Positions 1 through 64,000 of a stretch of DNA of 64,000 nucleotides are shown one piece after another (the first letter of the stretch is position 1; every line of letters starts with the position of its first letter). The stretch is from Sphingobacteriales bacterium. GTDB taxonomy: Bacteria; Bacteroidota; Bacteroidia; Chitinophagales; Chitinophagaceae. The notes beneath the pieces are model-generated. The model ran no database searches, was not told the origin of the DNA, and worked only from the letters and a program-made list of their open reading frames with translations. The DNA is taken from NCBI GenBank assembly GCA_016200915.1, contig JACQDV010000008.1:186001-250000 (forward strand). Reading direction: 5' to 3'. The translations under genes and the position numbers were made by a program.

Positions 1-1
1 C

Positions 2-667
2 AGCAACAGTAAATCACATCAAACTGCCGGTACTGTTATTATTGATGATGTTAATTTGGTTAAGCCAAAAGAGGAAGTAAAAACAATTGAGCCTGAACAA
101 CCATTGAAACAACCCGACCCGGTAAAAGTAAAGATTGATCAATTTACTCCACCAAAAATTGTTGCCAATGAAGAAGTGAAGCCAGAAGATGTGATGAAAG
201 ATAACAGTGACCTGAACAATGCTAATATTGGGAAAATTAATCAGGATGGTATTGCATCAGATAAAGTAAATCCTCCTAAAGTAGATGAAGGAACCGCTGT
301 GGTGGATGCCCCTGTAGCTAATAACGAAACTGTTTTTGTAGATGTGCAGATACAGGCCACCTTTCCCGGTGGCGCAGATGCATGGAAAAGATACCTGGAA
401 AAAAATTTGGATCCACAGTTGCCGTCAGAAAAAGGAGCACCGGAAGGAAGATATACTGTCATAGTAGAATTTGTTGTTGACAAAGAAGGAAATGTAAGTG
501 ATGTAAAAGCATTAACTAATCTTGGCTATGGAATGGAAGAAGAAGCGATGAGAGTAATAAAACAAACAGTAAGCAAAGGAATTAAATGGACACCAGCTGA
601 ACAAAATGGAATGAAAGTAAAAGCTTTTCGTAAGCAGCCGATAACGTTTGTGGTTTCTGAAGAATAA
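2..667 (+). CDS. TonB-type energy transducer, C-terminal part (5' end outside window)
   Basis: The reading frame is open to the left edge, so the start and the membrane anchor lie outside the window. The visible 221 residues comprise a Lys/Glu/Pro-rich periplasmic linker (first ~100 residues), then a TonB C-terminal domain. That domain has the Bacteroidota hallmark of Pro-Gly-Gly followed by Trp and a Tyr-Leu pair (FPGGADAWKRYLEKNL), a VEFVVDKEGNVSDV strand and a TP-A..NG motif near the end. The family carries proton-motive energy from ExbB/ExbD across the periplasm to outer-membrane receptors. An exbD gene follows on the same strand, which supports this. The linker holds an FTPPKIV-x-x-EE motif that recurs in the alpha-2-macroglobulin at 24.1 kb. 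Confidence 0.88.
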   Translation, partial: SNSKSHQTAGTVIIDDVNLVKPKEEVKTIEPEQPLKQPDPVKVKIDQFTPPKIVANEEVKPEDVMKDNSDLNNANIGKINQDGIASDKVNPPKVDEGTAVVDAPVANNETVFVDVQIQATFPGGADAWKRYLEKNLDPQLPSEKGAPEGRYTVIVEFVVDKEGNVSDVKALTNLGYGMEEEAMRVIKQTVSKGIKWTPAEQNGMKVKAFRKQPITFVVSEE

Positions 668-693
668 ACACATCCTTTATGGGGCTTGCACAC

Positions 694-725
694 TGTTGTG
701 GGCTGTGTCCACACAGCCCACAACA
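694..725. repeat. Perfect hairpin between tonB-like gene and exbD
   Basis: A 14-bp perfect inverted repeat (694-707 and 712-725, TGTTGTGGGCTGTG with its complement) is separated by TCCA. There is no T-run after it, so it is not a canonical intrinsic terminator. It lies between two genes normally co-expressed and could be an mRNA-processing, stabilising or attenuating stem. Confidence 0.7.
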
Positions 726-785
726 AGTCCTATAAAAAACAAGCAATCATTTTTAAAAAGCTTTTAATAAGTAAACTTTTTTACA

Positions 786-1307
786 ATGGCACAATTAGAA
801 ATTTCAAACCGCAATAAGAAAAATAAACACAGAAGCACCATTGTTGATTTAACACCAATGGTCGATTTAGGTTTTCTGCTTATTACTTTTTTCATCTTTA
901 CTACTACCATGAGCGAACCAACAGCGATGAAACTGAATATGCCGGATGATAATAATGTGATTGATTCAACCATGGTACCAAATAGTTTGGTGTTAACTAT
1001 TCTTCCCGATGCTGATGATAAGGCAGTGGTATTTGAAGGTGATTTAAAAGATGGTCCGGTGTTTAACAAGGCTGATTTAAACAATCCTGCTTCTTTAAGA
1101 AATTTTATCATTCAAAAACAGCAAAAGATTTTATCAGAAAGGAAACAGGTGAAAGATATGGTGGTGATTATTAAACCGGGAGTAAAGAGTACATATAAAA
1201 ATCTTATTGATGTATTAGATGAAATGCAGATAACCGGAGTAAAAAAATATGCCGTGGTAAAACGTTCGCCTGGTGATGAGCAGGCAATAACGAAAGCCTT
1301 ATTGTAA
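786..1307 (+). CDS. exbD: ExbD/TolR-family biopolymer transport protein
   Basis: A 173-residue protein with a basic cytoplasmic N-terminus (residues 8-16, Asn/Arg/Lys rich), one membrane segment at about residues 25-42, and a periplasmic domain. The segment carries the family's essential aspartate in the context LTPMVDLGFLLITFF (Asp27). ExbD forms the proton-driven motor with ExbB and energises TonB. The preceding gene encodes a TonB C-terminal domain. The ATG at 786 gives the usual ExbD N-terminus. Bacteroidota often carry two ExbD paralogues in tandem; only one is visible here, and ExbB must lie upstream of the window. Confidence 0.92.
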   Translation: MAQLEISNRNKKNKHRSTIVDLTPMVDLGFLLITFFIFTTTMSEPTAMKLNMPDDNNVIDSTMVPNSLVLTILPDADDKAVVFEGDLKDGPVFNKADLNNPASLRNFIIQKQQKILSERKQVKDMVVIIKPGVKSTYKNLIDVLDEMQITGVKKYAVVKRSPGDEQAITKALL

Positions 1308-1329
1308 CGCAAACGCTTTCAGGGAGTAT

Positions 1330-1464
1330 ATTTAAAATTTTCGCAGTGCTGGAATTATGTTTTACAAATAGCAGGTTGTTTATCCCCTCCTTCGGGAAGG
1401 GCTGGGGCATCTAAAATAAAAACATGTTTAAAAGGGGTGGGTGAAGGAAACGAAAACTTGAAAT
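1330..1464 (+). repeat. MITE-like intergenic repeat, copy A (diverged)
   Basis: A 135-bp element with terminal inverted repeats at 1330-1345 (ATTTAAAATTTTCGCA) and 1449-1464 (AACGAAAACTTGAAAT). The core holds TTTATCCCCTCC, a small GC hairpin, then AAAATAAA and AAAGGGGTGGGT. The order and spacing match copies B (30177-30312) and C (31225-31358), though this copy is more diverged. It fills most of the exbD-mnmE gap. Confidence 0.75.
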
Positions 1465-1519
1465 GCTCCCCATTCCCGGCATTCATTTCAAATCAATTAT
1501 TTTTGACGAAAGAATTGAT

Positions 1520-2899
1520 ATGCTGGGAAAGCTTTCTGATTGGGATGATACAATTGTTGCCTTGGCTACTCCGCATGGTGTGGGAGCTATTGGTGTTATT
1601 CGTTTAAGTGGTGACAATGCAATTGAAATTGCCAATAAACTTTTTCCCTCTAAAGATTTAGCACAGCAACCTTCACACACTATTCATGTTGGTTTTTTAA
1701 AGGAAGGAGATAAAAGTTTGGATGAAGTGGTGATCTCATTATTCAAATGCCCACGATCTTATACGGGTGAAAATGTTGTAGAGATATCCTGTCATGGCTC
1801 ACCATTTATACAGGAGCAAATTATAAATGCCTGTGTAAATGCAGGAGCAAGATTAGCTAAGCCCGGTGAGTTTACACAAAGAGCTTTCTTAAAAGGTAAA
1901 TTAGATCTCACACAAGCTGAAGCGGTGGCGGATTTGATTGCTTCCAATACAGAAGCATCGCATAAAACAGCTTTGCATAATATTCGTGGTGGTTTTTCTC
2001 ATGTGCTGAGTAATTTAAGAGAACGGTTAATTCAGTTTTCAGCATTGATAGAATTAGAATTGGATTTTGCTACCGAAGATGTTGAGTTTGCTGACCGTAC
2101 AAAATTTTATGAACTCATCAATGAAGCACAACGAACAACTGCTGATCTTTTGCAATCATTTAAATTGGGCAATGTAATTAAGAATGGTGTAAAAGTGGCA
2201 ATAGTTGGTAAACCCAATGCAGGCAAATCAACTTTATTAAACACTTTATTAAATGAGAACAGGGCTATAGTAAGTGAGATCGCCGGTACTACAAGAGATA
2301 CGATTGAGGAAATAATTAATATAGATGGGATTTTATTCCGGTTGATTGACACAGCTGGTATAAGAGAGAGCAAAGATGTGATTGAAACAATAGGAGTGGA
2401 AAAGAGTTATGAGAAACTGCGTACGGCAGATGTGGTATTGTATCTGTTTGATGTAAATACAGAATTGGCCGGAGAACTGGATGCAGCTATTGCTTTACTA
2501 AAAGAACAAAATGGCAATTACTTGTTGCTGGGGAATAAAACAGATGTGATTGGCGAAGATGAGGCTGCAAAGAAGTTTGCCGGAGAAGATATTTTATTTC
2601 TTTCCGCTAAAACACATCAGCATGTTGATGTGTTGAAAGAACTATTGGTGGATAAAGTAATACAGGGACAGGTGAATACTGAAAATACTATTGTTACCAA
2701 TGCCCGTCATTACGAAGCATTACAAGAGGTAGCTAAATCATTACAGGATATTAAGAATGGCTTGGATAATCAATTGCCGGGAGATTTATTGTCATTAGAT
2801 ATTCGCCGCTGTTTGCATTATCTTGGAGATATTACTGGTGAAATTACCAATGAAGACAGGCTGGATTATATTTTCTCCAAGTTTTGTATCGGAAAGTAA
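1520..2899 (+). CDS. mnmE: tRNA uridine-5-carboxymethylaminomethyl(34) synthesis GTPase MnmE
   Basis: 459 residues from the ATG at 1520; an earlier in-frame ATG at 1463 lies in the end of repeat copy A and would add a non-homologous leader. The N-terminal formyl-THF-binding domain begins WDDTIVALATPHGVGAIGVIR. A central G domain has the P-loop GKPNAGKST at about residue 230, the G2 motif AGTTRDTIEE and the G3 motif DTAGIRE. The C-terminus ends in the conserved FCIGK, whose Cys is catalytic. With MnmG it installs the cmnm5 group on wobble U34. The thiolation partner mnmA is at 55.8 kb in this window. The length is normal for the family. Confidence 0.97.
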   Translation: MLGKLSDWDDTIVALATPHGVGAIGVIRLSGDNAIEIANKLFPSKDLAQQPSHTIHVGFLKEGDKSLDEVVISLFKCPRSYTGENVVEISCHGSPFIQEQIINACVNAGARLAKPGEFTQRAFLKGKLDLTQAEAVADLIASNTEASHKTALHNIRGGFSHVLSNLRERLIQFSALIELELDFATEDVEFADRTKFYELINEAQRTTADLLQSFKLGNVIKNGVKVAIVGKPNAGKSTLLNTLLNENRAIVSEIAGTTRDTIEEIINIDGILFRLIDTAGIRESKDVIETIGVEKSYEKLRTADVVLYLFDVNTELAGELDAAIALLKEQNGNYLLLGNKTDVIGEDEAAKKFAGEDILFLSAKTHQHVDVLKELLVDKVIQGQVNTENTIVTNARHYEALQEVAKSLQDIKNGLDNQLPGDLLSLDIRRCLHYLGDITGEITNEDRLDYIFSKFCIGK

Positions 2900-2912
2900 T
2901 GCAACCGCCAGG

Positions 2913-4031
2913 TTAAGTAATTTTCTTTTTTAAAAAACCAGATTTTAACATCAGTGGTCTTAAATTGGCGGTATAAAAATTTCTCAGCTTCCTGTTCTCT
3001 TTAAAAAAATGAACCAGGCTGGTTTTTATTATAAAGGGGTAATTTCTTTTGCCGGAAATAAAAACAGTTTGGTGTTGTAATTGATAGCTGGTAAATTGAT
3101 ATTTATACATTTCTCCTCCATCGCCAAACTCCATCTTAGTCATTCCCCTGTCCGCCATCCATCTTGCAATCATTTTAATGATTAATAAACCCGGACTTTG
3201 TTTTTCATAGTCGATATCAAAAGTACAGGTATGATGCAGCAGATAGCCATGTTCAAACAGTGCTGTTACATACGAAATTCTTTTTTCGTTGAGTTTTATA
3301 GAAAAACGAATCAGTATTCCCTGCCCGATCCATGATTTGATACAGGAACGATAAAATTCTTTAACTGTTTCATCACGGTAAATGGATGGCGTACTGGTAG
3401 TGGCCCATCTTTTAATATGTAATTCAAACATTCCATTCAGCCAGTTGTCAATATCTTCTGATCCTGTAAAGGCTTCAAATTCTACATTACCCTGATCCTT
3501 CAGCCGGTTTAGTTTTTGTCTGAATTTCTTTTTATCAGTGGCTTCAAATAATTCTTCCGGCGTAGGCGTTTCTAAAATTACACAGGGGTTTGAGTCAATG
3601 ACTTTATAAAACATATTTCTTTCAGCCAGGACTTTTTTAAAAGTATCTGCATAATATGCCCAGGAAGGCAGACTGTTGAGACGGAATGCAAGCTTACGTT
3701 TTTCTGCCTCCATCAAAAAATCACGAAAGTATTGCTGAATTTCTCCGGCCGGTAAATCTTTATGCAACACAAAATAATTGTGATCGGTTTTTAAATCACT
3801 CAGAAAATGATAAACGCCATCTTTATTATAGAATAGGGTGGTGGCAACCAGCTTCACATTTTTAATTCCCTTACTCAAAATTATTTTCTCCCTGCCTATT
3901 ATGTTAATCAAAACCTTTAGAAAAAGGGGAGACTGAAAAGCTGTTTTATATTCACTTTCCAGCCAAAGAGATGTATAAGCTTCCCAAAAACCCGGGTCAC
4001 CTGGTAATGTATCGATAAGTACTTGTAGCAT
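2913..4031 (-). CDS. GNAT/FemAB-like acetyltransferase (BioF2-like domain)
   Basis: A 372-residue soluble protein without a signal peptide. The C-terminal half (about residues 170-340) matches the BioF2/CelD-like acyltransferase pattern. It has a basic stretch DKKKFRQKLNRLKDQG, a central beta-alpha core with RISYVTALFEHGYLLHHTCTFD, and the LIIKMIARWMADRGMTKMEFGDGGEMYKYQF block typical of this fold. Such enzymes transfer acyl or aminoacyl groups, often in polysaccharide or cell-envelope synthesis. The divergent neighbour at 4.2 kb is a glycosyltransferase, consistent with an envelope role, but the substrate cannot be read from sequence. It converges with mnmE with only 13 bases between the stops. 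Confidence 0.7.
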   Translation of the reverse strand: MLQVLIDTLPGDPGFWEAYTSLWLESEYKTAFQSPLFLKVLINIIGREKIILSKGIKNVKLVATTLFYNKDGVYHFLSDLKTDHNYFVLHKDLPAGEIQQYFRDFLMEAEKRKLAFRLNSLPSWAYYADTFKKVLAERNMFYKVIDSNPCVILETPTPEELFEATDKKKFRQKLNRLKDQGNVEFEAFTGSEDIDNWLNGMFELHIKRWATTSTPSIYRDETVKEFYRSCIKSWIGQGILIRFSIKLNEKRISYVTALFEHGYLLHHTCTFDIDYEKQSPGLLIIKMIARWMADRGMTKMEFGDGGEMYKYQFTSYQLQHQTVFISGKRNYPFIIKTSLVHFFKENRKLRNFYTANLRPLMLKSGFLKKKIT

Positions 4032-4181
4032 GATCTGGGGCTGAAACTACAATATTTAGCAGGTAAACACAAACGATGGCTTTGCTCCCGCCGATGACTA
4101 TAAAGAGAATATTCATCGTATAGTATCCGGGGATTTTGCTGAGTTTGTTTTCTTAGCCTGATTGCCTTGATTTAATACGCA

Positions 4182-4189
4182 TAACTTTA
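4182..4189 (+). promoter_or_regulatory. Putative Bacteroidota -7 box upstream of the glycosyltransferase
   Basis: TAACTTTA, one mismatch from TAnnTTTG, in the divergent gap between the acetyltransferase and glycosyltransferase genes. If real, it rules out the upstream TTG at 4190 and favours the ATG at 4253 or 4262. Confidence 0.35.
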
Positions 4190-4252
4190 TTGCAAAGGTT
4201 CTTTAAAAATGAAATAATTGCTTTGTTTTCCAATATCCACTATTTTGCTTCA

Positions 4253-5446
4253 ATGTTTTGGATGAAGCTTATATTCTGGCTTACATTTGGTATGCTCTTT
4301 TATTGTTTTATAGGGTATGCAGTATTGATTTGGCTTTTGGTACAGCTTAAAGGATTGTTCGTTTCTAAAAAATTAAATGAACCGTTTGAATTGCCTGAGA
4401 TGAGTTTTGTGGTGGCAGCCTATAATGAAAGTGCATTCATAGAAACCAAAATTCAAAACACATTATCAGTAAAGTATCCAGAGGATAAACTAAAATTAAT
4501 TTTTATCACAGATGGATCTGATGATGGGACCAGGGAAATTGTACAGAAGTATCCGCAAATAATCAACTATCATCAGCAGGGACGAAAAGGAAAAGCTGCA
4601 GCTTTAAACCGGGTGATGGAAACAATTACCACACCAATTGTTGTTTTCAGCGATGCCAATACTAATCTGAATAAAAATGCGCTGATCAGTCTCGCAATAA
4701 AATATGCTGATGCCGGTATTGGCGGCGTTTCTGGTGAAAAGAAAGTAGTATTGTCAACAAGCGAAAACCAGCAGGGAATCGGTGAAGGTTTATATTGGAA
4801 ATACGAATCATTTTTAAAGAAACAGGAGTCACAATTTTATTCAATTGTTGGGTCTGCCGGTGAATTGTTTTCCATTCGCACAGCCTTATTCAAACCTATT
4901 CCATCACATATTATACTGGATGATTTTTATACAGCACTTACTATAAACCAGCAGGGATATAAAATAGCTTATGAGCCAGGGGCCTTTGCAATTGAAACGC
5001 CATCGGCATCTTTAGCAGATGAACAAGTACGCAAGGTGCGGATTGCGGCAGGCGCCTTTCAGGTTAGTTTTAAATTTACCGGGTTGCTCAATTTTTTTAA
5101 GCATCCTGCCTTTTCTTTCCAGTATTTTTCTCACAAGATATTGCGTTGGTATTTTGCCCCGGTTAGTATTATTCTTTTATTGGTTAGTAATTATTATAAT
5201 CATGCCGAAGCAGATTTTTATCGTTGGTTTTGGTATGCACAACTGGCTTTTTACTGTATAGCATTAATGGGTTGGATACTGCAAAAAGCTAAACGGGTGA
5301 TTCCGTTATTTTATTTTCCATTCTATTTCCTGTTTATGAATTATTGTACGGTGGTTGGTTTATATCGTTATTTATCGGGCAAACAAAATGTATTGTGGAA
5401 AAAATCAAAAAGAGAAACAACTGAGGATAAACCAATAAACCAATAA
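4253..5446 (+). CDS. Membrane-associated family 2 glycosyltransferase
   Basis: About 397 residues from ATG 4253; ATG 4262 is equally possible, and a TTG at 4190 would add 21 poorly justified residues. An N-terminal membrane segment (LIFWLTFGMLFYCFIGYAVLIWLL) precedes a GT-A domain. That domain has MSFVVAAYNES, a nucleotide-sugar aspartate motif in VVFSDANTNL, and the acceptor-side LDDFYTALTI followed by a (K/R)xRIAAG motif typical of processive or hyaluronan/cellulose-synthase-like GT2 enzymes. Two or three further hydrophobic segments lie between about residues 300 and 380. It probably transfers sugars onto a polysaccharide or lipid carrier at the inner membrane. The substrate is unknown. 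It lies 20 bases before recG. Confidence 0.85.
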   Translation: MFWMKLIFWLTFGMLFYCFIGYAVLIWLLVQLKGLFVSKKLNEPFELPEMSFVVAAYNESAFIETKIQNTLSVKYPEDKLKLIFITDGSDDGTREIVQKYPQIINYHQQGRKGKAAALNRVMETITTPIVVFSDANTNLNKNALISLAIKYADAGIGGVSGEKKVVLSTSENQQGIGEGLYWKYESFLKKQESQFYSIVGSAGELFSIRTALFKPIPSHIILDDFYTALTINQQGYKIAYEPGAFAIETPSASLADEQVRKVRIAAGAFQVSFKFTGLLNFFKHPAFSFQYFSHKILRWYFAPVSIILLLVSNYYNHAEADFYRWFWYAQLAFYCIALMGWILQKAKRVIPLFYFPFYFLFMNYCTVVGLYRYLSGKQNVLWKKSKRETTEDKPINQ

Positions 5447-5466
5447 ATACTCCGCTTGTCATCTCC

Positions 5467-7602
5467 TTGTTATATTTGCACAAAACTTTTATCTCACATT
5501 CATCTTCTATATTAAATAATCCTATTGAGTATTTAAAAGGAGTGGGACCGCAGCGGGGCGATATGCTTCGCAAAGAACTGGGCATTTTTACATTTAATAA
5601 TCTGCTCAATCATTTTCCTTACCGCCATGTTGATAAAACTCAGGTTTTAAAAATCAGTGACATCACTCCTCAGTCTGAATTTGTTCAAATAGCAGGAAGA
5701 TTAAGTGAAACATCCTTAATGGGAGAAAAAAAAGGTAAGAGATTGATTGCTTATCTCGAAGATGAAACGGGTGATGTGGAGTTAGTATGGTTCCAGGGAA
5801 TTAACTGGGTACAAAAGATGCTGAGGGAAGGTGAACGATACCTTGTATATGGTCGGGTGAGTTTTTTCATGGGCCGGCCCCAAATAACACATCCTGAAAT
5901 TGAGTTAATTGATACCACTGAGGCAAAAGGGAAAAACTTTTTAGAACCGGTTTATCCAACTACAGAAAAATTAAAGGCAAGAGGTTTAAGCGGCAGAGCT
6001 ATTGGCAAACTTTCCATTAAACTCTTTGAACTGATATCCGAAAAAGATATACCAGAAATTTTGCCCTCATCTATCCTTGAGAAATATCGTTTGCTTAATC
6101 GTTACCAATCCTACCGGCATATTCATTTTCCGGAAAACAATGAATTGTATCAGCAAGCGGTGCGTCGTCTTAAGTTTGAAGAGTTATTTCTTTCCCAATT
6201 ACGATTGGGAATGCTGCGTAGTGAACGGCATCATTTTTCAAGAGGAGTGATTTTTGAAAAAGTGGGAGACACATTTAATGAATTTTATAATCATCATCTC
6301 CCTTTTGAATTAACCAATGCACAAAAAAGGGTATTAAAGGAGATAAGAAAAGACACAGGCAGCGGCCGGCAAATGAACCGTCTCTTGCAGGGAGATGTGG
6401 GTAGTGGTAAAACCATTGTGGCATTACTAGCTATGTTGCTGGCAATTGGTAATGGATACCAATGCTGCATGATGGCGCCAACAGAAATTTTAGCTCAGCA
6501 ACATTATCAAAGCATTGGTGAGTTAATAAAATCGCTCCCTGTGAATATAAAATTGCTTACCGGTTCATCTAAATCAGCCGAACGTAAAAAAACGTTGGCT
6601 CAACTGGCAGAAGGTGGGATCAGTATTTTAATTGGTACGCATGCATTGATTGAAGATGAAGTAAAGTTTAAAAATCTTGGACTGGCTATTATTGATGAGC
6701 AGCATCGTTTTGGAGTAGAGCAGCGCAGCAAGCTTTGGAAAAAGAATGAAGTGTTGCCACATGTGTTAGTGATGACTGCCACACCTATTCCAAGAACATT
6801 GGCTATGACAGCTTATGGTGATCTTGACTATAGTGTGATGGATGAAATGCCGCCGGGAAGAAAACCAGTTAAAACCGTTCACCGGTTTGATCGCAACCGT
6901 CCGCAGGTGATGGATTTTATTAAAGAGGAAATTGCAAAAGGCAGACAGGCTTATATCATCTTTCCATTAATTGAGGAATCAGAAAAACTCAATTATGAGA
7001 ATTTGATGAAAGGATATGAAGAAGTAAAAGCATTTTTTCCTGAACCAAAATACTGGATCAGTATGGTGCATGGAAAACAAACACAACAGGTGAAGGATGA
7101 AAATATGCGCCGCTTTGTAACAGGTGATACACAAATAATGGTTTCCACTACTGTGATTGAAGTAGGAGTAAATGTTCCTAATGCTTCAGTAATGGTAATT
7201 GAAAGTGCGGAGAAATTTGGTTTATCACAACTACACCAGTTACGTGGAAGGGTAGGAAGAGGCAGTGAACAAAGTTTTTGCATACTGTTAACAGGATCAA
7301 AAATAACCAATGATGCGAGGGAGCGTTTGAAGATTATGGAGGCAACAAATAATGGTTTTGAAATAGCAGAAAAAGATTTGGAACTCCGCGGCCCGGGTGA
7401 GATTGAAGGCACAAGACAGAGTGGGGTATTGAATTTCAAACTGGCGAGTGTTGTTGCTGATAAACCAATATTAGAAGCAGCAAGAAATGAAGTAGAACGT
7501 CTTTTAGACGATGATCCCGAAATTAGTTCGGCCGAAAATTTGCTGTTAAAGAGCTACCTCCTGTCACAAAAAGGTAAAACTGTGTGGAGTAAAATTTCGT
7601 AG
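5467..7602 (+). CDS. recG: ATP-dependent DNA helicase RecG
   Basis: Up to 711 residues. The N-terminal wedge/OB domain begins at YLKGVGPQRGDML. The helicase core has Walker A GDVGSGKT, the DEQH box and the TATPIPRTLAM motif. The C-terminal part has VIEVGVNVPNA, QLHQLRGRVGRG and the ERL-x-(8)-GFEIAEKDLELRGPGEIEGTRQSG block specific to RecG. The enzyme remodels stalled replication forks and Holliday junctions. The start is unclear: no ATG or GTG lies in frame before GVGP, only TTG codons at 5467 and 5476. These overlap a TATATTTG promoter-like box, so an unusual start such as the ATC at 5491 is possible. Confidence 0.96.
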   Translation: MLYLHKTFISHSSSILNNPIEYLKGVGPQRGDMLRKELGIFTFNNLLNHFPYRHVDKTQVLKISDITPQSEFVQIAGRLSETSLMGEKKGKRLIAYLEDETGDVELVWFQGINWVQKMLREGERYLVYGRVSFFMGRPQITHPEIELIDTTEAKGKNFLEPVYPTTEKLKARGLSGRAIGKLSIKLFELISEKDIPEILPSSILEKYRLLNRYQSYRHIHFPENNELYQQAVRRLKFEELFLSQLRLGMLRSERHHFSRGVIFEKVGDTFNEFYNHHLPFELTNAQKRVLKEIRKDTGSGRQMNRLLQGDVGSGKTIVALLAMLLAIGNGYQCCMMAPTEILAQQHYQSIGELIKSLPVNIKLLTGSSKSAERKKTLAQLAEGGISILIGTHALIEDEVKFKNLGLAIIDEQHRFGVEQRSKLWKKNEVLPHVLVMTATPIPRTLAMTAYGDLDYSVMDEMPPGRKPVKTVHRFDRNRPQVMDFIKEEIAKGRQAYIIFPLIEESEKLNYENLMKGYEEVKAFFPEPKYWISMVHGKQTQQVKDENMRRFVTGDTQIMVSTTVIEVGVNVPNASVMVIESAEKFGLSQLHQLRGRVGRGSEQSFCILLTGSKITNDARERLKIMEATNNGFEIAEKDLELRGPGEIEGTRQSGVLNFKLASVVADKPILEAARNEVERLLDDDPEISSAENLLLKSYLLSQKGKTVWSKIS
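5471..5478 (+). promoter_or_regulatory. Putative -7 promoter box before recG
   Basis: TATATTTG matches TAnnTTTG exactly. It sits on the two candidate TTG start codons of recG, so the box and the upstream starts exclude each other unless recG is read only from a transcript coming from the glycosyltransferase gene. Confidence 0.4.
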
Positions 7603-7632
7603 TAAAGAAATAACTGTTTAAAGCTGATAAAT

Positions 7633-10600
7633 TTGATTAAATTGGTACAAAAGTTTCCCTTGAATGTTAACCGGATTATATGGATGCTGTTCCTTGTGTT
7701 AACCACTTCTTCCGTTAATTCCCAAAATGGTTCGCCCGTTCAATATGTAGAAAATAAAGGTCAGTGGGATCCCTCCATTTTATATAAGGGTGATGTTGGT
7801 AATGCTTCTTTCTATATCAATAAAAAAGGTTTTTCTGTTTTAATTCATCATCCCGAAGATTACCAAAATATTTTAGAGAGTGTTCATGAACATAAAGATT
7901 CTTCTGCAAATAATTTGCGTAATGGGAATAAGCACTTACGGTCCCATTTATATAAAGTTTCTTTCCAGGATGCCAATGATGATATTCAACTGGTAGCTGA
8001 TAAAATGCTGCCTTATTATAATAATTACTTTTATGGTAATGATCAGTCAAAGTGGGCTGGTAATTGCAGAATCTACCTGGGTGTAACCGCAAAAAATATT
8101 TACAAAGGAATTGATGCACGGTTTTATTCAGAAGCTGGTCAGTTAAAATATGACCTGATTGTTGCACCGGGTGCTGATGTAAGAAAAATACAGATGAAAT
8201 ACGATGGTATCGAAAAATTATCTATCCGTCAAAACCAACTCATCATTCCAACCTCCGTTGGTGAATCAAAAGAGTTATATCCTTATTCTTATCAGTACTT
8301 AAATAATGCACGCCAAAATGTGGATTGCAAATTTGTAGTAAACGGCAATACGGTAAGTTTTGATGTTCGAAACTACTCCGGAGAAACCGCTTTGGTAATT
8401 GATCCAACCATTGTATTTGCAACACTTAGCGGTAGCCGTGGGGACAACTGGGGAATGTCTGCCACTTACGGCCCCGATGGAAGTTTTTTTGGCGGAAGCA
8501 TTGTGCTATCTCCCGGGTTTCCTGTTACATCGGGAGCTTATGATGAAAATTATGCCGGTGGGGTAAGCCCGGTACCAAGTGATATGGCTATTATGAAATT
8601 TTCGCCACTTGGTAATACTTTACTATGGGCAACCTATATTGGCGGTAGTGGTAATGAACAACCACATAGCTTAATTGCAGATAACCAGGGTAACCTTGTT
8701 ATTGCCGGAAGAACAAATTCCCCGGTAAATAATAACGGAGGTGGGATTCCTTATCCTGCTACTGGCGCATATGGTAACCTGGGTGCAGCCGATATAGTGG
8801 TTACAAAATTAAATGCATCAGGATCAGCAATAGTAGGCTCAATGCGTATTGGGGGTACTGATATTGATGGGGCTAATATTGAGCAAACAAGACAAAACGC
8901 CAACTCATTAAAACAAAATTATGGTGATGATGCCCGCAGTGAGGTAATATTAGATGGGAGTGGTAATATATTAGTAGCATCCAATTCACAATCATCAGAT
9001 CTAAACTTTCCCGGTTCGCCACAAGCTGCCCTGGATGGAAGACAAGATGGTGTTGTTTTAAAATTAAATGCAAACGCCACGGCATTAATTTGGGGTACTT
9101 TTCTTGGCGGTAAAGGAGATGATGCTTCTTATGTACTTTCAATTAATCCGCTTAACCAGCATATATATGTAGCAGGCGGCACAAGCAGTACAGATTTTCC
9201 CGGTGTAAGTGCAGGAGTATTGCAGCCTGCTTTTGGTGGCGGTGTTGCAGACGGATTTGTTGCTGATCTTACTGATAATGGGGCTTCAGCTACACTTAAT
9301 AAATCTACTTACTTAGGAACATCAGGAATAGACCAGGTATATGGAATCCAGTTTGACGAAAAGGGCTTTCCGTATGTGATGGGTCAAACAACCGGCAACT
9401 GGCCAGTTCTAAATGCTGTGTATAGTGTTGCCAACTCAAGACAATTTATTAGTAAGCTCAAGCCAGATCTTTCCGCTTTTGTTTATTCTACCTGTTTTGG
9501 TACCGCTGGTGCAACCTATCCAAACATTTCTCCTGTCGCATTTCTGGTAGATAAATGCGAAAATGTATATGTTTCCGGATGGGGTAGCACCTATATAGCT
9601 ACAGTAGAAAATTTTCGTATGGAAGGTACTCGGGGTTTGCCGACAACAGCTGATGCCTTTCAGGCTTCAACGGATGGAAGTGATTTTTACTTTTTTATTT
9701 TGCAGAAAAATGCGGCTTCTCAATTATTCGGAAGTTTCTTTGGTGAAGTAGGTAATCAAAACAGTTTTGGCGAGCATGTTGATGGCGGCACCAGCCGCTT
9801 CGACCGTCAGGGTGTAATATACCAGGGTATTTGTGCTAATTGTGGCAGCAGACCAAAACCAGTTTGGCCGGCAACTTTTGGTACCTTGTCAACTGTAAAT
9901 GGTGCAGGTGATGGTTGTAACTTTGGAGCACTAAAAATTGCAATGAATTTTTCAGGAGTAGATGTTGGATTGAAGGCAGTAGGAGCTAAGCAACTTAATT
10001 TCTGTTTACCGGCAACGGTAGAATTTGCAGATACGCTTCGATTAGCAAAACAATATATATGGGATTTTGGTGATGGATCTAAACGGGATTCTACCACTCA
10101 GTACACTTTGCAACATACATTTACATCGGCAGGTTATTTCAATATTATGGTTATTGGAATTGATTCAAATACCTGTAATGTTGCTGACACAGCATATTTG
10201 AAAATAAAAGTTACTACGGATTCAGTTAAAATCGGATTTAATTATACCCGCAGGCAACCTTGCACCAGTCTTACATTTGATTTTACCAATACATCCACTA
10301 TATCACCCCCAACGCCGGCTCCCGGTCCAAAATCTTTTGTGTGGATTTGGAATGATGGCTCACCACCTGATTCATCTTACAATGCAACACATACCTTTCC
10401 CGGCCCCGGTACTTACGATGTACAATTAGTTTTAGTAGATACTAATTATTGTAATGCATACGAAATTGTACATGCAGTTAATTTTACAGTAGCCAGTACA
10501 ATCGTAGCCGATTTCTCGGTATCTAATTTATGTGCCAACCAGGATATAGGAATTGTTGATAAATCAGTAGGCGCCACAACTTATTTATGGGATTTTGGAG

Positions 10601-11256
10601 ATGGTACCACCTCAACTGACAGCAAGCCGTCGCATACATATGCTTCCGAGGGTACTTATACTATCACTTTAACGATAACCAATCCAAATTCCTGCAATCT
10701 GCAGGATGTAAAAACACAGCAGATTACTATTAATCCGCTTCCTGTTGCAGCATTTTCCTATACGCCCAATCCATCCCAGGATAATGTACCTACTACTTTT
10801 ATTAATAATTCATCACCTGATGCGGTACGGTTTCTTTGGAGTTTTGGGGATGGTACTACTTCAGATGATAAGAATCCAATACATCAATATAAAGCCAGTG
10901 GTACATTTGATGTTTGGCTCAGGGCTTATAACTCTTTTGGTTGTGCAGATTCAATTTCTCAAAAAGTAGAAGCAAGAATTGTTACGGGTGTAGTTGTGCC
11001 AAATGCGTTTACGCCAAACAATGATGGCAAAAATGATGTTTTATATGTGAAAGCCTTTGGCGTTAGTAAAATGACTTTCAGGATATATAACAGGCTGGGT
11101 CAAAAGATATTTGAATCAAGTGATATTGAATCAGGGTGGGACGGAAAGTATAAGGGTGTACTGCAACCTACGGATGCATACGCATACACACTCAATATAG
11201 AATTTTTCGATGGTAAAAAGCAACGATTAAAGGGCGATATAACTCTAATAAGATAG
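7633..11256 (+). CDS. Large secreted PKD-repeat protein with T9SS type B sorting domain
   Basis: About 1207 residues with an N-terminal signal peptide (hydrophobic IIWMLFLVLTTSS, cleavage near SVNS/Q). Residues ~35-260 begin VQYVENKGQWDPSILYKGD, typical of the conserved N-terminal domain of Bacteroidota SBBP-repeat proteins. An SBBP-like beta-propeller region follows (~265-750). Four PKD-like domains have their WDFGDG-type turns near residues 809, 904, 985 and 1068. The last ~80 residues (VPNAFTPNNDGKNDVLYVKAF ... YNRLGQKIFES ... GWDGKYKG) form a gliding-motility-type, type B sorting domain. It is predicted to be exported by T9SS and displayed on the cell surface as an adhesin or motility factor. 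The start codon is uncertain: TTG 7633 or ATG 7684. The partner PorP/SprF gene begins one base after the stop. Confidence 0.9.
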   Translation: MIKLVQKFPLNVNRIIWMLFLVLTTSSVNSQNGSPVQYVENKGQWDPSILYKGDVGNASFYINKKGFSVLIHHPEDYQNILESVHEHKDSSANNLRNGNKHLRSHLYKVSFQDANDDIQLVADKMLPYYNNYFYGNDQSKWAGNCRIYLGVTAKNIYKGIDARFYSEAGQLKYDLIVAPGADVRKIQMKYDGIEKLSIRQNQLIIPTSVGESKELYPYSYQYLNNARQNVDCKFVVNGNTVSFDVRNYSGETALVIDPTIVFATLSGSRGDNWGMSATYGPDGSFFGGSIVLSPGFPVTSGAYDENYAGGVSPVPSDMAIMKFSPLGNTLLWATYIGGSGNEQPHSLIADNQGNLVIAGRTNSPVNNNGGGIPYPATGAYGNLGAADIVVTKLNASGSAIVGSMRIGGTDIDGANIEQTRQNANSLKQNYGDDARSEVILDGSGNILVASNSQSSDLNFPGSPQAALDGRQDGVVLKLNANATALIWGTFLGGKGDDASYVLSINPLNQHIYVAGGTSSTDFPGVSAGVLQPAFGGGVADGFVADLTDNGASATLNKSTYLGTSGIDQVYGIQFDEKGFPYVMGQTTGNWPVLNAVYSVANSRQFISKLKPDLSAFVYSTCFGTAGATYPNISPVAFLVDKCENVYVSGWGSTYIATVENFRMEGTRGLPTTADAFQASTDGSDFYFFILQKNAASQLFGSFFGEVGNQNSFGEHVDGGTSRFDRQGVIYQGICANCGSRPKPVWPATFGTLSTVNGAGDGCNFGALKIAMNFSGVDVGLKAVGAKQLNFCLPATVEFADTLRLAKQYIWDFGDGSKRDSTTQYTLQHTFTSAGYFNIMVIGIDSNTCNVADTAYLKIKVTTDSVKIGFNYTRRQPCTSLTFDFTNTSTISPPTPAPGPKSFVWIWNDGSPPDSSYNATHTFPGPGTYDVQLVLVDTNYCNAYEIVHAVNFTVASTIVADFSVSNLCANQDIGIVDKSVGATTYLWDFGDGTTSTDSKPSHTYASEGTYTITLTITNPNSCNLQDVKTQQITINPLPVAAFSYTPNPSQDNVPTTFINNSSPDAVRFLWSFGDGTTSDDKNPIHQYKASGTFDVWLRAYNSFGCADSISQKVEARIVTGVVVPNAFTPNNDGKNDVLYVKAFGVSKMTFRIYNRLGQKIFESSDIESGWDGKYKGVLQPTDAYAYTLNIEFFDGKKQRLKGDITLIR

Positions 11257-11257
11257 T

Positions 11258-12280
11258 ATGAAGTTAAAGGCGTTAATATTGATGAGTTTGTTTGTTTCCC
11301 TGATTAAAACGGAAGCGCAGGATTTTCATTTCTCTCAATTTATTAATGCTCCTTTATTAACTAATCCTGCCAATACCGGTTTTATTCCTGCTGCTGATTT
11401 TCGTTTAGGCGCTAATTACCGCAATCAATGGGCATCAATTCCAGTACCTTATAAAACATACAGCATATTTGGAGATGCACAGGTATTTCGTAATAAATTG
11501 GAAAGTGGATGGATGGGATTAGGAGGAGTTATTTTAAGAGACGTTGCCGGCAGCGGCAATCTTACTTCCACTAAAGCATATGCATCTGTTGCTTATCATC
11601 AAATGTTAGGATTGAGTAGTTTGTTAAGTGCAGGTTTTAATATTGGTTTTGCCAATAAAAGAGTTGATCCTAATGCATTGCATTTAGGCGATCAGTATGT
11701 TTGGAATGGAAAATTCTTTGAAGCCACATTACCTACTGCTGATAATTTCAGTTCATCAACTGCAACTTATTTAGACTTACAGGCAGGAATTAACTATGCA
11801 TATTTCCCTTCAGAAAATGCATATTTTAATGCAGGATTTTCTGTTCTCCATATCAATACTCCAAAAGAAACTTTTTTCACCAATGGTACCAATGTAATTC
11901 CACGGAGGTACACTGCTTTTGTTAATGGTAGTTTCAAAATGAGTCAGGATATTATTTTCAATCCCAATGCATATGCTTCGTTCCAGGCAAAAGCAAAAGA
12001 GGTCGTTGCCGGGGGAAATGTTCATTATAATTTGAGTGGTGATGGCGAAAAACAACTGATCGGTGGTTTATATTATCGGGTAGGTGATGCAGCTATTGGT
12101 ATGGCTGGGTTCCAGTTAAAAACTATGACCTTTACGTTTACTTATGATGCTACTGTATCAAGTCTTAGCCAGTATAACGGTTCCAAAGGCGCTGTAGAAT
12201 TCTCTGTAATTAAAGAAGGTTATTATAACGAATACTTCGGTAATAAGCGGCAATCACTTTGTCCTTCTTTCAAATATTAA
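11258..12280 (+). CDS. PorP/SprF-family T9SS outer-membrane protein
   Basis: 340 residues. An N-terminal signal peptide (MKLKALILMSLFVSLIKTEA/Q) is followed at once by the family signature QDFHFSQFINAPLLTNPANTG. The rest alternates as in an outer-membrane beta-barrel. In Flavobacterium the relative SprF is needed to secrete the type B adhesin SprB, and such genes usually sit directly downstream of their substrate. Here the ATG lies one base after the stop of the type B protein gene, so the two are almost certainly cotranscribed and functionally paired. An intrinsic terminator directly follows. Confidence 0.93.
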   Translation: MKLKALILMSLFVSLIKTEAQDFHFSQFINAPLLTNPANTGFIPAADFRLGANYRNQWASIPVPYKTYSIFGDAQVFRNKLESGWMGLGGVILRDVAGSGNLTSTKAYASVAYHQMLGLSSLLSAGFNIGFANKRVDPNALHLGDQYVWNGKFFEATLPTADNFSSSTATYLDLQAGINYAYFPSENAYFNAGFSVLHINTPKETFFTNGTNVIPRRYTAFVNGSFKMSQDIIFNPNAYASFQAKAKEVVAGGNVHYNLSGDGEKQLIGGLYYRVGDAAIGMAGFQLKTMTFTFTYDATVSSLSQYNGSKGAVEFSVIKEGYYNEYFGNKRQSLCPSFKY

Positions 12281-12308
12281 AAAAGCGATACCGGGTTGTA
12301 TCGCTTTT
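12281..12308 (+). terminator. Intrinsic terminator after porP/sprF-like gene
   Basis: Arms AAAAGCGATAC (12281-12291) and GTATCGCTTTT (12298-12308), six-base loop, stem ending in T4. It could also end the convergent gene from the minus side because of its A4 run. Confidence 0.85.
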
Positions 12309-12328
12309 ATTTTGATGTTGCCGGTTGA

Positions 12329-13153
12329 TTATAACCAATCATCATCTTTTCCTTCAAAATGGAAACCTCCTTTCTTAAAATAGTGCTTATACTTTTCGCT
12401 TACTTCCTTTGATTGTTTCTTCCCGTTGATATATAATTCCCCATGCCTGAAGGTTACATCAGCATTTTCTCCCTTTTTTATCAACCCATCTTTTTCCATT
12501 TCTTCTGTCATCTTCTTAAACTCTTTTAATTGTTCTTTCGCATCAAGCAATACCTTGTCAAGGTTTTGCATGGTTTCAGCAAGATTTTTGCCTATCTGAC
12601 CTTTCATTTTTTCTTTTTGTAACTGCAACTCTTTTTTTGAATTGGCCAATTCTTTATCAGCAGCGGCCAGTTCTTTGGTTAGCTGTTCCTGCATTTCCTT
12701 TTTCATTTTAGGTAAATCAACCTCTTCCAGCTTTTTCAAAGACTCTTTCAACTCCTTTTCCATTTTTTCGAAATCTATATTTTTCATTTGTTGCTCCAGG
12801 TCTAATTTCATTTTACTGAGATCAACCTTATCCATTTCTTTCATCGCTTTTTCCATTTCCTCATCAATCTTTTTCCAATCCTGCTTTTTAAATTCAGTTT
12901 TAGCCTTTACAATTTGTTTTTCCATTTCAGCTATGGCTTTATCCAGTTCGCCTGTTTTAATGTGGAATTGCCAGTCACCATCTTCATCGGATGGAGCAGT
13001 GTCTTTTAATTGGGCAAGTGTTATCCTGAAACTTGGCTGAGGCGGGGCAACAGAGCCGGGATCCGCAAAATTAAATAGCGTAAAGGAGCTTAATCCAATT
13101 CCTGAAACGAATACCGGCAGCCACCAGTAACGACTGATCCATTTCTTGTTCAT
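12329..13153 (-). CDS. Membrane-anchored coiled-coil protein of unknown function
   Basis: 274 residues. A single hydrophobic segment near the N-terminus (about residues 8-28, YWWLPVFVSGIGLSSFTLFNF) is followed by a long, highly charged Lys/Glu/Met-rich region (about 60-225) with repeated LKxLEEVDLPKMKKEM-like heptads, predicted coiled coil. A short C-terminal block reads DVTFRHGELYINGKKQSKEVSEKYKHYF. That last motif resembles the tail of BlaR1/M56-type membrane sensors of Bacteroidota, but no zinc-metallopeptidase motif is present here. That relation is recalled from family knowledge and was not verified. Two operator-like dyads lie 28-67 bases upstream, so the gene is probably repressor-controlled. 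Function unknown. Confidence 0.75.
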   Translation of the reverse strand: MNKKWISRYWWLPVFVSGIGLSSFTLFNFADPGSVAPPQPSFRITLAQLKDTAPSDEDGDWQFHIKTGELDKAIAEMEKQIVKAKTEFKKQDWKKIDEEMEKAMKEMDKVDLSKMKLDLEQQMKNIDFEKMEKELKESLKKLEEVDLPKMKKEMQEQLTKELAAADKELANSKKELQLQKEKMKGQIGKNLAETMQNLDKVLLDAKEQLKEFKKMTEEMEKDGLIKKGENADVTFRHGELYINGKKQSKEVSEKYKHYFKKGGFHFEGKDDDWL

Positions 13154-13180
13154 GACTATTCTTTTTAGAGGTTAATGTTA

Positions 13181-13220
13181 TACGATTTGTTTCGTAATCA
13201 AATATACGACTGTTTTCGTA
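13181..13220. promoter_or_regulatory. Double operator: two TACGA-N6-TCGTA dyads
   Basis: Two copies of TACGA-N6-TCGTA occur at 13181-13196 and 13205-13220, with start-to-start spacing of 24 bp. They lie just upstream of the minus-strand coiled-coil gene (start 13153), where a promoter is expected. Paired dyads of this size suit a dimeric winged-helix repressor such as the BlaI/CopY family. The cognate regulator is not in the window. Confidence 0.6.
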
Positions 13221-13337
13221 ATAACCAAATCTCCTTTCTCTTTAACATAAAATTTAACACAGGCGGGGAAGCGAAGGTTTTGTAAAGGGAGTTTTAATAA
13301 ATGAATGGCTTTACCGATTTTTACGGAAAGAAACCGG

Positions 13338-14756
13338 ATGAGCGAAAGCATAAAACAAAAACTTACGGCTAAGCATATAGAACAGTTCAGGCAAATAGTG
13401 GGCAATGAATATGTGCTGGTGGATGAAGAAACATTACATCATTACGGGCATGATGAAACAGAAGCATTAAACTATCCGCCGGAAGTGGTGATCAAACCAA
13501 GAACTGCAGAAGATATTAGTGCAATTATGAAAATATGTAATGAAGATTTGATACCCGTTACACCAAGAGGAGCAGGGACAGGTTTAAGCGGCGGAGCTTT
13601 GCCACATTTAGGAGGTGTGTTGTTGAGTACAGAAAGAATGAATACTATCCTGCATATTGATGAAAGAAATTTGCAGGTAACAACCGAACCTGGTGTAATA
13701 ACAGAAGTGCTGATGGATGCTGTAAAAGAAAAAGGATTGTTTTATCCGCCAGATCCAAGCAGCCGTGGCAGTTGTTTTATCGGTGGAAATATTGCAGAGA
13801 ACAGTGGTGGACCAAAAGCAGTAAAGTATGGAGTGGTGAGAGATTATGTAATGAATCTGCAAATGGTTTTGCCCGATGGTGCAATAATATGGACCGGCGC
13901 TAATGTCAGAAAAAATTCAACGGGGTATAACTTAACACAATTAATAGTTGGCAGCGAAGGTACATTAGGTATTGTAACAAAGATTGTATTAAAATTAATT
14001 CCATTGCCAAAATATGATTTGCTGATGCTTGTTCCATTTAAACAATTAGAACAGGCTGGTGAAGCAGTGAGTGCAATCTTTAATGCAGGATTTATTCCCA
14101 GTGCAATGGAGTTGGTAGAAATAGATGCATTGAAAATAGTAAGTAAAATGATTGACAGTATGGCCATACCGGTTACAGATGATACGGCTGCACACCTGAT
14201 CATTGAGGTAGATGGCAACAATATGGAAGTGCTGCTGCAGGAAATGGAAGCTATTGGCAACCTTTTAACACAATATGATATTGGAGAGATTTATTTTGCA
14301 GACGATGCACAGCAAAAAGCTGAGTTGTGGAAGTTGAGAAGAAGAGTTGCTGAAGCAGTTAAAATAGCTGGTTATACTATTGAAGAAGATACAGTGGTGC
14401 CAAGAGCAGAACTGCCGGCATTGATAAGAGGAGTGAAGCAATTGGGTGAACAATATAATTACCATGCAGTGTGTTATGGTCATGCAGGAGATGGTAATCT
14501 TCATATCCGTATAAAGAAAGAAGGAGTGCAGAATAGTTTGGATGATCCGGCGATGATTGAGAGTTTAAGAGCTATGTTTGAATTGGTACATAAGCTGGGC
14601 GGAACGATCAGTGGTGAACATGGAATAGGTTTGATACAGAAAGGATATTTAGATATTGTATTCAATAAAACACAGCTCAGGCTGATGAAAGAAATAAAAA
14701 GATCATTTGACCCGAATAATATTTTGAATGCAGGAAAAATTTTTGATTTAAATTAA
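13338..14756 (+). CDS. FAD-binding (S)-2-hydroxy-acid oxidase, GlcD-like
   Basis: About 472 residues from ATG 13338; an ATG at 13305 would add 11 residues. The FAD-binding PCMH domain includes VTPRGAGTGLSGGALP and the FYPPDPSSRGSCFIGGNIAENSGGPKAVKYG block. The C-terminal FAD-oxidase domain has CYGHAGDGNLHIRI and GGTISGEHGIGLIQKGYL, characteristic of the glycolate oxidase GlcD / D-lactate dehydrogenase group. It probably oxidises a 2-hydroxy acid (glycolate or D-lactate) to the 2-oxo acid. No GlcE or GlcF partner is adjacent. It is followed seven bases later by a beta-barrel gene on the same strand. Confidence 0.9.
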   Translation: MSESIKQKLTAKHIEQFRQIVGNEYVLVDEETLHHYGHDETEALNYPPEVVIKPRTAEDISAIMKICNEDLIPVTPRGAGTGLSGGALPHLGGVLLSTERMNTILHIDERNLQVTTEPGVITEVLMDAVKEKGLFYPPDPSSRGSCFIGGNIAENSGGPKAVKYGVVRDYVMNLQMVLPDGAIIWTGANVRKNSTGYNLTQLIVGSEGTLGIVTKIVLKLIPLPKYDLLMLVPFKQLEQAGEAVSAIFNAGFIPSAMELVEIDALKIVSKMIDSMAIPVTDDTAAHLIIEVDGNNMEVLLQEMEAIGNLLTQYDIGEIYFADDAQQKAELWKLRRRVAEAVKIAGYTIEEDTVVPRAELPALIRGVKQLGEQYNYHAVCYGHAGDGNLHIRIKKEGVQNSLDDPAMIESLRAMFELVHKLGGTISGEHGIGLIQKGYLDIVFNKTQLRLMKEIKRSFDPNNILNAGKIFDLN

Positions 14757-14763
14757 AGTAACC

Positions 14764-15417
14764 ATGAAAAAAGTAATGTTATCATTTGTGCTGTTATCAA
14801 TTGGTATTATTGTTAACGCACAATCACAATCTGGAGACAAAAAGAAAGATGAAAAAGAAAAAGGCTTTAAAAAAGAAAACCTGTTTACCGGGGGAAGTAT
14901 TGCATTAGCATTCTATAGCGGTGGATCAACATTAGGGGCAAGTCCGGTGTTTGGCTATCGGTTAGCTAATTGGGTTGATGCCGGTGTAGTAGTGAACTAT
15001 ACTCATGATAGCCGAAGAGATTATCCTTATATAAATGATAAGATAAGACAATCAGTTTATGGAGGCGGTGCATTTACCCGGATATATCCTATTCGCTTTT
15101 TGTTTGCACAGGCACAGTTTGAACACAATTTTACTTCTGTAAAATATATTCCGGCTGTGGGTACGGGTGATAAATATAAAACGGATGCCAACTCCTTATT
15201 AGTAGGAGCAGGTTTTGCGCAGGGGCGTGAACCAGGATCAAATACATTCTTCTATTTTGCTATTCTATGGGATGTATTAAAACTTCCAAATTCACCTTAT
15301 GTAACAGAAATAAATGGCAGTGGAATTACAAGCTACAGGGCAAATCCTATAATAAAAGCTGGTATCAATATCGGTTTGTTTGAAGGAGGTGGAGGCAGAA
15401 GAGGTCGCTACCGGTAA
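14764..15417 (+). CDS. Putative outer-membrane beta-barrel protein
   Basis: 217 residues with a clear signal peptide (MKKVMLSFVLLSIGIIVNAQ/SQ), a short charged linker of Lys/Glu/Asp residues (about 22-40), then alternating hydrophobic and aromatic strands (SIALAFYSGGSTLGASPVFGYRLANWVDAGVVVNYTHD). These suggest a small porin-like beta-barrel. No family could be named. It ends in Gly/Arg-rich GGGGRRGRYR. It lies in an apparent two-gene unit with the GlcD-like oxidase, and its 3' end overlaps the convergent LOG-family gene by 10 bases. Confidence 0.75.
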   Translation: MKKVMLSFVLLSIGIIVNAQSQSGDKKKDEKEKGFKKENLFTGGSIALAFYSGGSTLGASPVFGYRLANWVDAGVVVNYTHDSRRDYPYINDKIRQSVYGGGAFTRIYPIRFLFAQAQFEHNFTSVKYIPAVGTGDKYKTDANSLLVGAGFAQGREPGSNTFFYFAILWDVLKLPNSPYVTEINGSGITSYRANPIIKAGINIGLFEGGGGRRGRYR

Positions 15418-15938
15418 ATCTCCAATGGAGTAGTACAAATGGTAATGCGGTTTTCAACAGTCTCATATAAAAATTCATCGTTTTGCATTTGATACATATG
15501 CCTGATTAAATGATTATAAAATCCTCCTGAATTAAGGAGGATTATTTTTTTATCATGAATGTTCAACTGGTTCCAGGTAAGCATTTCAAATAATTCATCT
15601 AATGTTCCAAAACCTCCGGGTAAAATAATGGCTGCATCACATAATTCATACATCTTCTTTTTCCGGGTATGCATATCAGGAACAACAATCAATTCACTTA
15701 AGTGAGGATGATGTATTTCCCTGTTCTTTAATAAATCCGGAATTACACCGATTACTTTTCCATTGCTTTCCAATACCGCATCAGATACAGCACCCATCAA
15801 ACCAACACTACCGCCACCATAAACCAATGTTTGCTTATTCAACGCAACTAATCTTCCCAGTTCAATAGCATGTGCTTTGTATAATGGATTAGTGCCAAAC
15901 TTTGATCCGCAAAAAACAGCAACAGATTTATAGTTCAT
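15408..15938 (-). CDS. LOG-family protein (TIGR00730), putative nucleotide 5'-monophosphate phosphoribohydrolase
   Basis: 176 residues from the ATG at 15938, which gives the canonical start MNYKSVAVFCGSKFG; the longer open frame to 15983 adds a non-homologous leader. The Rossmann-like fold shows YGGGSVGLMGAVSDAVL and the signature PGGFGTLDELFEMLTW. The family hydrolyses cytokinin riboside or purine nucleoside 5'-monophosphates to a free base and ribose 5-phosphate. The substrate here is not known. A second, longer LOG protein lies at 17.6 kb on the other side of a symporter gene. Confidence 0.9.
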   Translation of the reverse strand: MNYKSVAVFCGSKFGTNPLYKAHAIELGRLVALNKQTLVYGGGSVGLMGAVSDAVLESNGKVIGVIPDLLKNREIHHPHLSELIVVPDMHTRKKKMYELCDAAIILPGGFGTLDELFEMLTWNQLNIHDKKIILLNSGGFYNHLIRHMYQMQNDEFLYETVENRITICTTPLEIYR

Positions 15939-16020
15939 GTAATGTAATTGAGTTTGCAAAGTAAAACATTCTATCTTGCACACCTGATATTTTATTTATC
16001 TTCATTTTAAATTAATATCT

Positions 16021-17535
16021 ATGAGCCCTGCCTTGTTGTTTTCTTTTGTGATTGGCTATTTTGTTTTGTTGCTGATTGTGGCATGGTACACTTCCCGGGA
16101 TGCAAATAATGAATCTTTTTTTATCGGTAACCGTAACTCCAACTGGGTACTCGTTGCTTTTGGTATGATTGGTACTTCGCTGAGCGGCGTTACGTTTGTA
16201 AGTGTGCCCGGTGCGGTATCTACAGAGGCTTTTGCTTATTTCCAGGTAACAATCGGCTATCTTATCGGCTATATTGTAATTGCTTTTGTATTGCTGCCAT
16301 TATATTATAAACTCAATCTTACTTCCATTTACAATTATCTTAGTACAAGACTTGGATTTCAATCGTACAAAACAGGGGCTTCTTTTTTTATTTTATCCAG
16401 AACATTAGGTGCCACTGCAAGATTATATCTTGTAGTAAAAATTTTGCAGGATGCAATTCTTTCTAATTATAATATTCCCTTCTGGGCAACTACTTTAATT
16501 ATCCTGCTGATGATTTTAGTTTATACCTACGAAGGTGGAGTAAAAACTATTGTTTATACAGATACACTGCAAACCACCTGTATGCTGGCTGGTTTGATTA
16601 TATGTGTGGTGTACATACTCAGTAAAATGGATATGGGTTTTGGTGAAAGCATAGCAGCAATGAGTGATAAAGGAATGACTAAAATTTTCTTTACTGATCC
16701 CGGCAGTAAATTGTTTTTCGTTAAACAAATAATCGCCGGTGCTTTTATCACCATTACGATGACAGGAATGGACCAGGAAATGATGCAGAAGAATATTTCT
16801 GTAAAAACACTAAAGGATTCGCAAAAAAATGTAGTTACACTTGGATTTACACTGACGGGTGTGATTTTATTATTCTTGTTCCTTGGCGGATTGCTTTATT
16901 TATATGCCTATCAATCCGGTGGGCAAAATGTAAGATCAATAGTTGACGGCAGGGAAGTAACTAAGTTTATGCTGGGATCAGAAAATGCTACGGCAGATAA
17001 ATTGTTTCCTGTAGTGGCATTGCATCATATGCCGCCCATTGTTTCAGTGATATTTATTATCGCATTGATATCAGCATTATTCCCAAGTGCAGATGGTGCT
17101 ATCACTGCATTAACTTCTTCTTTCTGTATTGATATTTTAGGAATGAAAAGAAGAACCGATATGGATGATGCAGCTAAGAAGAAATTGAGGCAACGAGTTC
17201 ACCTTTCATTTGCAGCTATCTTTTTAATATTTGTACTCATATTTAAATGGGTTAATAATCCAAGTATGATTGGTGTGATATTGAAAGTAGCAGGATATAC
17301 ATACGGTCCGCTATTAGGCTTGTTTACATTTGGTATTATTACCAAAAGAATGGTGAATGATAAACTGGTTCCTTATGTAGCCATTGCTTCACCTATTATC
17401 TGTTTCTTTTTGGATAAATACCAGAAAAATATTTTTGGAAGTTTTGAAATAGGACTGGAGTTGCTCGTAATAAATGGATTGCTTACTTATATCGGCTTAT
17501 GGTTTATCTCTCACAAACCTGCATCAACAGAATAA
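16021..17535 (+). CDS. Sodium:solute symporter family protein
   Basis: 504 residues with about 13 hydrophobic segments. The N-terminal region has the SSS-family pattern NESFFIGNRNSNWVLVAFGMIGTSLSGVTFVSVPG, and a conserved membrane helix region near residues 335-370 reads ALISALFPSADGAITALTSSFCIDILG. Members couple sodium import to uptake of sugars, amino acids, sialic acid or nucleosides. The substrate cannot be assigned. The next gene (LOG family) follows 28 bases downstream on the same strand and may be cotranscribed. Confidence 0.92.
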   Translation: MSPALLFSFVIGYFVLLLIVAWYTSRDANNESFFIGNRNSNWVLVAFGMIGTSLSGVTFVSVPGAVSTEAFAYFQVTIGYLIGYIVIAFVLLPLYYKLNLTSIYNYLSTRLGFQSYKTGASFFILSRTLGATARLYLVVKILQDAILSNYNIPFWATTLIILLMILVYTYEGGVKTIVYTDTLQTTCMLAGLIICVVYILSKMDMGFGESIAAMSDKGMTKIFFTDPGSKLFFVKQIIAGAFITITMTGMDQEMMQKNISVKTLKDSQKNVVTLGFTLTGVILLFLFLGGLLYLYAYQSGGQNVRSIVDGREVTKFMLGSENATADKLFPVVALHHMPPIVSVIFIIALISALFPSADGAITALTSSFCIDILGMKRRTDMDDAAKKKLRQRVHLSFAAIFLIFVLIFKWVNNPSMIGVILKVAGYTYGPLLGLFTFGIITKRMVNDKLVPYVAIASPIICFFLDKYQKNIFGSFEIGLELLVINGLLTYIGLWFISHKPASTE

Positions 17536-17563
17536 TATTTTATACCAACCTTAATGATTGCTT

Positions 17564-18262
17564 ATGAACGAAAATGTAAAAAAATCCAAACAACGTAACT
17601 GGACAGAATCAAAAGCACACAGCAGCTGGCAGATATTTAAAATAATGGCTGAGTTTGTAGATGGATTTGAAACGATGGCAAAGATCGGTCCCTGTGTTTC
17701 CATCTTTGGATCAGCCAGAACAAAACCCGGACATAAATATTATGAAATGACAGTTGACATTGCCAAACGATTGGGTGAAGAAGGCTTTGGCATTATTACC
17801 GGAGGTGGCCCTGGTATTATGGAAGCTGCTAATAAAGGTGCTCAGTTAGCAGGTGCAAAATCGGTAGGATTAAATATTGAACTGCCATTTGAACAACAGT
17901 CCAATCCATTTATTGATAAAGACAAGATGGTGCACTTTGATTATTTCTTTGTACGGAAAGTAATGTTTACAAAATATGCGCAGGGTTTTATTATGATGCC
18001 TGGTGGCTTTGGTACCATGGATGAATTTTTTGAAGTAGCTACGTTAATACAAACAGGAAAATTTGAAGACTCACCCATGGTGCTGGTAGGAACATCTTAC
18101 TGGACTGGATTAATCAACTGGATGCATGAAGTAATGCAGGAGCAGGAAAAAAATATCAGTCCCGGTGATTTGGATTTATTAAAAATTGTAGATACTACCG
18201 AAGATGCAGTACAATACATTGTGAGCTATTTTGATAAACATCCACTGCAGCCGAATTTTTAG
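17564..18262 (+). CDS. LOG-family protein (TIGR00730), longer paralogue
   Basis: 232 residues from ATG 17564; a TTG lies two codons upstream. An N-terminal extension of ~45 residues precedes VSIFGSARTKPGHKYYEMTVDIAKRLGEEGFGIITGGGPGIMEAANKGA, and the signature PGGFGTMDEFFEVATLIQTGK follows. It has the same fold as the shorter paralogue at 15.4 kb, but the N-terminus and the ELPFEQQSNPFID segment place it in the long LOG subgroup. It probably acts in nucleotide salvage or housekeeping. It ends just before a nine-G run. Confidence 0.9.
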   Translation: MNENVKKSKQRNWTESKAHSSWQIFKIMAEFVDGFETMAKIGPCVSIFGSARTKPGHKYYEMTVDIAKRLGEEGFGIITGGGPGIMEAANKGAQLAGAKSVGLNIELPFEQQSNPFIDKDKMVHFDYFFVRKVMFTKYAQGFIMMPGGFGTMDEFFEVATLIQTGKFEDSPMVLVGTSYWTGLINWMHEVMQEQEKNISPGDLDLLKIVDTTEDAVQYIVSYFDKHPLQPNF

Positions 18263-18275
18263 TACCTATGATGTT

Positions 18276-18284
18276 GGGGGGGGG
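18276..18284. repeat. Homopolymer run of nine G
   Basis: Nine consecutive G in an AT-rich gap, followed by T5. Such tracts slip readily and are rare in this window. A 12-bp palindrome GCTATATATAGC follows at 18303-18314. Confidence 0.8.
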
Positions 18285-18371
18285 ATTTTTATCGAACATT
18301 CCGCTATATATAGCTTAGGCATTAACAAATGAATCAACTTTCGCAACCTTAAAATTGAAAAGTTAAAGTAG

Positions 18372-18836
18372 ATGACTTATAAAGTAAAACTAGTTTCGCA
18401 AACAAACGCAATAGTTTTAATTATAATTCTATTAATAATCTTTATTGGTAGTGTTTTTTTATTTATTCCGCATGGAATACAGAATAACGGATTATTAATA
18501 TTCATACTCGTTATTTTAATGACTATTGTCTATTTTTTATGGCAGAGATTTGTAACTGGCAGATGTGAATGGACAATCAACGATGATGGAATAACAATTG
18601 TTTGGATTAAAAAGTTTGCCTTTGCAAACACTAAAAATTTACATTTTAAATGGAGTGAAATTCAAAAAATAAATCGAGGTCTTGATCCAAACTATTACAA
18701 CTTAAAAATTAAACTTGTTTCTGGTCGCACTTTAACCTTTTTTCATGATTATTTAGTAACAAAAGATGGCTTTAGCAATATGACAACCGAACTTTTTCAA
18801 ACACTAAATAAAAAGAACGACTTAAGCCAAAAATAG
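18372..18836 (+). CDS. Hypothetical membrane protein (orphan)
   Basis: 154 residues, not recognised. Two hydrophobic segments near the N-terminus (about residues 13-33 and 42-56) are followed by a ~95-residue cytoplasmic domain of alternating strands (CEWTINDDGITIVWIKKF ... HFKWSEIQKINRG ... LKIKLVSGRTLTFF). That pattern resembles the bacterial PH-like domain of small membrane proteins (inference only). It is more AT-rich than its neighbours, sits alone between conserved genes, and is preceded by a G9 run and a palindrome, suggesting accessory origin. Confidence 0.7.
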   Translation: MTYKVKLVSQTNAIVLIIILLIIFIGSVFLFIPHGIQNNGLLIFILVILMTIVYFLWQRFVTGRCEWTINDDGITIVWIKKFAFANTKNLHFKWSEIQKINRGLDPNYYNLKIKLVSGRTLTFFHDYLVTKDGFSNMTTELFQTLNKKNDLSQK

Positions 18837-18927
18837 ACTGAATAAATGTAGGCTTCAAAAATGTAACATTTTTAATTTTTCAATACATAACATCGTACTT
18901 CGTACATCTCACATCATCATTTAGACT

Positions 18928-18935
18928 TATCTTTG
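18928..18935 (+). promoter_or_regulatory. -7 promoter box of the O-methyltransferase gene
   Basis: TATCTTTG, exact TAnnTTTG, 19 bases before the GTG at 18954. It overlaps the alternative TTG at 18933, arguing that the GTG is the true start. Confidence 0.55.
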
Positions 18936-18953
18936 CGCAGCAAAATCAATATC

Positions 18954-19595
18954 GTGGAAATCGTTCACCAACTGGCAAATGAATACGCAGAAAAATTCAC
19001 TTCTCCCGAAGATGAAGTATTACAGCTCATCAGCAATCAAACGCAGGAGAGCCGCAGCCAGCATGCACATATGCTTAGTGGTCATGTGCAGGGTAAATTC
19101 CTCGAAATTTTTAGTAAGATCATTCGTCCGAAACGCATTTTGGAAATCGGAACTTTTACTGGTTACAGTGCTGTATGCCTTGCTAAAGGTTTGGCAGAGA
19201 ATGGCGTTTTGCACACCATTGAACTAAGACAGGAAGATGCTGATCTGAGCCGTGGTTATTTTATTAAAGCCGGGCTGGGTGATAAGATAATTTCTCATGC
19301 CGGAAATGCGTTAGATATTATACCTGCCCTTAATGAGGAATGGGACCTGGTTTTTTTGGATGCAGATAAGCCCGGTTACATCAGCTATTTTAACCTCGTT
19401 TTATCAAAATTGAAAAAAGGAGGAATTATTTTAGCAGATAATGTGTTGTTTCATGGCGAAGTGTTACAGGAAGAATTGAAAGGAAAGAATGCCATCGCCA
19501 TTCATGCTTTTAATGAGCATGTAAAGAATTGTGAAGAAGTTGAAATTGTTTTGTTAACAGTAAGAGATGGGCTGATGCTCATTCGCAAAAAATAA
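18954..19595 (+). CDS. Class I SAM-dependent O-methyltransferase (catechol-type)
   Basis: 213 residues from GTG 18954, giving MEIVHQLANEYAEKFTSPEDEVL, which fits the family N-terminus. The SAM motif I region is ILEIGTFTGYSAVCLAKGL, followed by the acidic HTIELRQEDADLSRGYF and the WDLVFLDADKPGYISYF motif with metal-binding aspartates, then GGIILADNVLFHG. This is the caffeoyl-CoA/catechol O-methyltransferase type, which uses a divalent metal to methylate a hydroxyl group. The physiological substrate is unknown. The glucosaminidase gene starts 3 bases after the stop. Confidence 0.92.
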   Translation: MEIVHQLANEYAEKFTSPEDEVLQLISNQTQESRSQHAHMLSGHVQGKFLEIFSKIIRPKRILEIGTFTGYSAVCLAKGLAENGVLHTIELRQEDADLSRGYFIKAGLGDKIISHAGNALDIIPALNEEWDLVFLDADKPGYISYFNLVLSKLKKGGIILADNVLFHGEVLQEELKGKNAIAIHAFNEHVKNCEEVEIVLLTVRDGLMLIRKK

Positions 19596-19598
19596 AAA

Positions 19599-20993
19599 AT
19601 GATGAAGAACCTGAAAGTTGTTTTTGTTGCAGTAGTATTGATTTTATCCAATATCGCCAAAGCGCAACGCATTTCTATTGAAGATTACGTTAACACGTAC
19701 AAGGAGATCGCTATGCAAGAGATGAAACGTACTGGTGTACCGGCATCTATCACTCTGGCACAGGGAATACTGGAAACAGAAAATGGTAACAGCGAACTCG
19801 TAAAAAAATCAAATAACCATTTTGGTATCAAATGTAAAGAAGACTGGACAGGTCCCACTGTTAGTCATACCGATGATGCGCCATGGGAATGTTTCCGTAA
19901 ATATGGAACAGCAGAAGAATCATACCGTGATCATTCTAATTTTCTGAAAACAAGAAAATATTATGCTTCGCTATTTGATATTGATCCTGCAGATTATAAA
20001 GCATGGGCTTATGGTTTAAAGAAAGCTGGTTATGCTACCAATCCGCAATATGCACAGCAACTCATTAAATATATTGAAACATACAACCTGCAACAGTATT
20101 CATTAATTGCAATGGGCAAAATGAAAAAAGAAGATGAAGTATTTGCAAAAAATGATCAACCCGCAGTGCCGGAATCTAATGCTGCATCAGTTGTTACACA
20201 GGAAAAGAAAGATGGAATTGCAGTAATAGAAAATGCACCCGGTGTTACTTTAACAGAAGAAAAAAATAAACCGGCTAATAAAAAAGAAAAGATACAGGAG
20301 AAAACAGTATTGACAAAAGAGGAACCTGTAAACATCAATGAGCCAAAAGAAAAAGATGCAACGGTTATTATGCCTGCAGAGAAAAAACCTGAACCTATTG
20401 TAGGAATAAAACCAGTAGTGAAGGAAGAAAAAGCAGCCTATCCTGATGGAGTTTTTAAAATCAACGAAACAAAAGTATTGTTTGCCACTAAAGGAACTTC
20501 TTTACTGGCGATAGCAGAACAAAATGCCGTTCCATTAAATTACCTGCTTGACTTTAATGATCTGAAAAATTCTAATGTACTGGAAAATGATCAGCTCCTT
20601 TACCTGCAACGTAAACGCAGACAAGGAACAGTATCAACACATACAGTTAAGCCAAACGAATCATTGTATGATATTGCACAAACAGAAGGTATTCGCTTAG
20701 AAGCTTTGCTGCAATACAATTTATTATCTAACCCTTCTCAGCAAATTGCCGAAGGAGAATTACTGAACCTGCAGGGCATGGCTACTCAAATGCCAAAATT
20801 AAAAACAGCACAAACAGTTTCAGCAAATGCTGTAACTTCAACCAGTGGTCAAAAAATGCATGTGGTGGAACCGAAAGAAACGATTTATAGTATTTCCCGT
20901 AAATACAATGTGCCGGTTAACCTGTTGATGGACTGGAACAAAATGAAAGGATACGATGTTAAAATAGGGCAGGAATTGATTATCTCTAAATAA
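19599..20993 (+). CDS. Secreted glucosaminidase (FlgJ-like) with three LysM domains
   Basis: 464 residues; signal peptide MMKNLKVVFVAVVLILSNIAKA/Q. The N-terminal glucosaminidase domain (about 30-170) has the catalytic-Glu motif TLAQGILETENGNSELVKKSNNHFGIKC and the YRDHSNFLKTRKYY helix. A low-complexity Lys/Glu/Pro-rich linker (about 175-285) follows, then three LysM-type repeats near 290-345, 350-395 and 425-464, the last reaching the C-terminus (HVVEPKETIYSISRKYNVPV). It is predicted to cleave N-acetylglucosaminyl bonds in peptidoglycan in the periplasm, anchored by LysM. It lies between the O-methyltransferase and hpt with 3- to 5-base gaps, so the three genes probably form one unit. Confidence 0.92.
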   Translation: MMKNLKVVFVAVVLILSNIAKAQRISIEDYVNTYKEIAMQEMKRTGVPASITLAQGILETENGNSELVKKSNNHFGIKCKEDWTGPTVSHTDDAPWECFRKYGTAEESYRDHSNFLKTRKYYASLFDIDPADYKAWAYGLKKAGYATNPQYAQQLIKYIETYNLQQYSLIAMGKMKKEDEVFAKNDQPAVPESNAASVVTQEKKDGIAVIENAPGVTLTEEKNKPANKKEKIQEKTVLTKEEPVNINEPKEKDATVIMPAEKKPEPIVGIKPVVKEEKAAYPDGVFKINETKVLFATKGTSLLAIAEQNAVPLNYLLDFNDLKNSNVLENDQLLYLQRKRRQGTVSTHTVKPNESLYDIAQTEGIRLEALLQYNLLSNPSQQIAEGELLNLQGMATQMPKLKTAQTVSANAVTSTSGQKMHVVEPKETIYSISRKYNVPVNLLMDWNKMKGYDVKIGQELIISK

Positions 20994-20998
20994 ATTTT

Positions 20999-21538
20999 AT
21001 GAGCACTATTAAAGTTCACGACAAATATTTTAAACCTTATATTAATGCTGCTGATGTTGAAAAAGAGATCATTCGTATTGCAGCTTGCCTGAATAATGAT
21101 TATGCCGGACGCAAACCATTATTCATTGCTATTCTTAATGGTTCTTTCATGTTTGCATCTGATATATTCAAACATCTTACAATTGATGCAGAGATATGTT
21201 TTATAAAACTCGCTTCTTATAAAGGCACCAAATCCAGCGGACAGGTAATTACTGCCATTGGATTAGATATGGACTTGTTTGGAAGAGATGTGGTGGTGAT
21301 TGAAGATATTATTGATACCGGTAAAACACTCACTACTTTCTCACAGCAATTAAAACACCAGCAGCCCCATTCACTAAAAGTTTGTGCCTTGCTGCATAAG
21401 CCGGAAGCAACAGAATATCCTATTACGATTGACTACCTTGGTTTTACCGTTCCCAATAAGTTTTTATTAGGATATGGATTGGATTATGATGGATTAGGAA
21501 GAAACTTACCCGAGATTTATCAATTAGTAGAAGAATAA
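20999..21538 (+). CDS. hpt: Hypoxanthine phosphoribosyltransferase
   Basis: 179 residues, a normal length. The PRPP-binding loop VVVIEDIIDTGKTLTTF is intact, with upstream LFIAILNGSFMFASDIFKHL and IKLASYKGTKSSGQ, and the base-pocket region VPNKFLLGYGLDYDGLGRNLPEI. It salvages hypoxanthine and guanine to IMP and GMP with PRPP. prs, which makes PRPP, and guaA, which makes GMP, are also in this window but not adjacent. The ATG at 20999 follows the previous stop closely. Confidence 0.95.
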   Translation: MSTIKVHDKYFKPYINAADVEKEIIRIAACLNNDYAGRKPLFIAILNGSFMFASDIFKHLTIDAEICFIKLASYKGTKSSGQVITAIGLDMDLFGRDVVVIEDIIDTGKTLTTFSQQLKHQQPHSLKVCALLHKPEATEYPITIDYLGFTVPNKFLLGYGLDYDGLGRNLPEIYQLVEE

Positions 21539-21553
21539 ACAATTTCGAATATC

Positions 21554-21612
21554 GAACAGGGAATATTGAACACCGAAAGTTTTTTTAATTCATCATTCGA
21601 TATTCCCTGTTC
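21554..21612. repeat. Inverted repeat with 7-bp periodicity between hpt and the macroglobulin gene
   Basis: GAACAGGGAATATTGAA (21554-21570) pairs with TTCGATATTCCCTGTTC (21596-21612) with one mismatch. Both arms are built of degenerate heptamers such as CGAATAT/CGAACAG/GGAATAT. It lies between convergent genes and may act as a bidirectional terminator. Confidence 0.65.
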
Positions 21613-21624
21613 ATTATTCATCAT

Positions 21625-24600
21625 TTATTTCACTTTCACTCTCACTCCTTCACTATGTGCACTAAACTCCGGTGCATACATACATTGAATAGTAGTAACG
21701 CCATTACTGAAATTACCACTGTGCGTAACAAACAGAGGATATTCAAACACGTAAGTTCCTTTGGACAACCAGCTAAAGAAGAAATTGGTGGAAGCATCTT
21801 TGGTGCTTTCATAATAACCTAATCCTCCCTGCCATTTGTATTGACTCAATACATTCACCGGTTCCATGCAGGCGGCCCGCATATCTTTCATGTGAACGTA
21901 TTCCATATCACGGTCGGCACGGAGTTCTATTCTAACTTTTACTTTATCGCCAATCTTAATTTCATCACCATCATTTATTGGAACCAGCACAGGCCCTTTA
22001 TCGGTATTTTTTTCTACAAATAATTTCTTAGAAAGCTTCAATGGTGTTTCTGTCCCGCCAGCTGGCGGGATAATTTTATCCAAATCTTCAAAGTATTGCC
22101 AGTAAACTCCGCCCCAGGTTGTTGAAGGGTTTAATGGTTTAATAGTTGAAGGGTTGGTTACGGTTACTTTTATATTGCCCATTGTGTTTTTCACTTCTTT
22201 GCCATCAATCTTTTCTTTGAAGTAACCAGTTCCTGCTTCAGTTTTTGAAGTGTTGCTCGAAATTGTTTTATCTCCTAATTGAATGGTGATGGTTGGTTCT
22301 TCACTTAACCAATCGCTGCCTTTTAATAACAATGCATAACAGGCTTCGGCGGTGGCTTTGGTTGTTTTCCAGTTTTGAGTTTGCTTTTGTTTGAGCAACC
22401 ATGTTTTCAGATCATCCACTGTTTTGTTGTCATTGCCAACTTCACCGAATGCTTCAATTAATAAAGCCTGTGTTTCCACCGGTGCCTGGTGCCAGTAATA
22501 ACCACCACTCATATCTTTAAAGTACATACCTATTTCTTCATTCACAATGGAATTGTCTTTGATGGAAGCAAGAATGGCAGCCGGTGTTTTCTTATCGCCA
22601 CTGCGGAATAAAGACAAGGCAGTCATCCCCTGTGCATAGCGGTTTTGTTTTAACCAGAATTGCTGTGACTGTCCACGATAATAGTCATATGCTTTTTGTG
22701 AAGTGGCAGCCACTTTATATTCAGGAAAGAAACTCCTCATATATAAATACTGTACCTGGAGATAATCAATATTCTGATTTTTTAATTTTACTTTTTGCTT
22801 TATTAAGAAATCATAATCTTCTTTCAGCTTTTTATCCAAATAGGGAATCGCTGTTTTTAAAATAGTTTTTATTTTTTCTTTGGTGGATGAAGGAATAGCA
22901 TCCAGCTTTTGCAGATGACCAATACCGGTTACAATGTATTGCGTAATGTAACGGTCATCGGGCCCGCCTTTAAACCATACAAAACCACCATTCGGACTTT
23001 GCATTTCTTTCAGCTTGTTAAGTGATGATTCTAATTCTTTACTCAGCTTCACTATATCAAACAACAACGCAATATTTTTCTTTTGCTGTTCTTCACTCTT
23101 TGCTTCCAGCACCCACGGAGTTTCCTGTAACAAAGCTGATTTTAATTCTTCATTCTTTTGCAGATTGCTCAATAGTGCAGCAGTATCTAATGTTTTCCAT
23201 TTTTCAAACACTGCTTTTATTTTAGGAGAAGCATTGGCGATCTTAGCCGCTAATGCATTCGCATAATAGCGGTTGAAAGTTTGCTCTGCACATTCATATG
23301 GATACTCCATTAAATAAGGCAATGCCTGCACTGCATACCATGCAGGATTGGAAGTATATTCAACAGTTAAAGCATGATTGCTTAAAGTAGTGCTCTTATT
23401 GTTGAGTAATTTACCAAAGCTGAAATGCTGAGTCCCTTCACCACGCATGGGTAAGGTAATACTTTCTGTTACCAGCATACGGTTGGTTAATACCGGTAAA
23501 CTATTTTCTTCGCCATCACTAACCTCCCCCTGGCCCCCTCCGGAGGGGGATATAGAACGGGCAACTACTCTATACACCAAAGCACTGTTATAGTTGAATG
23601 GAATATCAATATTAAATTTAATGGCAGCACTTTGTCCGGCTTGTGCAGTGAATGACTGAACAGGATTACCATTCTTAAACAACCCATCCACGGGTTGCAT
23701 GGTAGTGGCGTCAAATAACTGCAGTGTTGCAGTACCATTCAATGCTTTGTCAGTAAGATTGCTCACTTTGGTGCTGAACTCCATGTTATCACCTTCCCGC
23801 ATAAAACGGGGAGCATTGGGTTGCACCATCAGTTTTTTTTGTGTAACCACTTTGTTGCTGGTGATGGCAGTACGCATGTCTTTGGTATGTGCCAGTCCCA
23901 AAAACTTCCATTCCGTTAATGCTTCGGGAATAGTAAAGCTGAAAGAAATATTTCCTGCTGCATCTGTTTTTAAATCGGGGAGGAAGAAAGCGGTTTCATT
24001 GAAGTTTTTTCGGATTTGAATAGTCGCTTGATTAAGCGAATTATTTTTATCAAATTTATCGGAAACACCATCTCCATTAGCTTCTTCATCTTTAACAATT
24101 TTTGGAGGTGTAAATTTATTCACTTCAACTCTTCCTATTGCACCAGTTAAGTCTTTTCTTTTTGCTAATTCAATTTCTGCTGGTGCTGCCATTTGATTTG
24201 CGTTACTCATAAAATATGTAACATCTTTCCCGGTCCCACCTCTTAAAGTTTTTCGTTCAAAATCTGGCCATGAAGTAATTTCCTTTCCATCTTTTTTAAT
24301 TACAGCTAAATCATCATAATCTTTGGAACTATAATATTCTTCGGTTGATTTGTAATAATCATTCCCTTCAACTTCTTCAATCCCAAACACATTACTATTC
24401 CACTGATTAAATCCATAAAAGTTTGGGTATAACTGATTTTTAAAATCAACCCAGTTATGCGGAGCAAACTGGTCAAGACTGACATCATACATACTGGCCA
24501 GCATCTCCGCTGCTACTTTATCACCTTTAATACCGCTTATTTTTAATGTCCATTTTTCTTCACTGCCCGGTAATGTTTTATCCCTGAAACTTTCATAACT

Positions 24601-27600
24601 GATTTTTAATTCCTTGTTTGTCCATGGAACATCAATTTGATTGCTTCCGGTGTACACCCGGTTATGCTGCACATAAAACCAGTTCATGCTAATGCCACCA
24701 CGATCATCTTCGGTTGCGGCGATATCAAATGTTTTTGTTTCGCTGTTCAGGTTAATATAGTTTCTTTCATTCTTTTCATTGCTTCTTAGAACTTCCTTCA
24801 CCATCCATACTTCTTTATCTGCCGTGCTTATTTGATAACTGGCTTTCTCATCCGGTTCAACTATTCCTTTTAATACATCCGAAACAGCGCCTGCTTTTGT
24901 TGAAGTGTAAGCAGCAGTGTTACTGTTATACAACTCAACATACTTTTTAGCCGTTACTGTTTCACCGTACTTGTCTTTTGTAGTTACAATGACTTCATAC
25001 CAACCAGCAACAAATTTTGAATTTTGAATTTTGAATTTTGAATTCTCTTCTGTTTTATAATTCTCATCAGCTACTTTATCTGATATGCTCCAATTTTTTA
25101 TTTCATTCTCATCCGCATACACATCATAAGGGAAATAGTTATAGTATTCTGCTTTACTCATTAAAAACTGGTTGGGTTGCTGCCACAGTCTTTCACGGAA
25201 TACACGATTGGGTGATTGCAGTTTATGAATCGTTACATTCACATTGGCAGCTTCAAAAATATCATTCATGTTTTTGGATGAAATCGAAATAGATTTCAAG
25301 CTATCAGCCGGCATTCTTGCTGCCATATCAATATTCAGTTGCAATGCCTGGTAAGCGACGGTTACATCATTGCTGCTGCTTCTTGTTTCACCGTTGATAT
25401 CGGTAACATCCGCACTTACTTCATAAATAAAAGTTGGCTGACTGCTTTTATCGACGCTTTCATCCGGTATGGCTTTGAAACTAATTTTAAATTCACCATT
25501 GGCATCAGTAGTAATTTCTCCATTGGTGATTTCCATTTCTTCTCTTCCGCCGTTTGGCTGCCTGATTTTTGCATAACTAAATCCATAATCCCACCAGATG
25601 GGCATACGAACTTTACGCACTACCCGATACTTCACCGTTGCTCCATCTACATTATTACCGGCGTATGCTTTGGCATTTCCTTTTACAGTTATTTCTTCAT
25701 TCACCCGGTAAGTGCCATCCGGCTTTTTTACTTCCACATAAAACTTGGGACGTTTATATTCTTCCACATTAAAATAAGCGTAAGCATTCGTATTAGAATC
25801 AAGGATGGAGAAGTTGCCATTCAGCATTCCTTCCGGTAATTTGAAACTTCCATTATAAGAGCCAAATTCGTTGGTGGTTAAATTCAGTTCACCCACTTTT
25901 TGTCCGTTGGCATCACGAAGAATTAATTTTGATTTATAATTCTCCATCGCCATCGTTCTTCTTTCAGCAGTGATGGTTTGCATCACAATGCCTTTGAAGT
26001 ACATGGTTTGCCCGGGACGATAGATAGAACGGTCGGTGAATAAAAAGGCACGGGTAATAGTTGGTTGCTGCTGAGGTTTGTATTCACGGGAGAGATAATA
26101 GTTGTCATCTAAAAACAAATAATCTTTATCATGCGTAATTTCCAGCATGATATTTCTTCCATCATTATCTGATTTTACTTTGGTGTAACCATTCTTATCG
26201 GTAGTCAGTAATTCTTTTCTGTCTTCACTGTATTCACTGCGCTGGTAATCATATCTTCTTTCCCACACTTGTACTTTGGCATTGACCAGAGGATAACCAG
26301 TTTCCCTGTTAAGCACATAATATTCACCCGAATTATTTTTTATAAAACTGATATTGCTGACATAGGTTGTATGTAAGGCTAAAATATTTTCTTTATTGGT
26401 GAAGGTTGGTTTTTCACTTGCCAGCAAAATGTATAAACCATTGGGCAATGCGTCTACTTTTGCTTCAGACGCATGTTGCTGGTAATCTTTTAAATCGGGT
26501 AAAGATTCATTCCAGTCACGAACCGATTTTAAAGAAAGAATTTTCTTCCAGATATTTTCATCTTCAAGGTTGTTGATGTCAATCCGTTTTAATTCTTCTT
26601 TGGTAGTTTTTATAATGCGGAAATAGAGTTTGTTTACATTTTTATAATTCACCAGCATACGGAATGGCTGATTTGGAACATTTACTTTTTCAGTAGTAAG
26701 TGTAAAAGATTTGGCAGTGATCTGACTTAATAAGTTTTTGCAGTTGATGCCACCTTCGCTTTTGGGGAATTGAGCAATTACTGCTTCGCAAATTTCTTTT
26801 GCTCTTTTCTTTTCATACTGTACCTCTTTTTTGCTGAACGGATTGTACTGTTCTCCTCTTTCATTATAGACAAAAGCCAGCAGGTAAGATGCCTGTGCGG
26901 CTGCAGAATCAGTTGCATATTTTTTAGTGAGACGGATCAATGATTGTTCATACAGTTTTTCTTTTTCTTCCATCACTGCATGATTGTGCATGAACTGCAG
27001 CCGGTTTATTTCCAGGTCAATCAATGCATCCGGCTTTATATCTTTTAAATGAAAACCGGTAAGTTGCTGGAAAATCGTAATAGCTTTATAATAAAGAGAA
27101 GCGGTATCTTTTGTTTTAAAAGATGCTTTACTGAAAGTAGCCGCATCGGCAAATGCTTCCTCTTGTTTGATGGTAAACTGATAAGCTGGCTTGTTCACAT
27201 CTCTTTCATCATTGGTGAAATAATCCAGTGCACGGTGAGCCAGGAAATCATACAAAGTAGAACGCAGGTAACGGTAACCATAGGTTTGAATGATGGCGTC
27301 AAATGGTTCCAGTTTGGAAGCTTGTAATAGTTTAACATCGCTGATGGAAGCCAGATAAAGCGATGATATTTTGTTATGAAAGTCATCTGCACTCCAGGTG
27401 GCGATATCTTCTTTTTTAAAATTTTCTGTATTCGTTCTGTTGTACAATTGCCAGCGGTTGTTTTGAAAATAATTCCAGTACACCTGTGCTGTCATGCTTT
27501 GCAATAAAGACTTGGCTGGTTGTTTTGCCGCCGCAACTTCTGCCTCCATGGCTTTAATACTATTGATACCCGCATTTTCATCTACCTGTTCGCTCAGCAT

Positions 27601-27858
27601 GGATTGAAACATCAGGCTTTTGATAAGCTGCGCATCATTATTTTCTTTTTTAGCCAGTGTATATATCTTTTTAACTTCGGTGATGGCAGTTTTGGTCATG
27701 CCTTTTTCAACGAGGTCATCAATCTTTTTCCATTGGGATTTATAATCGTTTGGTTTCTTTTGTGCCATAAGTAAGTTAGCGGAGAATAAAAGTTGAATAA
27801 ATACTAAAATGAATAAGGAACCAGCCTGTTTGCTCCTGCCTGTGTTTTTCAAAATCAT
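21625..27858 (-). CDS. Alpha-2-macroglobulin family protein (MG2 domain, thioester motif)
   Basis: 2077 residues. The signal peptide covers roughly residues 15-32 (hydrophobic LFILVFIQLLFSANLLMA/Q). The MG2 hallmark RAFLFTDRSIYRPGQTMYFKG lies at ~605, and the A2M domain block WKFLGLAHTKDMRTAITSNKVV then VQPNAPRFMREGD near 1310-1350. A complete CxEQ thioester motif, YPYECAEQTFNRYY, lies near 1523, with the alpha-helical thioester domain after it. Bacterial A2Ms trap or inhibit proteases in the periplasm; partners often include penicillin-binding protein 1C, not seen here. Oddities: an FTPPKIVKDEE motif at ~1249 shared with the TonB linker at 0.1 kb, and in-frame repeat insertions at 22053, 22117, 23534 and 25013. 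Confidence 0.93.
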   Translation of the reverse strand: MILKNTGRSKQAGSLFILVFIQLLFSANLLMAQKKPNDYKSQWKKIDDLVEKGMTKTAITEVKKIYTLAKKENNDAQLIKSLMFQSMLSEQVDENAGINSIKAMEAEVAAAKQPAKSLLQSMTAQVYWNYFQNNRWQLYNRTNTENFKKEDIATWSADDFHNKISSLYLASISDVKLLQASKLEPFDAIIQTYGYRYLRSTLYDFLAHRALDYFTNDERDVNKPAYQFTIKQEEAFADAATFSKASFKTKDTASLYYKAITIFQQLTGFHLKDIKPDALIDLEINRLQFMHNHAVMEEKEKLYEQSLIRLTKKYATDSAAAQASYLLAFVYNERGEQYNPFSKKEVQYEKKRAKEICEAVIAQFPKSEGGINCKNLLSQITAKSFTLTTEKVNVPNQPFRMLVNYKNVNKLYFRIIKTTKEELKRIDINNLEDENIWKKILSLKSVRDWNESLPDLKDYQQHASEAKVDALPNGLYILLASEKPTFTNKENILALHTTYVSNISFIKNNSGEYYVLNRETGYPLVNAKVQVWERRYDYQRSEYSEDRKELLTTDKNGYTKVKSDNDGRNIMLEITHDKDYLFLDDNYYLSREYKPQQQPTITRAFLFTDRSIYRPGQTMYFKGIVMQTITAERRTMAMENYKSKLILRDANGQKVGELNLTTNEFGSYNGSFKLPEGMLNGNFSILDSNTNAYAYFNVEEYKRPKFYVEVKKPDGTYRVNEEITVKGNAKAYAGNNVDGATVKYRVVRKVRMPIWWDYGFSYAKIRQPNGGREEMEITNGEITTDANGEFKISFKAIPDESVDKSSQPTFIYEVSADVTDINGETRSSSNDVTVAYQALQLNIDMAARMPADSLKSISISSKNMNDIFEAANVNVTIHKLQSPNRVFRERLWQQPNQFLMSKAEYYNYFPYDVYADENEIKNWSISDKVADENYKTEENSKFKIQNSKFVAGWYEVIVTTKDKYGETVTAKKYVELYNSNTAAYTSTKAGAVSDVLKGIVEPDEKASYQISTADKEVWMVKEVLRSNEKNERNYINLNSETKTFDIAATEDDRGGISMNWFYVQHNRVYTGSNQIDVPWTNKELKISYESFRDKTLPGSEEKWTLKISGIKGDKVAAEMLASMYDVSLDQFAPHNWVDFKNQLYPNFYGFNQWNSNVFGIEEVEGNDYYKSTEEYYSSKDYDDLAVIKKDGKEITSWPDFERKTLRGGTGKDVTYFMSNANQMAAPAEIELAKRKDLTGAIGRVEVNKFTPPKIVKDEEANGDGVSDKFDKNNSLNQATIQIRKNFNETAFFLPDLKTDAAGNISFSFTIPEALTEWKFLGLAHTKDMRTAITSNKVVTQKKLMVQPNAPRFMREGDNMEFSTKVSNLTDKALNGTATLQLFDATTMQPVDGLFKNGNPVQSFTAQAGQSAAIKFNIDIPFNYNSALVYRVVARSISPSGGGQGEVSDGEENSLPVLTNRMLVTESITLPMRGEGTQHFSFGKLLNNKSTTLSNHALTVEYTSNPAWYAVQALPYLMEYPYECAEQTFNRYYANALAAKIANASPKIKAVFEKWKTLDTAALLSNLQKNEELKSALLQETPWVLEAKSEEQQKKNIALLFDIVKLSKELESSLNKLKEMQSPNGGFVWFKGGPDDRYITQYIVTGIGHLQKLDAIPSSTKEKIKTILKTAIPYLDKKLKEDYDFLIKQKVKLKNQNIDYLQVQYLYMRSFFPEYKVAATSQKAYDYYRGQSQQFWLKQNRYAQGMTALSLFRSGDKKTPAAILASIKDNSIVNEEIGMYFKDMSGGYYWHQAPVETQALLIEAFGEVGNDNKTVDDLKTWLLKQKQTQNWKTTKATAEACYALLLKGSDWLSEEPTITIQLGDKTISSNTSKTEAGTGYFKEKIDGKEVKNTMGNIKVTVTNPSTIKPLNPSTTWGGVYWQYFEDLDKIIPPAGGTETPLKLSKKLFVEKNTDKGPVLVPINDGDEIKIGDKVKVRIELRADRDMEYVHMKDMRAACMEPVNVLSQYKWQGGLGYYESTKDASTNFFFSWLSKGTYVFEYPLFVTHSGNFSNGVTTIQCMYAPEFSAHSEGVRVKVK
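22053..22070. repeat. 18-bp perfect palindrome inside the macroglobulin gene
   Basis: TCCCGCCAGCTGGCGGGA, a self-complementary GC-rich island in an AT-rich gene. It is read as part of IPPAGGTETPL (about residue 1932) without breaking the frame. Confidence 0.75.
22117..22165. repeat. Degenerate short repeat inside the macroglobulin gene
   Basis: GTTGAAGGGTT occurs at 22121 and 22145, in a stretch translated as TNPSTIKPLNPSTTW. It looks like an in-frame repeat insertion, less regular than the array at 25013. Confidence 0.4.
23522..23550. repeat. GC-rich palindromic insertion inside the macroglobulin gene
   Basis: The 16-bp palindrome CCCCCTCCGGAGGGGG (23534-23549) sits next to CCTCCCCCTGG. 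It is translated on the minus strand as ISPSGGGQGEVSDGEE. The GC content is strikingly higher than the flanks, yet the frame is kept. Confidence 0.75.
25013..25047. repeat. In-frame heptanucleotide repeat inside the macroglobulin gene
   Basis: Four exact AATTTTG units (25013-25040) plus a degenerate fifth. On the coding strand it gives the seven-residue repeat seen in NSKFKIQNSKF. Confidence 0.9.
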
Positions 27859-27981
27859 GCTGTTGAATTTTATTACAAGTTATTGAATAAGTTTTACTGT
27901 GTCCGACTGATTGTGGACAGCTATTTTACAGATGCAGTTGCATGTGTTATTGCATAATTTTTTTGTAAGTGCACAGAAATA

Positions 27982-28010
27982 CAAAAGCCGGCAACATCAT
28001 CACCGGCTTT
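27982..28010 (-). terminator. Intrinsic terminator after sucD
   Basis: Arms AAAGCCGG (27984-27991) and CCGGCTTT (28003-28010), 11-base loop. On the minus strand the stem ends in T4 followed by a T-rich stretch. Confidence 0.75.
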
Positions 28011-28034
28011 CTATTTTAAAATTATAGTAGAAGT

Positions 28035-28069
28035 AACAACAAACAACAAACTACAAACCAAAAACTATT
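28035..28069. repeat. Heptanucleotide repeat at the end of sucD
   Basis: AACAACA, AACAACA, AACTACA, AACCAAA, AACTATT: five degenerate 7-bp units running up to and through the sucD stop codon at 28065. Confidence 0.75.
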
Positions 28070-28937
28070 TCCCCATCACTTTCGCCATAGTAACACCAAT
28101 ATCAGCAGGGCTGGCCACTACATGAATACCACATTCTGTCATGATTTGCATTTTAGCAGCAGCAGTATCATCAGCGCCACCAACAATAGCACCGGCATGT
28201 CCCATACGACGACCAGGCGGAGCAGTTTGTCCGGCAATGAAACCAACAACCGGCTTGTTACCATTTTCTTTATACCAGCGGGCAGCTTCAGCTTCCATGC
28301 CACCACCAATTTCACCAATCATTACCACACCAACTGTTTCAGGATCGTTCATAAATAACTCCAAAGCTTCTTTAGTAGTAGTGCCGATGATGGGGTCACC
28401 ACCAATACCAATAGCAGTGGAAATACCAAGACCAGCTTTGGCAACCTGGTCAGCAGCTTCGTATGTCAATGTTCCACTTTTGGAAACAATACCAATCTTT
28501 CCTTTTTTAAAGATGAAGCCGGGCATAATACCCACTTTACATTCTTCAGCTGTAATAACACCGGGACAGTTAGGTCCAACCAATCGGGTTGTTTTACCCA
28601 ACAAATAATTTTTAACTCTCACCATATCCTGTACAGGAATACCTTCTGTGATACAAACCACCAGTTTTATACCAGCATCAGTAGCTTCCATGATGGCATC
28701 AGCAGCAAAGGCTGGCGGAACGAAGATGATACTTACATCAGCACCAGTTTCTTTAACCGCATCAGCAACAGTATTGAAAACAGGTTTTTCTAAGTGTTGT
28801 TGTCCACCTTTACCTGGCGTAACACCACCAACAACATTAGTACCATATTCAATCATTTGAGTGGCATGAAAAGTACCTTCTGTTCCGGTAAAACCCTGTA
28901 CAATTATTTTGGAATTTTTATTAACGAGTACACTCAT
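28065..28937 (-). CDS. sucD: Succinate-CoA ligase (ADP/GDP-forming), alpha subunit
   Basis: 290 residues from the ATG at 28937 ([18 protein letters not shown]). The longer frame to 28961 runs into the -7 promoter box, so it is rejected. The CoA-binding Rossmann domain has [19 protein letters not shown] and GVTPGKGG. The ligase domain carries the phosphohistidine loop [15 protein letters not shown] and ESIP-like helix [25 protein letters not shown]. It converts succinyl-CoA to succinate with nucleotide triphosphate formation in the TCA cycle. sucC is not adjacent, and sucA-odhB lie 19 kb away. It has its own promoter and terminator, so it is monocistronic. Confidence 0.97.
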
Positions 28938-28958
28938 AGCGAAAGTTTGAAATTGCCG

Positions 28959-28966
28959 CAAAATTA
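28959..28966 (-). promoter_or_regulatory. -7 promoter box of sucD
   Basis: Minus-strand TAATTTTG (written CAAAATTA on the plus strand), an exact TAnnTTTG, 22 bases upstream of the sucD ATG. Confidence 0.55.
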
Positions 28967-29026
28967 GGGGTTTTGTACCGCTGTAAATACAAATGATGGG
29001 TGATTTTAATTCTTAATGAGCAGTTA

Positions 29027-29326
29027 TTAATGCACCAGTAACCTAAACAGCAAAGCTGCAATTCCATAAATAACCGTCACAACAAAAATACCTTTGGCGG
29101 TAAGGTCTTTTTGCCAGTTGATGTAGATAGTGAAGAGTGCAGCATTGGCGAGCAATGATAAACTTACTACTACGGTTATAAGGCTTTTGTTTACTTTAAG
29201 GAAACTTAAAAAATCGCCTAAGCTGTAAAGCGGATAGAATTTGACAAAATAATAAATAAAAAATCCAAGGAAAGGGGCGAGGATGCCCAGTACAATGCCA
29301 AGCCGAAGGTTATCTTTTTTAAACAT
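29027..29326 (-). CDS. Small integral membrane protein downstream of surE
   Basis: 99 residues with three hydrophobic segments (about 10-30, 47-67 and 76-95) and little else: IVLGILAPFLGFFIYYFVKFYP, SLITVVVSLSLLANAALFTIYIN, GIFVVTVIYGIAALLFRLLVH. Function not recognised. Its ATG overlaps the surE stop by one base (29326), which implies translational coupling and shared transcription with surE. Confidence 0.75.
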   Translation of the reverse strand: MFKKDNLRLGIVLGILAPFLGFFIYYFVKFYPLYSLGDFLSFLKVNKSLITVVVSLSLLANAALFTIYINWQKDLTAKGIFVVTVIYGIAALLFRLLVH

Positions 29327-30114
29327 CAGTGGTTCCAGTTTTTTTCTAATTGTTGCTTTAAAACGTAATTGGTAAGATCAAATTGTACCGGCACCACACT
29401 TACATAATTATTTTTGAGTGCCCATACGTCGGTATCCTTACTTTTATCAAAGTTGACAAACTCACCGGTAAGCCAGTAATATTTTCTTCCACCGGGATCA
29501 CGGCGTTCATCAAAATCTTCTTCGTATTTGGCATAAGCCTGTTTACATACTTTAATTCCTTTAATTAATGATTCGCCTACATTGGGAAAATTTACATTCA
29601 GGCAAAAATGTTTATCAATCTTTTTCATTGACAAAACTTTCTCCACTATGAGTCGTGAATATTTTTTTGCTGCGGAAAAATCAGCTTCCACACTCAGATC
29701 TAATAATGAAAAGCCAACAGAAGGAATATTTTCAATAGAAGCTTCAATAGCTGCACTCATCGTTCCGCTGTAAATAATATTGATGGAATGATTGGCTCCG
29801 TGATTAATTCCGCTAAGGCAGATATCCGGTTTGCGGTGTAATATTTTATCTACTGCCAGCTTTACACAATCCACGGGTGTACCACTGGTGCTCCATGCTT
29901 CCACGCCTTCATATATAGGTGATGAATGCATGCGGAGAGGAGAGCCAATAGTAATAGCATGTCCCATTCCTGATTGCGGTTTATCGGGTGCCACCACTAC
30001 TACCCGTCCTAAATCTTTTACTGCTTCTACTAAATTACGGATGCCGGGTGCAGTGATACCATCATCATTAGTGATGAGGATAATTGGTTGTTCTTTCTTT
30101 TTTTTGGTTGCCAT
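29326..30114 (-). CDS. surE: 5'/3'-nucleotidase SurE
   Basis: 262 residues from the ATG at 30114 (MATKKKKEQPIILITNDDGITAPG). The open frame to 30183 runs into repeat copy B and would add 23 unrelated residues. The conserved metal site starts with the NDDG aspartates, then SGMGHAIT, SGINHGANHSINIIYSGTMSAAIE and the VNFPN region. SurE dephosphorylates nucleoside monophosphates in stationary-phase survival. It is followed by an overlapping small membrane-protein gene. Confidence 0.95.
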   Translation of the reverse strand: MATKKKKEQPIILITNDDGITAPGIRNLVEAVKDLGRVVVVAPDKPQSGMGHAITIGSPLRMHSSPIYEGVEAWSTSGTPVDCVKLAVDKILHRKPDICLSGINHGANHSINIIYSGTMSAAIEASIENIPSVGFSLLDLSVEADFSAAKKYSRLIVEKVLSMKKIDKHFCLNVNFPNVGESLIKGIKVCKQAYAKYEEDFDERRDPGGRKYYWLTGEFVNFDKSKDTDVWALKNNYVSVVPVQFDLTNYVLKQQLEKNWNH

Positions 30115-30176
30115 AATGCGGTTGTAAAAATCCGTAATAATCATGGTTTGCCCAAAAGCAGTTTTCAATTGGGTGC

Positions 30177-30312
30177 ATTTCAAAATTTCGCACCCTGACC
30201 CACCCCTATTAAATAATCTTTCATTTTAAAACACTACTGCGCCCCTCCAGGGAGGGGATAAAATGCTGTTAATCCAAATTCAAATAAATCATGCGTTGCG
30301 AATATTTGAAAT
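30177..30312 (-). repeat. MITE-like intergenic repeat, copy B
   Basis: 136 bp. Terminal inverted repeats ATTTCAAAATTTCGCA (30177-30192) and TGCGAATATTTGAAAT (30297-30312). Read on the minus strand it aligns end to end with copy C: the internal CCCCTCC...GGAGGGG hairpin, CAGTAGTGTTTTAAAAT, TATTTAAT and GGGGTGGGT. Confidence 0.88.
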
Positions 30313-30354
30313 GCTCGCTTTCAATCTTTATAAAAAAGTAATAAATAAATTTGG

Positions 30355-30377
30355 AAATACTAAATCATTTAGTATTT
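30355..30377. promoter_or_regulatory. 23-bp perfect palindromic operator of the XRE-S24 regulator
   Basis: AAATACTAAAT (30355-30365), one central C, ATTTAGTATTT (30367-30377). It lies 22-44 bases before the ATG of the regulator gene, where the promoter is expected, so autorepression is likely. Confidence 0.75.
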
Positions 30378-30398
30378 TGCAGCTAAATCCATTAGCGT

Positions 30399-31151
30399 AT
30401 GTCTATAGCCGGAAAAAATTTAAAATACCTGCGCAAGTTGCGTGGGTGGACTCAGGAAGAATTTGCCAACAAGCTTGGTATTAAACGTTCATTGGTGGGA
30501 GCTTATGAAGAAGAGAGGGCCGATCCAAGATTAGAAGTATTGGAAGTAGTGAGTGAAATGTTTAAGCTCACATTAGATGAATTGCTTCGTAAAGATCTGA
30601 ATGAAACAAAAGGTAGCAGCTATTTAGCCAAACGTCGTCAGCAAAAAATGCTGGCTGATAGTAATGTTATCCATTTTGTTCCCATTAAAGCAGCCGCTGG
30701 TTATTTGGCCGGTTATGCTGATCCCGAGTTCATTGATGAACTCAATACTTTCACTTTACCCATGCTTACATCCGGTAATTACCGTGCATTTGAAATTGTG
30801 GGAGATTCCATGTTGCCTACACCAAGCGGCTCAGTAATTGTGGGAGAAAAAGTAGAAGGACTGGATGATGTGAAAAATAATTTCGCCTACATAGTAGTAA
30901 GCCGTAATGAAGGTATTGTTTACAAACGCATGCTGAAGAATAATAAAGTAAGAAATAAGTACACTTTAATGAGTGATAACCCGCAATACCAGCCTTACCA
31001 GGTAAATGCTGAAGATATTGTTGAAGTATGGCAGGCACAGGTGGTGATCAATAAAGTTGGTTCGCAGCAAAGATGGGATGTGGCATCGCTGGGGAATTTG
31101 GTAAGTAACCTGCAGGAACAGGTAAGTATGCTGAAACGTAAGATGAATTAA
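30399..31151 (+). CDS. LexA-like transcriptional regulator (XRE HTH + S24 peptidase domain)
   Basis: 250 residues. An XRE-type helix-turn-helix spans residues ~7-62 (LRKLRGWTQEEFANKLGIKRSLVGAYEEERADP). An S24/LexA-type domain spans about 95-225 with the nucleophile motif GDSMLPTP (Ser137) and general base in GIVYKRML (Lys176). A possible cleavage dipeptide lies in KAAAGYLAGY near residue 100. The C-terminus looks like a short coiled coil. Such proteins sense DNA damage or another signal by self-cleavage and derepress their targets. A perfect palindrome in its own promoter supports autoregulation. The gene is bracketed by inverted copies of a 135-bp repeat. Target genes are not evident here. 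Confidence 0.9.
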   Translation: MSIAGKNLKYLRKLRGWTQEEFANKLGIKRSLVGAYEEERADPRLEVLEVVSEMFKLTLDELLRKDLNETKGSSYLAKRRQQKMLADSNVIHFVPIKAAAGYLAGYADPEFIDELNTFTLPMLTSGNYRAFEIVGDSMLPTPSGSVIVGEKVEGLDDVKNNFAYIVVSRNEGIVYKRMLKNNKVRNKYTLMSDNPQYQPYQVNAEDIVEVWQAQVVINKVGSQQRWDVASLGNLVSNLQEQVSMLKRKMN

Positions 31152-31175
31152 AGTTTGCGAATAATTATTGAAAGT

Positions 31176-31201
31176 AAAAGACCTCGCCTGAGGTCTTTTT
31201 T
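31176..31201 (+). terminator. Intrinsic terminator after the XRE-S24 gene
   Basis: Arms AAAAGACCTC (31176-31185) and GAGGTCTTTT (31190-31199), loop GCCT, T-run of six. Confidence 0.9.
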
Positions 31202-31224
31202 GTTTCATCAGCTTACCTGGGTGC

Positions 31225-31358
31225 ATTTCAAATTTTTGCAATGCATGGTTAATTTGAATTTGGATTAGCAGCCTTTTTATCCCCTCCACGGGAGGGGCAG
31301 TAGTGTTTTAAAATAAAGACTATTTAATGGGGTGGGTTAGGATGCGAAAATTTGAAAT
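31225..31358 (+). repeat. MITE-like intergenic repeat, copy C
   Basis: 134 bp. Terminal inverted repeats ATTTCAAATTTTTGCA (31225-31240) and TGCGAAAATTTGAAAT (31343-31358), 15 of 16 complementary. It has an internal CCCCTCCACGGGAGGGG hairpin. Copies B and C both show GGGTGC just outside one end. Confidence 0.9.
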
Positions 31359-31417
31359 AAATCAGCTTACTTAATGAACTGTTTTTTCAGGTATTTTTAC
31401 AATTACAATTACCATTC

Positions 31418-32869
31418 ATGAATTCAATACCTGAACAGGTTAAATCTTTTTTTGAAAGCTGGAGACCCGGAACCGACATCACCGTTCAAACTTTGCCACA
31501 GGCTGGCAGCAACCGCCAGTATTTTCGTGTTCATCATAATAACAACTCTTACATTGTTACTTTCAATCCAACCAATGTACCGGAGAACAATGCTTTTATA
31601 GAATTCAGCCGCCACTTCAATACAAAACAATTGCCCGTACCTGAGATTTTATATGTGGATGTGGAAAAGACAAAATATATTCAATCTGATTTTGGTGATG
31701 TTTCTTTATTTCAGTTGGTACAAAAGCATGGTTATAACGATTATATTTTTGAACTCTATAAAAAGACATTTGCCCAGTTGGCAAGATTACAGGTAGAAGG
31801 GGGACAAAATTTAGATTACAACAATTGCATCGCCACCAAATCATTTGACAAGCAGGCCATCTATTCTGATCTGTTGTATTTCAAATATTATTTTCTCCGT
31901 GCTTTACAATTGCCTTACGATAAAAATTTATTGCTGAATGATTTTGAGATGCTCAGTAGTTATCTCGTGCAGGAAGATTTAAAATTCTTTATGCACCGTG
32001 ATTGCCAGAGCCGGAACGTAATGGTAAAAGATGACCGTGTTTATTTTATCGATTACCAGGGCGGGATGCAGGGAGCATTGCAATATGATGTTGCTTCTAT
32101 GTTATGGCAGGCAAGAGCAGCATTACCTTATGAGTGGAGAGATGAATTATTTCAATATCATTTTAGTCATGTTAATAGTTTACTGGGCAATCATCTTAAT
32201 AAAGAATACTTCAGTGATAATTATTATGGATTTGTGCTGATACGTATGTTACAAACATTGGGGGCTTACGGTTATCGTGGTTTGTTTGAACGCAAACCGT
32301 ATTTTATTTCCAGTATTCCGTTTGCTTTGCGAAACCTGCGATGGTTCCTGCAAAATAAAAATATACCCATTCGTGTGCCCGAACTGCAAAGAGTGTTATG
32401 GGCTATTGTGGATGATAAGGTTATTGAAAAATATGATATCGCCAAGGCAGGGCCGGATAGCAAACTGGTGATTAATATCAACAGTTTCTCCTATAAAAAA
32501 GGAATTCCGGAAGATACGGGAGTCAACGGTGGTGGTTATGTTTTTGATTGCAGAGGAATTTATAATCCCGGAAGATTTGATGAATTTAAAAAACTAACTG
32601 GCAGGGATAAAGAAGTGCAGGAGTTTTTATTACATCAGAGTGAGATGCCATCTTTCCTGCAATATGTTTATGGCATGGTAGATATTTCGGTGCAGGATTA
32701 TATCAAACGTGGATTTGAAAATTTAATGGTGAGTTTTGGTTGCACAGGTGGGCAGCATCGTTCTGTATTTGCAGCCGATAGTTTGGCAAAACATCTTAAA
32801 GAAAAGTTTGGAGTGAATGTAGTAGTGAATCATATAGAACAGGAATCAAAAAACTGGATAAACGGATAG
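31418..32869 (+). CDS. Fusion of an AmgK-like sugar kinase (APH fold) with a RapZ C-terminal domain
   Basis: 483 residues. Residues ~1-335 form an APH-type kinase: substrate loop AGSNRQYFRV, the catalytic FMHRDCQSRNVMV near 190 and the metal motif YFIDYQGG near 211. Residues ~348-483 match the RapZ C-terminal domain: INSFSYKKGIPEDTG, YVFDCRGIYNPGR, LTGRDKEVQEFL and SFGCTGGQHRSVFAADSLAKHL. In Pseudomonas AmgK is the anomeric kinase for MurNAc/GlcNAc, and its partner MurU makes UDP-MurNAc. Here the next gene, 3 bases away, is MurU-like, so a cell-wall-sugar recycling role is inferred. In enteric bacteria the RapZ C-terminal part binds glucosamine-6-phosphate and RNA, so this domain could sense the pathway. 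Confidence 0.85.
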   Translation: MNSIPEQVKSFFESWRPGTDITVQTLPQAGSNRQYFRVHHNNNSYIVTFNPTNVPENNAFIEFSRHFNTKQLPVPEILYVDVEKTKYIQSDFGDVSLFQLVQKHGYNDYIFELYKKTFAQLARLQVEGGQNLDYNNCIATKSFDKQAIYSDLLYFKYYFLRALQLPYDKNLLLNDFEMLSSYLVQEDLKFFMHRDCQSRNVMVKDDRVYFIDYQGGMQGALQYDVASMLWQARAALPYEWRDELFQYHFSHVNSLLGNHLNKEYFSDNYYGFVLIRMLQTLGAYGYRGLFERKPYFISSIPFALRNLRWFLQNKNIPIRVPELQRVLWAIVDDKVIEKYDIAKAGPDSKLVININSFSYKKGIPEDTGVNGGGYVFDCRGIYNPGRFDEFKKLTGRDKEVQEFLLHQSEMPSFLQYVYGMVDISVQDYIKRGFENLMVSFGCTGGQHRSVFAADSLAKHLKEKFGVNVVVNHIEQESKNWING

Positions 32870-32872
32870 GAT

Positions 32873-33589
32873 ATGAAAGCAATGATCTTTGCAGCAGGAT
32901 TGGGAACAAGGTTTAAGCCTTTTACTGATAAGCATCCAAAGGCACTGGCACTGGTAAATGGAAAATCATTACTACAAAGAAATATTGAATACCTGCAGCA
33001 ATATGGAATTAAGGATGTGGTGGTGAATGTTCATCATTTTGCCGACCAGTTAATTGATGCAATAGAGAAAAGTAATGGCTGGGGTTCTAAAATTATCATC
33101 AGTGATGAAACGAGTGAAGTATTAGAAACAGGCGGTGGGCTGTTGAAAGCAAGAAAACTTCTGGATGATGATGGACCTTTTATAACAACGAATGCTGACA
33201 TCCTTACCAATCTTAATATTCATCATTTATTGCAATATCATAAAGAGCAAAATGCATTGATCAGTTTTGGTGTTACCAATCGTAAAACATCCCGCTACTT
33301 TTTGTTTGATGAAGATAACCGCCTGTGCGGATGGCGAAATACAAAAACAGGTGAAGAAAGAATATCCATTAATAAGCCCGGTTTAGTAGAAAAGGCTTAT
33401 AGTTGTGTCGTAGTATTTGAGCCGGCTATATTTTCACTAATTAAGCAAACCGGTAAATTTTCTTTGATTGATGTGTATTTATCACTGGCGGCAGAACATA
33501 AAATAATGGCCTACGATCACACGGGTGACTTACTGGTGGATGTTGGTAAGCCGGAAGCAGTAGTAGAAGCAGAAAAATATTTTAAATAA
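32873..33589 (+). CDS. MurU-like sugar-1-phosphate nucleotidyltransferase
   Basis: 238 residues with the nucleotidyltransferase signature MKAMIFAAGLGTRFKPFTDKHPKALALVNGKSLLQRNIEYL. Conserved later parts include DVVVNVHHFADQLIDAI, EVLETGGGLLKAR and a metal-binding FITTNADIL. It belongs to the short, single-domain group that includes MurU (MurNAc-1-phosphate uridylyltransferase) and mannose/glucose-1-phosphate transferases. The adjacent AmgK-like kinase favours a MurU-type role, but the sugar specificity is inferred from context only. Confidence 0.85.
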   Translation: MKAMIFAAGLGTRFKPFTDKHPKALALVNGKSLLQRNIEYLQQYGIKDVVVNVHHFADQLIDAIEKSNGWGSKIIISDETSEVLETGGGLLKARKLLDDDGPFITTNADILTNLNIHHLLQYHKEQNALISFGVTNRKTSRYFLFDEDNRLCGWRNTKTGEERISINKPGLVEKAYSCVVVFEPAIFSLIKQTGKFSLIDVYLSLAAEHKIMAYDHTGDLLVDVGKPEAVVEAEKYFK

Positions 33590-33630
33590 AAGGTTATGAT
33601 TAAGAAAATTCTCATTGTACTACTCATTGT

Positions 33631-34089
33631 ATGGTGGCGATACAATTTATTCATCCCAAAAAGAATCAGTCAACAGGTGAGCAGCCAAATGCAATAGCAA
33701 AAGCTTACCCCGTTCCGCAAGAGGTGACGGATATTTTAAAAGTAAGTTGTTATGATTGTCATAGTAACAATACATCGTATCCATGGTACAATAATATACA
33801 ACCTGTTGCCTGGTGGATGAATAATCATGTGAATGGTGAAAAGCATGAATTAAATTTTGATGAGTTTGCCGGCTATACTCCTAAAAGAGCACACCGCAAA
33901 TTAGATGAACTGATTGACCAGGTGAAAGAAGGAGAGATGCCATTGACCAGTTATACATGGATACATAAAAATGCCGTTCTATCCGATGCGCAAAAAAATA
34001 CATTGCTCAATTGGGCGCAAACTACCATGGATCCTATTGCTTTGAAGAATAATCTTCCCAAAGAAGAAAAACATAAAGAAAGACCGTAA
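33631..34089 (+). CDS. Haem-binding domain protein with apparent N-terminal frameshift
   Basis: 152 residues as written from ATG 33631. A haem_bd-type domain carries a CxxCH in VSCYDCHSNNTSYPWYNNIQPVAWWMNNHVNGEKHELNFDEF, then a helix MPLTSYTWIHKNAVLSDAQKNTLLNWA. Relatives start with a hydrophobic export signal running into VAIQFIHP. That signal is present upstream in another frame: ATG 33596 reads MIKKILIVLLIV, then shifts at ~33629-33632. One missing base would restore a single reading frame starting 7 bases after the MurU-like stop. Either the sequence has an indel or this copy has lost its export signal. It is predicted to bind haem in the periplasm. Confidence 0.8.
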   Translation: MVAIQFIHPKKNQSTGEQPNAIAKAYPVPQEVTDILKVSCYDCHSNNTSYPWYNNIQPVAWWMNNHVNGEKHELNFDEFAGYTPKRAHRKLDELIDQVKEGEMPLTSYTWIHKNAVLSDAQKNTLLNWAQTTMDPIALKNNLPKEEKHKERP

Positions 34090-34091
34090 CA

Positions 34092-34736
34092 ATGACTCCT
34101 CCTGTAAAATTTGTGCTGAAAGAAAATGTGTTTTGGTTATCCTCCGAGAAAGCAATTTTCTGGGAAGATGAAAATGCATTGATCATATCCGATCTTCATT
34201 TTGGAAAGACTGGTCATTTTCGCAAATCAGGTATAGCTGTTCCACAAGCTGTGTACAAAAAAGACTTGCAGCGGTTATTTCATCTCATTCAATTTTTTAA
34301 ACCGCAACAATTGTTGATTGTAGGCGATATGTTTCACAGCGAAGAGAATAAAGAGATAGAATTATTTAAACGCTGGCGAAATGATATTGAACATGTATCA
34401 GTAAAACTAATCAAAGGCAATCATGATATTTTAGAAGAACGCCTGTATGAAGAAATGCAGATAGAGTTATTTGCAGATGATATGCGGATTGATGATTTTA
34501 TTTTTACCCATCATCCGGTTGAAAATAATGAAGCCTATGTTTTTAGCGGACATATTCATCCCGGTGTAAGATTAAATGGTTTGGGTAAACAATCGTTGCG
34601 GTTTCCCTGTTTTTATTTCACTCCTTCACAGGCAATATTGCCTGCCTTTGGTGGTTTTACAGGTTTTGTTGTTGTTGAACCAACTAGGCATGATAAAATA
34701 TTTGCCATCGTGAATAATTCTGTTGTGCCGCTGTAA
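34092..34736 (+). CDS. pdeM: Ligase-associated DNA damage response endonuclease PdeM
   Basis: 214 residues, calcineurin-like metallophosphoesterase. All metal-ligand motifs are visible: ISDLHFGKTGHFRKSG, VGDMFHSE, GNHD, THHP and SGHIHPGV. The HFGKxxHFRKxGI segment is typical of PdeM, the nuclease that accompanies the bacterial ligase/Lhr-like-helicase repair set. The partner DEXH helicase of that set lies at 39.1-41.6 kb on the opposite strand. The ATG begins two bases after the preceding stop, showing operon membership. Confidence 0.9.
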   Translation: MTPPVKFVLKENVFWLSSEKAIFWEDENALIISDLHFGKTGHFRKSGIAVPQAVYKKDLQRLFHLIQFFKPQQLLIVGDMFHSEENKEIELFKRWRNDIEHVSVKLIKGNHDILEERLYEEMQIELFADDMRIDDFIFTHHPVENNEAYVFSGHIHPGVRLNGLGKQSLRFPCFYFTPSQAILPAFGGFTGFVVVEPTRHDKIFAIVNNSVVPL

Positions 34737-34812
34737 TTATGGGTGAAAAACTTTACATATTGCTTACGATTCAATTTATGTTCATCCAGTACCTGAGGGA
34801 CATCGTTTTCCA

Positions 34813-35658
34813 ATGATTAAGTATGAATTGATTTCGGGACAATTATTGCATGAAGGAACCATTAAGCAGCACAATCTATACTCGCCGGAACCTTGTAATG
34901 AACAAACCATTTTACTAACACATACAAAAGAATACTGGAATAAGCTTAAGTTTCAAACGCTATCAGCTTCGGAACAAAGAAGAATTGGATTTCCCCAATC
35001 ACCTGAATTAACCATGCGGGAGATCATCATTACACAGGGCACAATAGATTGCTGTTTGTATGCCATGCAAAATGGTGCGGCGTTAAATGTTGCAGGCGGA
35101 ACACATCATGCCTATGCTGATAAAGGAGAAGGTTTTTGTTTGCTCAATGATTTTGCTGTGGCAGCCAATTATTTGCTTCATAAAAAATTAGCTGATAAAA
35201 TTTTAATTATCGACCTGGATGTTCACCAGGGAAATGGTACTGCATCTATCTTTAAAAACAATCCTAATGTTTTTACTTTTAGTATGCATGGAAAAGATAA
35301 TTATCCTTTTCACAAAGAATTGTCTGACCTTGATGTTGCATTGCCAAATGGAATAAATGATGATGAATATCTTTCTTTACTAGAGGAAAATTTGAAACTA
35401 TTATGCGCAGGAGTAAAACCATCTTTTGCTTTCTTTTTATCAGGAGTTGATATTTTATCTACTGACAAATTTGGCAAATTAAAGATCAGCATGGAAGGAT
35501 GTAAGCGAAGAGATGAGTTGGTGTTTACTTATCTTAAACAAAATAATATTCCCTGTACTGTGGCTATGGGCGGAGGTTATTCACCAGATGTAAAATTAAT
35601 TGTGGAAGCACATTGCAATACATTCAGGCTTGCAAAAGATATTTATCAATTATTATAA
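34813..35658 (+). CDS. Histone-deacetylase-like amidohydrolase with apparent N-terminal frameshift
   Basis: 281 residues from ATG 34813. Catalytic features: GGTHHAYADKGEGFCLLNDFAVA (tandem His), DLDVHQGNG (zinc Asp/His), SGVDILSTDKFGKL (zinc Asp) and GGGYS. The frame is open back to 34747 and encodes IAYDSIYVHPVPEGHRFPM, the conserved N-terminus of this family, but no start codon lies there. ATG 34739, two bases after the pdeM stop, is out of frame by one. One extra A in the A5 run at 34746-34750 would join them as MGEKTLHIAYDS. The family removes acetyl groups from lysines, polyamines or acetoin-related substrates. Substrate unknown. Confidence 0.85.
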   Translation: MIKYELISGQLLHEGTIKQHNLYSPEPCNEQTILLTHTKEYWNKLKFQTLSASEQRRIGFPQSPELTMREIIITQGTIDCCLYAMQNGAALNVAGGTHHAYADKGEGFCLLNDFAVAANYLLHKKLADKILIIDLDVHQGNGTASIFKNNPNVFTFSMHGKDNYPFHKELSDLDVALPNGINDDEYLSLLEENLKLLCAGVKPSFAFFLSGVDILSTDKFGKLKISMEGCKRRDELVFTYLKQNNIPCTVAMGGGYSPDVKLIVEAHCNTFRLAKDIYQLL

Positions 35659-35665
35659 ATAAAAA

Positions 35666-35691
35666 GCCCCATTCAACAAGTTGAAGAGGGC
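35666..35691. terminator. Bidirectional terminator-like hairpin
   Basis: GCCCCATTCAAC pairs with GTTGAAGAGGGC (two mismatches) across a 2-base turn, between convergent genes. Preceded by A5 on the plus strand, which serves as the T-run for the minus-strand transcript. Confidence 0.55.
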
Positions 35692-35716
35692 AAACCTACC
35701 GTTTCTATGAAAAAAC

Positions 35717-38700
35717 TTATTTTGTCAATTTAAAATAGGTGAAACTATTATCACTCCTGTCTGTAAGTTTCAGAAAATAAACACCAGTTAAGAATGTTCC
35801 TGCATTATTGATAACTAATAAATTGCTACCCTTATTAACAACGAAGTTTTTGGTATAAACCAATTTACCACTGATGTCAGTAATTACTATATCAAGTTGC
35901 GTATTCATCCTGCTTTCGTAGCCTATTTTAATTTTATCAGTAAAAGGATTTGGATAAGCAGAAATGGTTTGTTTATTGGTTTCTTTTAATACAACAACCG
36001 GGCTGTATTTGCTTTTGCCGTCTTCATCAATCATTTTAAGACGGTAATAAGTTATGGGTAATAACGGGTTATCATCTGTGAAGCTATATGTATTTCTTAG
36101 TGCTGGAATACTGGTAGCTTTTATACTACCAATTTTTACAAACCCACTGCCCGTTACACTCCTTTCAATTTCAAAGCAATTAACGTTAGTCTCGGTTTCT
36201 GTGACCCATGAGAGCAGTGCTTTATTATCTTCCCAGCCACCCGTAAACGAAAGGAGCGTTAAAGGTAATGTGCTGCTCACGTTCAACGAGGCTGTAGCAC
36301 CTGTTGCTGTGCAAACTGTTACTCCGCTAATAGCAGTTGCTTTAATAACTATATTATAAGATCCCGAAGAAGTAAAGGTATTGGTGGTAATATTAAGACT
36401 GCCACTGGATGTTGCCCATTTACCGGAAGCGTAAGATTTGCCTGTAGTAGCATCAGCCACACCATAAAAATATCCGCTCACTGCATTACTGATAGTATAA
36501 GTAATACTTTGATTTAAACTGATAGAGGACAAAGTTGGTATATAAACCGGTGCCACGGGAGTTGGTGAGCAACTGATAGTAGTGGCCGATGAAGTACAAA
36601 CTACTTCCTGTTTGCCACTTTCCTGCACAGCAATTTTTAAAACACCATTGGCATATAAAGTGTTGCTGCTGGTTGAGTTTACAGTTATGGGTCCCCAACT
36701 GATAGTGTTGGTAGTTGTAGTTCCAATCAGCACATCATCCAAATAAAGATTTACGGTAGTACTGGCTATTGCACTACTCAACGTTCCTGAAACAGTAATA
36801 GCAGAAGAACTGATGGGTGTGCCTGATATTGTTCCGCATCTTGCAGATGATGTAGCTGTAACGGAAGCGGAGTTGCTGGTACTGCTGCTAACTCCGCATG
36901 AACCATTTTGTGCAGTGGCATAATAACTTGTTCCTGCTACTGCAACATAAGTGGCAGGCGTTGTGGATGCATTGCCTGTGCTCCATGTTCCACCTGATTG
37001 CACGGTGGTAGTGGCTACTAATGTAGTGGCTAATGTATAAACCCGTATGGTTGTTCCTGTTCCGTCTCCCGAAGTACCGGTAATAGCTTGCCCAGCGGTA
37101 AGCTGATTATTATTATCAACGGTAATTATTGGGGGATTAGTAAAACAAGTAACTGTTATGGTTGCTGTTTGTGCTTCGCATTTGCTGGTTGATACTGTTC
37201 CGTTATTATACTCAGCTGTGATATAAACTCTTTGCCCCGGTGTTAAACTTAAACCTGAGAATGTAAATGTGCCACCTGTTGCTGCAGCAGAAGCAGTATT
37301 GATACCATCAATATATAATTTCACACTGGCACCTGCATCCGTAGTACCAGTAATAGATGTTGTGGCTGTTGTGATGTTTCCGGAACTGGGAGAAGTGATA
37401 ACAGGAGTTGCAACTGTTCCTGCCAATGCACTGCCGCCGTTACCGGCAACACAAACAAATACTGCTTCTGAAATACATCCAGAAGTATTGTTGGTGTAAT
37501 AAACTTTGTATGAACCGGATAAAAGAGGACTGCCGCCGGTGCAACCAGATGAATAATTCCAGGTTAAATTAGGGCTGCTTCCGGTTGGCGCAGCAAACAA
37601 TCCACCGCTGTTAGTAACATTATCATTAGTGGTACTCCTGGTAATATTGTCAACATGGATTGTCCATCCTGTACTTAAATTAGTTCCGGTTATTCCTTTA
37701 CTGGTTGTATAACAGTTTAAAGTAGGCGTAGCAGGTTTGTTGGTTGAGTTACAGGAATTAGCGGTTACTGAATTACTTACTAAACACATACTTTCGCCTG
37801 AGCCTTGTGCCTTAGCTGTTATTACATCATTCACAGCAACAGATACGCCAGACAACGTCCATGTTGTTCCGGAACTAACACTGGCAATAGTTCCAACTGA
37901 AACCCCATTTTTATAAATGGTGATAGTTGCAGTAGTAACTGCTCCTGTTAATGATGAAACTGTCCATGTTCCACTAATGTTAACTGTGCCTGTACTTATT
38001 GGACTATTTACTGTTGGCGGTGCGGTACACATTCCGCATAATCCACTGCCGCTGCTACCAAGGTTAGTAACAGTTGTACCACATTGTGCATTAATATATG
38101 CGGTATATTGATCATTGGTATTTGAATACAAATTATCAGCTAAACCATAAATGTCTGATTTAGGACCTCCAATGGCTGCCTGTGGCGACATAACTGTTGT
38201 AGCTAAAAATCTTATAGAAGAAGATGTAGTAAGATTAAATGGCGAAGCTGTTAAATCAGAAAAAGGCACATAAAAATCCATAAAAAAATCAGGAGTACCA
38301 TTATCGGAAGTAGCAGCTATGGATACCTGTGACATATCCTGCCAGTTTGTATATGATTTAACTAATGTAGGAGTACTGGTGCCATCTACATTATAAATAG
38401 CAATACGAGAATTCGTTTCCAATACCACTTCAATTTCAAAACCCGGATTTCCATTGGCACCTGTGGTAGCAGCTTGGTAATTAGGATCAGCATTGGTGCC
38501 TGTTGCACCAAATTTTCCATCAGTATCAATTAAAACACTATATCCTTTTGAACCTGAAATGATTGAACCAAGCCTGAAACGAAATAATAAATTAGTTCCA
38601 TCATAATAAGCATAAAAACCACTGCCACCGGCAGTAGGAACTATATCTGAAAATAAATGACTTGGTCCTCTGCTCAAATCTCCAAATGGTTCTGTAGAAA

Positions 38701-38920
38701 AAGATGGTACAATTTTGTAAGCAATTTCAGAATTCGTTACGTCGCTTCCTAAGAAACCAGATGTAGTTTTAGATGTATAGCCATCTCCATTAGGGTCTAA
38801 AATAGCTCTGCCAGTAGAAGAAGTGGTAATGCGATTAATAACACCATCTCCCTGACCCTGTACCAAGAGCCAGGCATTTGAACATATAGTAAGCAGAATT
38901 ATACCGAATATTAGTTTCAT
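35717..38920 (-). CDS. Large secreted protein with T9SS type A sorting domain
   Basis: 1067 residues. Signal peptide MKLIFGIILLTICSNAWLLVQG/Q. Residues ~25-290 form a beta-rich domain (STGRAILDPNGDGYTSKTTSGF) with SRGPSHLFSDIVP. Then comes a Thr/Ser/Gly-rich middle of repeated Ig-like modules (about 300-890; e.g. TITGTTDAGASVKLYIDG, ITGTSGDGTGTTIRVY). Next is a segment with FTGGWEDNKALLSWVTETETNVNCFEIERS (900-985), and last a C-terminal type A sorting domain (ISAYPNPFTDKIKIGYES ... GVYFLKLTD). It is predicted to be exported by T9SS and attached to the surface. Function unknown; an adhesin is plausible. Two palindromic operator-like repeats lie upstream. Confidence 0.88.
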   Translation of the reverse strand: MKLIFGIILLTICSNAWLLVQGQGDGVINRITTSSTGRAILDPNGDGYTSKTTSGFLGSDVTNSEIAYKIVPSFSTEPFGDLSRGPSHLFSDIVPTAGGSGFYAYYDGTNLLFRFRLGSIISGSKGYSVLIDTDGKFGATGTNADPNYQAATTGANGNPGFEIEVVLETNSRIAIYNVDGTSTPTLVKSYTNWQDMSQVSIAATSDNGTPDFFMDFYVPFSDLTASPFNLTTSSSIRFLATTVMSPQAAIGGPKSDIYGLADNLYSNTNDQYTAYINAQCGTTVTNLGSSGSGLCGMCTAPPTVNSPISTGTVNISGTWTVSSLTGAVTTATITIYKNGVSVGTIASVSSGTTWTLSGVSVAVNDVITAKAQGSGESMCLVSNSVTANSCNSTNKPATPTLNCYTTSKGITGTNLSTGWTIHVDNITRSTTNDNVTNSGGLFAAPTGSSPNLTWNYSSGCTGGSPLLSGSYKVYYTNNTSGCISEAVFVCVAGNGGSALAGTVATPVITSPSSGNITTATTSITGTTDAGASVKLYIDGINTASAAATGGTFTFSGLSLTPGQRVYITAEYNNGTVSTSKCEAQTATITVTCFTNPPIITVDNNNQLTAGQAITGTSGDGTGTTIRVYTLATTLVATTTVQSGGTWSTGNASTTPATYVAVAGTSYYATAQNGSCGVSSSTSNSASVTATSSARCGTISGTPISSSAITVSGTLSSAIASTTVNLYLDDVLIGTTTTNTISWGPITVNSTSSNTLYANGVLKIAVQESGKQEVVCTSSATTISCSPTPVAPVYIPTLSSISLNQSITYTISNAVSGYFYGVADATTGKSYASGKWATSSGSLNITTNTFTSSGSYNIVIKATAISGVTVCTATGATASLNVSSTLPLTLLSFTGGWEDNKALLSWVTETETNVNCFEIERSVTGSGFVKIGSIKATSIPALRNTYSFTDDNPLLPITYYRLKMIDEDGKSKYSPVVVLKETNKQTISAYPNPFTDKIKIGYESRMNTQLDIVITDISGKLVYTKNFVVNKGSNLLVINNAGTFLTGVYFLKLTDRSDNSFTYFKLTK

Positions 38921-38983
38921 AAAATATTGATTTTTTAAGTATAAACACCGACGAAACTAAAATTATTGAGTTATAGCATCAAT

Positions 38984-39002
38984 AGCTATAAGTTGTATAG
39001 CT
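38984..39002. repeat. Short inverted repeat upstream of the T9SS protein gene
   Basis: AGCTATA (38984-38990) and TATAGCT (38996-39002) separated by five bases. Confidence 0.5.
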
Positions 39003-39012
39003 TGCTAATAAC

Positions 39013-39051
39013 AATCACAATCGATTGCAGCAAAATCACAATCGATTGCAG
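39013..39051. promoter_or_regulatory. Two direct 18-bp repeats each containing CAATCGATTG
   Basis: AATCACAATCGATTGCAG at 39013-39030 and 39034-39051, identical, period 21 bp (two helical turns). Each holds the perfect 10-bp palindrome CAATCGATTG. They lie ~95-130 bases upstream of the minus-strand T9SS protein gene, and could be binding sites for a dimeric regulator. Confidence 0.6.
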
Positions 39052-39085
39052 TGAGTAATTATCTTGGTTTTAAACAGCGATAATT

Positions 39086-41584
39086 TTAAAACCGCTCTAA
39101 CTGATTTATCATTTTCTTCACCCTTTCTTCTAATTTTTCAGATGAAAGATCTTCCCGCATACTATCAACTTTAACAGGAAAACAGAATGGAGTAAGTTGC
39201 TGAGGAAATTTTATAATGATATCAGATTGTTGGATACGCTGAAGCATGTTACGGAGTCTCATCTCTTCCATTTGCTGATCCATTACTTCCTGGTAAGCTT
39301 GCCTTAGCAGTAAATTGTCTTTATCGTATTCGTTAAATACTTTAAACAATAGTGAAGCACTTGACTGAAGGTGTCTTGGTTTTTTATATTCTCCGGGATA
39401 GCCCTGAAAAATTAAACCACCTATCACTGCAATATCACGGAACTTTCGCTTCGCCATTTCAGTTGAGTTTACACTCCGCTGAATATCTTCCAGTAAATTT
39501 TTTGGTGAAAATAATTCATACACATTGGTATCATCAAGTGGAATTGGTTTATCACTTAATAATTCAAAACCATAATCATTCATGGCAAATGAAAAAGTGA
39601 TGGGTGTTATCCTGCTGATACGGTAAGCGAGGATTGCAGCCATAGCTTCATGCACCAATCTTCCTTCAAAGGGATAAACAAATAAATGAAAGCCATCCTT
39701 TGTTTCAATATGCTCAATAAGCAACTCGTTTTCTTCGGGCACATGCGAAAGTTGTTGCTGTAATTCAAATAAAGGTTTTAACGCAATCAACTCTTTGTTT
39801 ACGGATGATTGCGTTTTCTTATTATTTATTAACGAAACTTCATTCAGGGTTCTACGCAGCATAAAACCAAGGTTAGCACTTAAGGGCATGCGGCCACCAT
39901 TCCAACTGGGAACAATTGATTTTTTGGCGGTTGATTTTTTTACGAGAGCAGTCATATCTTTTATCATTACAAATTCAAGATTACGTCCGGCCAGTGTAAA
40001 TACATCGCCTGGTTCTAACCGGGATATAAAATATTCTTCAATTACTCCTACAAACCCCCCGCTTAAAAATTTTACTTTAAGCATATTGTCACTTACAATT
40101 GTTCCAATATGCAGGCGATGTCGCATAGCCATCCGGCGGTTTTTTATTTTATAAACATCACCTTCTTTTTTCAGCTTTTTATAATCATCATATTGCTGTA
40201 ATGCATTACCACCTTCTGTAACAAAATAAACTATTTGATCCCATTCTTCTTTAGTGATCTCTCTGAAACAATAGGTTGATTTTATTTCATTATAAATGAT
40301 ATCCGGATTAAATCCATCTGAAATAGCAAGGGTTCCCAAAAACTGTATCAGCACATCATAACATAAAAGCATCGGCATCCTGCTTTCAATTACCTTTTCT
40401 TCCATTGCATTTTTTAGTGCAGCAGCCTCCACTAATTCCAATGAATGGGTTGGTAAAAAATAAATGGTGCTTGTTTCGCCAGGTTGGTGACCACTACGGC
40501 CTGCCCTTTGTAAGAAACGGGCAACACCTTTTGGTGAGCCAACCTGTATAACAGTTTCTACAGGACGAAAATCAACTCCGAGATCTAAGCTGGCCGTACA
40601 TACAACAGCTTTTAATTTTCCGGCATGTAATGCTTCTTCCACCCATATGCGCAAATCCATATCAATTGATCCGTGATGCAAGGCAATTAAACCGGCGAGA
40701 TCGGGGCAGATATCAAGTAGTTTCTGGTACCACAATTCACTCATGCCTCTTGTATTAATAAAAATGAGTGTTGTTTTACTTTTCTGAATAATGGGAATGA
40801 TCTTGTGAGCCAGTTTAATTCCTAAATGTCCGGCCCAAGGATAGTTTTCAATTTCATCAGGAATAATTGATTCAATCTTTATCTTTTTATCCAAAGATGC
40901 TTTTACTATTACCCCTTTTTCATTCAACGGAGCTAATAAAACATCTTTAGCTTCTTCTAAATTTCCAATGGTAGCGCTGATGCCCCATATTGAACTTTGG
41001 ATATTGAATAATGATCGCTGAACATTGATAATTCTGCTAATAGCCAGTTCAACCTGTACACCTCTTTTGCTTCCTAATAGTTCATGCCACTCATCAACCG
41101 CTATAATTTTTAAAGTGGAGAATATTTCTGCGTAACCTTTTTGTGCTAACAGCAAGTGCAGACTTTCGGGAGTAATGGTCAAAACCTCCGGCATTTGTTT
41201 TTTTTGCCTGGCTCTTTCTTTAATATCAGTATCTCCATTTCTTATTCCAACTCTCCACTGAATTTGTAATTCTTCAATCACTTCTTCAATGGCACGGCCT
41301 ACATCTTTAGCTAAAGCCCTTAATGGACTAATCCATAATAACTGAAGACCATTATTTTTTTTTGAATGATAATTTTCCGGGTGCTGATCAATGAAACTGA
41401 TAAGGGCACCAAGAAACACCGAAAAAGTTTTACCGCAGCCAGTGGGTGCATTCACCAAACCGCTATGCTTATGGGCAATATGCTTCCAGGCTTCTTCCTG
41501 GAAATGAAAAGGACTAAACCCTTTTTGTGCAAGCCACTTACTTATTGTAATGTAACCTGTATCGTCTTTTCTTTCTTTATGCAC
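39086..41584 (-). CDS. Ligase-associated DNA damage response DEXH-box helicase (Lhr-like)
   Basis: 832 residues. Helicase core: Walker A NAPTGCGKT (residues ~45-53), WISPLRALAKDVGRAI, TITPESLHLLL, the DEWHE box, WGISATIGN, VVCTASLDLGVDF and FLQRAGRSGHQPGE. These motifs and the Lhr-type winged-helix/core C-terminal region (GGFVGVIEEYFISRLEPGDVFTLAGRNLEFV) identify the helicase of the ligase-associated repair set, which normally includes an ATP-dependent DNA ligase, an MBL-fold exonuclease and PdeM. PdeM is 4.4 kb away on the other strand; the ligase and exonuclease are not in the window. The length is normal. Confidence 0.92.
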   Translation of the reverse strand: MHKERKDDTGYITISKWLAQKGFSPFHFQEEAWKHIAHKHSGLVNAPTGCGKTFSVFLGALISFIDQHPENYHSKKNNGLQLLWISPLRALAKDVGRAIEEVIEELQIQWRVGIRNGDTDIKERARQKKQMPEVLTITPESLHLLLAQKGYAEIFSTLKIIAVDEWHELLGSKRGVQVELAISRIINVQRSLFNIQSSIWGISATIGNLEEAKDVLLAPLNEKGVIVKASLDKKIKIESIIPDEIENYPWAGHLGIKLAHKIIPIIQKSKTTLIFINTRGMSELWYQKLLDICPDLAGLIALHHGSIDMDLRIWVEEALHAGKLKAVVCTASLDLGVDFRPVETVIQVGSPKGVARFLQRAGRSGHQPGETSTIYFLPTHSLELVEAAALKNAMEEKVIESRMPMLLCYDVLIQFLGTLAISDGFNPDIIYNEIKSTYCFREITKEEWDQIVYFVTEGGNALQQYDDYKKLKKEGDVYKIKNRRMAMRHRLHIGTIVSDNMLKVKFLSGGFVGVIEEYFISRLEPGDVFTLAGRNLEFVMIKDMTALVKKSTAKKSIVPSWNGGRMPLSANLGFMLRRTLNEVSLINNKKTQSSVNKELIALKPLFELQQQLSHVPEENELLIEHIETKDGFHLFVYPFEGRLVHEAMAAILAYRISRITPITFSFAMNDYGFELLSDKPIPLDDTNVYELFSPKNLLEDIQRSVNSTEMAKRKFRDIAVIGGLIFQGYPGEYKKPRHLQSSASLLFKVFNEYDKDNLLLRQAYQEVMDQQMEEMRLRNMLQRIQQSDIIIKFPQQLTPFCFPVKVDSMREDLSSEKLEERVKKMINQLERF

Positions 41585-41627
41585 ACTTAATAGTTTTAAC
41601 AGATCAGGTTTTGTGTTTTAGCTGCTG

Positions 41628-41635
41628 CAAAAGTA
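41628..41635 (-). promoter_or_regulatory. -7 promoter box of the DEXH helicase gene
   Basis: Minus-strand TACTTTTG (plus-strand CAAAAGTA), exact TAnnTTTG, ~44 bases upstream of the ATG at 41584. The rest of the 41585-41825 gap shows nothing else recognisable. Confidence 0.5.
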
Positions 41636-41825
41636 CAGTGTTGTGTTAACTGGTAACATTAATTGCTCAATAAAACAACTTCTTTTGTATCCTGAAATTG
41701 GTTTAAAATGATAATGCCCGGTTTAAAAATCCGCAAAAAAGGGTGAGATTTTATTCTAAAGTTTCTGGCTAAAAGTTTTGTAAAGAGATATAGGAAGCTT
41801 GATTCAAAATTCTTTTAATATAGTA

Positions 41826-43007
41826 CTAAAGCATTTTAGTGATAACGCCATTCAATTTTTTAATGATATAAACTTTTTTGTTTTCAAAATAATCAGGTGT
41901 AGCTGATTTTCCGGTGTTTCGAACAGGTTTTATATCATAATCGGTAAATACTTTAAATGATTTGTCATTAAGATTATTCATGAAACCAATTTTGTTTTTT
42001 AAAAGCAGGGACAAAAAATAATAGGTGCTTTCAAAGCCTTTATATACCATGTCCATAGCTGTTCCGTTTGTCCGGTCTTTAAAAACTGTTTTTACTGAAG
42101 TACTCCATTTATCAGTTTCGTCAGTATAAAAAGAAGCACTGTAAAAAATAGAAAGGTTCTTATAATCTGGTTTTGAAAAATCTTTGATACCGTCCCAATT
42201 GGGCATTCCAATTAAATTAATGTTGTATTTTTTTGACAGAACTGCGCAAAATGAAGCAATTCGTTTTCCAAAATTCTCATCCAATGTGCCGGCAATTATA
42301 GTATTAGTCCTTGTGCTGTCAAGCTTTGATTCAATAATGCTGATATCAAAACTGTCTTTTAATAAAATAGCAGGAATATTTAAAAGAGGGTTTCCTGTAT
42401 TGCCTGTATTCAATTTTGAAAACTGGGCTGCAATTCTTTCTTCCACCACTCCCTGTTTTTTGAACAAAGTAATTTTTGAACCAGGCAAATATTTTACTAT
42501 ATAATTATAAATACCGCTGCAATGAGTATTTAATGTAGCATTTAAAATAATTGTATTGGGATTAGCTGTTATACCTCCATCGTTAGGATAGGTAGCAGAA
42601 ATAAAAGGAATATTTTTCTTTGCAGCAATATCTGCTAATTGTTTAAACTCTGCTGAACCAACCGAACCAATAATAATGTCAAGTGAATCAAATGTATTGG
42701 CAAGAATAAGCTGGCTGATGTTTTGATCTGCTGATTTATAATCGTAAACAGATACGCTTAGCGGCGTTGTGGTCTTAATGGAATCTAATGCTATTTGTGC
42801 TCCTTCAACAAAGTCTAACCCTGGTATTACAATTTTGGGCATCTGGTCTTTGTACTTATACTGACCATTGGCAAAAACTGAATCTAAATATATTGGCGCA
42901 AACAATCCTACACGTATTGTTTTAGCAGCACTATCATTTTGCGCAAAAGAATGAACACTGCTGAGCAATGACAAGAATGAAACTAAATAAATAAAGCTTT
43001 TTTTCAT
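41826..43007 (-). CDS. Periplasmic ligand-binding protein (type I PBP / LivK-like)
   Basis: 393 residues with signal peptide MKKSFIYLVSFLSLLSSVHSFA/Q. Two-lobe type I periplasmic binding fold: IRVGLFAPIYLDS, PGLDFVEGAQIALDSI, DIIIGSVGSAEFKQLADIAAKKNIPFISATYPN, SKITLFKKQGVVEER, and TDKWSTSVKTVFKDRTNG near the C-terminus. The family binds amino acids or related ligands for ABC import or sensing. No permease or ATPase gene is near, so it may be a lone receptor. The start is 12 bases after the guaA stop, suggesting cotranscription. Confidence 0.8.
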   Translation of the reverse strand: MKKSFIYLVSFLSLLSSVHSFAQNDSAAKTIRVGLFAPIYLDSVFANGQYKYKDQMPKIVIPGLDFVEGAQIALDSIKTTTPLSVSVYDYKSADQNISQLILANTFDSLDIIIGSVGSAEFKQLADIAAKKNIPFISATYPNDGGITANPNTIILNATLNTHCSGIYNYIVKYLPGSKITLFKKQGVVEERIAAQFSKLNTGNTGNPLLNIPAILLKDSFDISIIESKLDSTRTNTIIAGTLDENFGKRIASFCAVLSKKYNINLIGMPNWDGIKDFSKPDYKNLSIFYSASFYTDETDKWSTSVKTVFKDRTNGTAMDMVYKGFESTYYFLSLLLKNKIGFMNNLNDKSFKVFTDYDIKPVRNTGKSATPDYFENKKVYIIKKLNGVITKML

Positions 43008-43019
43008 ACGATGAAACTT

Positions 43020-44555
43020 TTATTCCCATTCTATAGTAGCCGGTGGTTTACTGCTGATGTCATATACCACACGGTTAATTCCTCTAACATTATTAATAAT
43101 ATCATTGCTCACTTTGGCTAAGAAATCATAAGGCAGATGTGCCCAGTCTGCCGTCATTCCATCAACAGAAGTAACAGCTCTTAACGCCACCGTATATTCA
43201 TACGTTCTTTCATCGCCCATTACACCTACACTTTTCACCGGTAACAAGATGGCTCCTGCCTGCCAAACGGTTGCATACAAACCACTCTTCTTCAAATTGT
43301 CAATATACACTGCATCTGCTTCCTGCAACAATTGTACCTTCTCTTCAGTTACTTCTCCTAAAATACGAATGGCTAAACCCGGACCGGGAAATGGATGACG
43401 GTTAATCATTTCTGCAGGAATACCCAGTTCCAAACCTACTTTTCTTACTTCATCTTTGAAAAGATAACGTAATGGTTCAACTAATCCTAAATGCATTTTT
43501 TCCGGCAAACCACCAACATTATGATGTGATTTGATGGTAGCTGAAGGACCATGCACAGAAACACTTTCAATCACATCAGGATAAATAGTTCCCTGACCTA
43601 ACATTTCAATGCCGTCTAATTTATGTGCTTCTTCGTTGAATACATCAATAAACAATCCACCAATGATCTTTCTTTTTGTTTCCGGATCGGGATTGCCGGC
43701 AAGCTTGGTATAAAAATGTTCTTTGGCATTAATACCCTTTACATTCAACCCAATTTGATCGTATGTTTTTAATACCTGTTCAAATTCATTTTTGCGTAAT
43801 ACACCATTATCAACAAATATTCCATATAAACGATCACCAATGGCTTTGTGTATTAATGTTGCTGCCACAGTTGAATCCACCCCGCCACTCAAAGCCATAA
43901 TTACTTTCCGATCGCCAATTTGTTTTTTTAGTGTTTCAACTGTGTCACTAATAAAATGTGCAGGAGTCCAATCCTGTGAGCAGCCACAAATATTTACCAA
44001 AAAGTTTTTGATGATCTTTCTTCCCTCAACCGAATGATAAACTTCCGGATGAAATTGTATCCCAAACAAAGGACAGGTTCCATTATCATTTTTCCTGAAG
44101 GCGGCAACGGGAATATTTTCTGTTGTAGCTAATATTTCAAAATTATCAGGCAATTCTAAAATGGTATCAGCATGACTCATCCATACCTGTGAATTATCTG
44201 CCACATTCGTCATCAATACATTTTCTTTTTGCTGATGAAGATGTGCCCGGCCATATTCTCTTTTCTCTGATTTTTCTACTCTGCCTCCAAACAACTTGGC
44301 GGTAAGCTGTGCACCATAACAAATACCCAGTACCGGTAACTTTTTTATCATGGCAGATACGTCAACCACCGGAGCATTCGGATCATTTACCGAAAAAGGG
44401 CTGCCCGATAAAATGATACCTTTTAAGTTTGTTTCGTATTCAAAAGGTTTGTGGTAAGGAATAATTTCACAATATACATTTGCCTCACGAACAGCACGGG
44501 CAATTAACTGGGTAAACTGGGAACCAAAATCGAGGATGAGAATTTTTTCCGTCAT
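43020..44555 (-). CDS. guaA: GMP synthase (glutamine-hydrolysing)
   Basis: 511 residues from the ATG at 44555 ([24 protein letters not shown]). The open frame to 44675 adds 40 residues that cross the promoter box and is rejected. The N-terminal class I amidotransferase has the nucleophile GICYGAQ and [12 protein letters not shown]. The ATP-pyrophosphatase domain has [11 protein letters not shown]. The C-terminal dimerisation domain has [15 protein letters not shown] and ends PPATIEWE. It aminates XMP to GMP in the cytosol, the last step of guanine-nucleotide synthesis. Confidence 0.98.
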
Positions 44556-44562
44556 GATGCTG

Positions 44563-44570
44563 CGAAGGTA
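44563..44570 (-). promoter_or_regulatory. Putative -7 promoter box of guaA
   Basis: Minus-strand TACCTTCG (plus-strand CGAAGGTA), one mismatch from TAnnTTTG, 8 bases upstream of the ATG. It supports the internal start. Confidence 0.4.
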
Positions 44571-44658
44571 ACAAACCCTTAATAAATCAACGGAACGGGA
44601 CTTTGTATAAAAGGTAAATAAAACAGACATAAGGAAAGTGCAGGAAAGATTTATTTTA

Positions 44659-44666
44659 TACCTTCG
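44659..44666 (+). promoter_or_regulatory. Putative -7 box of the GIN-domain lipoprotein gene
   Basis: TACCTTCG, one mismatch from TAnnTTTG, 75 bases before the ATG at 44741. Confidence 0.35.
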
Positions 44667-44740
44667 TTTTTCCAACTTACAATCTTCCGGTACCGGTAAA
44701 ACGGGTCATAATCAATTATTAATACCATAATTCATTCGTC

Positions 44741-45454
44741 ATGAGAAATTTATTTGCATCGGCTTTAATCGTAAGCTTAGTTACAGTTTTTACTTCCTGC
44801 AGGGTGGTTAACGGAAACCATAATGTGATCACAGAAACAAGAAGTATCGGTTCTTTTAATGAGATACGCCTGAGTGGCTTTGCAGATGTGCATATTGCAC
44901 AGGGTAAAGAAGAAGATCTGAAAATTTCGGGGGAAAGTAATCTTTTACAATTTATAAGAACCCGTGTTGATAATGGGGTTCTAATTATCAGTACAAAAGA
45001 AGGCGTAAATATTCGCAATCATGATCCGATAATGATCTATGTATCTACTCCTGAGTTAGAGAAGATAAAATTGAGTGGTGCCGGTAGTTTAATTAGTGAG
45101 AATAAATGGAACCTTGATAAAAAAATTGAAATCAATACCAGCGGGGCAGGACGAATTAAAGCAGAATTTAATTGTCCACAGGTAGATGTTACCCTTTCTG
45201 GAGCAGGTGATATTGAGCTGATGGGTGAAACAAAAGACCTTGATGCAACAATATCTGGTGTGGGAAGTATTAAAGCAAGAGACTTAAAGGCTGAAAATGC
45301 TGATGTAAGTGTGAGCGGCGCTGGTAGTATTGATGTATTTGCCAGTGTTGATTTAAAAGCAAGAGTAAGCGGTGTAGGAAGTATTAACTACTGGGGAAAT
45401 CCGCAGCATGTGGATGAGCATGAAAGCGGAGTGGGAAGTATTAATAAGAAATAA
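44741..45454 (+). CDS. Head-GIN-domain lipoprotein (DUF2807)
   Basis: 237 residues. Lipoprotein signal MRNLFASALIVSLVTVFTSC with the acylated Cys at position 20. The rest is a DUF2807/GIN domain, a right-handed beta-helix-like array of short repeats: EIRLSGFADVHIAQGKEEDLKISGES, KIKLSGAGSLIS, EINTSGAGRI, VTLSGAGDIEL, ATISGVGSIKA, VSVSGAGSIDV, ARVSGVGSINY. Such proteins are common in Bacteroidota envelopes and may bind polymers or act structurally. The role is not established. A strong bidirectional terminator follows. Confidence 0.88.
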   Translation: MRNLFASALIVSLVTVFTSCRVVNGNHNVITETRSIGSFNEIRLSGFADVHIAQGKEEDLKISGESNLLQFIRTRVDNGVLIISTKEGVNIRNHDPIMIYVSTPELEKIKLSGAGSLISENKWNLDKKIEINTSGAGRIKAEFNCPQVDVTLSGAGDIELMGETKDLDATISGVGSIKARDLKAENADVSVSGAGSIDVFASVDLKARVSGVGSINYWGNPQHVDEHESGVGSINKK

Positions 45455-45566
45455 CTTTTTTACAAATAGTTTTTTCAACACTGAAGTCACTTAAACAAGC
45501 AACGTTAATACTGATTATTTTATTATAAATACCCGGGCTAATAAATTTGCAAAGGCGGTAATAAAC

Positions 45567-45607
45567 AATTGAAAAGCTCTCTGATTATTTCAGAGAGCTT
45601 TTCAATT
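45567..45607. terminator. Strong bidirectional terminator
   Basis: Perfect 18-bp arms (45567-45584 and 45590-45607) around loop TTATT, with A/T runs on both sides. It lies between convergent genes. Confidence 0.9.
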
Positions 45608-45620
45608 TTAAGTTGTTTAA

Positions 45621-46859
45621 TTATTGAACGATAAAAGATTTGGTGGTAGTTCCTTTTTTAGTTACAAACTTTACAAAATATCTGCCATTGCTTAAAGATT
45701 CTGCGGGCAGAGAAAAGGTTTTAATGCCTGCAGCAATGGTGGTGGTGGTGATTAATTTACCATTTAAATCAATAACCTGTGCCTGTACTCCGGTTGCTAT
45801 ACTCTCATTCATTTGCACATTGATAGTAGTATTAGAAACAGGATTAGGATACAGCTTAATAAAATTATTTTGCAGAGAAATTTCTGTGGCAGGTGTGGCG
45901 CATTGCCAAATAGCTGCTACATACTCCGGGTGGTCAATAAAGGGATTACGGTTTCCCTGTATGTCATATACTGCATTATTTCTGTCAATTTCTTTCTGAC
46001 TCACAGGATACTGGTTGTGCCATTTTATAAAAAGATTAATGACCCACGGATCTAATGAAGGAAAAGTAGTTCCATCCAGTATATCATCAGCATTGGCATT
46101 ACTTTTCCACGCCGGTAACTGACTTTGATATCTTGTAACTACATAAAGTATAATCCGGGCTATATCTCCTTTGTAAGTATCTATTGGCTCAAATATTGTT
46201 TTAGTAAAACCGGGATAAGTACAGGGGCCTATTTTACTTCCGTTTAAAGTAGTTTTAGTTGGAGCTGATGTTTCACCATAAGGATTATCGCCTCTTACAC
46301 CGTTCACATAACCATCAGTAGGAACAACAAAGTTTATATCCGAATACATTGGATAAACGCCATTTCCAAACCAGCTTTGAGGAAACGTATGTTCCCTGTT
46401 AAAGCAATCGCCTTCTTTACTGTAATTGCCACACTGGTTTGTTACAAAAGTAAAAGTGTAAGGATCTGCTCCGGATGGATTGTCGGAATACATATCCCAA
46501 ACAACATCAGCAGTATTTGCATCATTTCTTTTTTTGTCCGTTTGCGGATAGGCATTCCATAAGCCCGGGGTATAAGTTAATTGTGTGGTGCCGGTTGAAA
46601 TTATGCTGAATAGTGCTGATTTTAATGCGGCACATGTGAGACCGCTGGCTGCGTTGTAGTAACCAGTCGGTTCACCAGGAGGTTCAAAAGTTAATAATGG
46701 TACCTTTTTACTGGCTGAAAAATTGTTTACATGCTTTTTAAAAACAGCAGTTTTTGCTTTGGCAACGTTATTCTGGTGTGGCAGTGATGCTTTAGCACTT
46801 ATCGGGGTTAACGGAATCATGACGATAATGGCCCGAATTAAAAATTTCTTTGCAGTCAT
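45621..46859 (-). CDS. Secreted endonuclease I family protein with T9SS type A sorting domain
   Basis: 412 residues. Signal segment near residues 5-25 (FLIRAIIVMIPLTPISAKA). The endonuclease I domain (~60-320) starts GYYNAASGLTCAALKSALFSII. It has the HNH-type catalytic motif CFNREHTFPQSWFG and MYSDINFVVPTDGYVNGVRGDNPYGE. The last ~75 residues form a type A sorting domain (IKLYPNPVSNTTINVQM ... GRYFVKFVTKKGTTTKSFIVQ). It is probably an extracellular or surface DNase/RNase that degrades nucleic acids for nutrients. Confidence 0.92.
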   Translation of the reverse strand: MTAKKFLIRAIIVMIPLTPISAKASLPHQNNVAKAKTAVFKKHVNNFSASKKVPLLTFEPPGEPTGYYNAASGLTCAALKSALFSIISTGTTQLTYTPGLWNAYPQTDKKRNDANTADVVWDMYSDNPSGADPYTFTFVTNQCGNYSKEGDCFNREHTFPQSWFGNGVYPMYSDINFVVPTDGYVNGVRGDNPYGETSAPTKTTLNGSKIGPCTYPGFTKTIFEPIDTYKGDIARIILYVVTRYQSQLPAWKSNANADDILDGTTFPSLDPWVINLFIKWHNQYPVSQKEIDRNNAVYDIQGNRNPFIDHPEYVAAIWQCATPATEISLQNNFIKLYPNPVSNTTINVQMNESIATGVQAQVIDLNGKLITTTTIAAGIKTFSLPAESLSNGRYFVKFVTKKGTTTKSFIVQ

Positions 46860-46873
46860 AAGCGGATAAAATT

Positions 46874-46903
46874 AAAAAACCCGCTTGGTAATGAAGCGGG
46901 TTT
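46874..46903 (-). terminator. Intrinsic terminator of rpsT
   Basis: Arms AAACCCGCTT (46877-46886) and AAGCGGGTTT (46894-46903), seven-base loop. On the minus strand the stem is followed by T6. Confidence 0.85.
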
Positions 46904-46930
46904 CCATAAAAACTTATTCAGATAAATTAA

Positions 46931-47188
46931 TTACTTTTTCAGAGTATTTATTTTTTTAGCCAGCTTGCTTTTTAAGTTAGCTGCTTTGTTTTTGTGGATG
47001 ACACCACGTTTAGCTAATTTATCAATCATAGCTTCTACCTTTGGAAGTTCTTCTGCGCCTTCTTTTGCAGTAGTTACTGCTCTTAAATCACGGATAGCGT
47101 TACGGGTTGTTTTGCCGTTGTAACGGTTTCTTTCGTTGCGCTTTGCTGCCTGACGCACATCTTTCTTGGTAGCCTTATGATTTGCCAT
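46931..47188 (-). CDS. rpsT: 30S ribosomal protein S20
   Basis: 85 residues, Lys/Arg/Ala rich: MANHKATKKDVRQAAKRNERNRYNGKTTRNAIRDLRAV, then EAMIDKLAKRGVIHKNKAANLKSKLAKKI. Both are standard S20 blocks. It binds the 16S rRNA helix 44 and 5' domain. It is monocistronic: a strong promoter box lies 18-26 bases upstream and an intrinsic terminator follows. Length normal. Confidence 0.97.
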   Translation of the reverse strand: MANHKATKKDVRQAAKRNERNRYNGKTTRNAIRDLRAVTTAKEGAEELPKVEAMIDKLAKRGVIHKNKAANLKSKLAKKINTLKK

Positions 47189-47206
47189 ACATTAAATTTA
47201 GGGTCG

Positions 47207-47214
47207 CAAAGGTA
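47207..47214 (-). promoter_or_regulatory. -7 promoter box of rpsT
   Basis: Minus-strand TACCTTTG (plus-strand CAAAGGTA), exact TAnnTTTG, 18 bases upstream of the rpsT ATG. Confidence 0.6.
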
Positions 47215-47304
47215 ACGGCAGAGAGATAAACTACCAAAATTTTGAGGATTTTATTCAAAAAAAGCTGAATAAAATTACTGTTGTACAAGAGTGCGACCCA
47301 TCAA

Positions 47305-47322
47305 TCCCCAACCTGTTGGGGA
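47305..47322. repeat. Palindrome TCCCCAAC-CT-GTTGGGGA upstream of sucA
   Basis: An 8-bp perfect inverted repeat about a CT pair in the rpsT-sucA gap. The surrounding gap (47278-47375) also holds related words: CTGTTGTACAA, CTGTTGAACAG and GTGTACAAAA. It resembles the ssb terminator loop sequence at 57.5 kb. Confidence 0.6.
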
Positions 47323-47456
47323 GAGGCAAGCGCCAATGCTGTTGAACAGAAGTATGCAGCCGTGTACAAAAATCTAAAAATCAACCCTTAGACTGCTTGG
47401 AAACCGATGGGTTTTTCACCGATATTTGCAGTCCATTCCTAAAAGATTGCATTTAC

Positions 47457-50201
47457 ATGAAAGATTTCCAATATATCACTAATTCTTCGCCAGCTTATAT
47501 CGAAAGTTTATACCAGGAGTTTGTGAAAAACCCCGAAGCAGTTGATGCTGATTACAGGAAATTTTTTGAAGGCTTTGATTTTGCCGTTGCACAGGTTAAA
47601 CCCTCCAATGGTAAAGCTGCTGTTAGTTCAGCACCTGCCGCTGAAGGTATAGATTGGTTAAGAGAAGTAAGAGCTTACCGGATGATCTTGGGTTATCGTA
47701 ACAAAGGTCATTTGATTGCCAAAACAAATCCTATCCGCAAACGTAAAGACCGTGGCGCTAATTTGGATTTAGGATTCTTTGGTTTTAGTGAAGCTGATCT
47801 GGATGCAGCATTTCATGCCGGGCAATTGATTGGATTAGGAACAACCACACTCCGTAATATTTTAAATCACCTGGAAAAATGTTATGCTTCTCATGTGGGT
47901 ATTGAGTTCAAATATATCAGCGATCAGAAAAAAGTAGATTGGCTGACCAATGAAATGGAGAAAAAGTTTTTAAATCCATTGCCATTAGAAAAAAAGAAAA
48001 GAATATTAGAGAAGTTGAATGAAGGCGTAATGTTTGAAAAATTCCTTCACACCAAATACATTGGTCAAAAAAGATTTTCATTAGAGGGTGGAGAAACAAC
48101 TATTGCTGCATTAGATGCCATTATCAATACTGCTGCTGAAAATAATGTGCAGGAAGTGGTGATTGGTATGGCCCATCGTGGACGATTGAATGTACTGGCC
48201 AACATCATGGGTAAAACCTATGAACAAATCTTCAGTGAGTTTGAAGGAACTGCCAAGCTTGACCAAACTATGGGCAGCGGTGATGTAAAATATCATATGG
48301 GTTATGGCTCAGAAGTGCCTACACCTGATGGAAAGATCATGCATTTAAAATTAATGCCGAACCCATCGCACTTAGAAGCAGTTGACCCGGTGGTGGTTGG
48401 CTTTTCAAGAGCGAAGGCTGATATTATGTATGAAAGTGAGTTTGATAAAATATTGCCGGTACTGATTCATGGTGATGCATCCGTTGCAGGACAAGGTATA
48501 GTTTATGAAGTAATGCAGATGAGCGACCTCGATGGTTATTTCACCGGCGGCACTATGCATTTTGTTATCAATAACCAGATTGGATTTACTACAGACTTTG
48601 ACGATGCAAGAAGCGCCGATTACTGTACATCAGCGGCAGCTATGATTCATGCTCCTGTGTTACATGTTAATGGTGATGATGCAGAAGCAGTAATTAAATG
48701 CGTTGAGATTGCAACAAAATACCGCCAGGAATTTCATACCGATGTTTTTATTGACATGGTATGTTACCGCAAGCATGGACACAATGAAGGTGATGATCCC
48801 AAGTTTACACAACCACATTTATATGCGTTGATTGATAAACATCCTAATCCAAGGGAAGTTTATACTAATTTTTTATTGGAGAATGGTGAAGCCGATGCCA
48901 AAGAGCTGGCAAAGGAAATGGAAAAGAAATTCTGGGCCGATTTGCAGGAGCGATTGGATGAAGTAAAACAAAATCCATTGCCTTATACCTACCAGGCACC
49001 AGAATTAGCATGGAAGAGTTTAAGAAGAGCAACGAGTGATGATTTTGAAAAATCACCTGTTACTTCTGTTAGCGATAGTGATTTTAAAAAATTGTTTGAT
49101 GCCATAATGAAGTGGCCCGATGGGTTTAAACCATTAAAGAAAGTAGAGAAGATCATTCAGGATAAAATCAAATTGCTGAGTGATGAATCAAAAGTGGATT
49201 GGGCAACAGGAGAGTTGTTAGCGTACGCCAGTTTATTGTTAGATGGCAAAGATGTACGCATGAGCGGACAAGATGTTCGGCGTGGTACATTCTCTCATCG
49301 TCATGCTGTGTTGCGGGACGAAAATACAGATGAGTCCTATAACCGGTTAAGCAGAATTGAAGGAGCAACAGGTCAGTTTAGAATTTATAATTCGTTATTG
49401 AGTGAATATGGTGTATTGGGTTTTGAATATGGTTATGCAATGGCTAATCCCAATGCACTGGTATTATGGGAAGCACAGTTTGGTGATTTCAATAATGGAG
49501 CACAAACGATGATTGACCAGTTTATTGCCGCTGGTGAACAAAAGTGGAACCGGATGAATGGTGTCACCATGTTACTGCCACATGGTTATGAAGGACAGGG
49601 TCCCGAACATAGCAGTGCAAGAATGGAACGTTATTTACAAATGTGTGCGGAGTTGAATATGGTAATTACTAATATTACTACTGCTTCCAATTTATTCCAC
49701 GTAATGCGCAGACAACAGGCATGGCCTTTCCGCAAGCCATTGATTAACTTTTCACCCAAAGCAAATTTGCGTCATCCCGGAAGTTATAGTCCGGTAGGAG
49801 AATTTACAAGCGGTGGATTTAAAGAAGTGATTGATGATAGTTATGCTGATGCACCACAGGTAAGAAAAGTGTTGTTGTGCAGCGGTAAAGTTTATTTTGA
49901 TCTGGCAGAGAAGCAGGCAAAAGATAACAGAAAAGATGTAGCTATTGTGCGGTTGGAACAGTTGTATCCTTTACCGGTAAATCAATTACTGACTTTGTAT
50001 GAAAAGTACAGCCAGGCTACCTGGTTCTGGGTACAGGAAGAGCCATTGAATATGGGTGCCGCATCATTCCTGCAGATGAATATGAAAGGAATTAATTATG
50101 GCATCATCAGTCGTTCACCCAGTGCAGCTACTGCAACAGGCTATGCAAAAGTGCATAAAGTAGAACAGGAAGAAATTATTGATACGGCTTTTTCTATATA
50201 A
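47457..50201 (+). CDS. sucA: 2-oxoglutarate dehydrogenase E1 component
   Basis: 914 residues from ATG 47457 (MKDFQYITNSSPAYIESLYQEF); an earlier frame from 47397 is not conserved. Features: N-terminal E2-binding segment with YIESLYQEFVKNPEAVDADYRKFF; RFSLEGGETTIAALD; MAHRGRLNVLANIMGK; thiamine diphosphate pocket HGDASVAGQGIVYEVMQMSDLDGY then FTTDFDDARSADYCTSAA; and LLPHGYEGQGPEHSSARMERYLQ in the transketolase-like domain. It decarboxylates 2-oxoglutarate and passes succinyl to the E2 lipoyl group. odhB (E2) follows on the same strand, 111 bases on. Confidence 0.98.
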   Translation: MKDFQYITNSSPAYIESLYQEFVKNPEAVDADYRKFFEGFDFAVAQVKPSNGKAAVSSAPAAEGIDWLREVRAYRMILGYRNKGHLIAKTNPIRKRKDRGANLDLGFFGFSEADLDAAFHAGQLIGLGTTTLRNILNHLEKCYASHVGIEFKYISDQKKVDWLTNEMEKKFLNPLPLEKKKRILEKLNEGVMFEKFLHTKYIGQKRFSLEGGETTIAALDAIINTAAENNVQEVVIGMAHRGRLNVLANIMGKTYEQIFSEFEGTAKLDQTMGSGDVKYHMGYGSEVPTPDGKIMHLKLMPNPSHLEAVDPVVVGFSRAKADIMYESEFDKILPVLIHGDASVAGQGIVYEVMQMSDLDGYFTGGTMHFVINNQIGFTTDFDDARSADYCTSAAAMIHAPVLHVNGDDAEAVIKCVEIATKYRQEFHTDVFIDMVCYRKHGHNEGDDPKFTQPHLYALIDKHPNPREVYTNFLLENGEADAKELAKEMEKKFWADLQERLDEVKQNPLPYTYQAPELAWKSLRRATSDDFEKSPVTSVSDSDFKKLFDAIMKWPDGFKPLKKVEKIIQDKIKLLSDESKVDWATGELLAYASLLLDGKDVRMSGQDVRRGTFSHRHAVLRDENTDESYNRLSRIEGATGQFRIYNSLLSEYGVLGFEYGYAMANPNALVLWEAQFGDFNNGAQTMIDQFIAAGEQKWNRMNGVTMLLPHGYEGQGPEHSSARMERYLQMCAELNMVITNITTASNLFHVMRRQQAWPFRKPLINFSPKANLRHPGSYSPVGEFTSGGFKEVIDDSYADAPQVRKVLLCSGKVYFDLAEKQAKDNRKDVAIVRLEQLYPLPVNQLLTLYEKYSQATWFWVQEEPLNMGAASFLQMNMKGINYGIISRSPSAATATGYAKVHKVEQEEIIDTAFSI

Positions 50202-50274
50202 GCCCCTAACCCCTAAAGGGGAATAATGAAATGAAGAATTAATGATGGTAATGTTGAAGATTTGAAAGATATAT

Positions 50275-50309
50275 AACCAGAAACTAAAAACTTGAAACCA
50301 GAAACAACC
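50275..50309. repeat. Heptanucleotide repeat before odhB
   Basis: AACCAGA, AACTAAA, AACTTGA, AACCAGA, AACAACC: five 7-bp units ending 3 bases before the odhB ATG at 50313. Confidence 0.75.
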
Positions 50310-50312
50310 ACT

Positions 50313-51536
50313 ATGATTGATATAAAAGTTCCAACAGTAGGCGAATCCATCAGCGAAGTAACATTGCTGAAATGGACAAAGAAAGATGGAGAGTATGTAG
50401 AAAGAGATGAAGTGATTGCAGAATTAGAAAGTGAGAAAGCCACCTTTGAAGTAAATGCAGAAAAAGCAGGTGTATTGAAAACTGCCGCTGCAGAAGGCGA
50501 TACATTGAAGATTGGGGATGTAATGGCGAGTATTGATGAAAGGGCTGCTAAACCAGCAGGTGCAGCGACATCAAATGGTGCTCCAACTGAAACAAAGAAA
50601 GAAGTCTCTACAAAAGTTGAAGAAAAGAAACCTGTTGAAATCAAAGTAGCAGATGTAAAAGCTACGCCGGTTGCGTCTGCTATTATTGCTGATAAAAAAG
50701 TTGATGTAAAATCAATCACTCCTTCCGGTACCGGCGGAAAGATTTTAAAAGATGATGTATTAAGTGCGTTGAATAATCCCGGAAGAAAGCCCGGTGCAGA
50801 GTTATTCACCCGAAATGAAAAAGCGGAGAAGATGAGTAACCTGCGCAAAACAGTTAGCCGCAGGTTGGTGGAAGCAAAGAATACAACTGCTATGCTCACT
50901 ACATTTAATGAAGTGAACATGCAGCCCATCATGGACATCCGTGCAAAGTATAAGGATAAGTTTAAAGAAGTGCATGGTGTGAATCTTGGCTTCATGAGTT
51001 TCTTTACCAAAGCATGTACTTACGCTTTACAGGAATGGCCTGCTGTAAATGCATACATCGATGGAGAGAATATTCTCTATCATGATTATTGTGATATTTC
51101 TATTGCAGTTTCTGCTCCTAAAGGTTTAGTCGTTCCGGTTATTCGCAATGCTGAAAGTTTGAGTATGGCGGATATTGAAAAGAAAGTAGTAGAATTGGCA
51201 ACCAAAGCAAGAGATAGTAAACTGAGTATGGAAGAAATGACAGGAGGAACATTTACTATAACTAATGGTGGTGTGTTTGGTTCATTAATGAGCACTCCCA
51301 TTATTAATATTCCACAATCAGCAATTTTAGGAATGCATAAGATTGAAGACAGGGCAGTGGCAGAGAATAAACAAATTGTGATTCGTCCGATGATGTATGT
51401 GGCTTTGAGTTACGACCATCGTATTATTGATGGAAGAGAGAGTGTGAGCTTTTTGGTAAGAGTAAAAGAATTGCTGGAGAATCCTGAACTGTTATTGTTT
51501 GGTAAAGACCCGGTGAAGGCTTTGCTGGAAGTTTAA
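50313..51536 (+). CDS. odhB: Dihydrolipoyllysine succinyltransferase (2-oxoglutarate dehydrogenase E2)
   Basis: 407 residues from ATG 50313 ([21 protein letters not shown]). The upstream TTG at 50292 lies in a heptamer repeat and is rejected. The lipoyl domain carries the modified lysine in [11 protein letters not shown]. An Ala/Lys-rich linker (80-110) follows. The E1/E3-binding domain contains [16 protein letters not shown], and the catalytic domain has MGVFGS-type [15 protein letters not shown] and the active-site [16 protein letters not shown]. It transfers succinyl to CoA. It is cotranscribed with sucA; an intrinsic terminator follows. The stop codon lies in another heptamer repeat. Confidence 0.97.
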
Positions 51537-51563
51537 AGTTTAATGGTTTAAGGTTTAAAGTTT
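51531..51563. repeat. Heptanucleotide repeat over the odhB stop codon
   Basis: GTTTAAA, GTTTAAT, then after one extra G GTTTAAG, GTTTAAA. The first unit contains the odhB TAA stop. Confidence 0.75.
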
Positions 51564-51568
51564 TTTTG

Positions 51569-51593
51569 GCGATTGTTTTAGCAATCGCTTTTT
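51569..51593 (+). terminator. Intrinsic terminator after sucA-odhB
   Basis: Arms GCGATTG (51569-51575) and CAATCGC (51582-51588), loop TTTTAG, T5 tail. Confidence 0.88.
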
Positions 51594-51610
51594 CATTTTA
51601 ATATTGTGAA

Positions 51611-52798
51611 GTGAGTCGTTATTATTCCTATTTAAATACAGCATCGGACATCATTAAAAATTATGATGGCAGTGAACCTTTGTCTAATTATTTAAAAAAG
51701 TTTTTTAGTAGTAATAAAAAATACGGTTCTAAAGACAGAAAACAAATTAGCCACCTTTGCTATTGCTACTTTAGAACAGGAAGATTGTTCAATGAACTTT
51801 CTGTTGAAGATAAAATTATCACCTCACTGTTTTTGTGTTCAGATTTTTCAAATGATTTACTAAAGAATCTGAAGCCTGAATGGGATGATAAAGTTTCTAT
51901 GGGTGCTGAAGAGAAATGCTTAATGCTTAATGCTCAATGCTCAACGCAAAACTTATTTCCTTTTGCAGATGAGTTGAGTGAAGGAATAGATGCTGATGCT
52001 TTTTCAAAATCTTTTTTAGTACAACCAGATTTGTTTTTAAGAATAAGACCCGGCAATAAAGAAAAGGTTTTAAAGAAGTTTAAGGTTTCAGGTTTAAAGT
52101 TTAATGTTATTGCGGAAGATTGTATAACACTGTGTAACAATTCAAAAATAGATGGTATTGTTGAATTGGATAAAGAAGTGGTAATACAGGATTATAGTTC
52201 ACAAAGAGTGGGGGAGTTATTTAAAAACTATAAACTAAAAACGACAAACCACAAACCAAAAATATGGGATTGCTGTGCTGCCAGCGGAGGAAAGTCAATT
52301 TTGGCAAAGGATATTTTGAGTGATATTGATTTAACGGTTTCTGATATAAGGGAAAGTATCATATTCAATTTAAAAAAACGTTTTGCAGAAGCAGGAATTA
52401 AAAACTACCACTCTTTTATCGCTGATTTATCTGCTGTCAACTGTCAACTGTCATCCGTCAACTATGATCTGATTATTGCTGATGTTCCCTGCTCAGGTTC
52501 CGGTACATGGAGCCGTACACCGGAACAATTGTATTTTTTCAACCATCAAACAATCGAACAATTCAACCATCTTCAAAGGAGAATCATATCAAATGTAGTT
52601 AGTAAAATTAAACCAGGCGGATATCTGCTTTATATCACCTGCTCGGTTTTCAAAAAAGAAAATGAAAAAGTTGTTGAATTTATTCAGCAGCAATTCAATC
52701 TTCAGCTTATTCAAAAAGAGATATTAATAGGATATGATAAAAAAGCGGATACGATGTTTGCGGTTTTACTACAGAGGCCATCAACTACTGCTTTATAA
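51611..52798 (+). CDS. RsmB/NOP-family RNA (cytosine-5) methyltransferase
   Basis: 395 residues from GTG 51611. The C-terminal SAM-methyltransferase domain has motif I WDCCAASGGKSILAKDI, the catalytic-Cys motif DVPCSGSGTWSRTPEQL, and YITCSVFKKENEKVVEF with the second Cys. It is an m5C methyltransferase of the RsmB/NOP group; the RNA target (16S rRNA or tRNA) is not determined. Oddity: four degenerate heptamer arrays lie inside the coding region in frame (51915, 52078, 52225, 52436), translated as CLMLNAQCSTQNL, KKFKVSGLKFNV, YKLKTTNHKPKI and VNCQLSSVNYDL. They fall between conserved blocks. The 3' end overlaps the convergent subtilase gene by 14 bases. Confidence 0.9.
   Translation: MSRYYSYLNTASDIIKNYDGSEPLSNYLKKFFSSNKKYGSKDRKQISHLCYCYFRTGRLFNELSVEDKIITSLFLCSDFSNDLLKNLKPEWDDKVSMGAEEKCLMLNAQCSTQNLFPFADELSEGIDADAFSKSFLVQPDLFLRIRPGNKEKVLKKFKVSGLKFNVIAEDCITLCNNSKIDGIVELDKEVVIQDYSSQRVGELFKNYKLKTTNHKPKIWDCCAASGGKSILAKDILSDIDLTVSDIRESIIFNLKKRFAEAGIKNYHSFIADLSAVNCQLSSVNYDLIIADVPCSGSGTWSRTPEQLYFFNHQTIEQFNHLQRRIISNVVSKIKPGGYLLYITCSVFKKENEKVVEFIQQQFNLQLIQKEILIGYDKKADTMFAVLLQRPSTTAL
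51915..51949. repeat. In-frame heptanucleotide repeat 1 in RsmB-like gene
   Basis: AATGCTT, AATGCTT, AATGCTC, AATGCTC, AACGCAA: five 7-bp units. Confidence 0.85.
52078..52105. repeat. In-frame heptanucleotide repeat 2 in RsmB-like gene
   Basis: GTTTAAG, GTTTCAG, GTTTAAA, GTTTAAT: four 7-bp units, the same word family as the array at 51531. Confidence 0.8.
52225..52266. repeat. In-frame heptanucleotide repeat 3 in RsmB-like gene
   Basis: AAACTAT, AAACTAA, AAACGAC, AAACCAC, AAACCAA, AAATATG: six degenerate 7-bp units. Confidence 0.8.
52436..52463. repeat. In-frame heptanucleotide repeat 4 in RsmB-like gene
   Basis: GTCAACT, GTCAACT, GTCATCC, GTCAACT: four 7-bp units. Confidence 0.85.
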
Positions 52799-54776
52799 AC
52801 TTAGTGGTGCTTATTTTCTTTTTACCATCATATACAGTTATCAAATATTCTCCGGTTGATAAAAAAGGAATGGACAGGTTGAAAATAATTTTCCGGGCAG
52901 TTTTCGATTTTGCTTCTCTGTACACTTGTTTACCGGTAATATCATAAATCACAATGTTCAAATTGCTGATGGCATTTTTTGTTTCTATGGAAATCAGCAA
53001 ATCCTTCTTAACAGGATTGGGATAAACAATTATTTTATTGGCATTGGGATCAGTGTTGTTTACACCAGAACCAAGACAAGTGTTTGACAGAGTTGTGCTG
53101 GTGCTGTCTATGAATACAGCTGTTAGAGTAGCTACGGCTGTATCCGTCACTTGTTTTATCCGGTAATAAATGGTTCCCGCATTCGCATTATTCAATGCAT
53201 CTGTATATTGATAGTTGTGAGCAGCTAATGAACTTCCCTGTCCATTTATATCCGCAATCTTGGTATAATTTAATTCGCCTGGTAGCTTTCTTTCAATTTC
53301 ATAACGCATCATTCCAAGGTCTTTGCTGGTCCAGTTTAGTGTTGTTTGACAATTGGCGATACTTGCAGACGAAGTGGCATAATCTGCCAGTAATATTCCA
53401 AAAGCAGTTTTCATATTGGGGATGCCATATCCGTATTGGTTATCAGGTGCAGCATATTTGCTGGCACTTTTTTGAATAGCATCAATAATTTTCATGTTAT
53501 TAAATTCGGGAAAGCCCTGCCACAAACAGGCAGATAGCCCGGCCATATTAGGACACGAAAAGGATGTACCGTTGGCTGTGGCTGGTTGACTATTTGTATT
53601 TGCTACAATAATACCGGCACCGGCAGTGCAAACATTTGGCTTAACTCTTCCATCGGAAGATGGCCCAAAGCTTGAAAAACTCGCTATAGTGCCACTTGTT
53701 GTGGTAGCACCAACTGCCAGTACACTATCACCATCAGCCGGAGCAATAATATAATGCCATGCATCATTGCCTGAATTACCAGCACTGTTTACTACCAGTA
53801 TTCCTTTCTTCCCCGCTAAGTCAGCAGCAATTGTACAGGGAGTTGTATTGCCAGTCATATCAGCATAGGTATGATCAAAAGCTGCATTATCAAATGTGTT
53901 ATAACCAAGGGAGGAGGAAATGATATCTGTTCCTGCACTGTCGGCATATTCGGCACCGCTTGCCCAGTTATATTCTTCTATTGGTTGTTCACTGGCAACA
54001 TCTTCTGTTCTGAATAACCAAAATTTTGCCTTTGGTGCTGTGCCCACCAAAGTTCCGGGCCAGTTGGCACATATTTCACTCAGGGAATTCATGCCATGCG
54101 AATTATCTTCGTTAACACTTAACTCATTGGCAACAAAATCCCAGGTGCCCAGAAATTGATTATTGTTTCTTGCACTATCAAATGCCGTATTGGTTAAATA
54201 GCCATAAAAGCCTCCATCTAATAATGACATCGTCATTGCTTGTCCCCGCAATCCTATATTATGAAGAAATTGGCCATTGGTTAATTGAATTTGGCCGGCG
54301 CCTGATCCGTAATTATAGTAATCACCGGCAACACCACTTACCTTTTCTGTTTTCAGTAACGGAGTTATTGTCTCATCAAATTTATTTACAGGAGAAGATG
54401 GTGCTCTTCGCAATGCAATAGCATTAGTTGATTTTACAAAAGATAAATTGTTGATTGCCGTTAATGCATTTGCATCCGTTGTTTGAATGGTTATCGCATT
54501 TAGCCACTTAGAACGGTTTAATAATGTAACTGCACCTGCATTTAAAACGGCTTGTATATAAGATGGATTAACGGGCAGATCGGTGCTGTCAATTGCTATG
54601 TTGTAAGTTGTTCTTCGCTGTATTGCTTTCGCTGAAAGATATTGTGACGGGTTGTTTAAAAAATAAGGAGAATTATTTTTATCCTTAAACCGAACGATGT
54701 ATTTGCTGAATTGGGAATACCCTTTATTCTGTATTCCTAATAAAACAATTACAGCTATCAGCCTGGTTAGCTTCAT
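52785..54776 (-). CDS. Secreted S8 family serine peptidase (subtilase) with T9SS type A sorting domain
   Basis: 663 residues from the ATG at 54776 (MKLTRLIAVIVLLGIQNKGYS/Q), a signal peptide. The longer frame to 54803 is not needed. An N-terminal inhibitor-like prodomain with AKAIQRRTTYNI precedes the catalytic domain. The Asp of the triad lies in SLLDGGFYG (~185), His in DNSHGMNSLSEI (~225) and Ser in ANGTSFSCPNMAGL (~400), with SAGNSGNDAWH as the oxyanion Asn region. A fibronectin-like segment and a type A sorting domain (IIVYPNPVKKDLLISIET ... GEYLITVYDGKKKISTTKFIKQ) end the protein. It is predicted to be an exported, cell-surface or released protease. Confidence 0.94.
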   Translation of the reverse strand: MKLTRLIAVIVLLGIQNKGYSQFSKYIVRFKDKNNSPYFLNNPSQYLSAKAIQRRTTYNIAIDSTDLPVNPSYIQAVLNAGAVTLLNRSKWLNAITIQTTDANALTAINNLSFVKSTNAIALRRAPSSPVNKFDETITPLLKTEKVSGVAGDYYNYGSGAGQIQLTNGQFLHNIGLRGQAMTMSLLDGGFYGYLTNTAFDSARNNNQFLGTWDFVANELSVNEDNSHGMNSLSEICANWPGTLVGTAPKAKFWLFRTEDVASEQPIEEYNWASGAEYADSAGTDIISSSLGYNTFDNAAFDHTYADMTGNTTPCTIAADLAGKKGILVVNSAGNSGNDAWHYIIAPADGDSVLAVGATTTSGTIASFSSFGPSSDGRVKPNVCTAGAGIIVANTNSQPATANGTSFSCPNMAGLSACLWQGFPEFNNMKIIDAIQKSASKYAAPDNQYGYGIPNMKTAFGILLADYATSSASIANCQTTLNWTSKDLGMMRYEIERKLPGELNYTKIADINGQGSSLAAHNYQYTDALNNANAGTIYYRIKQVTDTAVATLTAVFIDSTSTTLSNTCLGSGVNNTDPNANKIIVYPNPVKKDLLISIETKNAISNLNIVIYDITGKQVYREAKSKTARKIIFNLSIPFLSTGEYLITVYDGKKKISTTKFIKQ

Positions 54777-54824
54777 AAAACTATTTTCACAGCAAATATG
54801 CACAAATTATTTGTTGCTTACTGG

Positions 54825-55619
54825 TTAATTGTGACTAAGCAAAGTGAGTTTAATACCATAACTGTTTTCTGCAAAATAATAACGATCAGAATTGATTACA
54901 TCTCTCTGGAACACCCAATGAATAAATTCCTTATAAACCAGCCCAACACCTTTGCCGTATCGTTCAATGGAATAATTTCTTTCATCAAATTTTACATTGG
55001 GGTCACTTAAATTTTCATGACCGCCTTCATCCGGATTTTGAACGACTGTAATTGCATCGGGAAAATTTTGACTGCCAATAGTTAATGGTAATCCTACATC
55101 CTGATAACTAAATTGCCAGTTATTTAAATATTGTACATCCGATTGTGTAGTGTTGATATAAGATGTGCCGGGCCAGGTAAAGCCTTCTCTTATGGGAGCT
55201 TTTAATCTTATGAAACGCATATTGTTATCAACAAACTCTATACTTTCACCAAGATTAACATCACTAACAGGAGTGGCATAAAATGTAGCATTATCTACCC
55301 ACGGACCATTACCTAAAGTATCAGTAATAAATCTGCGGATGTGGTATGTTTGTCTTCCGCTTCCATCTGTAACAATTGCGTCAATACTATCTTTAACCTG
55401 ATAGCTGTGTACCAGTAATTGTCTTGCATTTTCACTAATAACGGTGGAATCCAATCGGTAAATAAAATATTTGCCAACTGTTAACGGCATATAATCACTT
55501 AACGGAGCAAGTGCAGGATAATCTTCTTTTTGCTCTTTACAGGAAGAAACGGTAATGCTGGCTACAGCTATTACAAGCAGCAGCTTAAGGTTATTTATCA
55601 TAGAGGCAGATTTCTTCAT
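54825..55619 (-). CDS. Hypothetical lipoprotein
   Basis: About 264 residues from ATG 55619 (MKKSASMINNLKLLLV); ATG 55631 and 55601 are also in frame. A lipobox, ASITVSSC, predicts acylation. The remainder is a beta-rich domain of unknown family: SDYMPLTVGKYFIYRLDSTVI, VKDSIDAIVTDGSGRQTYHIRRFITD, REGFTWPGTSYINT, and the end block IERYGKGVGLVYKEFIHWVFQRD. The layout resembles a Bacteroidota envelope family often found next to secreted proteins, but no function is known. It is on the same strand as, and 48 bases upstream of, the subtilase gene, so cotranscription is possible. Confidence 0.8.
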   Translation of the reverse strand: MKKSASMINNLKLLLVIAVASITVSSCKEQKEDYPALAPLSDYMPLTVGKYFIYRLDSTVISENARQLLVHSYQVKDSIDAIVTDGSGRQTYHIRRFITDTLGNGPWVDNATFYATPVSDVNLGESIEFVDNNMRFIRLKAPIREGFTWPGTSYINTTQSDVQYLNNWQFSYQDVGLPLTIGSQNFPDAITVVQNPDEGGHENLSDPNVKFDERNYSIERYGKGVGLVYKEFIHWVFQRDVINSDRYYFAENSYGIKLTLLSHN

Positions 55620-55697
55620 AAGTGATGTCATGGATTCAGTTATTTGGTAAATTCATAATTAAGACACCGGGAGTGCTGGTTTCGTTTCTTAAGCACA

Positions 55698-55732
55698 AAT
55701 AAAAATCCCATCAAGTCTTTGCTTAACGGGAT
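55698..55732 (-). terminator. Terminator after mnmA
   Basis: Stem ATCCCATCAAG/CTTAACGGGAT (two mismatches; 55705-55715 and 55722-55732) with an A5 run on the plus strand that becomes T5 on the minus strand after the stem. Confidence 0.7.
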
Positions 55733-55760
55733 AAAACGTTGAATAAGAGGTTTTATTGCC

Positions 55761-56867
55761 TTAAATCAGATGACTTCTTTGAATGATTCCTCCGCCAATT
55801 ACATCATTCCCTTCGTAAAAAACGGCACTTTGGCCGGGGGCGATGCCTTTAGCTGATTCATAGAACTTTACACGAACCGAATTTTCTGATTCAGGATAAA
55901 GATTGCTTAATGAGCCCTGGTCTTTATACCGGATTTTGGTGGTGGCCTCCATGCCCGGAGTTACGCCATCATATTTTATCCAGTTTATTTTAGTGACCAG
56001 CATTTCATTTTGTTTCAAATCATCTTCTTCACCAAGCACTACAGTATTTGTTTCAGGAATGATTTCTGTTACGAAAGCTGGTTTACCCAAGGCAATATCC
56101 AATCCCTTGCGTTGTCCAATTGTATAGAATGGATAGCCTTTATGTTTGCCCAATATCTTCCCTGATTTATCAATGAAATTTCCACCGGCAACTTTTTCTT
56201 CCAACCCTTCCACTTTTTGTTTTAAAAAATTTCGGTAATCATTATCCGGAACAAAACAAATTTCATAACTCTCACTTTTTTTAGCGAGTTCAGGATAACC
56301 ATAATCCATCGCCATTTGACGGATGGCTGTTTTCCGATAATTTCCCAACGGTAGTAAAGTCCGGCTTAGTAAATCCTGTTGCAATCCCCACAAAACATAG
56401 CTCTGGTCTTTGGTTTCATCCAATCCCTTACTGATGTAGTAACGGCCGTTTTCATGCTGATGAATATTTCCATAGTGACCAGTAGCTATATAATCACAGC
56501 CCAATGCATCCGCTCTTTTCAATAAAGCTCTCCATTTGATGTGTGTGTTGCACATTACACAGGGATTAGGTGTGCGGCCGGCGAGATATTCTTCTATAAA
56601 ATTCTCAATTACAAAATCGCCAAACTCCTCCCGTATATCCAATACAAAATGCGGAAAACCATGTTGAACAGCTGCCATACGGGCATCATTAAAAGAATCA
56701 AGATTACAACAACCCGTTTCTTTTTTTGATGTGCCGCTGGTGGCATAATCCCATGTTTTCATGGTGATGCCCACTACTTCATAACCCTCATCGTTAAGCA
56801 TGAGAGCCGTAACAGTACTGTCAATACCGCCACTCATTGCTACTAAAACTTTTCCTTTACGGCTCAT
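55761..56867 (-). CDS. mnmA: tRNA 2-thiouridine(34) synthase MnmA
   Basis: 368 residues from the ATG at 56867 (MSRKGKVLVAMSGGIDSTVTALML). The frame to 56897 reaches past the promoter box and is rejected. PP-loop SGGIDS at residues 12-17; GITMKTWDY; the catalytic Cys in GRTPNPCVMCNTHIKW; the second active Cys in SYEICFVPDNDYRNFL; and C-terminal HxGYPFYTIGQRKGL and SAKGIAPGQSAVFY. It thiolates U34 of Lys, Glu and Gln tRNAs, acting on the same base as MnmE at 1.5 kb. Confidence 0.97.
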   Translation of the reverse strand: MSRKGKVLVAMSGGIDSTVTALMLNDEGYEVVGITMKTWDYATSGTSKKETGCCNLDSFNDARMAAVQHGFPHFVLDIREEFGDFVIENFIEEYLAGRTPNPCVMCNTHIKWRALLKRADALGCDYIATGHYGNIHQHENGRYYISKGLDETKDQSYVLWGLQQDLLSRTLLPLGNYRKTAIRQMAMDYGYPELAKKSESYEICFVPDNDYRNFLKQKVEGLEEKVAGGNFIDKSGKILGKHKGYPFYTIGQRKGLDIALGKPAFVTEIIPETNTVVLGEEDDLKQNEMLVTKINWIKYDGVTPGMEATTKIRYKDQGSLSNLYPESENSVRVKFYESAKGIAPGQSAVFYEGNDVIGGGIIQRSHLI

Positions 56868-56885
56868 AAAAAAAATTTGAACCCG

Positions 56886-56893
56886 CAAAATTA
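56886..56893 (-). promoter_or_regulatory. -7 promoter box of mnmA
   Basis: Minus-strand TAATTTTG (plus-strand CAAAATTA), exact TAnnTTTG, 19 bases upstream of the ATG at 56867. Confidence 0.55.
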
Positions 56894-57030
56894 GCATAAT
56901 TCAGGCAGAGTTACGGATGTAGCAGAGTGTGGCTGATGAAGATCAATGATTATTACAAAACTGTGACCGGAAGCGAAACTGCCTCAAAAGAAAAATATAA
57001 TTGTTCCCTGTTTAACTCACAGCGGTTACT

Positions 57031-57038
57031 TACCTTTA
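57031..57038 (+). promoter_or_regulatory. Putative -7 promoter box of ssb
   Basis: TACCTTTA, one mismatch from TAnnTTTG, 23 bases before the ssb ATG. Confidence 0.4.
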
Positions 57039-57061
57039 TCGTTCTCTAAAAATTTTACGTT

Positions 57062-57478
57062 ATGATAAAACTCCAAATCATTGGCAATCTTGGAAAGGAT
57101 TGTGTAGTAAACACTGTAAACGGTAAAACTGTAATGAATTTTACAGTAGCACATACTGAAAAGTTTAAAGATGCACAGGGCAATCCCAAGGACCGCACTA
57201 CCTGGGTTGATTGTGCCTATTGGAGCGACCGCACTGGGGTTGCTCCTTATCTTAAGAAAGGAACGCAGGTTTATGCTGAAGGCACACCAGAAGTAAGAAC
57301 TTTTCAACGCCAGGATGGCACTGCAGGTGCTTCACTTACTTTAAGAGTGTTAAGCATTCAATTATTAGGAAATGCTAATCGCAGTGAGGGTGGGCAAAGT
57401 GAACCATCATCAGCACCATCTTCTTCCGGAAGTTATGCACCATCATCAAACGAAGCAGTTGATGATTTACCGTTTTAA
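57062..57478 (+). CDS. ssb: Single-stranded DNA-binding protein
   Basis: 138 residues. The N-terminal OB fold (about 1-105) reads MIKLQIIGNLGKDCVVNTVNGKTVMNFTVAHTEKF, with WVDCAYWSDRTGVAPYLKKGTQVYAEGTPEVRTF. A Ser/Gly-rich flexible tail ends in the acidic protein-interaction tip VDDLPF. It is the essential tetrameric ssDNA binder for replication and repair, and an interaction partner of RecG through that tip. It has its own promoter box and terminator. Confidence 0.96.
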   Translation: MIKLQIIGNLGKDCVVNTVNGKTVMNFTVAHTEKFKDAQGNPKDRTTWVDCAYWSDRTGVAPYLKKGTQVYAEGTPEVRTFQRQDGTAGASLTLRVLSIQLLGNANRSEGGQSEPSSAPSSSGSYAPSSNEAVDDLPF

Positions 57479-57501
57479 TCAATCATGAATATATTATTTA
57501 T

Positions 57502-57534
57502 AAATGCCCCCAACTTGTTGGGGGGCATTTTCAT
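57502..57534 (+). terminator. Intrinsic terminator after ssb
   Basis: AAATGCCCCCAAC pairs with GTTGGGGGGCATTT across a short turn, followed by TTTCATTT. The CCCCAAC/GTTGGGG core recurs upstream of sucA (47305-47322). It can also serve the convergent radC. Confidence 0.85.
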
Positions 57535-57546
57535 TTATATAACTTA

Positions 57547-58239
57547 TCATATCAATCCTTCATCAGCAAAGCTAAAATAACCTTCATCACTAACTATTAT
57601 GTGATCCATTACCGTAATATCTAATAAACGGGCAGCTTCTTTTATTTTATTGGTAAGCACTTCATCGGCTTTGCTGGGTTTTAAACTCCCTGATGGATGA
57701 TTATGTGAGAGAATAATATTAACTGCTTCTGATTCTAATGCTTTTTTTAAAATAATTCTTGGATCGGCAACTGTTCCGGTGATACCTCCTTCGCTGATAA
57801 TTTCAAAATGATTGATCTTATTGGCACGGTTTAAAAACAAAACCGCAAATACTTCGTGCCGGTAATCGCTAAATAAAGCCTGTAGATAACTGGCTATATC
57901 TTTACTGTCTTTTATTATTGGTTTGTTTAAAGAAGCTGCTGCTTGTCTTCTTCTTCCTAATTCTAAGGCTGCAGCAATTGTAATTGCCTTTGCTTCGCCA
58001 ATGCCTTTTACCTTCATTAATTCCTTAATGCTGAGTTTACTTAGTTCAACAAGGTTATCTTTTCCTAAACGAAGCACTTCTTTGGCGAGGTCAATGGCAG
58101 ATTTGTTTTTACTACCCGTGGCGATTAGAATAGCCAGCAACTCCGAATGACTCATATTTATTGTGCCGTGGGCCAACATTTTTTCTCTGGGCCGGTCATC
58201 GGGTGCCCAATTTTTTATGGTAAGATTTTTTTCTTGCAT
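57547..58239 (-). CDS. radC: RadC family JAB-domain protein
   Basis: 230 residues. The N-terminal helix-hairpin-helix region has PREKMLAHGTINMSHSELLAILIATGSK and IKELMKVKGIGEAKAITIAAALELGRR. The C-terminal JAB/MPN domain has the metal-binding motif LSHNHPSGSLKPSKADEVLT and VMDHIIVSDEGYFSF. Long annotated as a DNA-repair protein. The exact biochemical role is unsettled. Confidence 0.95.
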   Translation of the reverse strand: MQEKNLTIKNWAPDDRPREKMLAHGTINMSHSELLAILIATGSKNKSAIDLAKEVLRLGKDNLVELSKLSIKELMKVKGIGEAKAITIAAALELGRRRQAAASLNKPIIKDSKDIASYLQALFSDYRHEVFAVLFLNRANKINHFEIISEGGITGTVADPRIILKKALESEAVNIILSHNHPSGSLKPSKADEVLTNKIKEAARLLDITVMDHIIVSDEGYFSFADEGLI

Positions 58240-58293
58240 ATATCAAATTAACTCTTTATTTTCGATTTACCAATATTCAAAAATCCAATTATA

Positions 58294-58539
58294 ATGAAAA
58301 CCCTAACCTCCACCAAGAGCCGTAGTCTGCGTACAGTACTTTCTGACTTAATAATCTACGGAAATTTAGCATTCACATTCGTCTTTTTTTCAGCGGCTTT
58401 CAACAAAGGTTGCAGTAATTCATCAGCTGCTATCAATAAAACTAATGAAATTGCTGTTTCTCAAAAAAACAATACTACATTGGAATTAACTGAGAAGGGG
58501 CAGGCGAAAACTGCTGCCATTATTACTTCGGTAAAATAA
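58294..58539 (+). CDS. Small hypothetical membrane protein
   Basis: 81 residues, not recognised: a basic N-terminus, one hydrophobic segment (about 20-40, LSDLIIYGNLAFTFVFFSAAF) and a polar tail with Lys/Thr-rich ELTEKGQAKTAAIITSVK. It is between radC and prs, both transcribed away from it or beyond it, in an AT-rich context. It may be genuine but has no family support. Confidence 0.45.
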   Translation: MKTLTSTKSRSLRTVLSDLIIYGNLAFTFVFFSAAFNKGCSNSSAAINKTNEIAVSQKNNTTLELTEKGQAKTAAIITSVK

Positions 58540-58666
58540 AATCAGATTAAATAAGTAACCAAGGTGTTGGTTCTGCGGACAGAATTACTAACTTTTTTTC
58601 CATTTTCTCAATTCCGGGTAAATAGTAAGGGTTGAAACTTTTAACTTCGCCGCACATTTACACTCT

Positions 58667-59617
58667 ATGCAGCCCTCAGCTAAAATTTTCTCCGGTAACG
58701 GCTCGCAATATTTGGCCGAAAAAATTGCGCAAAAATTTGGTATCCCCCTTGGAAAAGCTACCGTTCAGCGGTTTAGCGATGGGGAAATTCAACCAGTATT
58801 TCATGAAAGTATAAGGGGAGATTATGTTTTTTTGGTGCAAAGTACATTTGCACCGGCTGAAAATATAATGGAATTATTGCTGATGATTGATGCAGCAAAA
58901 AGAGCGTCGGCCTATAAAGTTATCGCTGTTATTCCTTATTATGGATATGCCCGTCAGGATCGTAAAGACAGACCACGTGTAGCAATTGGAAGTAAACTGG
59001 TTGCCAATATGTTAGTGGCAGCAGGTGCTGACAGGATTATTACCATGGATTTGCATGCGCCGCAAATTCAGGGGTATTTTGATATACCGGTGGATCATCT
59101 TGACAGTTCAGCAATTTTTATCCCTTACATAGAGAATCTGAAGCTGGAAAACCTTACCTTTGCGGCCCCTGATGTGGGAAGTGCCAACAGGATACGTGAA
59201 ATAGCAAGCTATTTTGAAGTGGAAATGGTGATTTGCGATAAGCATAGAAAACGGGCAAACGAAATAGCCAGCATGGTTGTAATTGGAGATGTGGCGGACA
59301 GGGATATAGTGTTGATTGATGACATTTGCGATACCGGAGGTACTTTGGCTAAGTCAGCAGCTCTTTTAAAAGAAAAAGGTGCAAGAAGTGTTAGAGCACT
59401 TTGTACACATCCTGTTTTAAGTGGAAAGGCATATGAGAATATTGAAAACAGTGTGCTGGAAGAATTAGTTGTTTGTGATACGATTCCATTAAGACAACCA
59501 TCTTCCAAAATAAAAGTGATTAGTGTTGCAGAATTATTTGCCATTGCTATCCGTAATGCATATGAAAACAGGAGTATCACTGGTTTATTTATACATAGCC
59601 AGCTGAGGAATAAATAA
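58667..59617 (+). CDS. prs: Ribose-phosphate pyrophosphokinase
   Basis: 316 residues. ATG 58667 gives MQPSAKIFSGNGSQYLAEKIAQ. Motifs: RFSDGEIQPVFHESIRGDYVFLVQST, YYGYARQDRKDRPRVAIGSKLVANML, the active-site flexible loop MDLHAPQIQGYFDIPVDHL, and the PRPP loop VLIDDICDTGGTLAKSA. It makes PRPP from ribose 5-phosphate and ATP for nucleotide, His and Trp synthesis. A TAACTTCG near-match to the -7 box lies ~18-25 bases upstream. Confidence 0.97.
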   Translation: MQPSAKIFSGNGSQYLAEKIAQKFGIPLGKATVQRFSDGEIQPVFHESIRGDYVFLVQSTFAPAENIMELLLMIDAAKRASAYKVIAVIPYYGYARQDRKDRPRVAIGSKLVANMLVAAGADRIITMDLHAPQIQGYFDIPVDHLDSSAIFIPYIENLKLENLTFAAPDVGSANRIREIASYFEVEMVICDKHRKRANEIASMVVIGDVADRDIVLIDDICDTGGTLAKSAALLKEKGARSVRALCTHPVLSGKAYENIENSVLEELVVCDTIPLRQPSSKIKVISVAELFAIAIRNAYENRSITGLFIHSQLRNK

Positions 59618-59618
59618 A

Positions 59619-59657
59619 TTTCAGGATTTGAACATTAGTAATGTTCAAATCCTGAAA
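59619..59657. repeat. 39-bp near-perfect palindrome between prs and rplY
   Basis: TTTCAGGATTTGAACATTA (59619-59637), one G, then its exact complement (59639-59657): 19-bp arms. No T-run after it. It begins directly after the prs stop. Confidence 0.85.
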
Positions 59658-59692
59658 CCAGAAATTTTGAAATTTTAAAACACAAATAAAAA

Positions 59693-60331
59693 ATGAAAAC
59701 AATTACAATCGAAGGACAACTGAGGACCGAGATTGGCAAAAAAGCCACCCGCCAATACCGCTCTCAGGAATTAGTGCCTGGTGTAATTTACGGGGGTGCA
59801 CAGGAAGTCAATTTTTTAGCTCCTGCTGCTGCATTCAAGCCGTTGGTTTACACTCCGGACTTCCAATTAGCAGAAATCAAAGTAGATGGTAAAACGTACA
59901 AATGTATTTTGAAAGATTTACAGTTTGACAAAGTAACCGATACATTAATTCATGTTGACTTACTGGAACTGGTAGATAACAAAAAAGTTATTGCTACAAT
60001 TCCAATCAAATTTACCGGAACATCTGTAGGAGTTAAAGGCGGTGGTAAGCTTATTACCAAAATGAAATCATTAAAAGTAAAAACGCTTCCCAGGTATCTA
60101 AAAGAAAACATTGAAGTAGATATTACGAACCTTGATTTGAACGGTAATATTCGTGTGGAAGATGTGAAAGATGAAAACCTGGAAGTAATGAACTCCCCCC
60201 GTATTCCTATTGCATCTGTAGTATTAACCCGTCAGTTAAAACAGGAAGAAGCTACTGCCACTCCTGCCGCACCTGCTGCTGCAGCACCAAAAGCTGCTGC
60301 TCCTGCTGCTGCACCAGCCGCAAAAAAATAA
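59693..60331 (+). CDS. rplY: 50S ribosomal protein L25/general stress protein Ctc
   Basis: 212 residues. The L25 5S-rRNA-binding domain (about 1-95) starts MKTITIEGQLRTEIGKKATRQYRSQELVPGVIYGG, followed by the CTC-type beta domain with VDLLELVDNKKVIATIPIKFTGTSVGVKGGGKL and IEVDITNLDLNGNIRVEDVKDE. The C-terminus is a low-complexity Ala/Pro tail (about 185-212). It is followed by pth, a common gene order (prs-rplY-pth) in many bacteria. Confidence 0.95.
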   Translation: MKTITIEGQLRTEIGKKATRQYRSQELVPGVIYGGAQEVNFLAPAAAFKPLVYTPDFQLAEIKVDGKTYKCILKDLQFDKVTDTLIHVDLLELVDNKKVIATIPIKFTGTSVGVKGGGKLITKMKSLKVKTLPRYLKENIEVDITNLDLNGNIRVEDVKDENLEVMNSPRIPIASVVLTRQLKQEEATATPAAPAAAAPKAAAPAAAPAAKK

Positions 60332-60352
60332 AGCAATTTTTTATTGTTATAC

Positions 60353-60380
60353 ACCCGGGGTTATTGCTCCGGGTTTTTTA
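60353..60380 (+). terminator. Intrinsic terminator after rplY
   Basis: Arms ACCCGG (60353-60358) and CCGGGT (60369-60374) with a 10-base loop, then T6. Confidence 0.8.
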
Positions 60381-60404
60381 TTTACATATTGAAGGATGGT
60401 AACT

Positions 60405-60412
60405 TATTTTTG
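60405..60412 (+). promoter_or_regulatory. Putative -7 promoter box of pth
   Basis: TATTTTTG, exact TAnnTTTG, 10 bases before the ATG at 60422; it would let pth be transcribed after the rplY terminator. Confidence 0.45.
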
Positions 60413-60421
60413 TAATTAGTC

Positions 60422-61000
60422 ATGAATAAATTTTTAATTGCAGGCCTGGGAAATATCGGTGATGAATATGCTCATACCCGTCATAATATCGGGTTTGATG
60501 TAGTGAATGCGTTTGTAAAAAAACACAAAGGAAGTTTCAGACAGGATCGGTTAGCATATGTTGCCGAAATAAAATGGAAGGGTAAAATTTTTATTTGTAT
60601 TTGCCCCACTACTTATATGAATCTTAGTGGAAAAGCATTTAAATACTGGCTGGATAAAGAAAAGATTGATTTAGCCAATACCCTTACCATTGTAGATGAA
60701 GTAGCATTGCCAATTAATAAACTTCGGTTACGTCCCTCTGGTAGTTCGGCCGGACATAATGGGCTTAAAGATATTGAAGCAGTAATGGGTACTGTTAATT
60801 ATCCAAGATTGCGGTTTGGTATCGGTAATGATTATCCTAAAGGGATGCAGGCCGATTTTGTATTGGCAAAATGGAAAAAAGAAGAAGAGCCGTTAGTAAA
60901 ATTAAAAATCGAGAAGTCTGCATCTATTATTGAAGATTTCGCCACTATTGGAATTGAACGGACTATGAATGAAGTGAATAAAATGGAATTTGTTGTATGA
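60422..61000 (+). CDS. pth: Aminoacyl-tRNA hydrolase
   Basis: 192 residues. Conserved FLIAGLGNIGDEYAHTRHNIGFDVV with the catalytic His and Asp, CPTTYMNLSGKAF, and the RLRPSGSSAGHNGLKDIEAVMGTVNYPRLRFGIG block. It releases tRNA from peptidyl-tRNA that has fallen off ribosomes and is essential. It is the third gene of a prs-rplY-pth order. Length normal. Confidence 0.96.
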   Translation: MNKFLIAGLGNIGDEYAHTRHNIGFDVVNAFVKKHKGSFRQDRLAYVAEIKWKGKIFICICPTTYMNLSGKAFKYWLDKEKIDLANTLTIVDEVALPINKLRLRPSGSSAGHNGLKDIEAVMGTVNYPRLRFGIGNDYPKGMQADFVLAKWKKEEEPLVKLKIEKSASIIEDFATIGIERTMNEVNKMEFVV

Positions 61001-61105
61001 ATAAAAACTCTTATCTATATTCGCAGACGGATTAATCTGAAAATAAACCCTTTAATTTCCTTTATCCAGTTAAACCAAGCTTAACCACAAACCAAATCTG
61101 AATCA

Positions 61106-61717
61106 ATGAAAATCTTTTGTGTAGGTCGTAATTATGCCGAACATGCTAAGGAACTGGGAAATGCGATTCCGGATGAACCGGTAATCTTCATTAAACCCAA
61201 AAGTGCGTTATTACAAACGCATACTCCTTTCTATTATCCTGAATTTACCAATGAGCTTCATTATGAAGCCGAGCTGGTATTGAGAGTTAGTAAAAATGGC
61301 AAGTATATACAGGAGCGTCATGCTTCAAAATACTTTAATGGAATTACTGTTGGTATAGATTTTACGGCCAGGGACCTCCAGGCTGAGTTAAAAGAAAAAG
61401 GTCTTCCCTGGGAAAAAGCGAAAGGCTGGGATAACTCTGCAGTGGTTGGTAAATGGATTGACATTACTCCAAAGATGAACTTAAAGGATATTAATTTTTC
61501 TCTTACAAAAAATAAAGAAGTCGTTCAGCAGGGAAATAGTAAAGACATGATTTTTACTTTTGACCAGATTGTAGCGAATATTTCCAATTACTTCTCCCTA
61601 AATATTGGTGATCTCATTTTTACCGGAACTCCTGCTGGAGTAGGTGAGTGTGTAGTAGGTGATGAACTGGAAGGATTTCTTGATAAAGAAAGCATGTTTC
61701 AGGTGGAAGTGAAGTAG
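61106..61717 (+). CDS. Fumarylacetoacetate hydrolase family protein
   Basis: 203 residues, single FAH domain: KIFCVGRNYAEHAKELGN, EPVIFIKPKSALL, ELHYEAELVLRVSK (metal-binding Glu residues), GIDFTARDLQAELKEKGLPWEKAKGWDNSAVVG, and IFTGTPAGVGECVVGDELEG. The family includes acylpyruvate hydrolases and oxaloacetate decarboxylases/tautomerases; the short form here fits the latter type. The substrate is not determined. The 61001-61105 gap shows only weak AAACCA-type words. Confidence 0.9.
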   Translation: MKIFCVGRNYAEHAKELGNAIPDEPVIFIKPKSALLQTHTPFYYPEFTNELHYEAELVLRVSKNGKYIQERHASKYFNGITVGIDFTARDLQAELKEKGLPWEKAKGWDNSAVVGKWIDITPKMNLKDINFSLTKNKEVVQQGNSKDMIFTFDQIVANISNYFSLNIGDLIFTGTPAGVGECVVGDELEGFLDKESMFQVEVK

Positions 61718-61817
61718 TATATATCATTCAGCTATTTATGCCCATGTAAATAAAACTATAGGGGCATTTTTATTTTCAATTCGTTACTAAAATATAATTA
61801 AAAGAGACCTTTATGCT

Positions 61818-61825
61818 TACTTTTG
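61818..61825 (+). promoter_or_regulatory. -7 promoter box of the fused E1 gene
   Basis: TACTTTTG, exact TAnnTTTG, 25 bases before ATG 61850. It overlaps the longer open frame's start (61823), supporting the internal start. Confidence 0.55.
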
Positions 61826-61849
61826 CCAATACTAACGTTTGATTGCTTC

Positions 61850-63916
61850 ATGCTAAATAATGAAATTTTGCTCAAGGCATACCAATTCATGTGTTATGCC
61901 AGGTATATGGCCGAGACTTATGAGAATAACCGTACCCTTTGCAAATATGTTCATTCCACTTCAAGAGGTCATGAAGCTATTCAATTAGCTACCGCTTTTC
62001 AATTACAAACACAGGATTTTGTTAGTCCCTATTACAGGGATGAAAGTATTTTACTTGGATTAGGGTTTACTCCATATCAACTAATGTTACAATTGCTGGC
62101 AAAAGGTGATGATATATTTACTGGAGGAAGAGAATATTATGCACATCCGAATTATAAAGGAGAAGACAAACCAACAATTATTCATCAGAGCAGTGCCACC
62201 GGCATGCAGGCAATTCCAACAACAGGAATAGCACAGGGAATTCAGTATTTAGAAAAAATAAAATCTGATCAACTAAGAAAAGGCGACAAAGGAGAATTGC
62301 CAATTGTGATTTGTTCATTTGGCGATGCCAGTATTACAGAAGGGGAGGTAAGTGAAGCATTTCAGTTTGCCGTATTAAAGCAATTGCCCATCATTTATTT
62401 AGTTCAGGATAATAACTGGGGTATTAGTGTAAGCGTTGATGAAGCAAGAGCAATGAATGCATTTGAATTTGCTGCAGGATTTAAAGGTATGCATCGCATA
62501 CAAGTGGATGGGAGCGATTTTGAAGCTTCTTTTGAAGTGATGAAACAGGTTTGTGATTTTGTACGAAAGGAACGTAAACCATATTTGGTACATGCACAAG
62601 TTCCTTTATTGGGTCATCACACCAGTGGGGTGAGAAAAGAGTTTTATCGTAGTAAGGAGGATTTAGAAAAACATCTTCAACATGATCCGGGCCCAAAACT
62701 TCGCAATAAACTTTTATATAAAGGATTTACCGAAGCTGAATTACTGAATATTGAAAAAGAAGCTGCTGATTTTATTGCAAAGCAATTTGAAAAAGCAAAG
62801 AATGCTCCTGAACCTGATCCATCAACAGTTAGTGAACATGTATTTGCTCCAACAACAATAACAGAAGAAAAAGGAGAGAGAAATCCTGCGGGTGCCAATA
62901 AAGTTTTAATGGTTGATGCAGCCTTATTTGCTATTCGTGAAATAATGGAACAACATCCGTACGCATTATTATTTGGACAGGATGTAGGAAGAAGATTAGG
63001 TGGCGTATTTCGGGAAGCAGCAACATTAGCAGAACAATTTGGTGATCACCGGGTGTTTAATACAGCTATACAGGAAGCCTATATCGTTGGTTCAACAGTT
63101 GGTTTAAGTGTAGTAGGATTAAAACCAATTGTTGAAGTACAATTTGCAGATTATATCTATCCCGGTTTAAATCAGTTAGTAACAGAAGTAGCTAAATCAT
63201 GTTATCTCAGTAACGGTAAGTTTCCGGTGTCCATGATTCTTCGTGTTCCTATAGGTGCCTATGGTGGCGGCGGTCCTTATCATAGCGGAAGTGTGGAATC
63301 AACATTGCTTTCAATAAAAGGAATTAAAATAGCTTACCCTTCCAATGCTGCTGATATGAAAGGGCTGATGAAAGCAGCTTATTATGATTCTAATCCGGTG
63401 ATCATGCTGGAGCATAAAGGACTTTACTGGAGTAAGGTGCCCGGAACGGAAGAAGCTAAAACAACCGAACCATCATCAAATTATATTCTTCCGTTCGGAA
63501 AAGCCAATATTGTTTTACATGCAAAAGAAGAATTTATTGAATCCGGAGAAACATGTTGTGTTATTACTTATGGAATGGGAGTGTACTGGACAAAGAGTGC
63601 CTCAAAAAATTTTCCAGGGAAAATCGAAATTATTGATCTGAGAACATTATACCCTTTGGATGAAGAGTTGATATTCTCCACTGTAAAAAAACATGGTAAA
63701 TGTTTAGTACTTACTGAAGAACAACAAAACAATTCATTTGCCGAAGCATTAGCTGGCCGTATTGCTAAAAATTGTTTTTCTTCTCTTGATGCACCGGTAC
63801 AGGTGTTGGGTGCATTAAATCTGCCGGCTGTGCCTATGAATATTCATTTGGAACAAGCAATGCTTCCTGATAAAGAAAAGGTAATTTCCATTCTGAATTA
63901 TTTATTGTCATACTAA
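61850..63916 (+). CDS. 2-oxoacid dehydrogenase E1, fused alpha and beta subunits
   Basis: 688 residues from ATG 61850. Alpha part (about 1-325): TSRGHEAIQLATAFQL, SPYYRDESILLGLG, and a thiamine diphosphate motif CSFGDASITEGEVSEAFQFAVLKQLPIIYLVQDNNWGIS. The motif has GDA where the family usually has GDG. Beta part (about 345-688): FGQDVGRRLGGVFREAATLAEQFGDHRVFNTAIQEAYIVGSTVGL, RVPIGAYGGGGPYHSGSVE and YPSNAADMKGLMKAAY. Fused alpha-beta E1s of this kind in Bacteroidota decarboxylate branched-chain 2-oxo acids or pyruvate. No E2 or E3 gene is adjacent. The window ends 84 bases after the stop with no further feature. Confidence 0.92.
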   Translation: MLNNEILLKAYQFMCYARYMAETYENNRTLCKYVHSTSRGHEAIQLATAFQLQTQDFVSPYYRDESILLGLGFTPYQLMLQLLAKGDDIFTGGREYYAHPNYKGEDKPTIIHQSSATGMQAIPTTGIAQGIQYLEKIKSDQLRKGDKGELPIVICSFGDASITEGEVSEAFQFAVLKQLPIIYLVQDNNWGISVSVDEARAMNAFEFAAGFKGMHRIQVDGSDFEASFEVMKQVCDFVRKERKPYLVHAQVPLLGHHTSGVRKEFYRSKEDLEKHLQHDPGPKLRNKLLYKGFTEAELLNIEKEAADFIAKQFEKAKNAPEPDPSTVSEHVFAPTTITEEKGERNPAGANKVLMVDAALFAIREIMEQHPYALLFGQDVGRRLGGVFREAATLAEQFGDHRVFNTAIQEAYIVGSTVGLSVVGLKPIVEVQFADYIYPGLNQLVTEVAKSCYLSNGKFPVSMILRVPIGAYGGGGPYHSGSVESTLLSIKGIKIAYPSNAADMKGLMKAAYYDSNPVIMLEHKGLYWSKVPGTEEAKTTEPSSNYILPFGKANIVLHAKEEFIESGETCCVITYGMGVYWTKSASKNFPGKIEIIDLRTLYPLDEELIFSTVKKHGKCLVLTEEQQNNSFAEALAGRIAKNCFSSLDAPVQVLGALNLPAVPMNIHLEQAMLPDKEKVISILNYLLSY

Positions 63917-64000
63917 TGTCTTAAAAGGCTGAATGAAATTTGTCAAAACCTGCTTTTGATTAGATGATATTTAATCAATTAATCTTGTATTGAACAAATA

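Follow-up and report, generated by a model that had tools for sequence, protein, structure and literature searches.

Results

The window analysed is a 64,000-nucleotide stretch of contig JACQDV010000008.1 from a Sphingobacteriales bacterium. An ORF scan of its positions 31418-33589 detected two ORFs, both on the + strand and 3 bp apart; one 2.2-kb fusion across the whole interval was rejected in favour of a fusion gene and a separate neighbour gene. The features are as follows:

31418..32869, + strand: fusion gene, AmgK-like sugar kinase plus RapZ C-terminal domain, 483 aa (ORF and profile matches)
31484..32161, + strand: APH/AmgK-type kinase domain, residues 23-248 (Pfam PF01636, 59.5 bits, cut-off 23.2)
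31994..32017, + strand: kinase catalytic loop HRDCQSRN, residues 193-200 (R194, D195 and N200 invariant in 44/44 aligned fusions)
32048..32062, + strand: kinase motif IDYQG, residues 211-215 (D212 and Q214 invariant in 44/44 aligned fusions)
32468..32839, + strand: RapZ C-terminal domain (RapZ_C), residues 351-474 (Pfam PF22740, 117.7 bits, cut-off 27)
32525..32536, + strand: NGGG, residues 370-373, end of a 5-residue insertion (25/25 kinase-linked RapZ_C domains, 0/10 canonical RapZ)
32546..32548, + strand: Asp377, equivalent to E. coli RapZ D182 (invariant in 25/25 kinase-linked domains and 10/10 canonical RapZ)
32741..32764, + strand: CTGGQHRS, residues 442-449, C-x5-R-S phosphatase-type loop (sequence conservation and predicted strand-loop-helix)
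32873..33589, + strand: MurU-like sugar-1-phosphate nucleotidyltransferase, 238 aa (NF045761, best of 30 NCBIfam models)

The preliminary description of this DNA had proposed a kinase fused to a RapZ C-terminal domain, and both domains indeed lie in the 483-aa ORF. Specifically, the HRD and DYQG motifs that it had named are found within HRDCQSRN and IDYQG, the latter being the metal-binding motif in the APH family, and the RapZ signature GCTGGQHRS maps to residues 441-449. The AF2 model of the whole fusion protein has a pLDDT of 92.2 and a pTM of 0.82.

The spread of the arrangement, a point raised in the same description, was followed in a first sample of 198 Bacteroidota genomes, 67 of them with the kinase (24 with and 43 without RapZ_C). 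Both domains share one ORF in 20 of the 198, and in 4 more RapZ_C is a separate small gene; being found in 20 genomes of the phylum, the fusion is no assembly accident. It is also present in 75 of 80 named loci, which were found with the patterns GCTGGQHR and [NH]GGG[FY]VFD, both made from the RapZ_C domain, and which are therefore no test of loop conservation. Parabacteroides distasonis (Tannerellaceae) has the kinase-RapZ_C fusion, whereas the homologue of Chryseobacterium oranimense (L174) stands alone. The separate RapZ_C gene sits between the kinase and MurU genes in three of the four genomes (L019, L023 and L024), while kinase, RapZ_C and MurU form a single ORF only in MAG contig L124, from another organism. 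Such a set of genes, separate or fused, would follow the pattern of consecutive pathway steps. The fusion had been presented as undescribed. Among the matches listed, no paper describes it or joins RapZ with AmgK/MurU, and to that extent the statement holds; however, the fusion is common, and two database records title it "RNase adapter RapZ".

The kinase half had been assigned to the AmgK type. AmgK models NF045759 and NF045698 are the best non-RapZ NCBIfam matches of the fusion, yet at 52.8 and 33.1 bits they are far from their cut-offs (550 and 500 bits). The APH catalytic residues R194, D195, N200 and D212 are kept in all 44 aligned fusions (18 pattern-found named loci and 26 of the HMM-found kind); the 44/44 counts are quoted for the kinase half because the sample mixes pattern-found with HMM-found sequences. 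These data support an AmgK-like kinase with putative C1 phosphorylation of MurNAc/GlcNAc. For the downstream gene, likewise, the proposed MurU-like identity agrees with the profiles: on NF045761 the 238-aa protein scores 128.2 bits, missing the cut-off of 250, and among the 30 the models for other sugar nucleotidyltransferases rank below those for MurU. Its best PDB relatives are 4y7t (72.1 bits), listed as a nucleotidyl transferase and presumably MurU, and 8hhd (66.7 bits), named N-acetylmuramate alpha-1-phosphate uridylyltransferase. A MurU-like gene lies inside the 1.5-kb flank in 18 of the 24 RapZ_C genomes, and directly downstream or fused in 51/80 named loci. The other flanking genes among those scanned (thiL, menA, menC, genes for a GNAT protein, a T9SS-tailed nuclease, an aldo-keto reductase and a tyrosine ammonia-lyase) were rejected as partners, having no common theme.

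The AF2 model of RapZ_C (pLDDT 94) superimposes on the E. coli RapZ C-terminal domain 5o5s with Z 19.7 and rmsd 1.6 over 123 aligned residues, and identity to RapZ C-terminal domains is 34-35% over 123-127 residues. The resemblance ends there: compared with RapZ/YvcJ, the fusion has an APH kinase instead of the P-loop N-terminal half. The full RapZ model NF003828 matches only the C-terminal half (103.7 bits, missing the cut-off of 244), and the P-loop domain PF03668 is missing from the fusion protein. PF03668 has no match in the whole genome, 6 of 14 control genomes being positive, and a full-length RapZ elsewhere in the genome was accordingly rejected.

Conservation was assessed on 25 kinase-linked domains, 24 of them HMM-found and one from a plasmid record; of the canonical RapZ segments, the nine from outside E. 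coli were chosen by a pattern fixing most loop residues, with the Cys free in all but one. In all 25, the Cys and Arg of the C-x5-R-S loop are invariant together with the Asp equivalent to D182, and the phosphate pocket residues T248, G249, H252 and R253 (E. coli RapZ numbering) are kept. In contrast to RapZ/YvcJ, the position of the pocket residue H190, which is needed in E. coli RapZ (PMC9841335), is Gly in all 25, where D178 is also changed and the insertion ends in GGG. Also missing is a basic tail like that in E. coli RapZ: the net charge of the C-terminal tail is 0 or below in 23/25 kinase-linked domains. This is weak evidence against an RNA-adapter role, because 3/10 canonical RapZ are also at 0 or below; outside enterobacteria, too, most RapZ are reported without the basic tail (PMC7073468).

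The placing of the loop resembles that of Cys-dependent phosphatases (PTP/DSP, C-x5-R), in that a predicted strand (435-442) ends at Cys442 and a predicted helix (448-464) starts at Arg448. The fold as a whole is nearer a PFK subdomain (Z 6-7) than DUSP1 (Z 5.1). Among the best 50 of 215 Foldseek matches to the RapZ_C model there was no PTP, and among the best 50 of a structure comparison (VIA) the sole PTP-class match was DUSP1 (6d67), at rank 50 and noise level; the structure searches gave no PTP match above noise. For E. coli RapZ, a likeness of the loop to PTP and other Cys-dependent phosphatase loops has been published, as has a proposal of GlcN6P hydrolysis (PMC7199280); neither C247A nor C247S is active, and what a crystal with GlcN6P held was probably a "chemically transformed product" (PMC9841335).

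Two predictions for RapZ_C genomes, presence of AnmK and absence of MurQ, were set before being tested. In the first sample, AnmK occurs in 17/24 kinase genomes with RapZ_C versus 0/43 without it, and the seven genomes with AnmK and without MurQ, drawn from five families, all have kinase and RapZ_C. The prediction on MurQ failed in 11 of the 24, including the source genome, which encodes both AnmK (G000:C19) and MurQ; in these genomes MurNAc-6-phosphate therefore has another exit. An E. coli K-12 strain deleted for murQ is reported to build up MurNAc-6-phosphate (PMC5371407). MurQ is also absent from kinase-only genomes (0/43, and 0/4 in the second sample), so that MurQ exclusion alone speaks for AmgK and not for RapZ_C. 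The 43 kinase-only genomes are not independent, since 42 belong to one family, and the p-values of co-occurrence ignore relatedness.

All seven RapZ_C genomes without AnmK have a strong BadF-family match (NagK/MurK-like kinase), its gene lying next to an AmpG-like cluster gene in six and one gene off in the seventh; two members of this cluster were scanned. For the one BadF kinase compared with the PDB, the nearest entry is a MurNAc/GlcNAc kinase, and on a NagK model the BadF kinases score without reaching the cut-off. It was only after the AnmK gap in these 7 of 24 genomes that the BadF link came to notice. If such a kinase uses free MurNAc, dephosphorylation there would be futile. Using PF01869 by itself to mark sugar 6-kinases was rejected, since it has 18 match sites in 9/35 kinase-only genomes; when ORFs from 15 of these sites were compared with the AmpG-linked kinases by phmmer (E up to 1), none matched.

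Of the 79 genomes in the second sample, all from one family, 64 were new. Here a 6-kinase is found in 24/27 genomes with kinase and RapZ_C versus 0/4 kinase-only genomes, the three without a detected one being 93, 81 and 77% complete. Of 68 genomes with a 6-kinase, 62 have MurQ or kinase plus RapZ_C, one has both, and 6 have neither MurQ nor the fusion. BadF is common in this family without the fusion too (64/79 overall). AnmK alone was rejected as a tracker of the fusion in this sample because it is present in 3/27 genomes with kinase and RapZ_C versus 24/46 without the kinase; MurQ exclusion and any 6-kinase do track it.

No protein of 32 genomes exceeded the cut-off (359 bits) of the MupP model NF009696, the best HAD score being 106.2 bits, below that of the non-MupP E. 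coli Gph (108.9). The model is narrow, with 0/14 controls, Caulobacter included, over the cut-off, so that a diverged MupP is still possible and the apparent absence of MupP from the 32 genomes is suggestive only. The Pfam scan found no HAD domain in the fusion protein. Two HAD proteins from plasmid records, considered as MupP candidates (among 40 of 597 listed), were both other HAD proteins.

Discussion

Pseudomonas recycles MurNAc through AnmK, MupP, AmgK and MurU, MupP being a HAD phosphatase. The present locus is similar in that an AmgK-like kinase stands beside a MurU-like enzyme and AnmK is encoded in the genome; it differs in having RapZ_C on the kinase at the place of MupP, itself not found with the narrow model, and in the MurQ kept by the source genome. 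On the basis of architecture, conservation, gene linkage and co-occurrence, we propose, with the balance about even, that the fusion is a bifunctional peptidoglycan-salvage enzyme, a MurNAc-6-phosphate phosphatase/MurNAc-1-kinase replacing MupP, whose catalytic steps and substrate we infer as follows. A 6-kinase (AnmK here, elsewhere a NagK/MurK-like kinase encoded near an AmpG-type transporter) would yield MurNAc-6-phosphate, and RapZ_C would hydrolyse the 6-phosphate with its C-x5-R cysteine loop, Cys442 being the putative nucleophile, Arg448 the phosphate-binding residue and Asp377 a candidate acid. The fused kinase would then phosphorylate C1 of the released MurNAc, the sugar being handed from one active site to the next, and the neighbouring MurU-like enzyme would make UDP-MurNAc. 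The phosphatase reading draws on the invariant C-x5-R-S loop and Asp, the change of H190 to Gly, the chemistry of E. coli RapZ, the gene linkage, the co-occurrence with 6-kinases and the failure to find MupP. We found no report of activity by RapZ_C in isolation, and phosphate might be bound by the loop but not hydrolysed.

The preliminary description took the domain for a possible amino-sugar sensor, citing the GlcN6P and RNA binding of the enteric RapZ domain. A sensor of amino-sugar phosphate (GlcN6P or MurNAc-6-phosphate) allosterically tuning the fused kinase without catalysis would agree with the retained phosphate pocket and with the 10 nM KD of the E. coli RapZ C-terminal domain for GlcN6P, at a putative site called highly conserved among RapZ homologs (PMC7073468), and a MurNAc-6-phosphate sensor would likewise track 6-kinases. 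Nevertheless, we consider it unlikely: the H190 and D178 positions are altered in all 25 domains, the E. coli-type tail is lacking, the loop and the D182 equivalent are invariant, and MurNAc-6-phosphate would have no known consumer in the seven genomes with AnmK and without MurQ. Stand-alone RapZ_C genes between kinase and MurU, together with the link to enzymes expected to make MurNAc-6-phosphate, fit an enzyme of the pathway more readily than a regulatory appendage.

The domain could also act, as a Cys-dependent phosphatase or by transferring the phosphate from position 6 to position 1 via a phospho-Cys, on another amino sugar (GlcNAc-6-phosphate or GlcN-6-phosphate), the kinase/nucleotidyltransferase pair then making UDP-GlcNAc or another UDP-sugar. 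The NCBIfam title of AmgK (MurNAc/GlcNAc kinase), the BadF kinases and the GlcN6P binding of E. coli RapZ fit this alternative, which the AnmK association and MurQ exclusion, both pointing to MurNAc-6-phosphate, and the ranking of the MurU models make unlikely. It is very improbable that RapZ_C serves only for dimerisation or as a scaffold tethering kinase and MurU, its phosphate site being vestigial: dimerisation of the E. coli domain (PMC7199280), fusion and operon linkage would be compatible with it, but it would need no invariant Cys, Arg and Asp and leaves unexplained why RapZ_C is present mainly alongside 6-kinases.

Returning to the MurNAc-6-phosphate phosphatase, a wider and more tentative view, which we hold at somewhat below even confidence, is that RapZ C-terminal domains form a family of their own among amino-sugar-6-phosphate phosphatases of the C-x5-R type. 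The branch in Bacteroidota, joined to AmgK and MurU by fusion or operon and in at least one MAG part of a single polypeptide for all three steps, would be that phylum's MurNAc-6-phosphate phosphatase, evolved apart from MupP, and the enterobacterial sensor and RNA-adapter roles would be a later reuse. Within the same phylum, Tannerella forsythia salvages through MurT-MurK-MurQ, and AmgK/MurU has been proposed for it in passages of PMC7670621 and PMC5790795 that make no mention of a RapZ domain.

In conclusion, if the proposed function is true, it would supply the MurNAc-6-phosphate phosphatase of the Bacteroidota salvage route, gut species included, and the database name "RNase adapter RapZ" would be misleading for the fusion and in need of correction. 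The protein would also offer a simple soluble system for probing the putative hydrolysis of amino-sugar phosphates by the conserved cysteine loop of E. coli RapZ. In addition, the finding would bear on a possible bypass in Bacteroidota of MurA-dependent synthesis, the target of fosfomycin.

The kinase–RapZ_C fusion and its neighbours

Two adjacent ORFs of the window carry the arrangement proposed in the preliminary description, namely an AmgK-like kinase fused to a RapZ C-terminal domain (RapZ_C), next to a MurU-like enzyme.

Fusion and MurU-like ORFs of the window
31418-32869, + strand: fusion ORF, 483 aa; Pfam APH at residues 23-248, RapZ C-terminal domain at 351-474
32873-33589, + strand: sugar-1-phosphate nucleotidyltransferase ORF, 238 aa, starting 3 bp after the fusion; MurU is the top NCBIfam model of 30

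The domain matches and the model ranking bear out this two-part arrangement, and all the motifs quoted with it were found in the fusion protein. In comparisons with solved structures, fusion residues 349-474 matched E. coli RapZ and residues 26-301 the APH-type protein 3csv; the top matches of the MurU-like protein were 4y7t and 8hhd. No RapZ N-terminal domain was found in the whole genome of the window. On the same strand, an HTH_3 + Peptidase_S24 (LexA/CI-like) regulator lies upstream of the fusion (30399-31151), and MurU is followed (33631-35658) by a haem-binding domain protein, a PdeM-type phosphoesterase (TIGR04123, 228 bits) and a histone-deacetylase-like protein.

The preliminary description also knew of no earlier account of such a regulatory arrangement. 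Among the matches listed, with subscription papers mostly outside, no title or abstract start in the RapZ, AmgK or MurU literature describes a kinase–RapZ_C fusion, and those on AmgK/MurU carry no mention of RapZ; however, two records already name it RNase adapter RapZ, the label given to the fusion in plasmid-collection records of Bacteroides finegoldii and Parabacteroides distasonis. E. coli expressing AmgK and MurU of T. forsythia has been reported to take up MurNAc probes (PMC13041923).

Distribution and gene arrangement

In a first sample of 198 genomes drawn from the phylum Bacteroidota, a relative of the fusion protein was found in 67 and RapZ_C in 24, all of which also carry the kinase. 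Kinase and RapZ_C form one ORF in 20 of these 24, and a MurU-like gene lies inside the 1.5-kb flank in 18. Three loci (L019, L023, L024) show three consecutive genes, for the kinase, a 133-135 aa RapZ_C protein and MurU; in one genome (G180) RapZ_C and the kinase lie on separate contigs. Scanning named genomes with the RapZ_C domain gave at least 587 matching stretches, the closest among the matches listed being Agriterribacter humi (75% identity across the domain). The best 80 of these, which were taken further, include Bacteroides, Phocaeicola, Prevotella, Muribaculum and Chryseobacterium, as well as one Ignavibacteriales MAG and one Delongbacteria MAG. At 75 of these best 80 loci kinase and RapZ_C form a single ORF, at five they do not, and MurU lies inside the ORF or directly downstream at 51. 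The fusion, whose spread had been left to be checked, is common in Bacteroidota.

Among the 75, a Bacteroidaceae MAG (RGIG10220; L124:3398-5653) has a 751-aa ORF joining kinase, RapZ_C and a MurU-like domain with no stop; this is a possible trifunctional enzyme, although it may be an error, since it comes from one MAG contig. In another Bacteroidaceae MAG (L106:1750-5411) an AmpG-like gene, assigned by phmmer, lies between MurU and the fusion, with the AmpG-like gene and MurU on the - strand and the fusion on the +. A Bacteroides sp. MAG (L149:5010-6112) has RapZ_C and MurU genes with no kinase adjoining; the gene upstream of this pair is, judged by eye, presumably ftsZ. At L161:1679-3080 and L159:4016-5408 RapZ_C and the kinase lie in different, overlapping frames, either overlapping separate genes or MAG-contig frameshifts.

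Loop, residues and fold of RapZ_C

The GCTGGQHRS loop fits C-x5-R-S, the signature of cysteine-dependent phosphatases. Comparing 25 kinase-linked RapZ_C domains with ten canonical RapZ domains, we found C247, R253, S254, D182, R184, N188 and H276 (E. coli RapZ numbering) identical in all 35. The E. coli RapZ loop has been likened to such phosphatases, and GlcN6P hydrolysis by RapZ proposed (Khan and Gorke 2020, PMC7199280); C247A and C247S were reported to abolish its activity, a catalytic thiol role being suggested and the observed density being taken as a probably transformed product (Islam et al. 2022, PMC9841335). In addition, Khan et al. cite, for a species far from E. coli, a 2018 title with 'ATPase and phosphatase activity' (PMC7073468).

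Kinase-linked domains have a five-residue insertion with a GGG end, and Gly in 25/25 at both the D178 and H190 positions, whereas canonical RapZ has D in 10/10 at the former and H (7/10), Y (2/10) or F (1/10) at the latter; H190 is among the pocket residues whose exchange is reported to have abolished RNA binding by E. coli RapZ (PMC9841335). The neutral or acidic tail of 23/25 kinase-linked domains says little alone, because 3/10 canonical RapZ also have one and an RNA-binding tail is described as a feature of Enterobacteriaceae alone (PMC7073468).

The AlphaFold2 models were confident (pLDDT 94 for the RapZ_C domain, 92.2 for the whole fusion), and predict a strand (435-442) ending in Cys442 and a helix (448-464) starting with Arg448, in fusion numbering. 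The fold of the predicted domain is that of RapZ (Z 19.7), followed by PFK subdomains (Z 6-7), a likeness published before (PMC5737377). Human DUSP1 gave Z 5.1, within noise. In the kinase half, catalytic residues are kept in 44/44 aligned fusions.

Co-occurrence with enzymes of wall-sugar recycling

AnmK association and MurQ absence were set as expectations before the 198-genome count. AnmK was found in 17/24 RapZ_C genomes versus 0/43 kinase-only genomes, 42 of which belong to one family. The expected absence of MurQ failed: it is present in 11/24 RapZ_C genomes versus 0/43 kinase-only ones. The window's own genome is among the 11, a weakly BadF-like ORF adjoining its MurQ. All seven genomes with AnmK and no MurQ, from five families, carry kinase and RapZ_C.

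The seven RapZ_C genomes devoid of AnmK all gave a strong BadF-family match. One such kinase was compared with the PDB, the nearest entry being a MurNAc/GlcNAc kinase. Considering these seven and G132, the kinase gene adjoins an AmpG-like cluster member in 7/8 genomes, with one intervening gene in the other (G156), and a NagZ-like GH3/beta-lactamase member is also present in 5/8; HMM scans covered two AmpG-like genes, a single NagZ-like gene and a single kinase, the others being grouped by phmmer. Four loci (L066, L067, L069, L071) show an operon-like set of NagK/MurK-like kinase, AmpG-like transporter and NagZ-like GH3 with a beta-lactamase-family domain, all three genes being HMM-scanned at L069 and grouped by phmmer elsewhere. 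No BadF-family match exceeded the cut-off in the eight kinase-only genomes examined first; PF01869 matched in 9/35 further ones, at 18 places, 15 of which, when compared, showed no likeness to the AmpG-linked kinase. The substrate of this kinase may be MurNAc, GlcNAc or anhydro-MurNAc; were it MurNAc, removing the phosphate again would be futile.

A second sample covered 79 genomes of one family, 15 of them shared with the first. Kinase and RapZ_C occur in 27, mostly in one frame (two genes in G031, an internal stop in G213, two pieces in G230), the kinase alone in four and a fragment in two. A 6-kinase, for which both AnmK and matches to the AmpG-linked kinase were counted, is present in 24/27 versus 0/4 kinase-only genomes (Fisher p = 0.001, relatedness ignored), and MurQ in 1/27 versus 38/46 kinase-less genomes (p about 1e-11, relatedness ignored). 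Sixty-two of the 68 6-kinase genomes have MurQ or kinase plus RapZ_C, and one only has both; the six with neither comprise four that are 66-87% complete and two at 93-94%. Fusion and MurQ alternate even within one genus (g57). AnmK is rarer with the fusion (3/27 versus 24/46 kinase-less genomes), and the BadF kinase is common across the family (64/79).

Proposed function

All together, the fusion is real, widespread and mislabelled. The preliminary description had read RapZ_C as a possible amino-sugar sensor on the recycling kinase; for a domain that departs from E. coli RapZ at D178 and H190, we hold this to be unlikely. A phosphatase acting on another amino sugar is rather improbable, and a scaffold, for a domain with an invariant loop cysteine and arginine, very improbable. 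The likeliest reading, to which we give about an even chance, is that the fusion combines a MurNAc-6P phosphatase with a MurNAc 1-kinase, the substrate and catalysis being what we infer.

In the Pseudomonas route, AnmK is reported to give MurNAc-6P, MupP MurNAc, AmgK MurNAc-1P and MurU UDP-MurNAc (PMC5371407). The MupP model exceeded its cut-off in 0/32 genomes and likewise in 0/14 controls, and is therefore too narrow to prove MupP absence. At the step taken by MupP in Pseudomonas, RapZ_C of the Bacteroidota fusion would remove the 6-phosphate from MurNAc-6P, and the fused kinase half would act on the freed MurNAc; in such a place, RapZ_C would therefore be expected in genomes that produce MurNAc-6P and also carry the anabolic pair.
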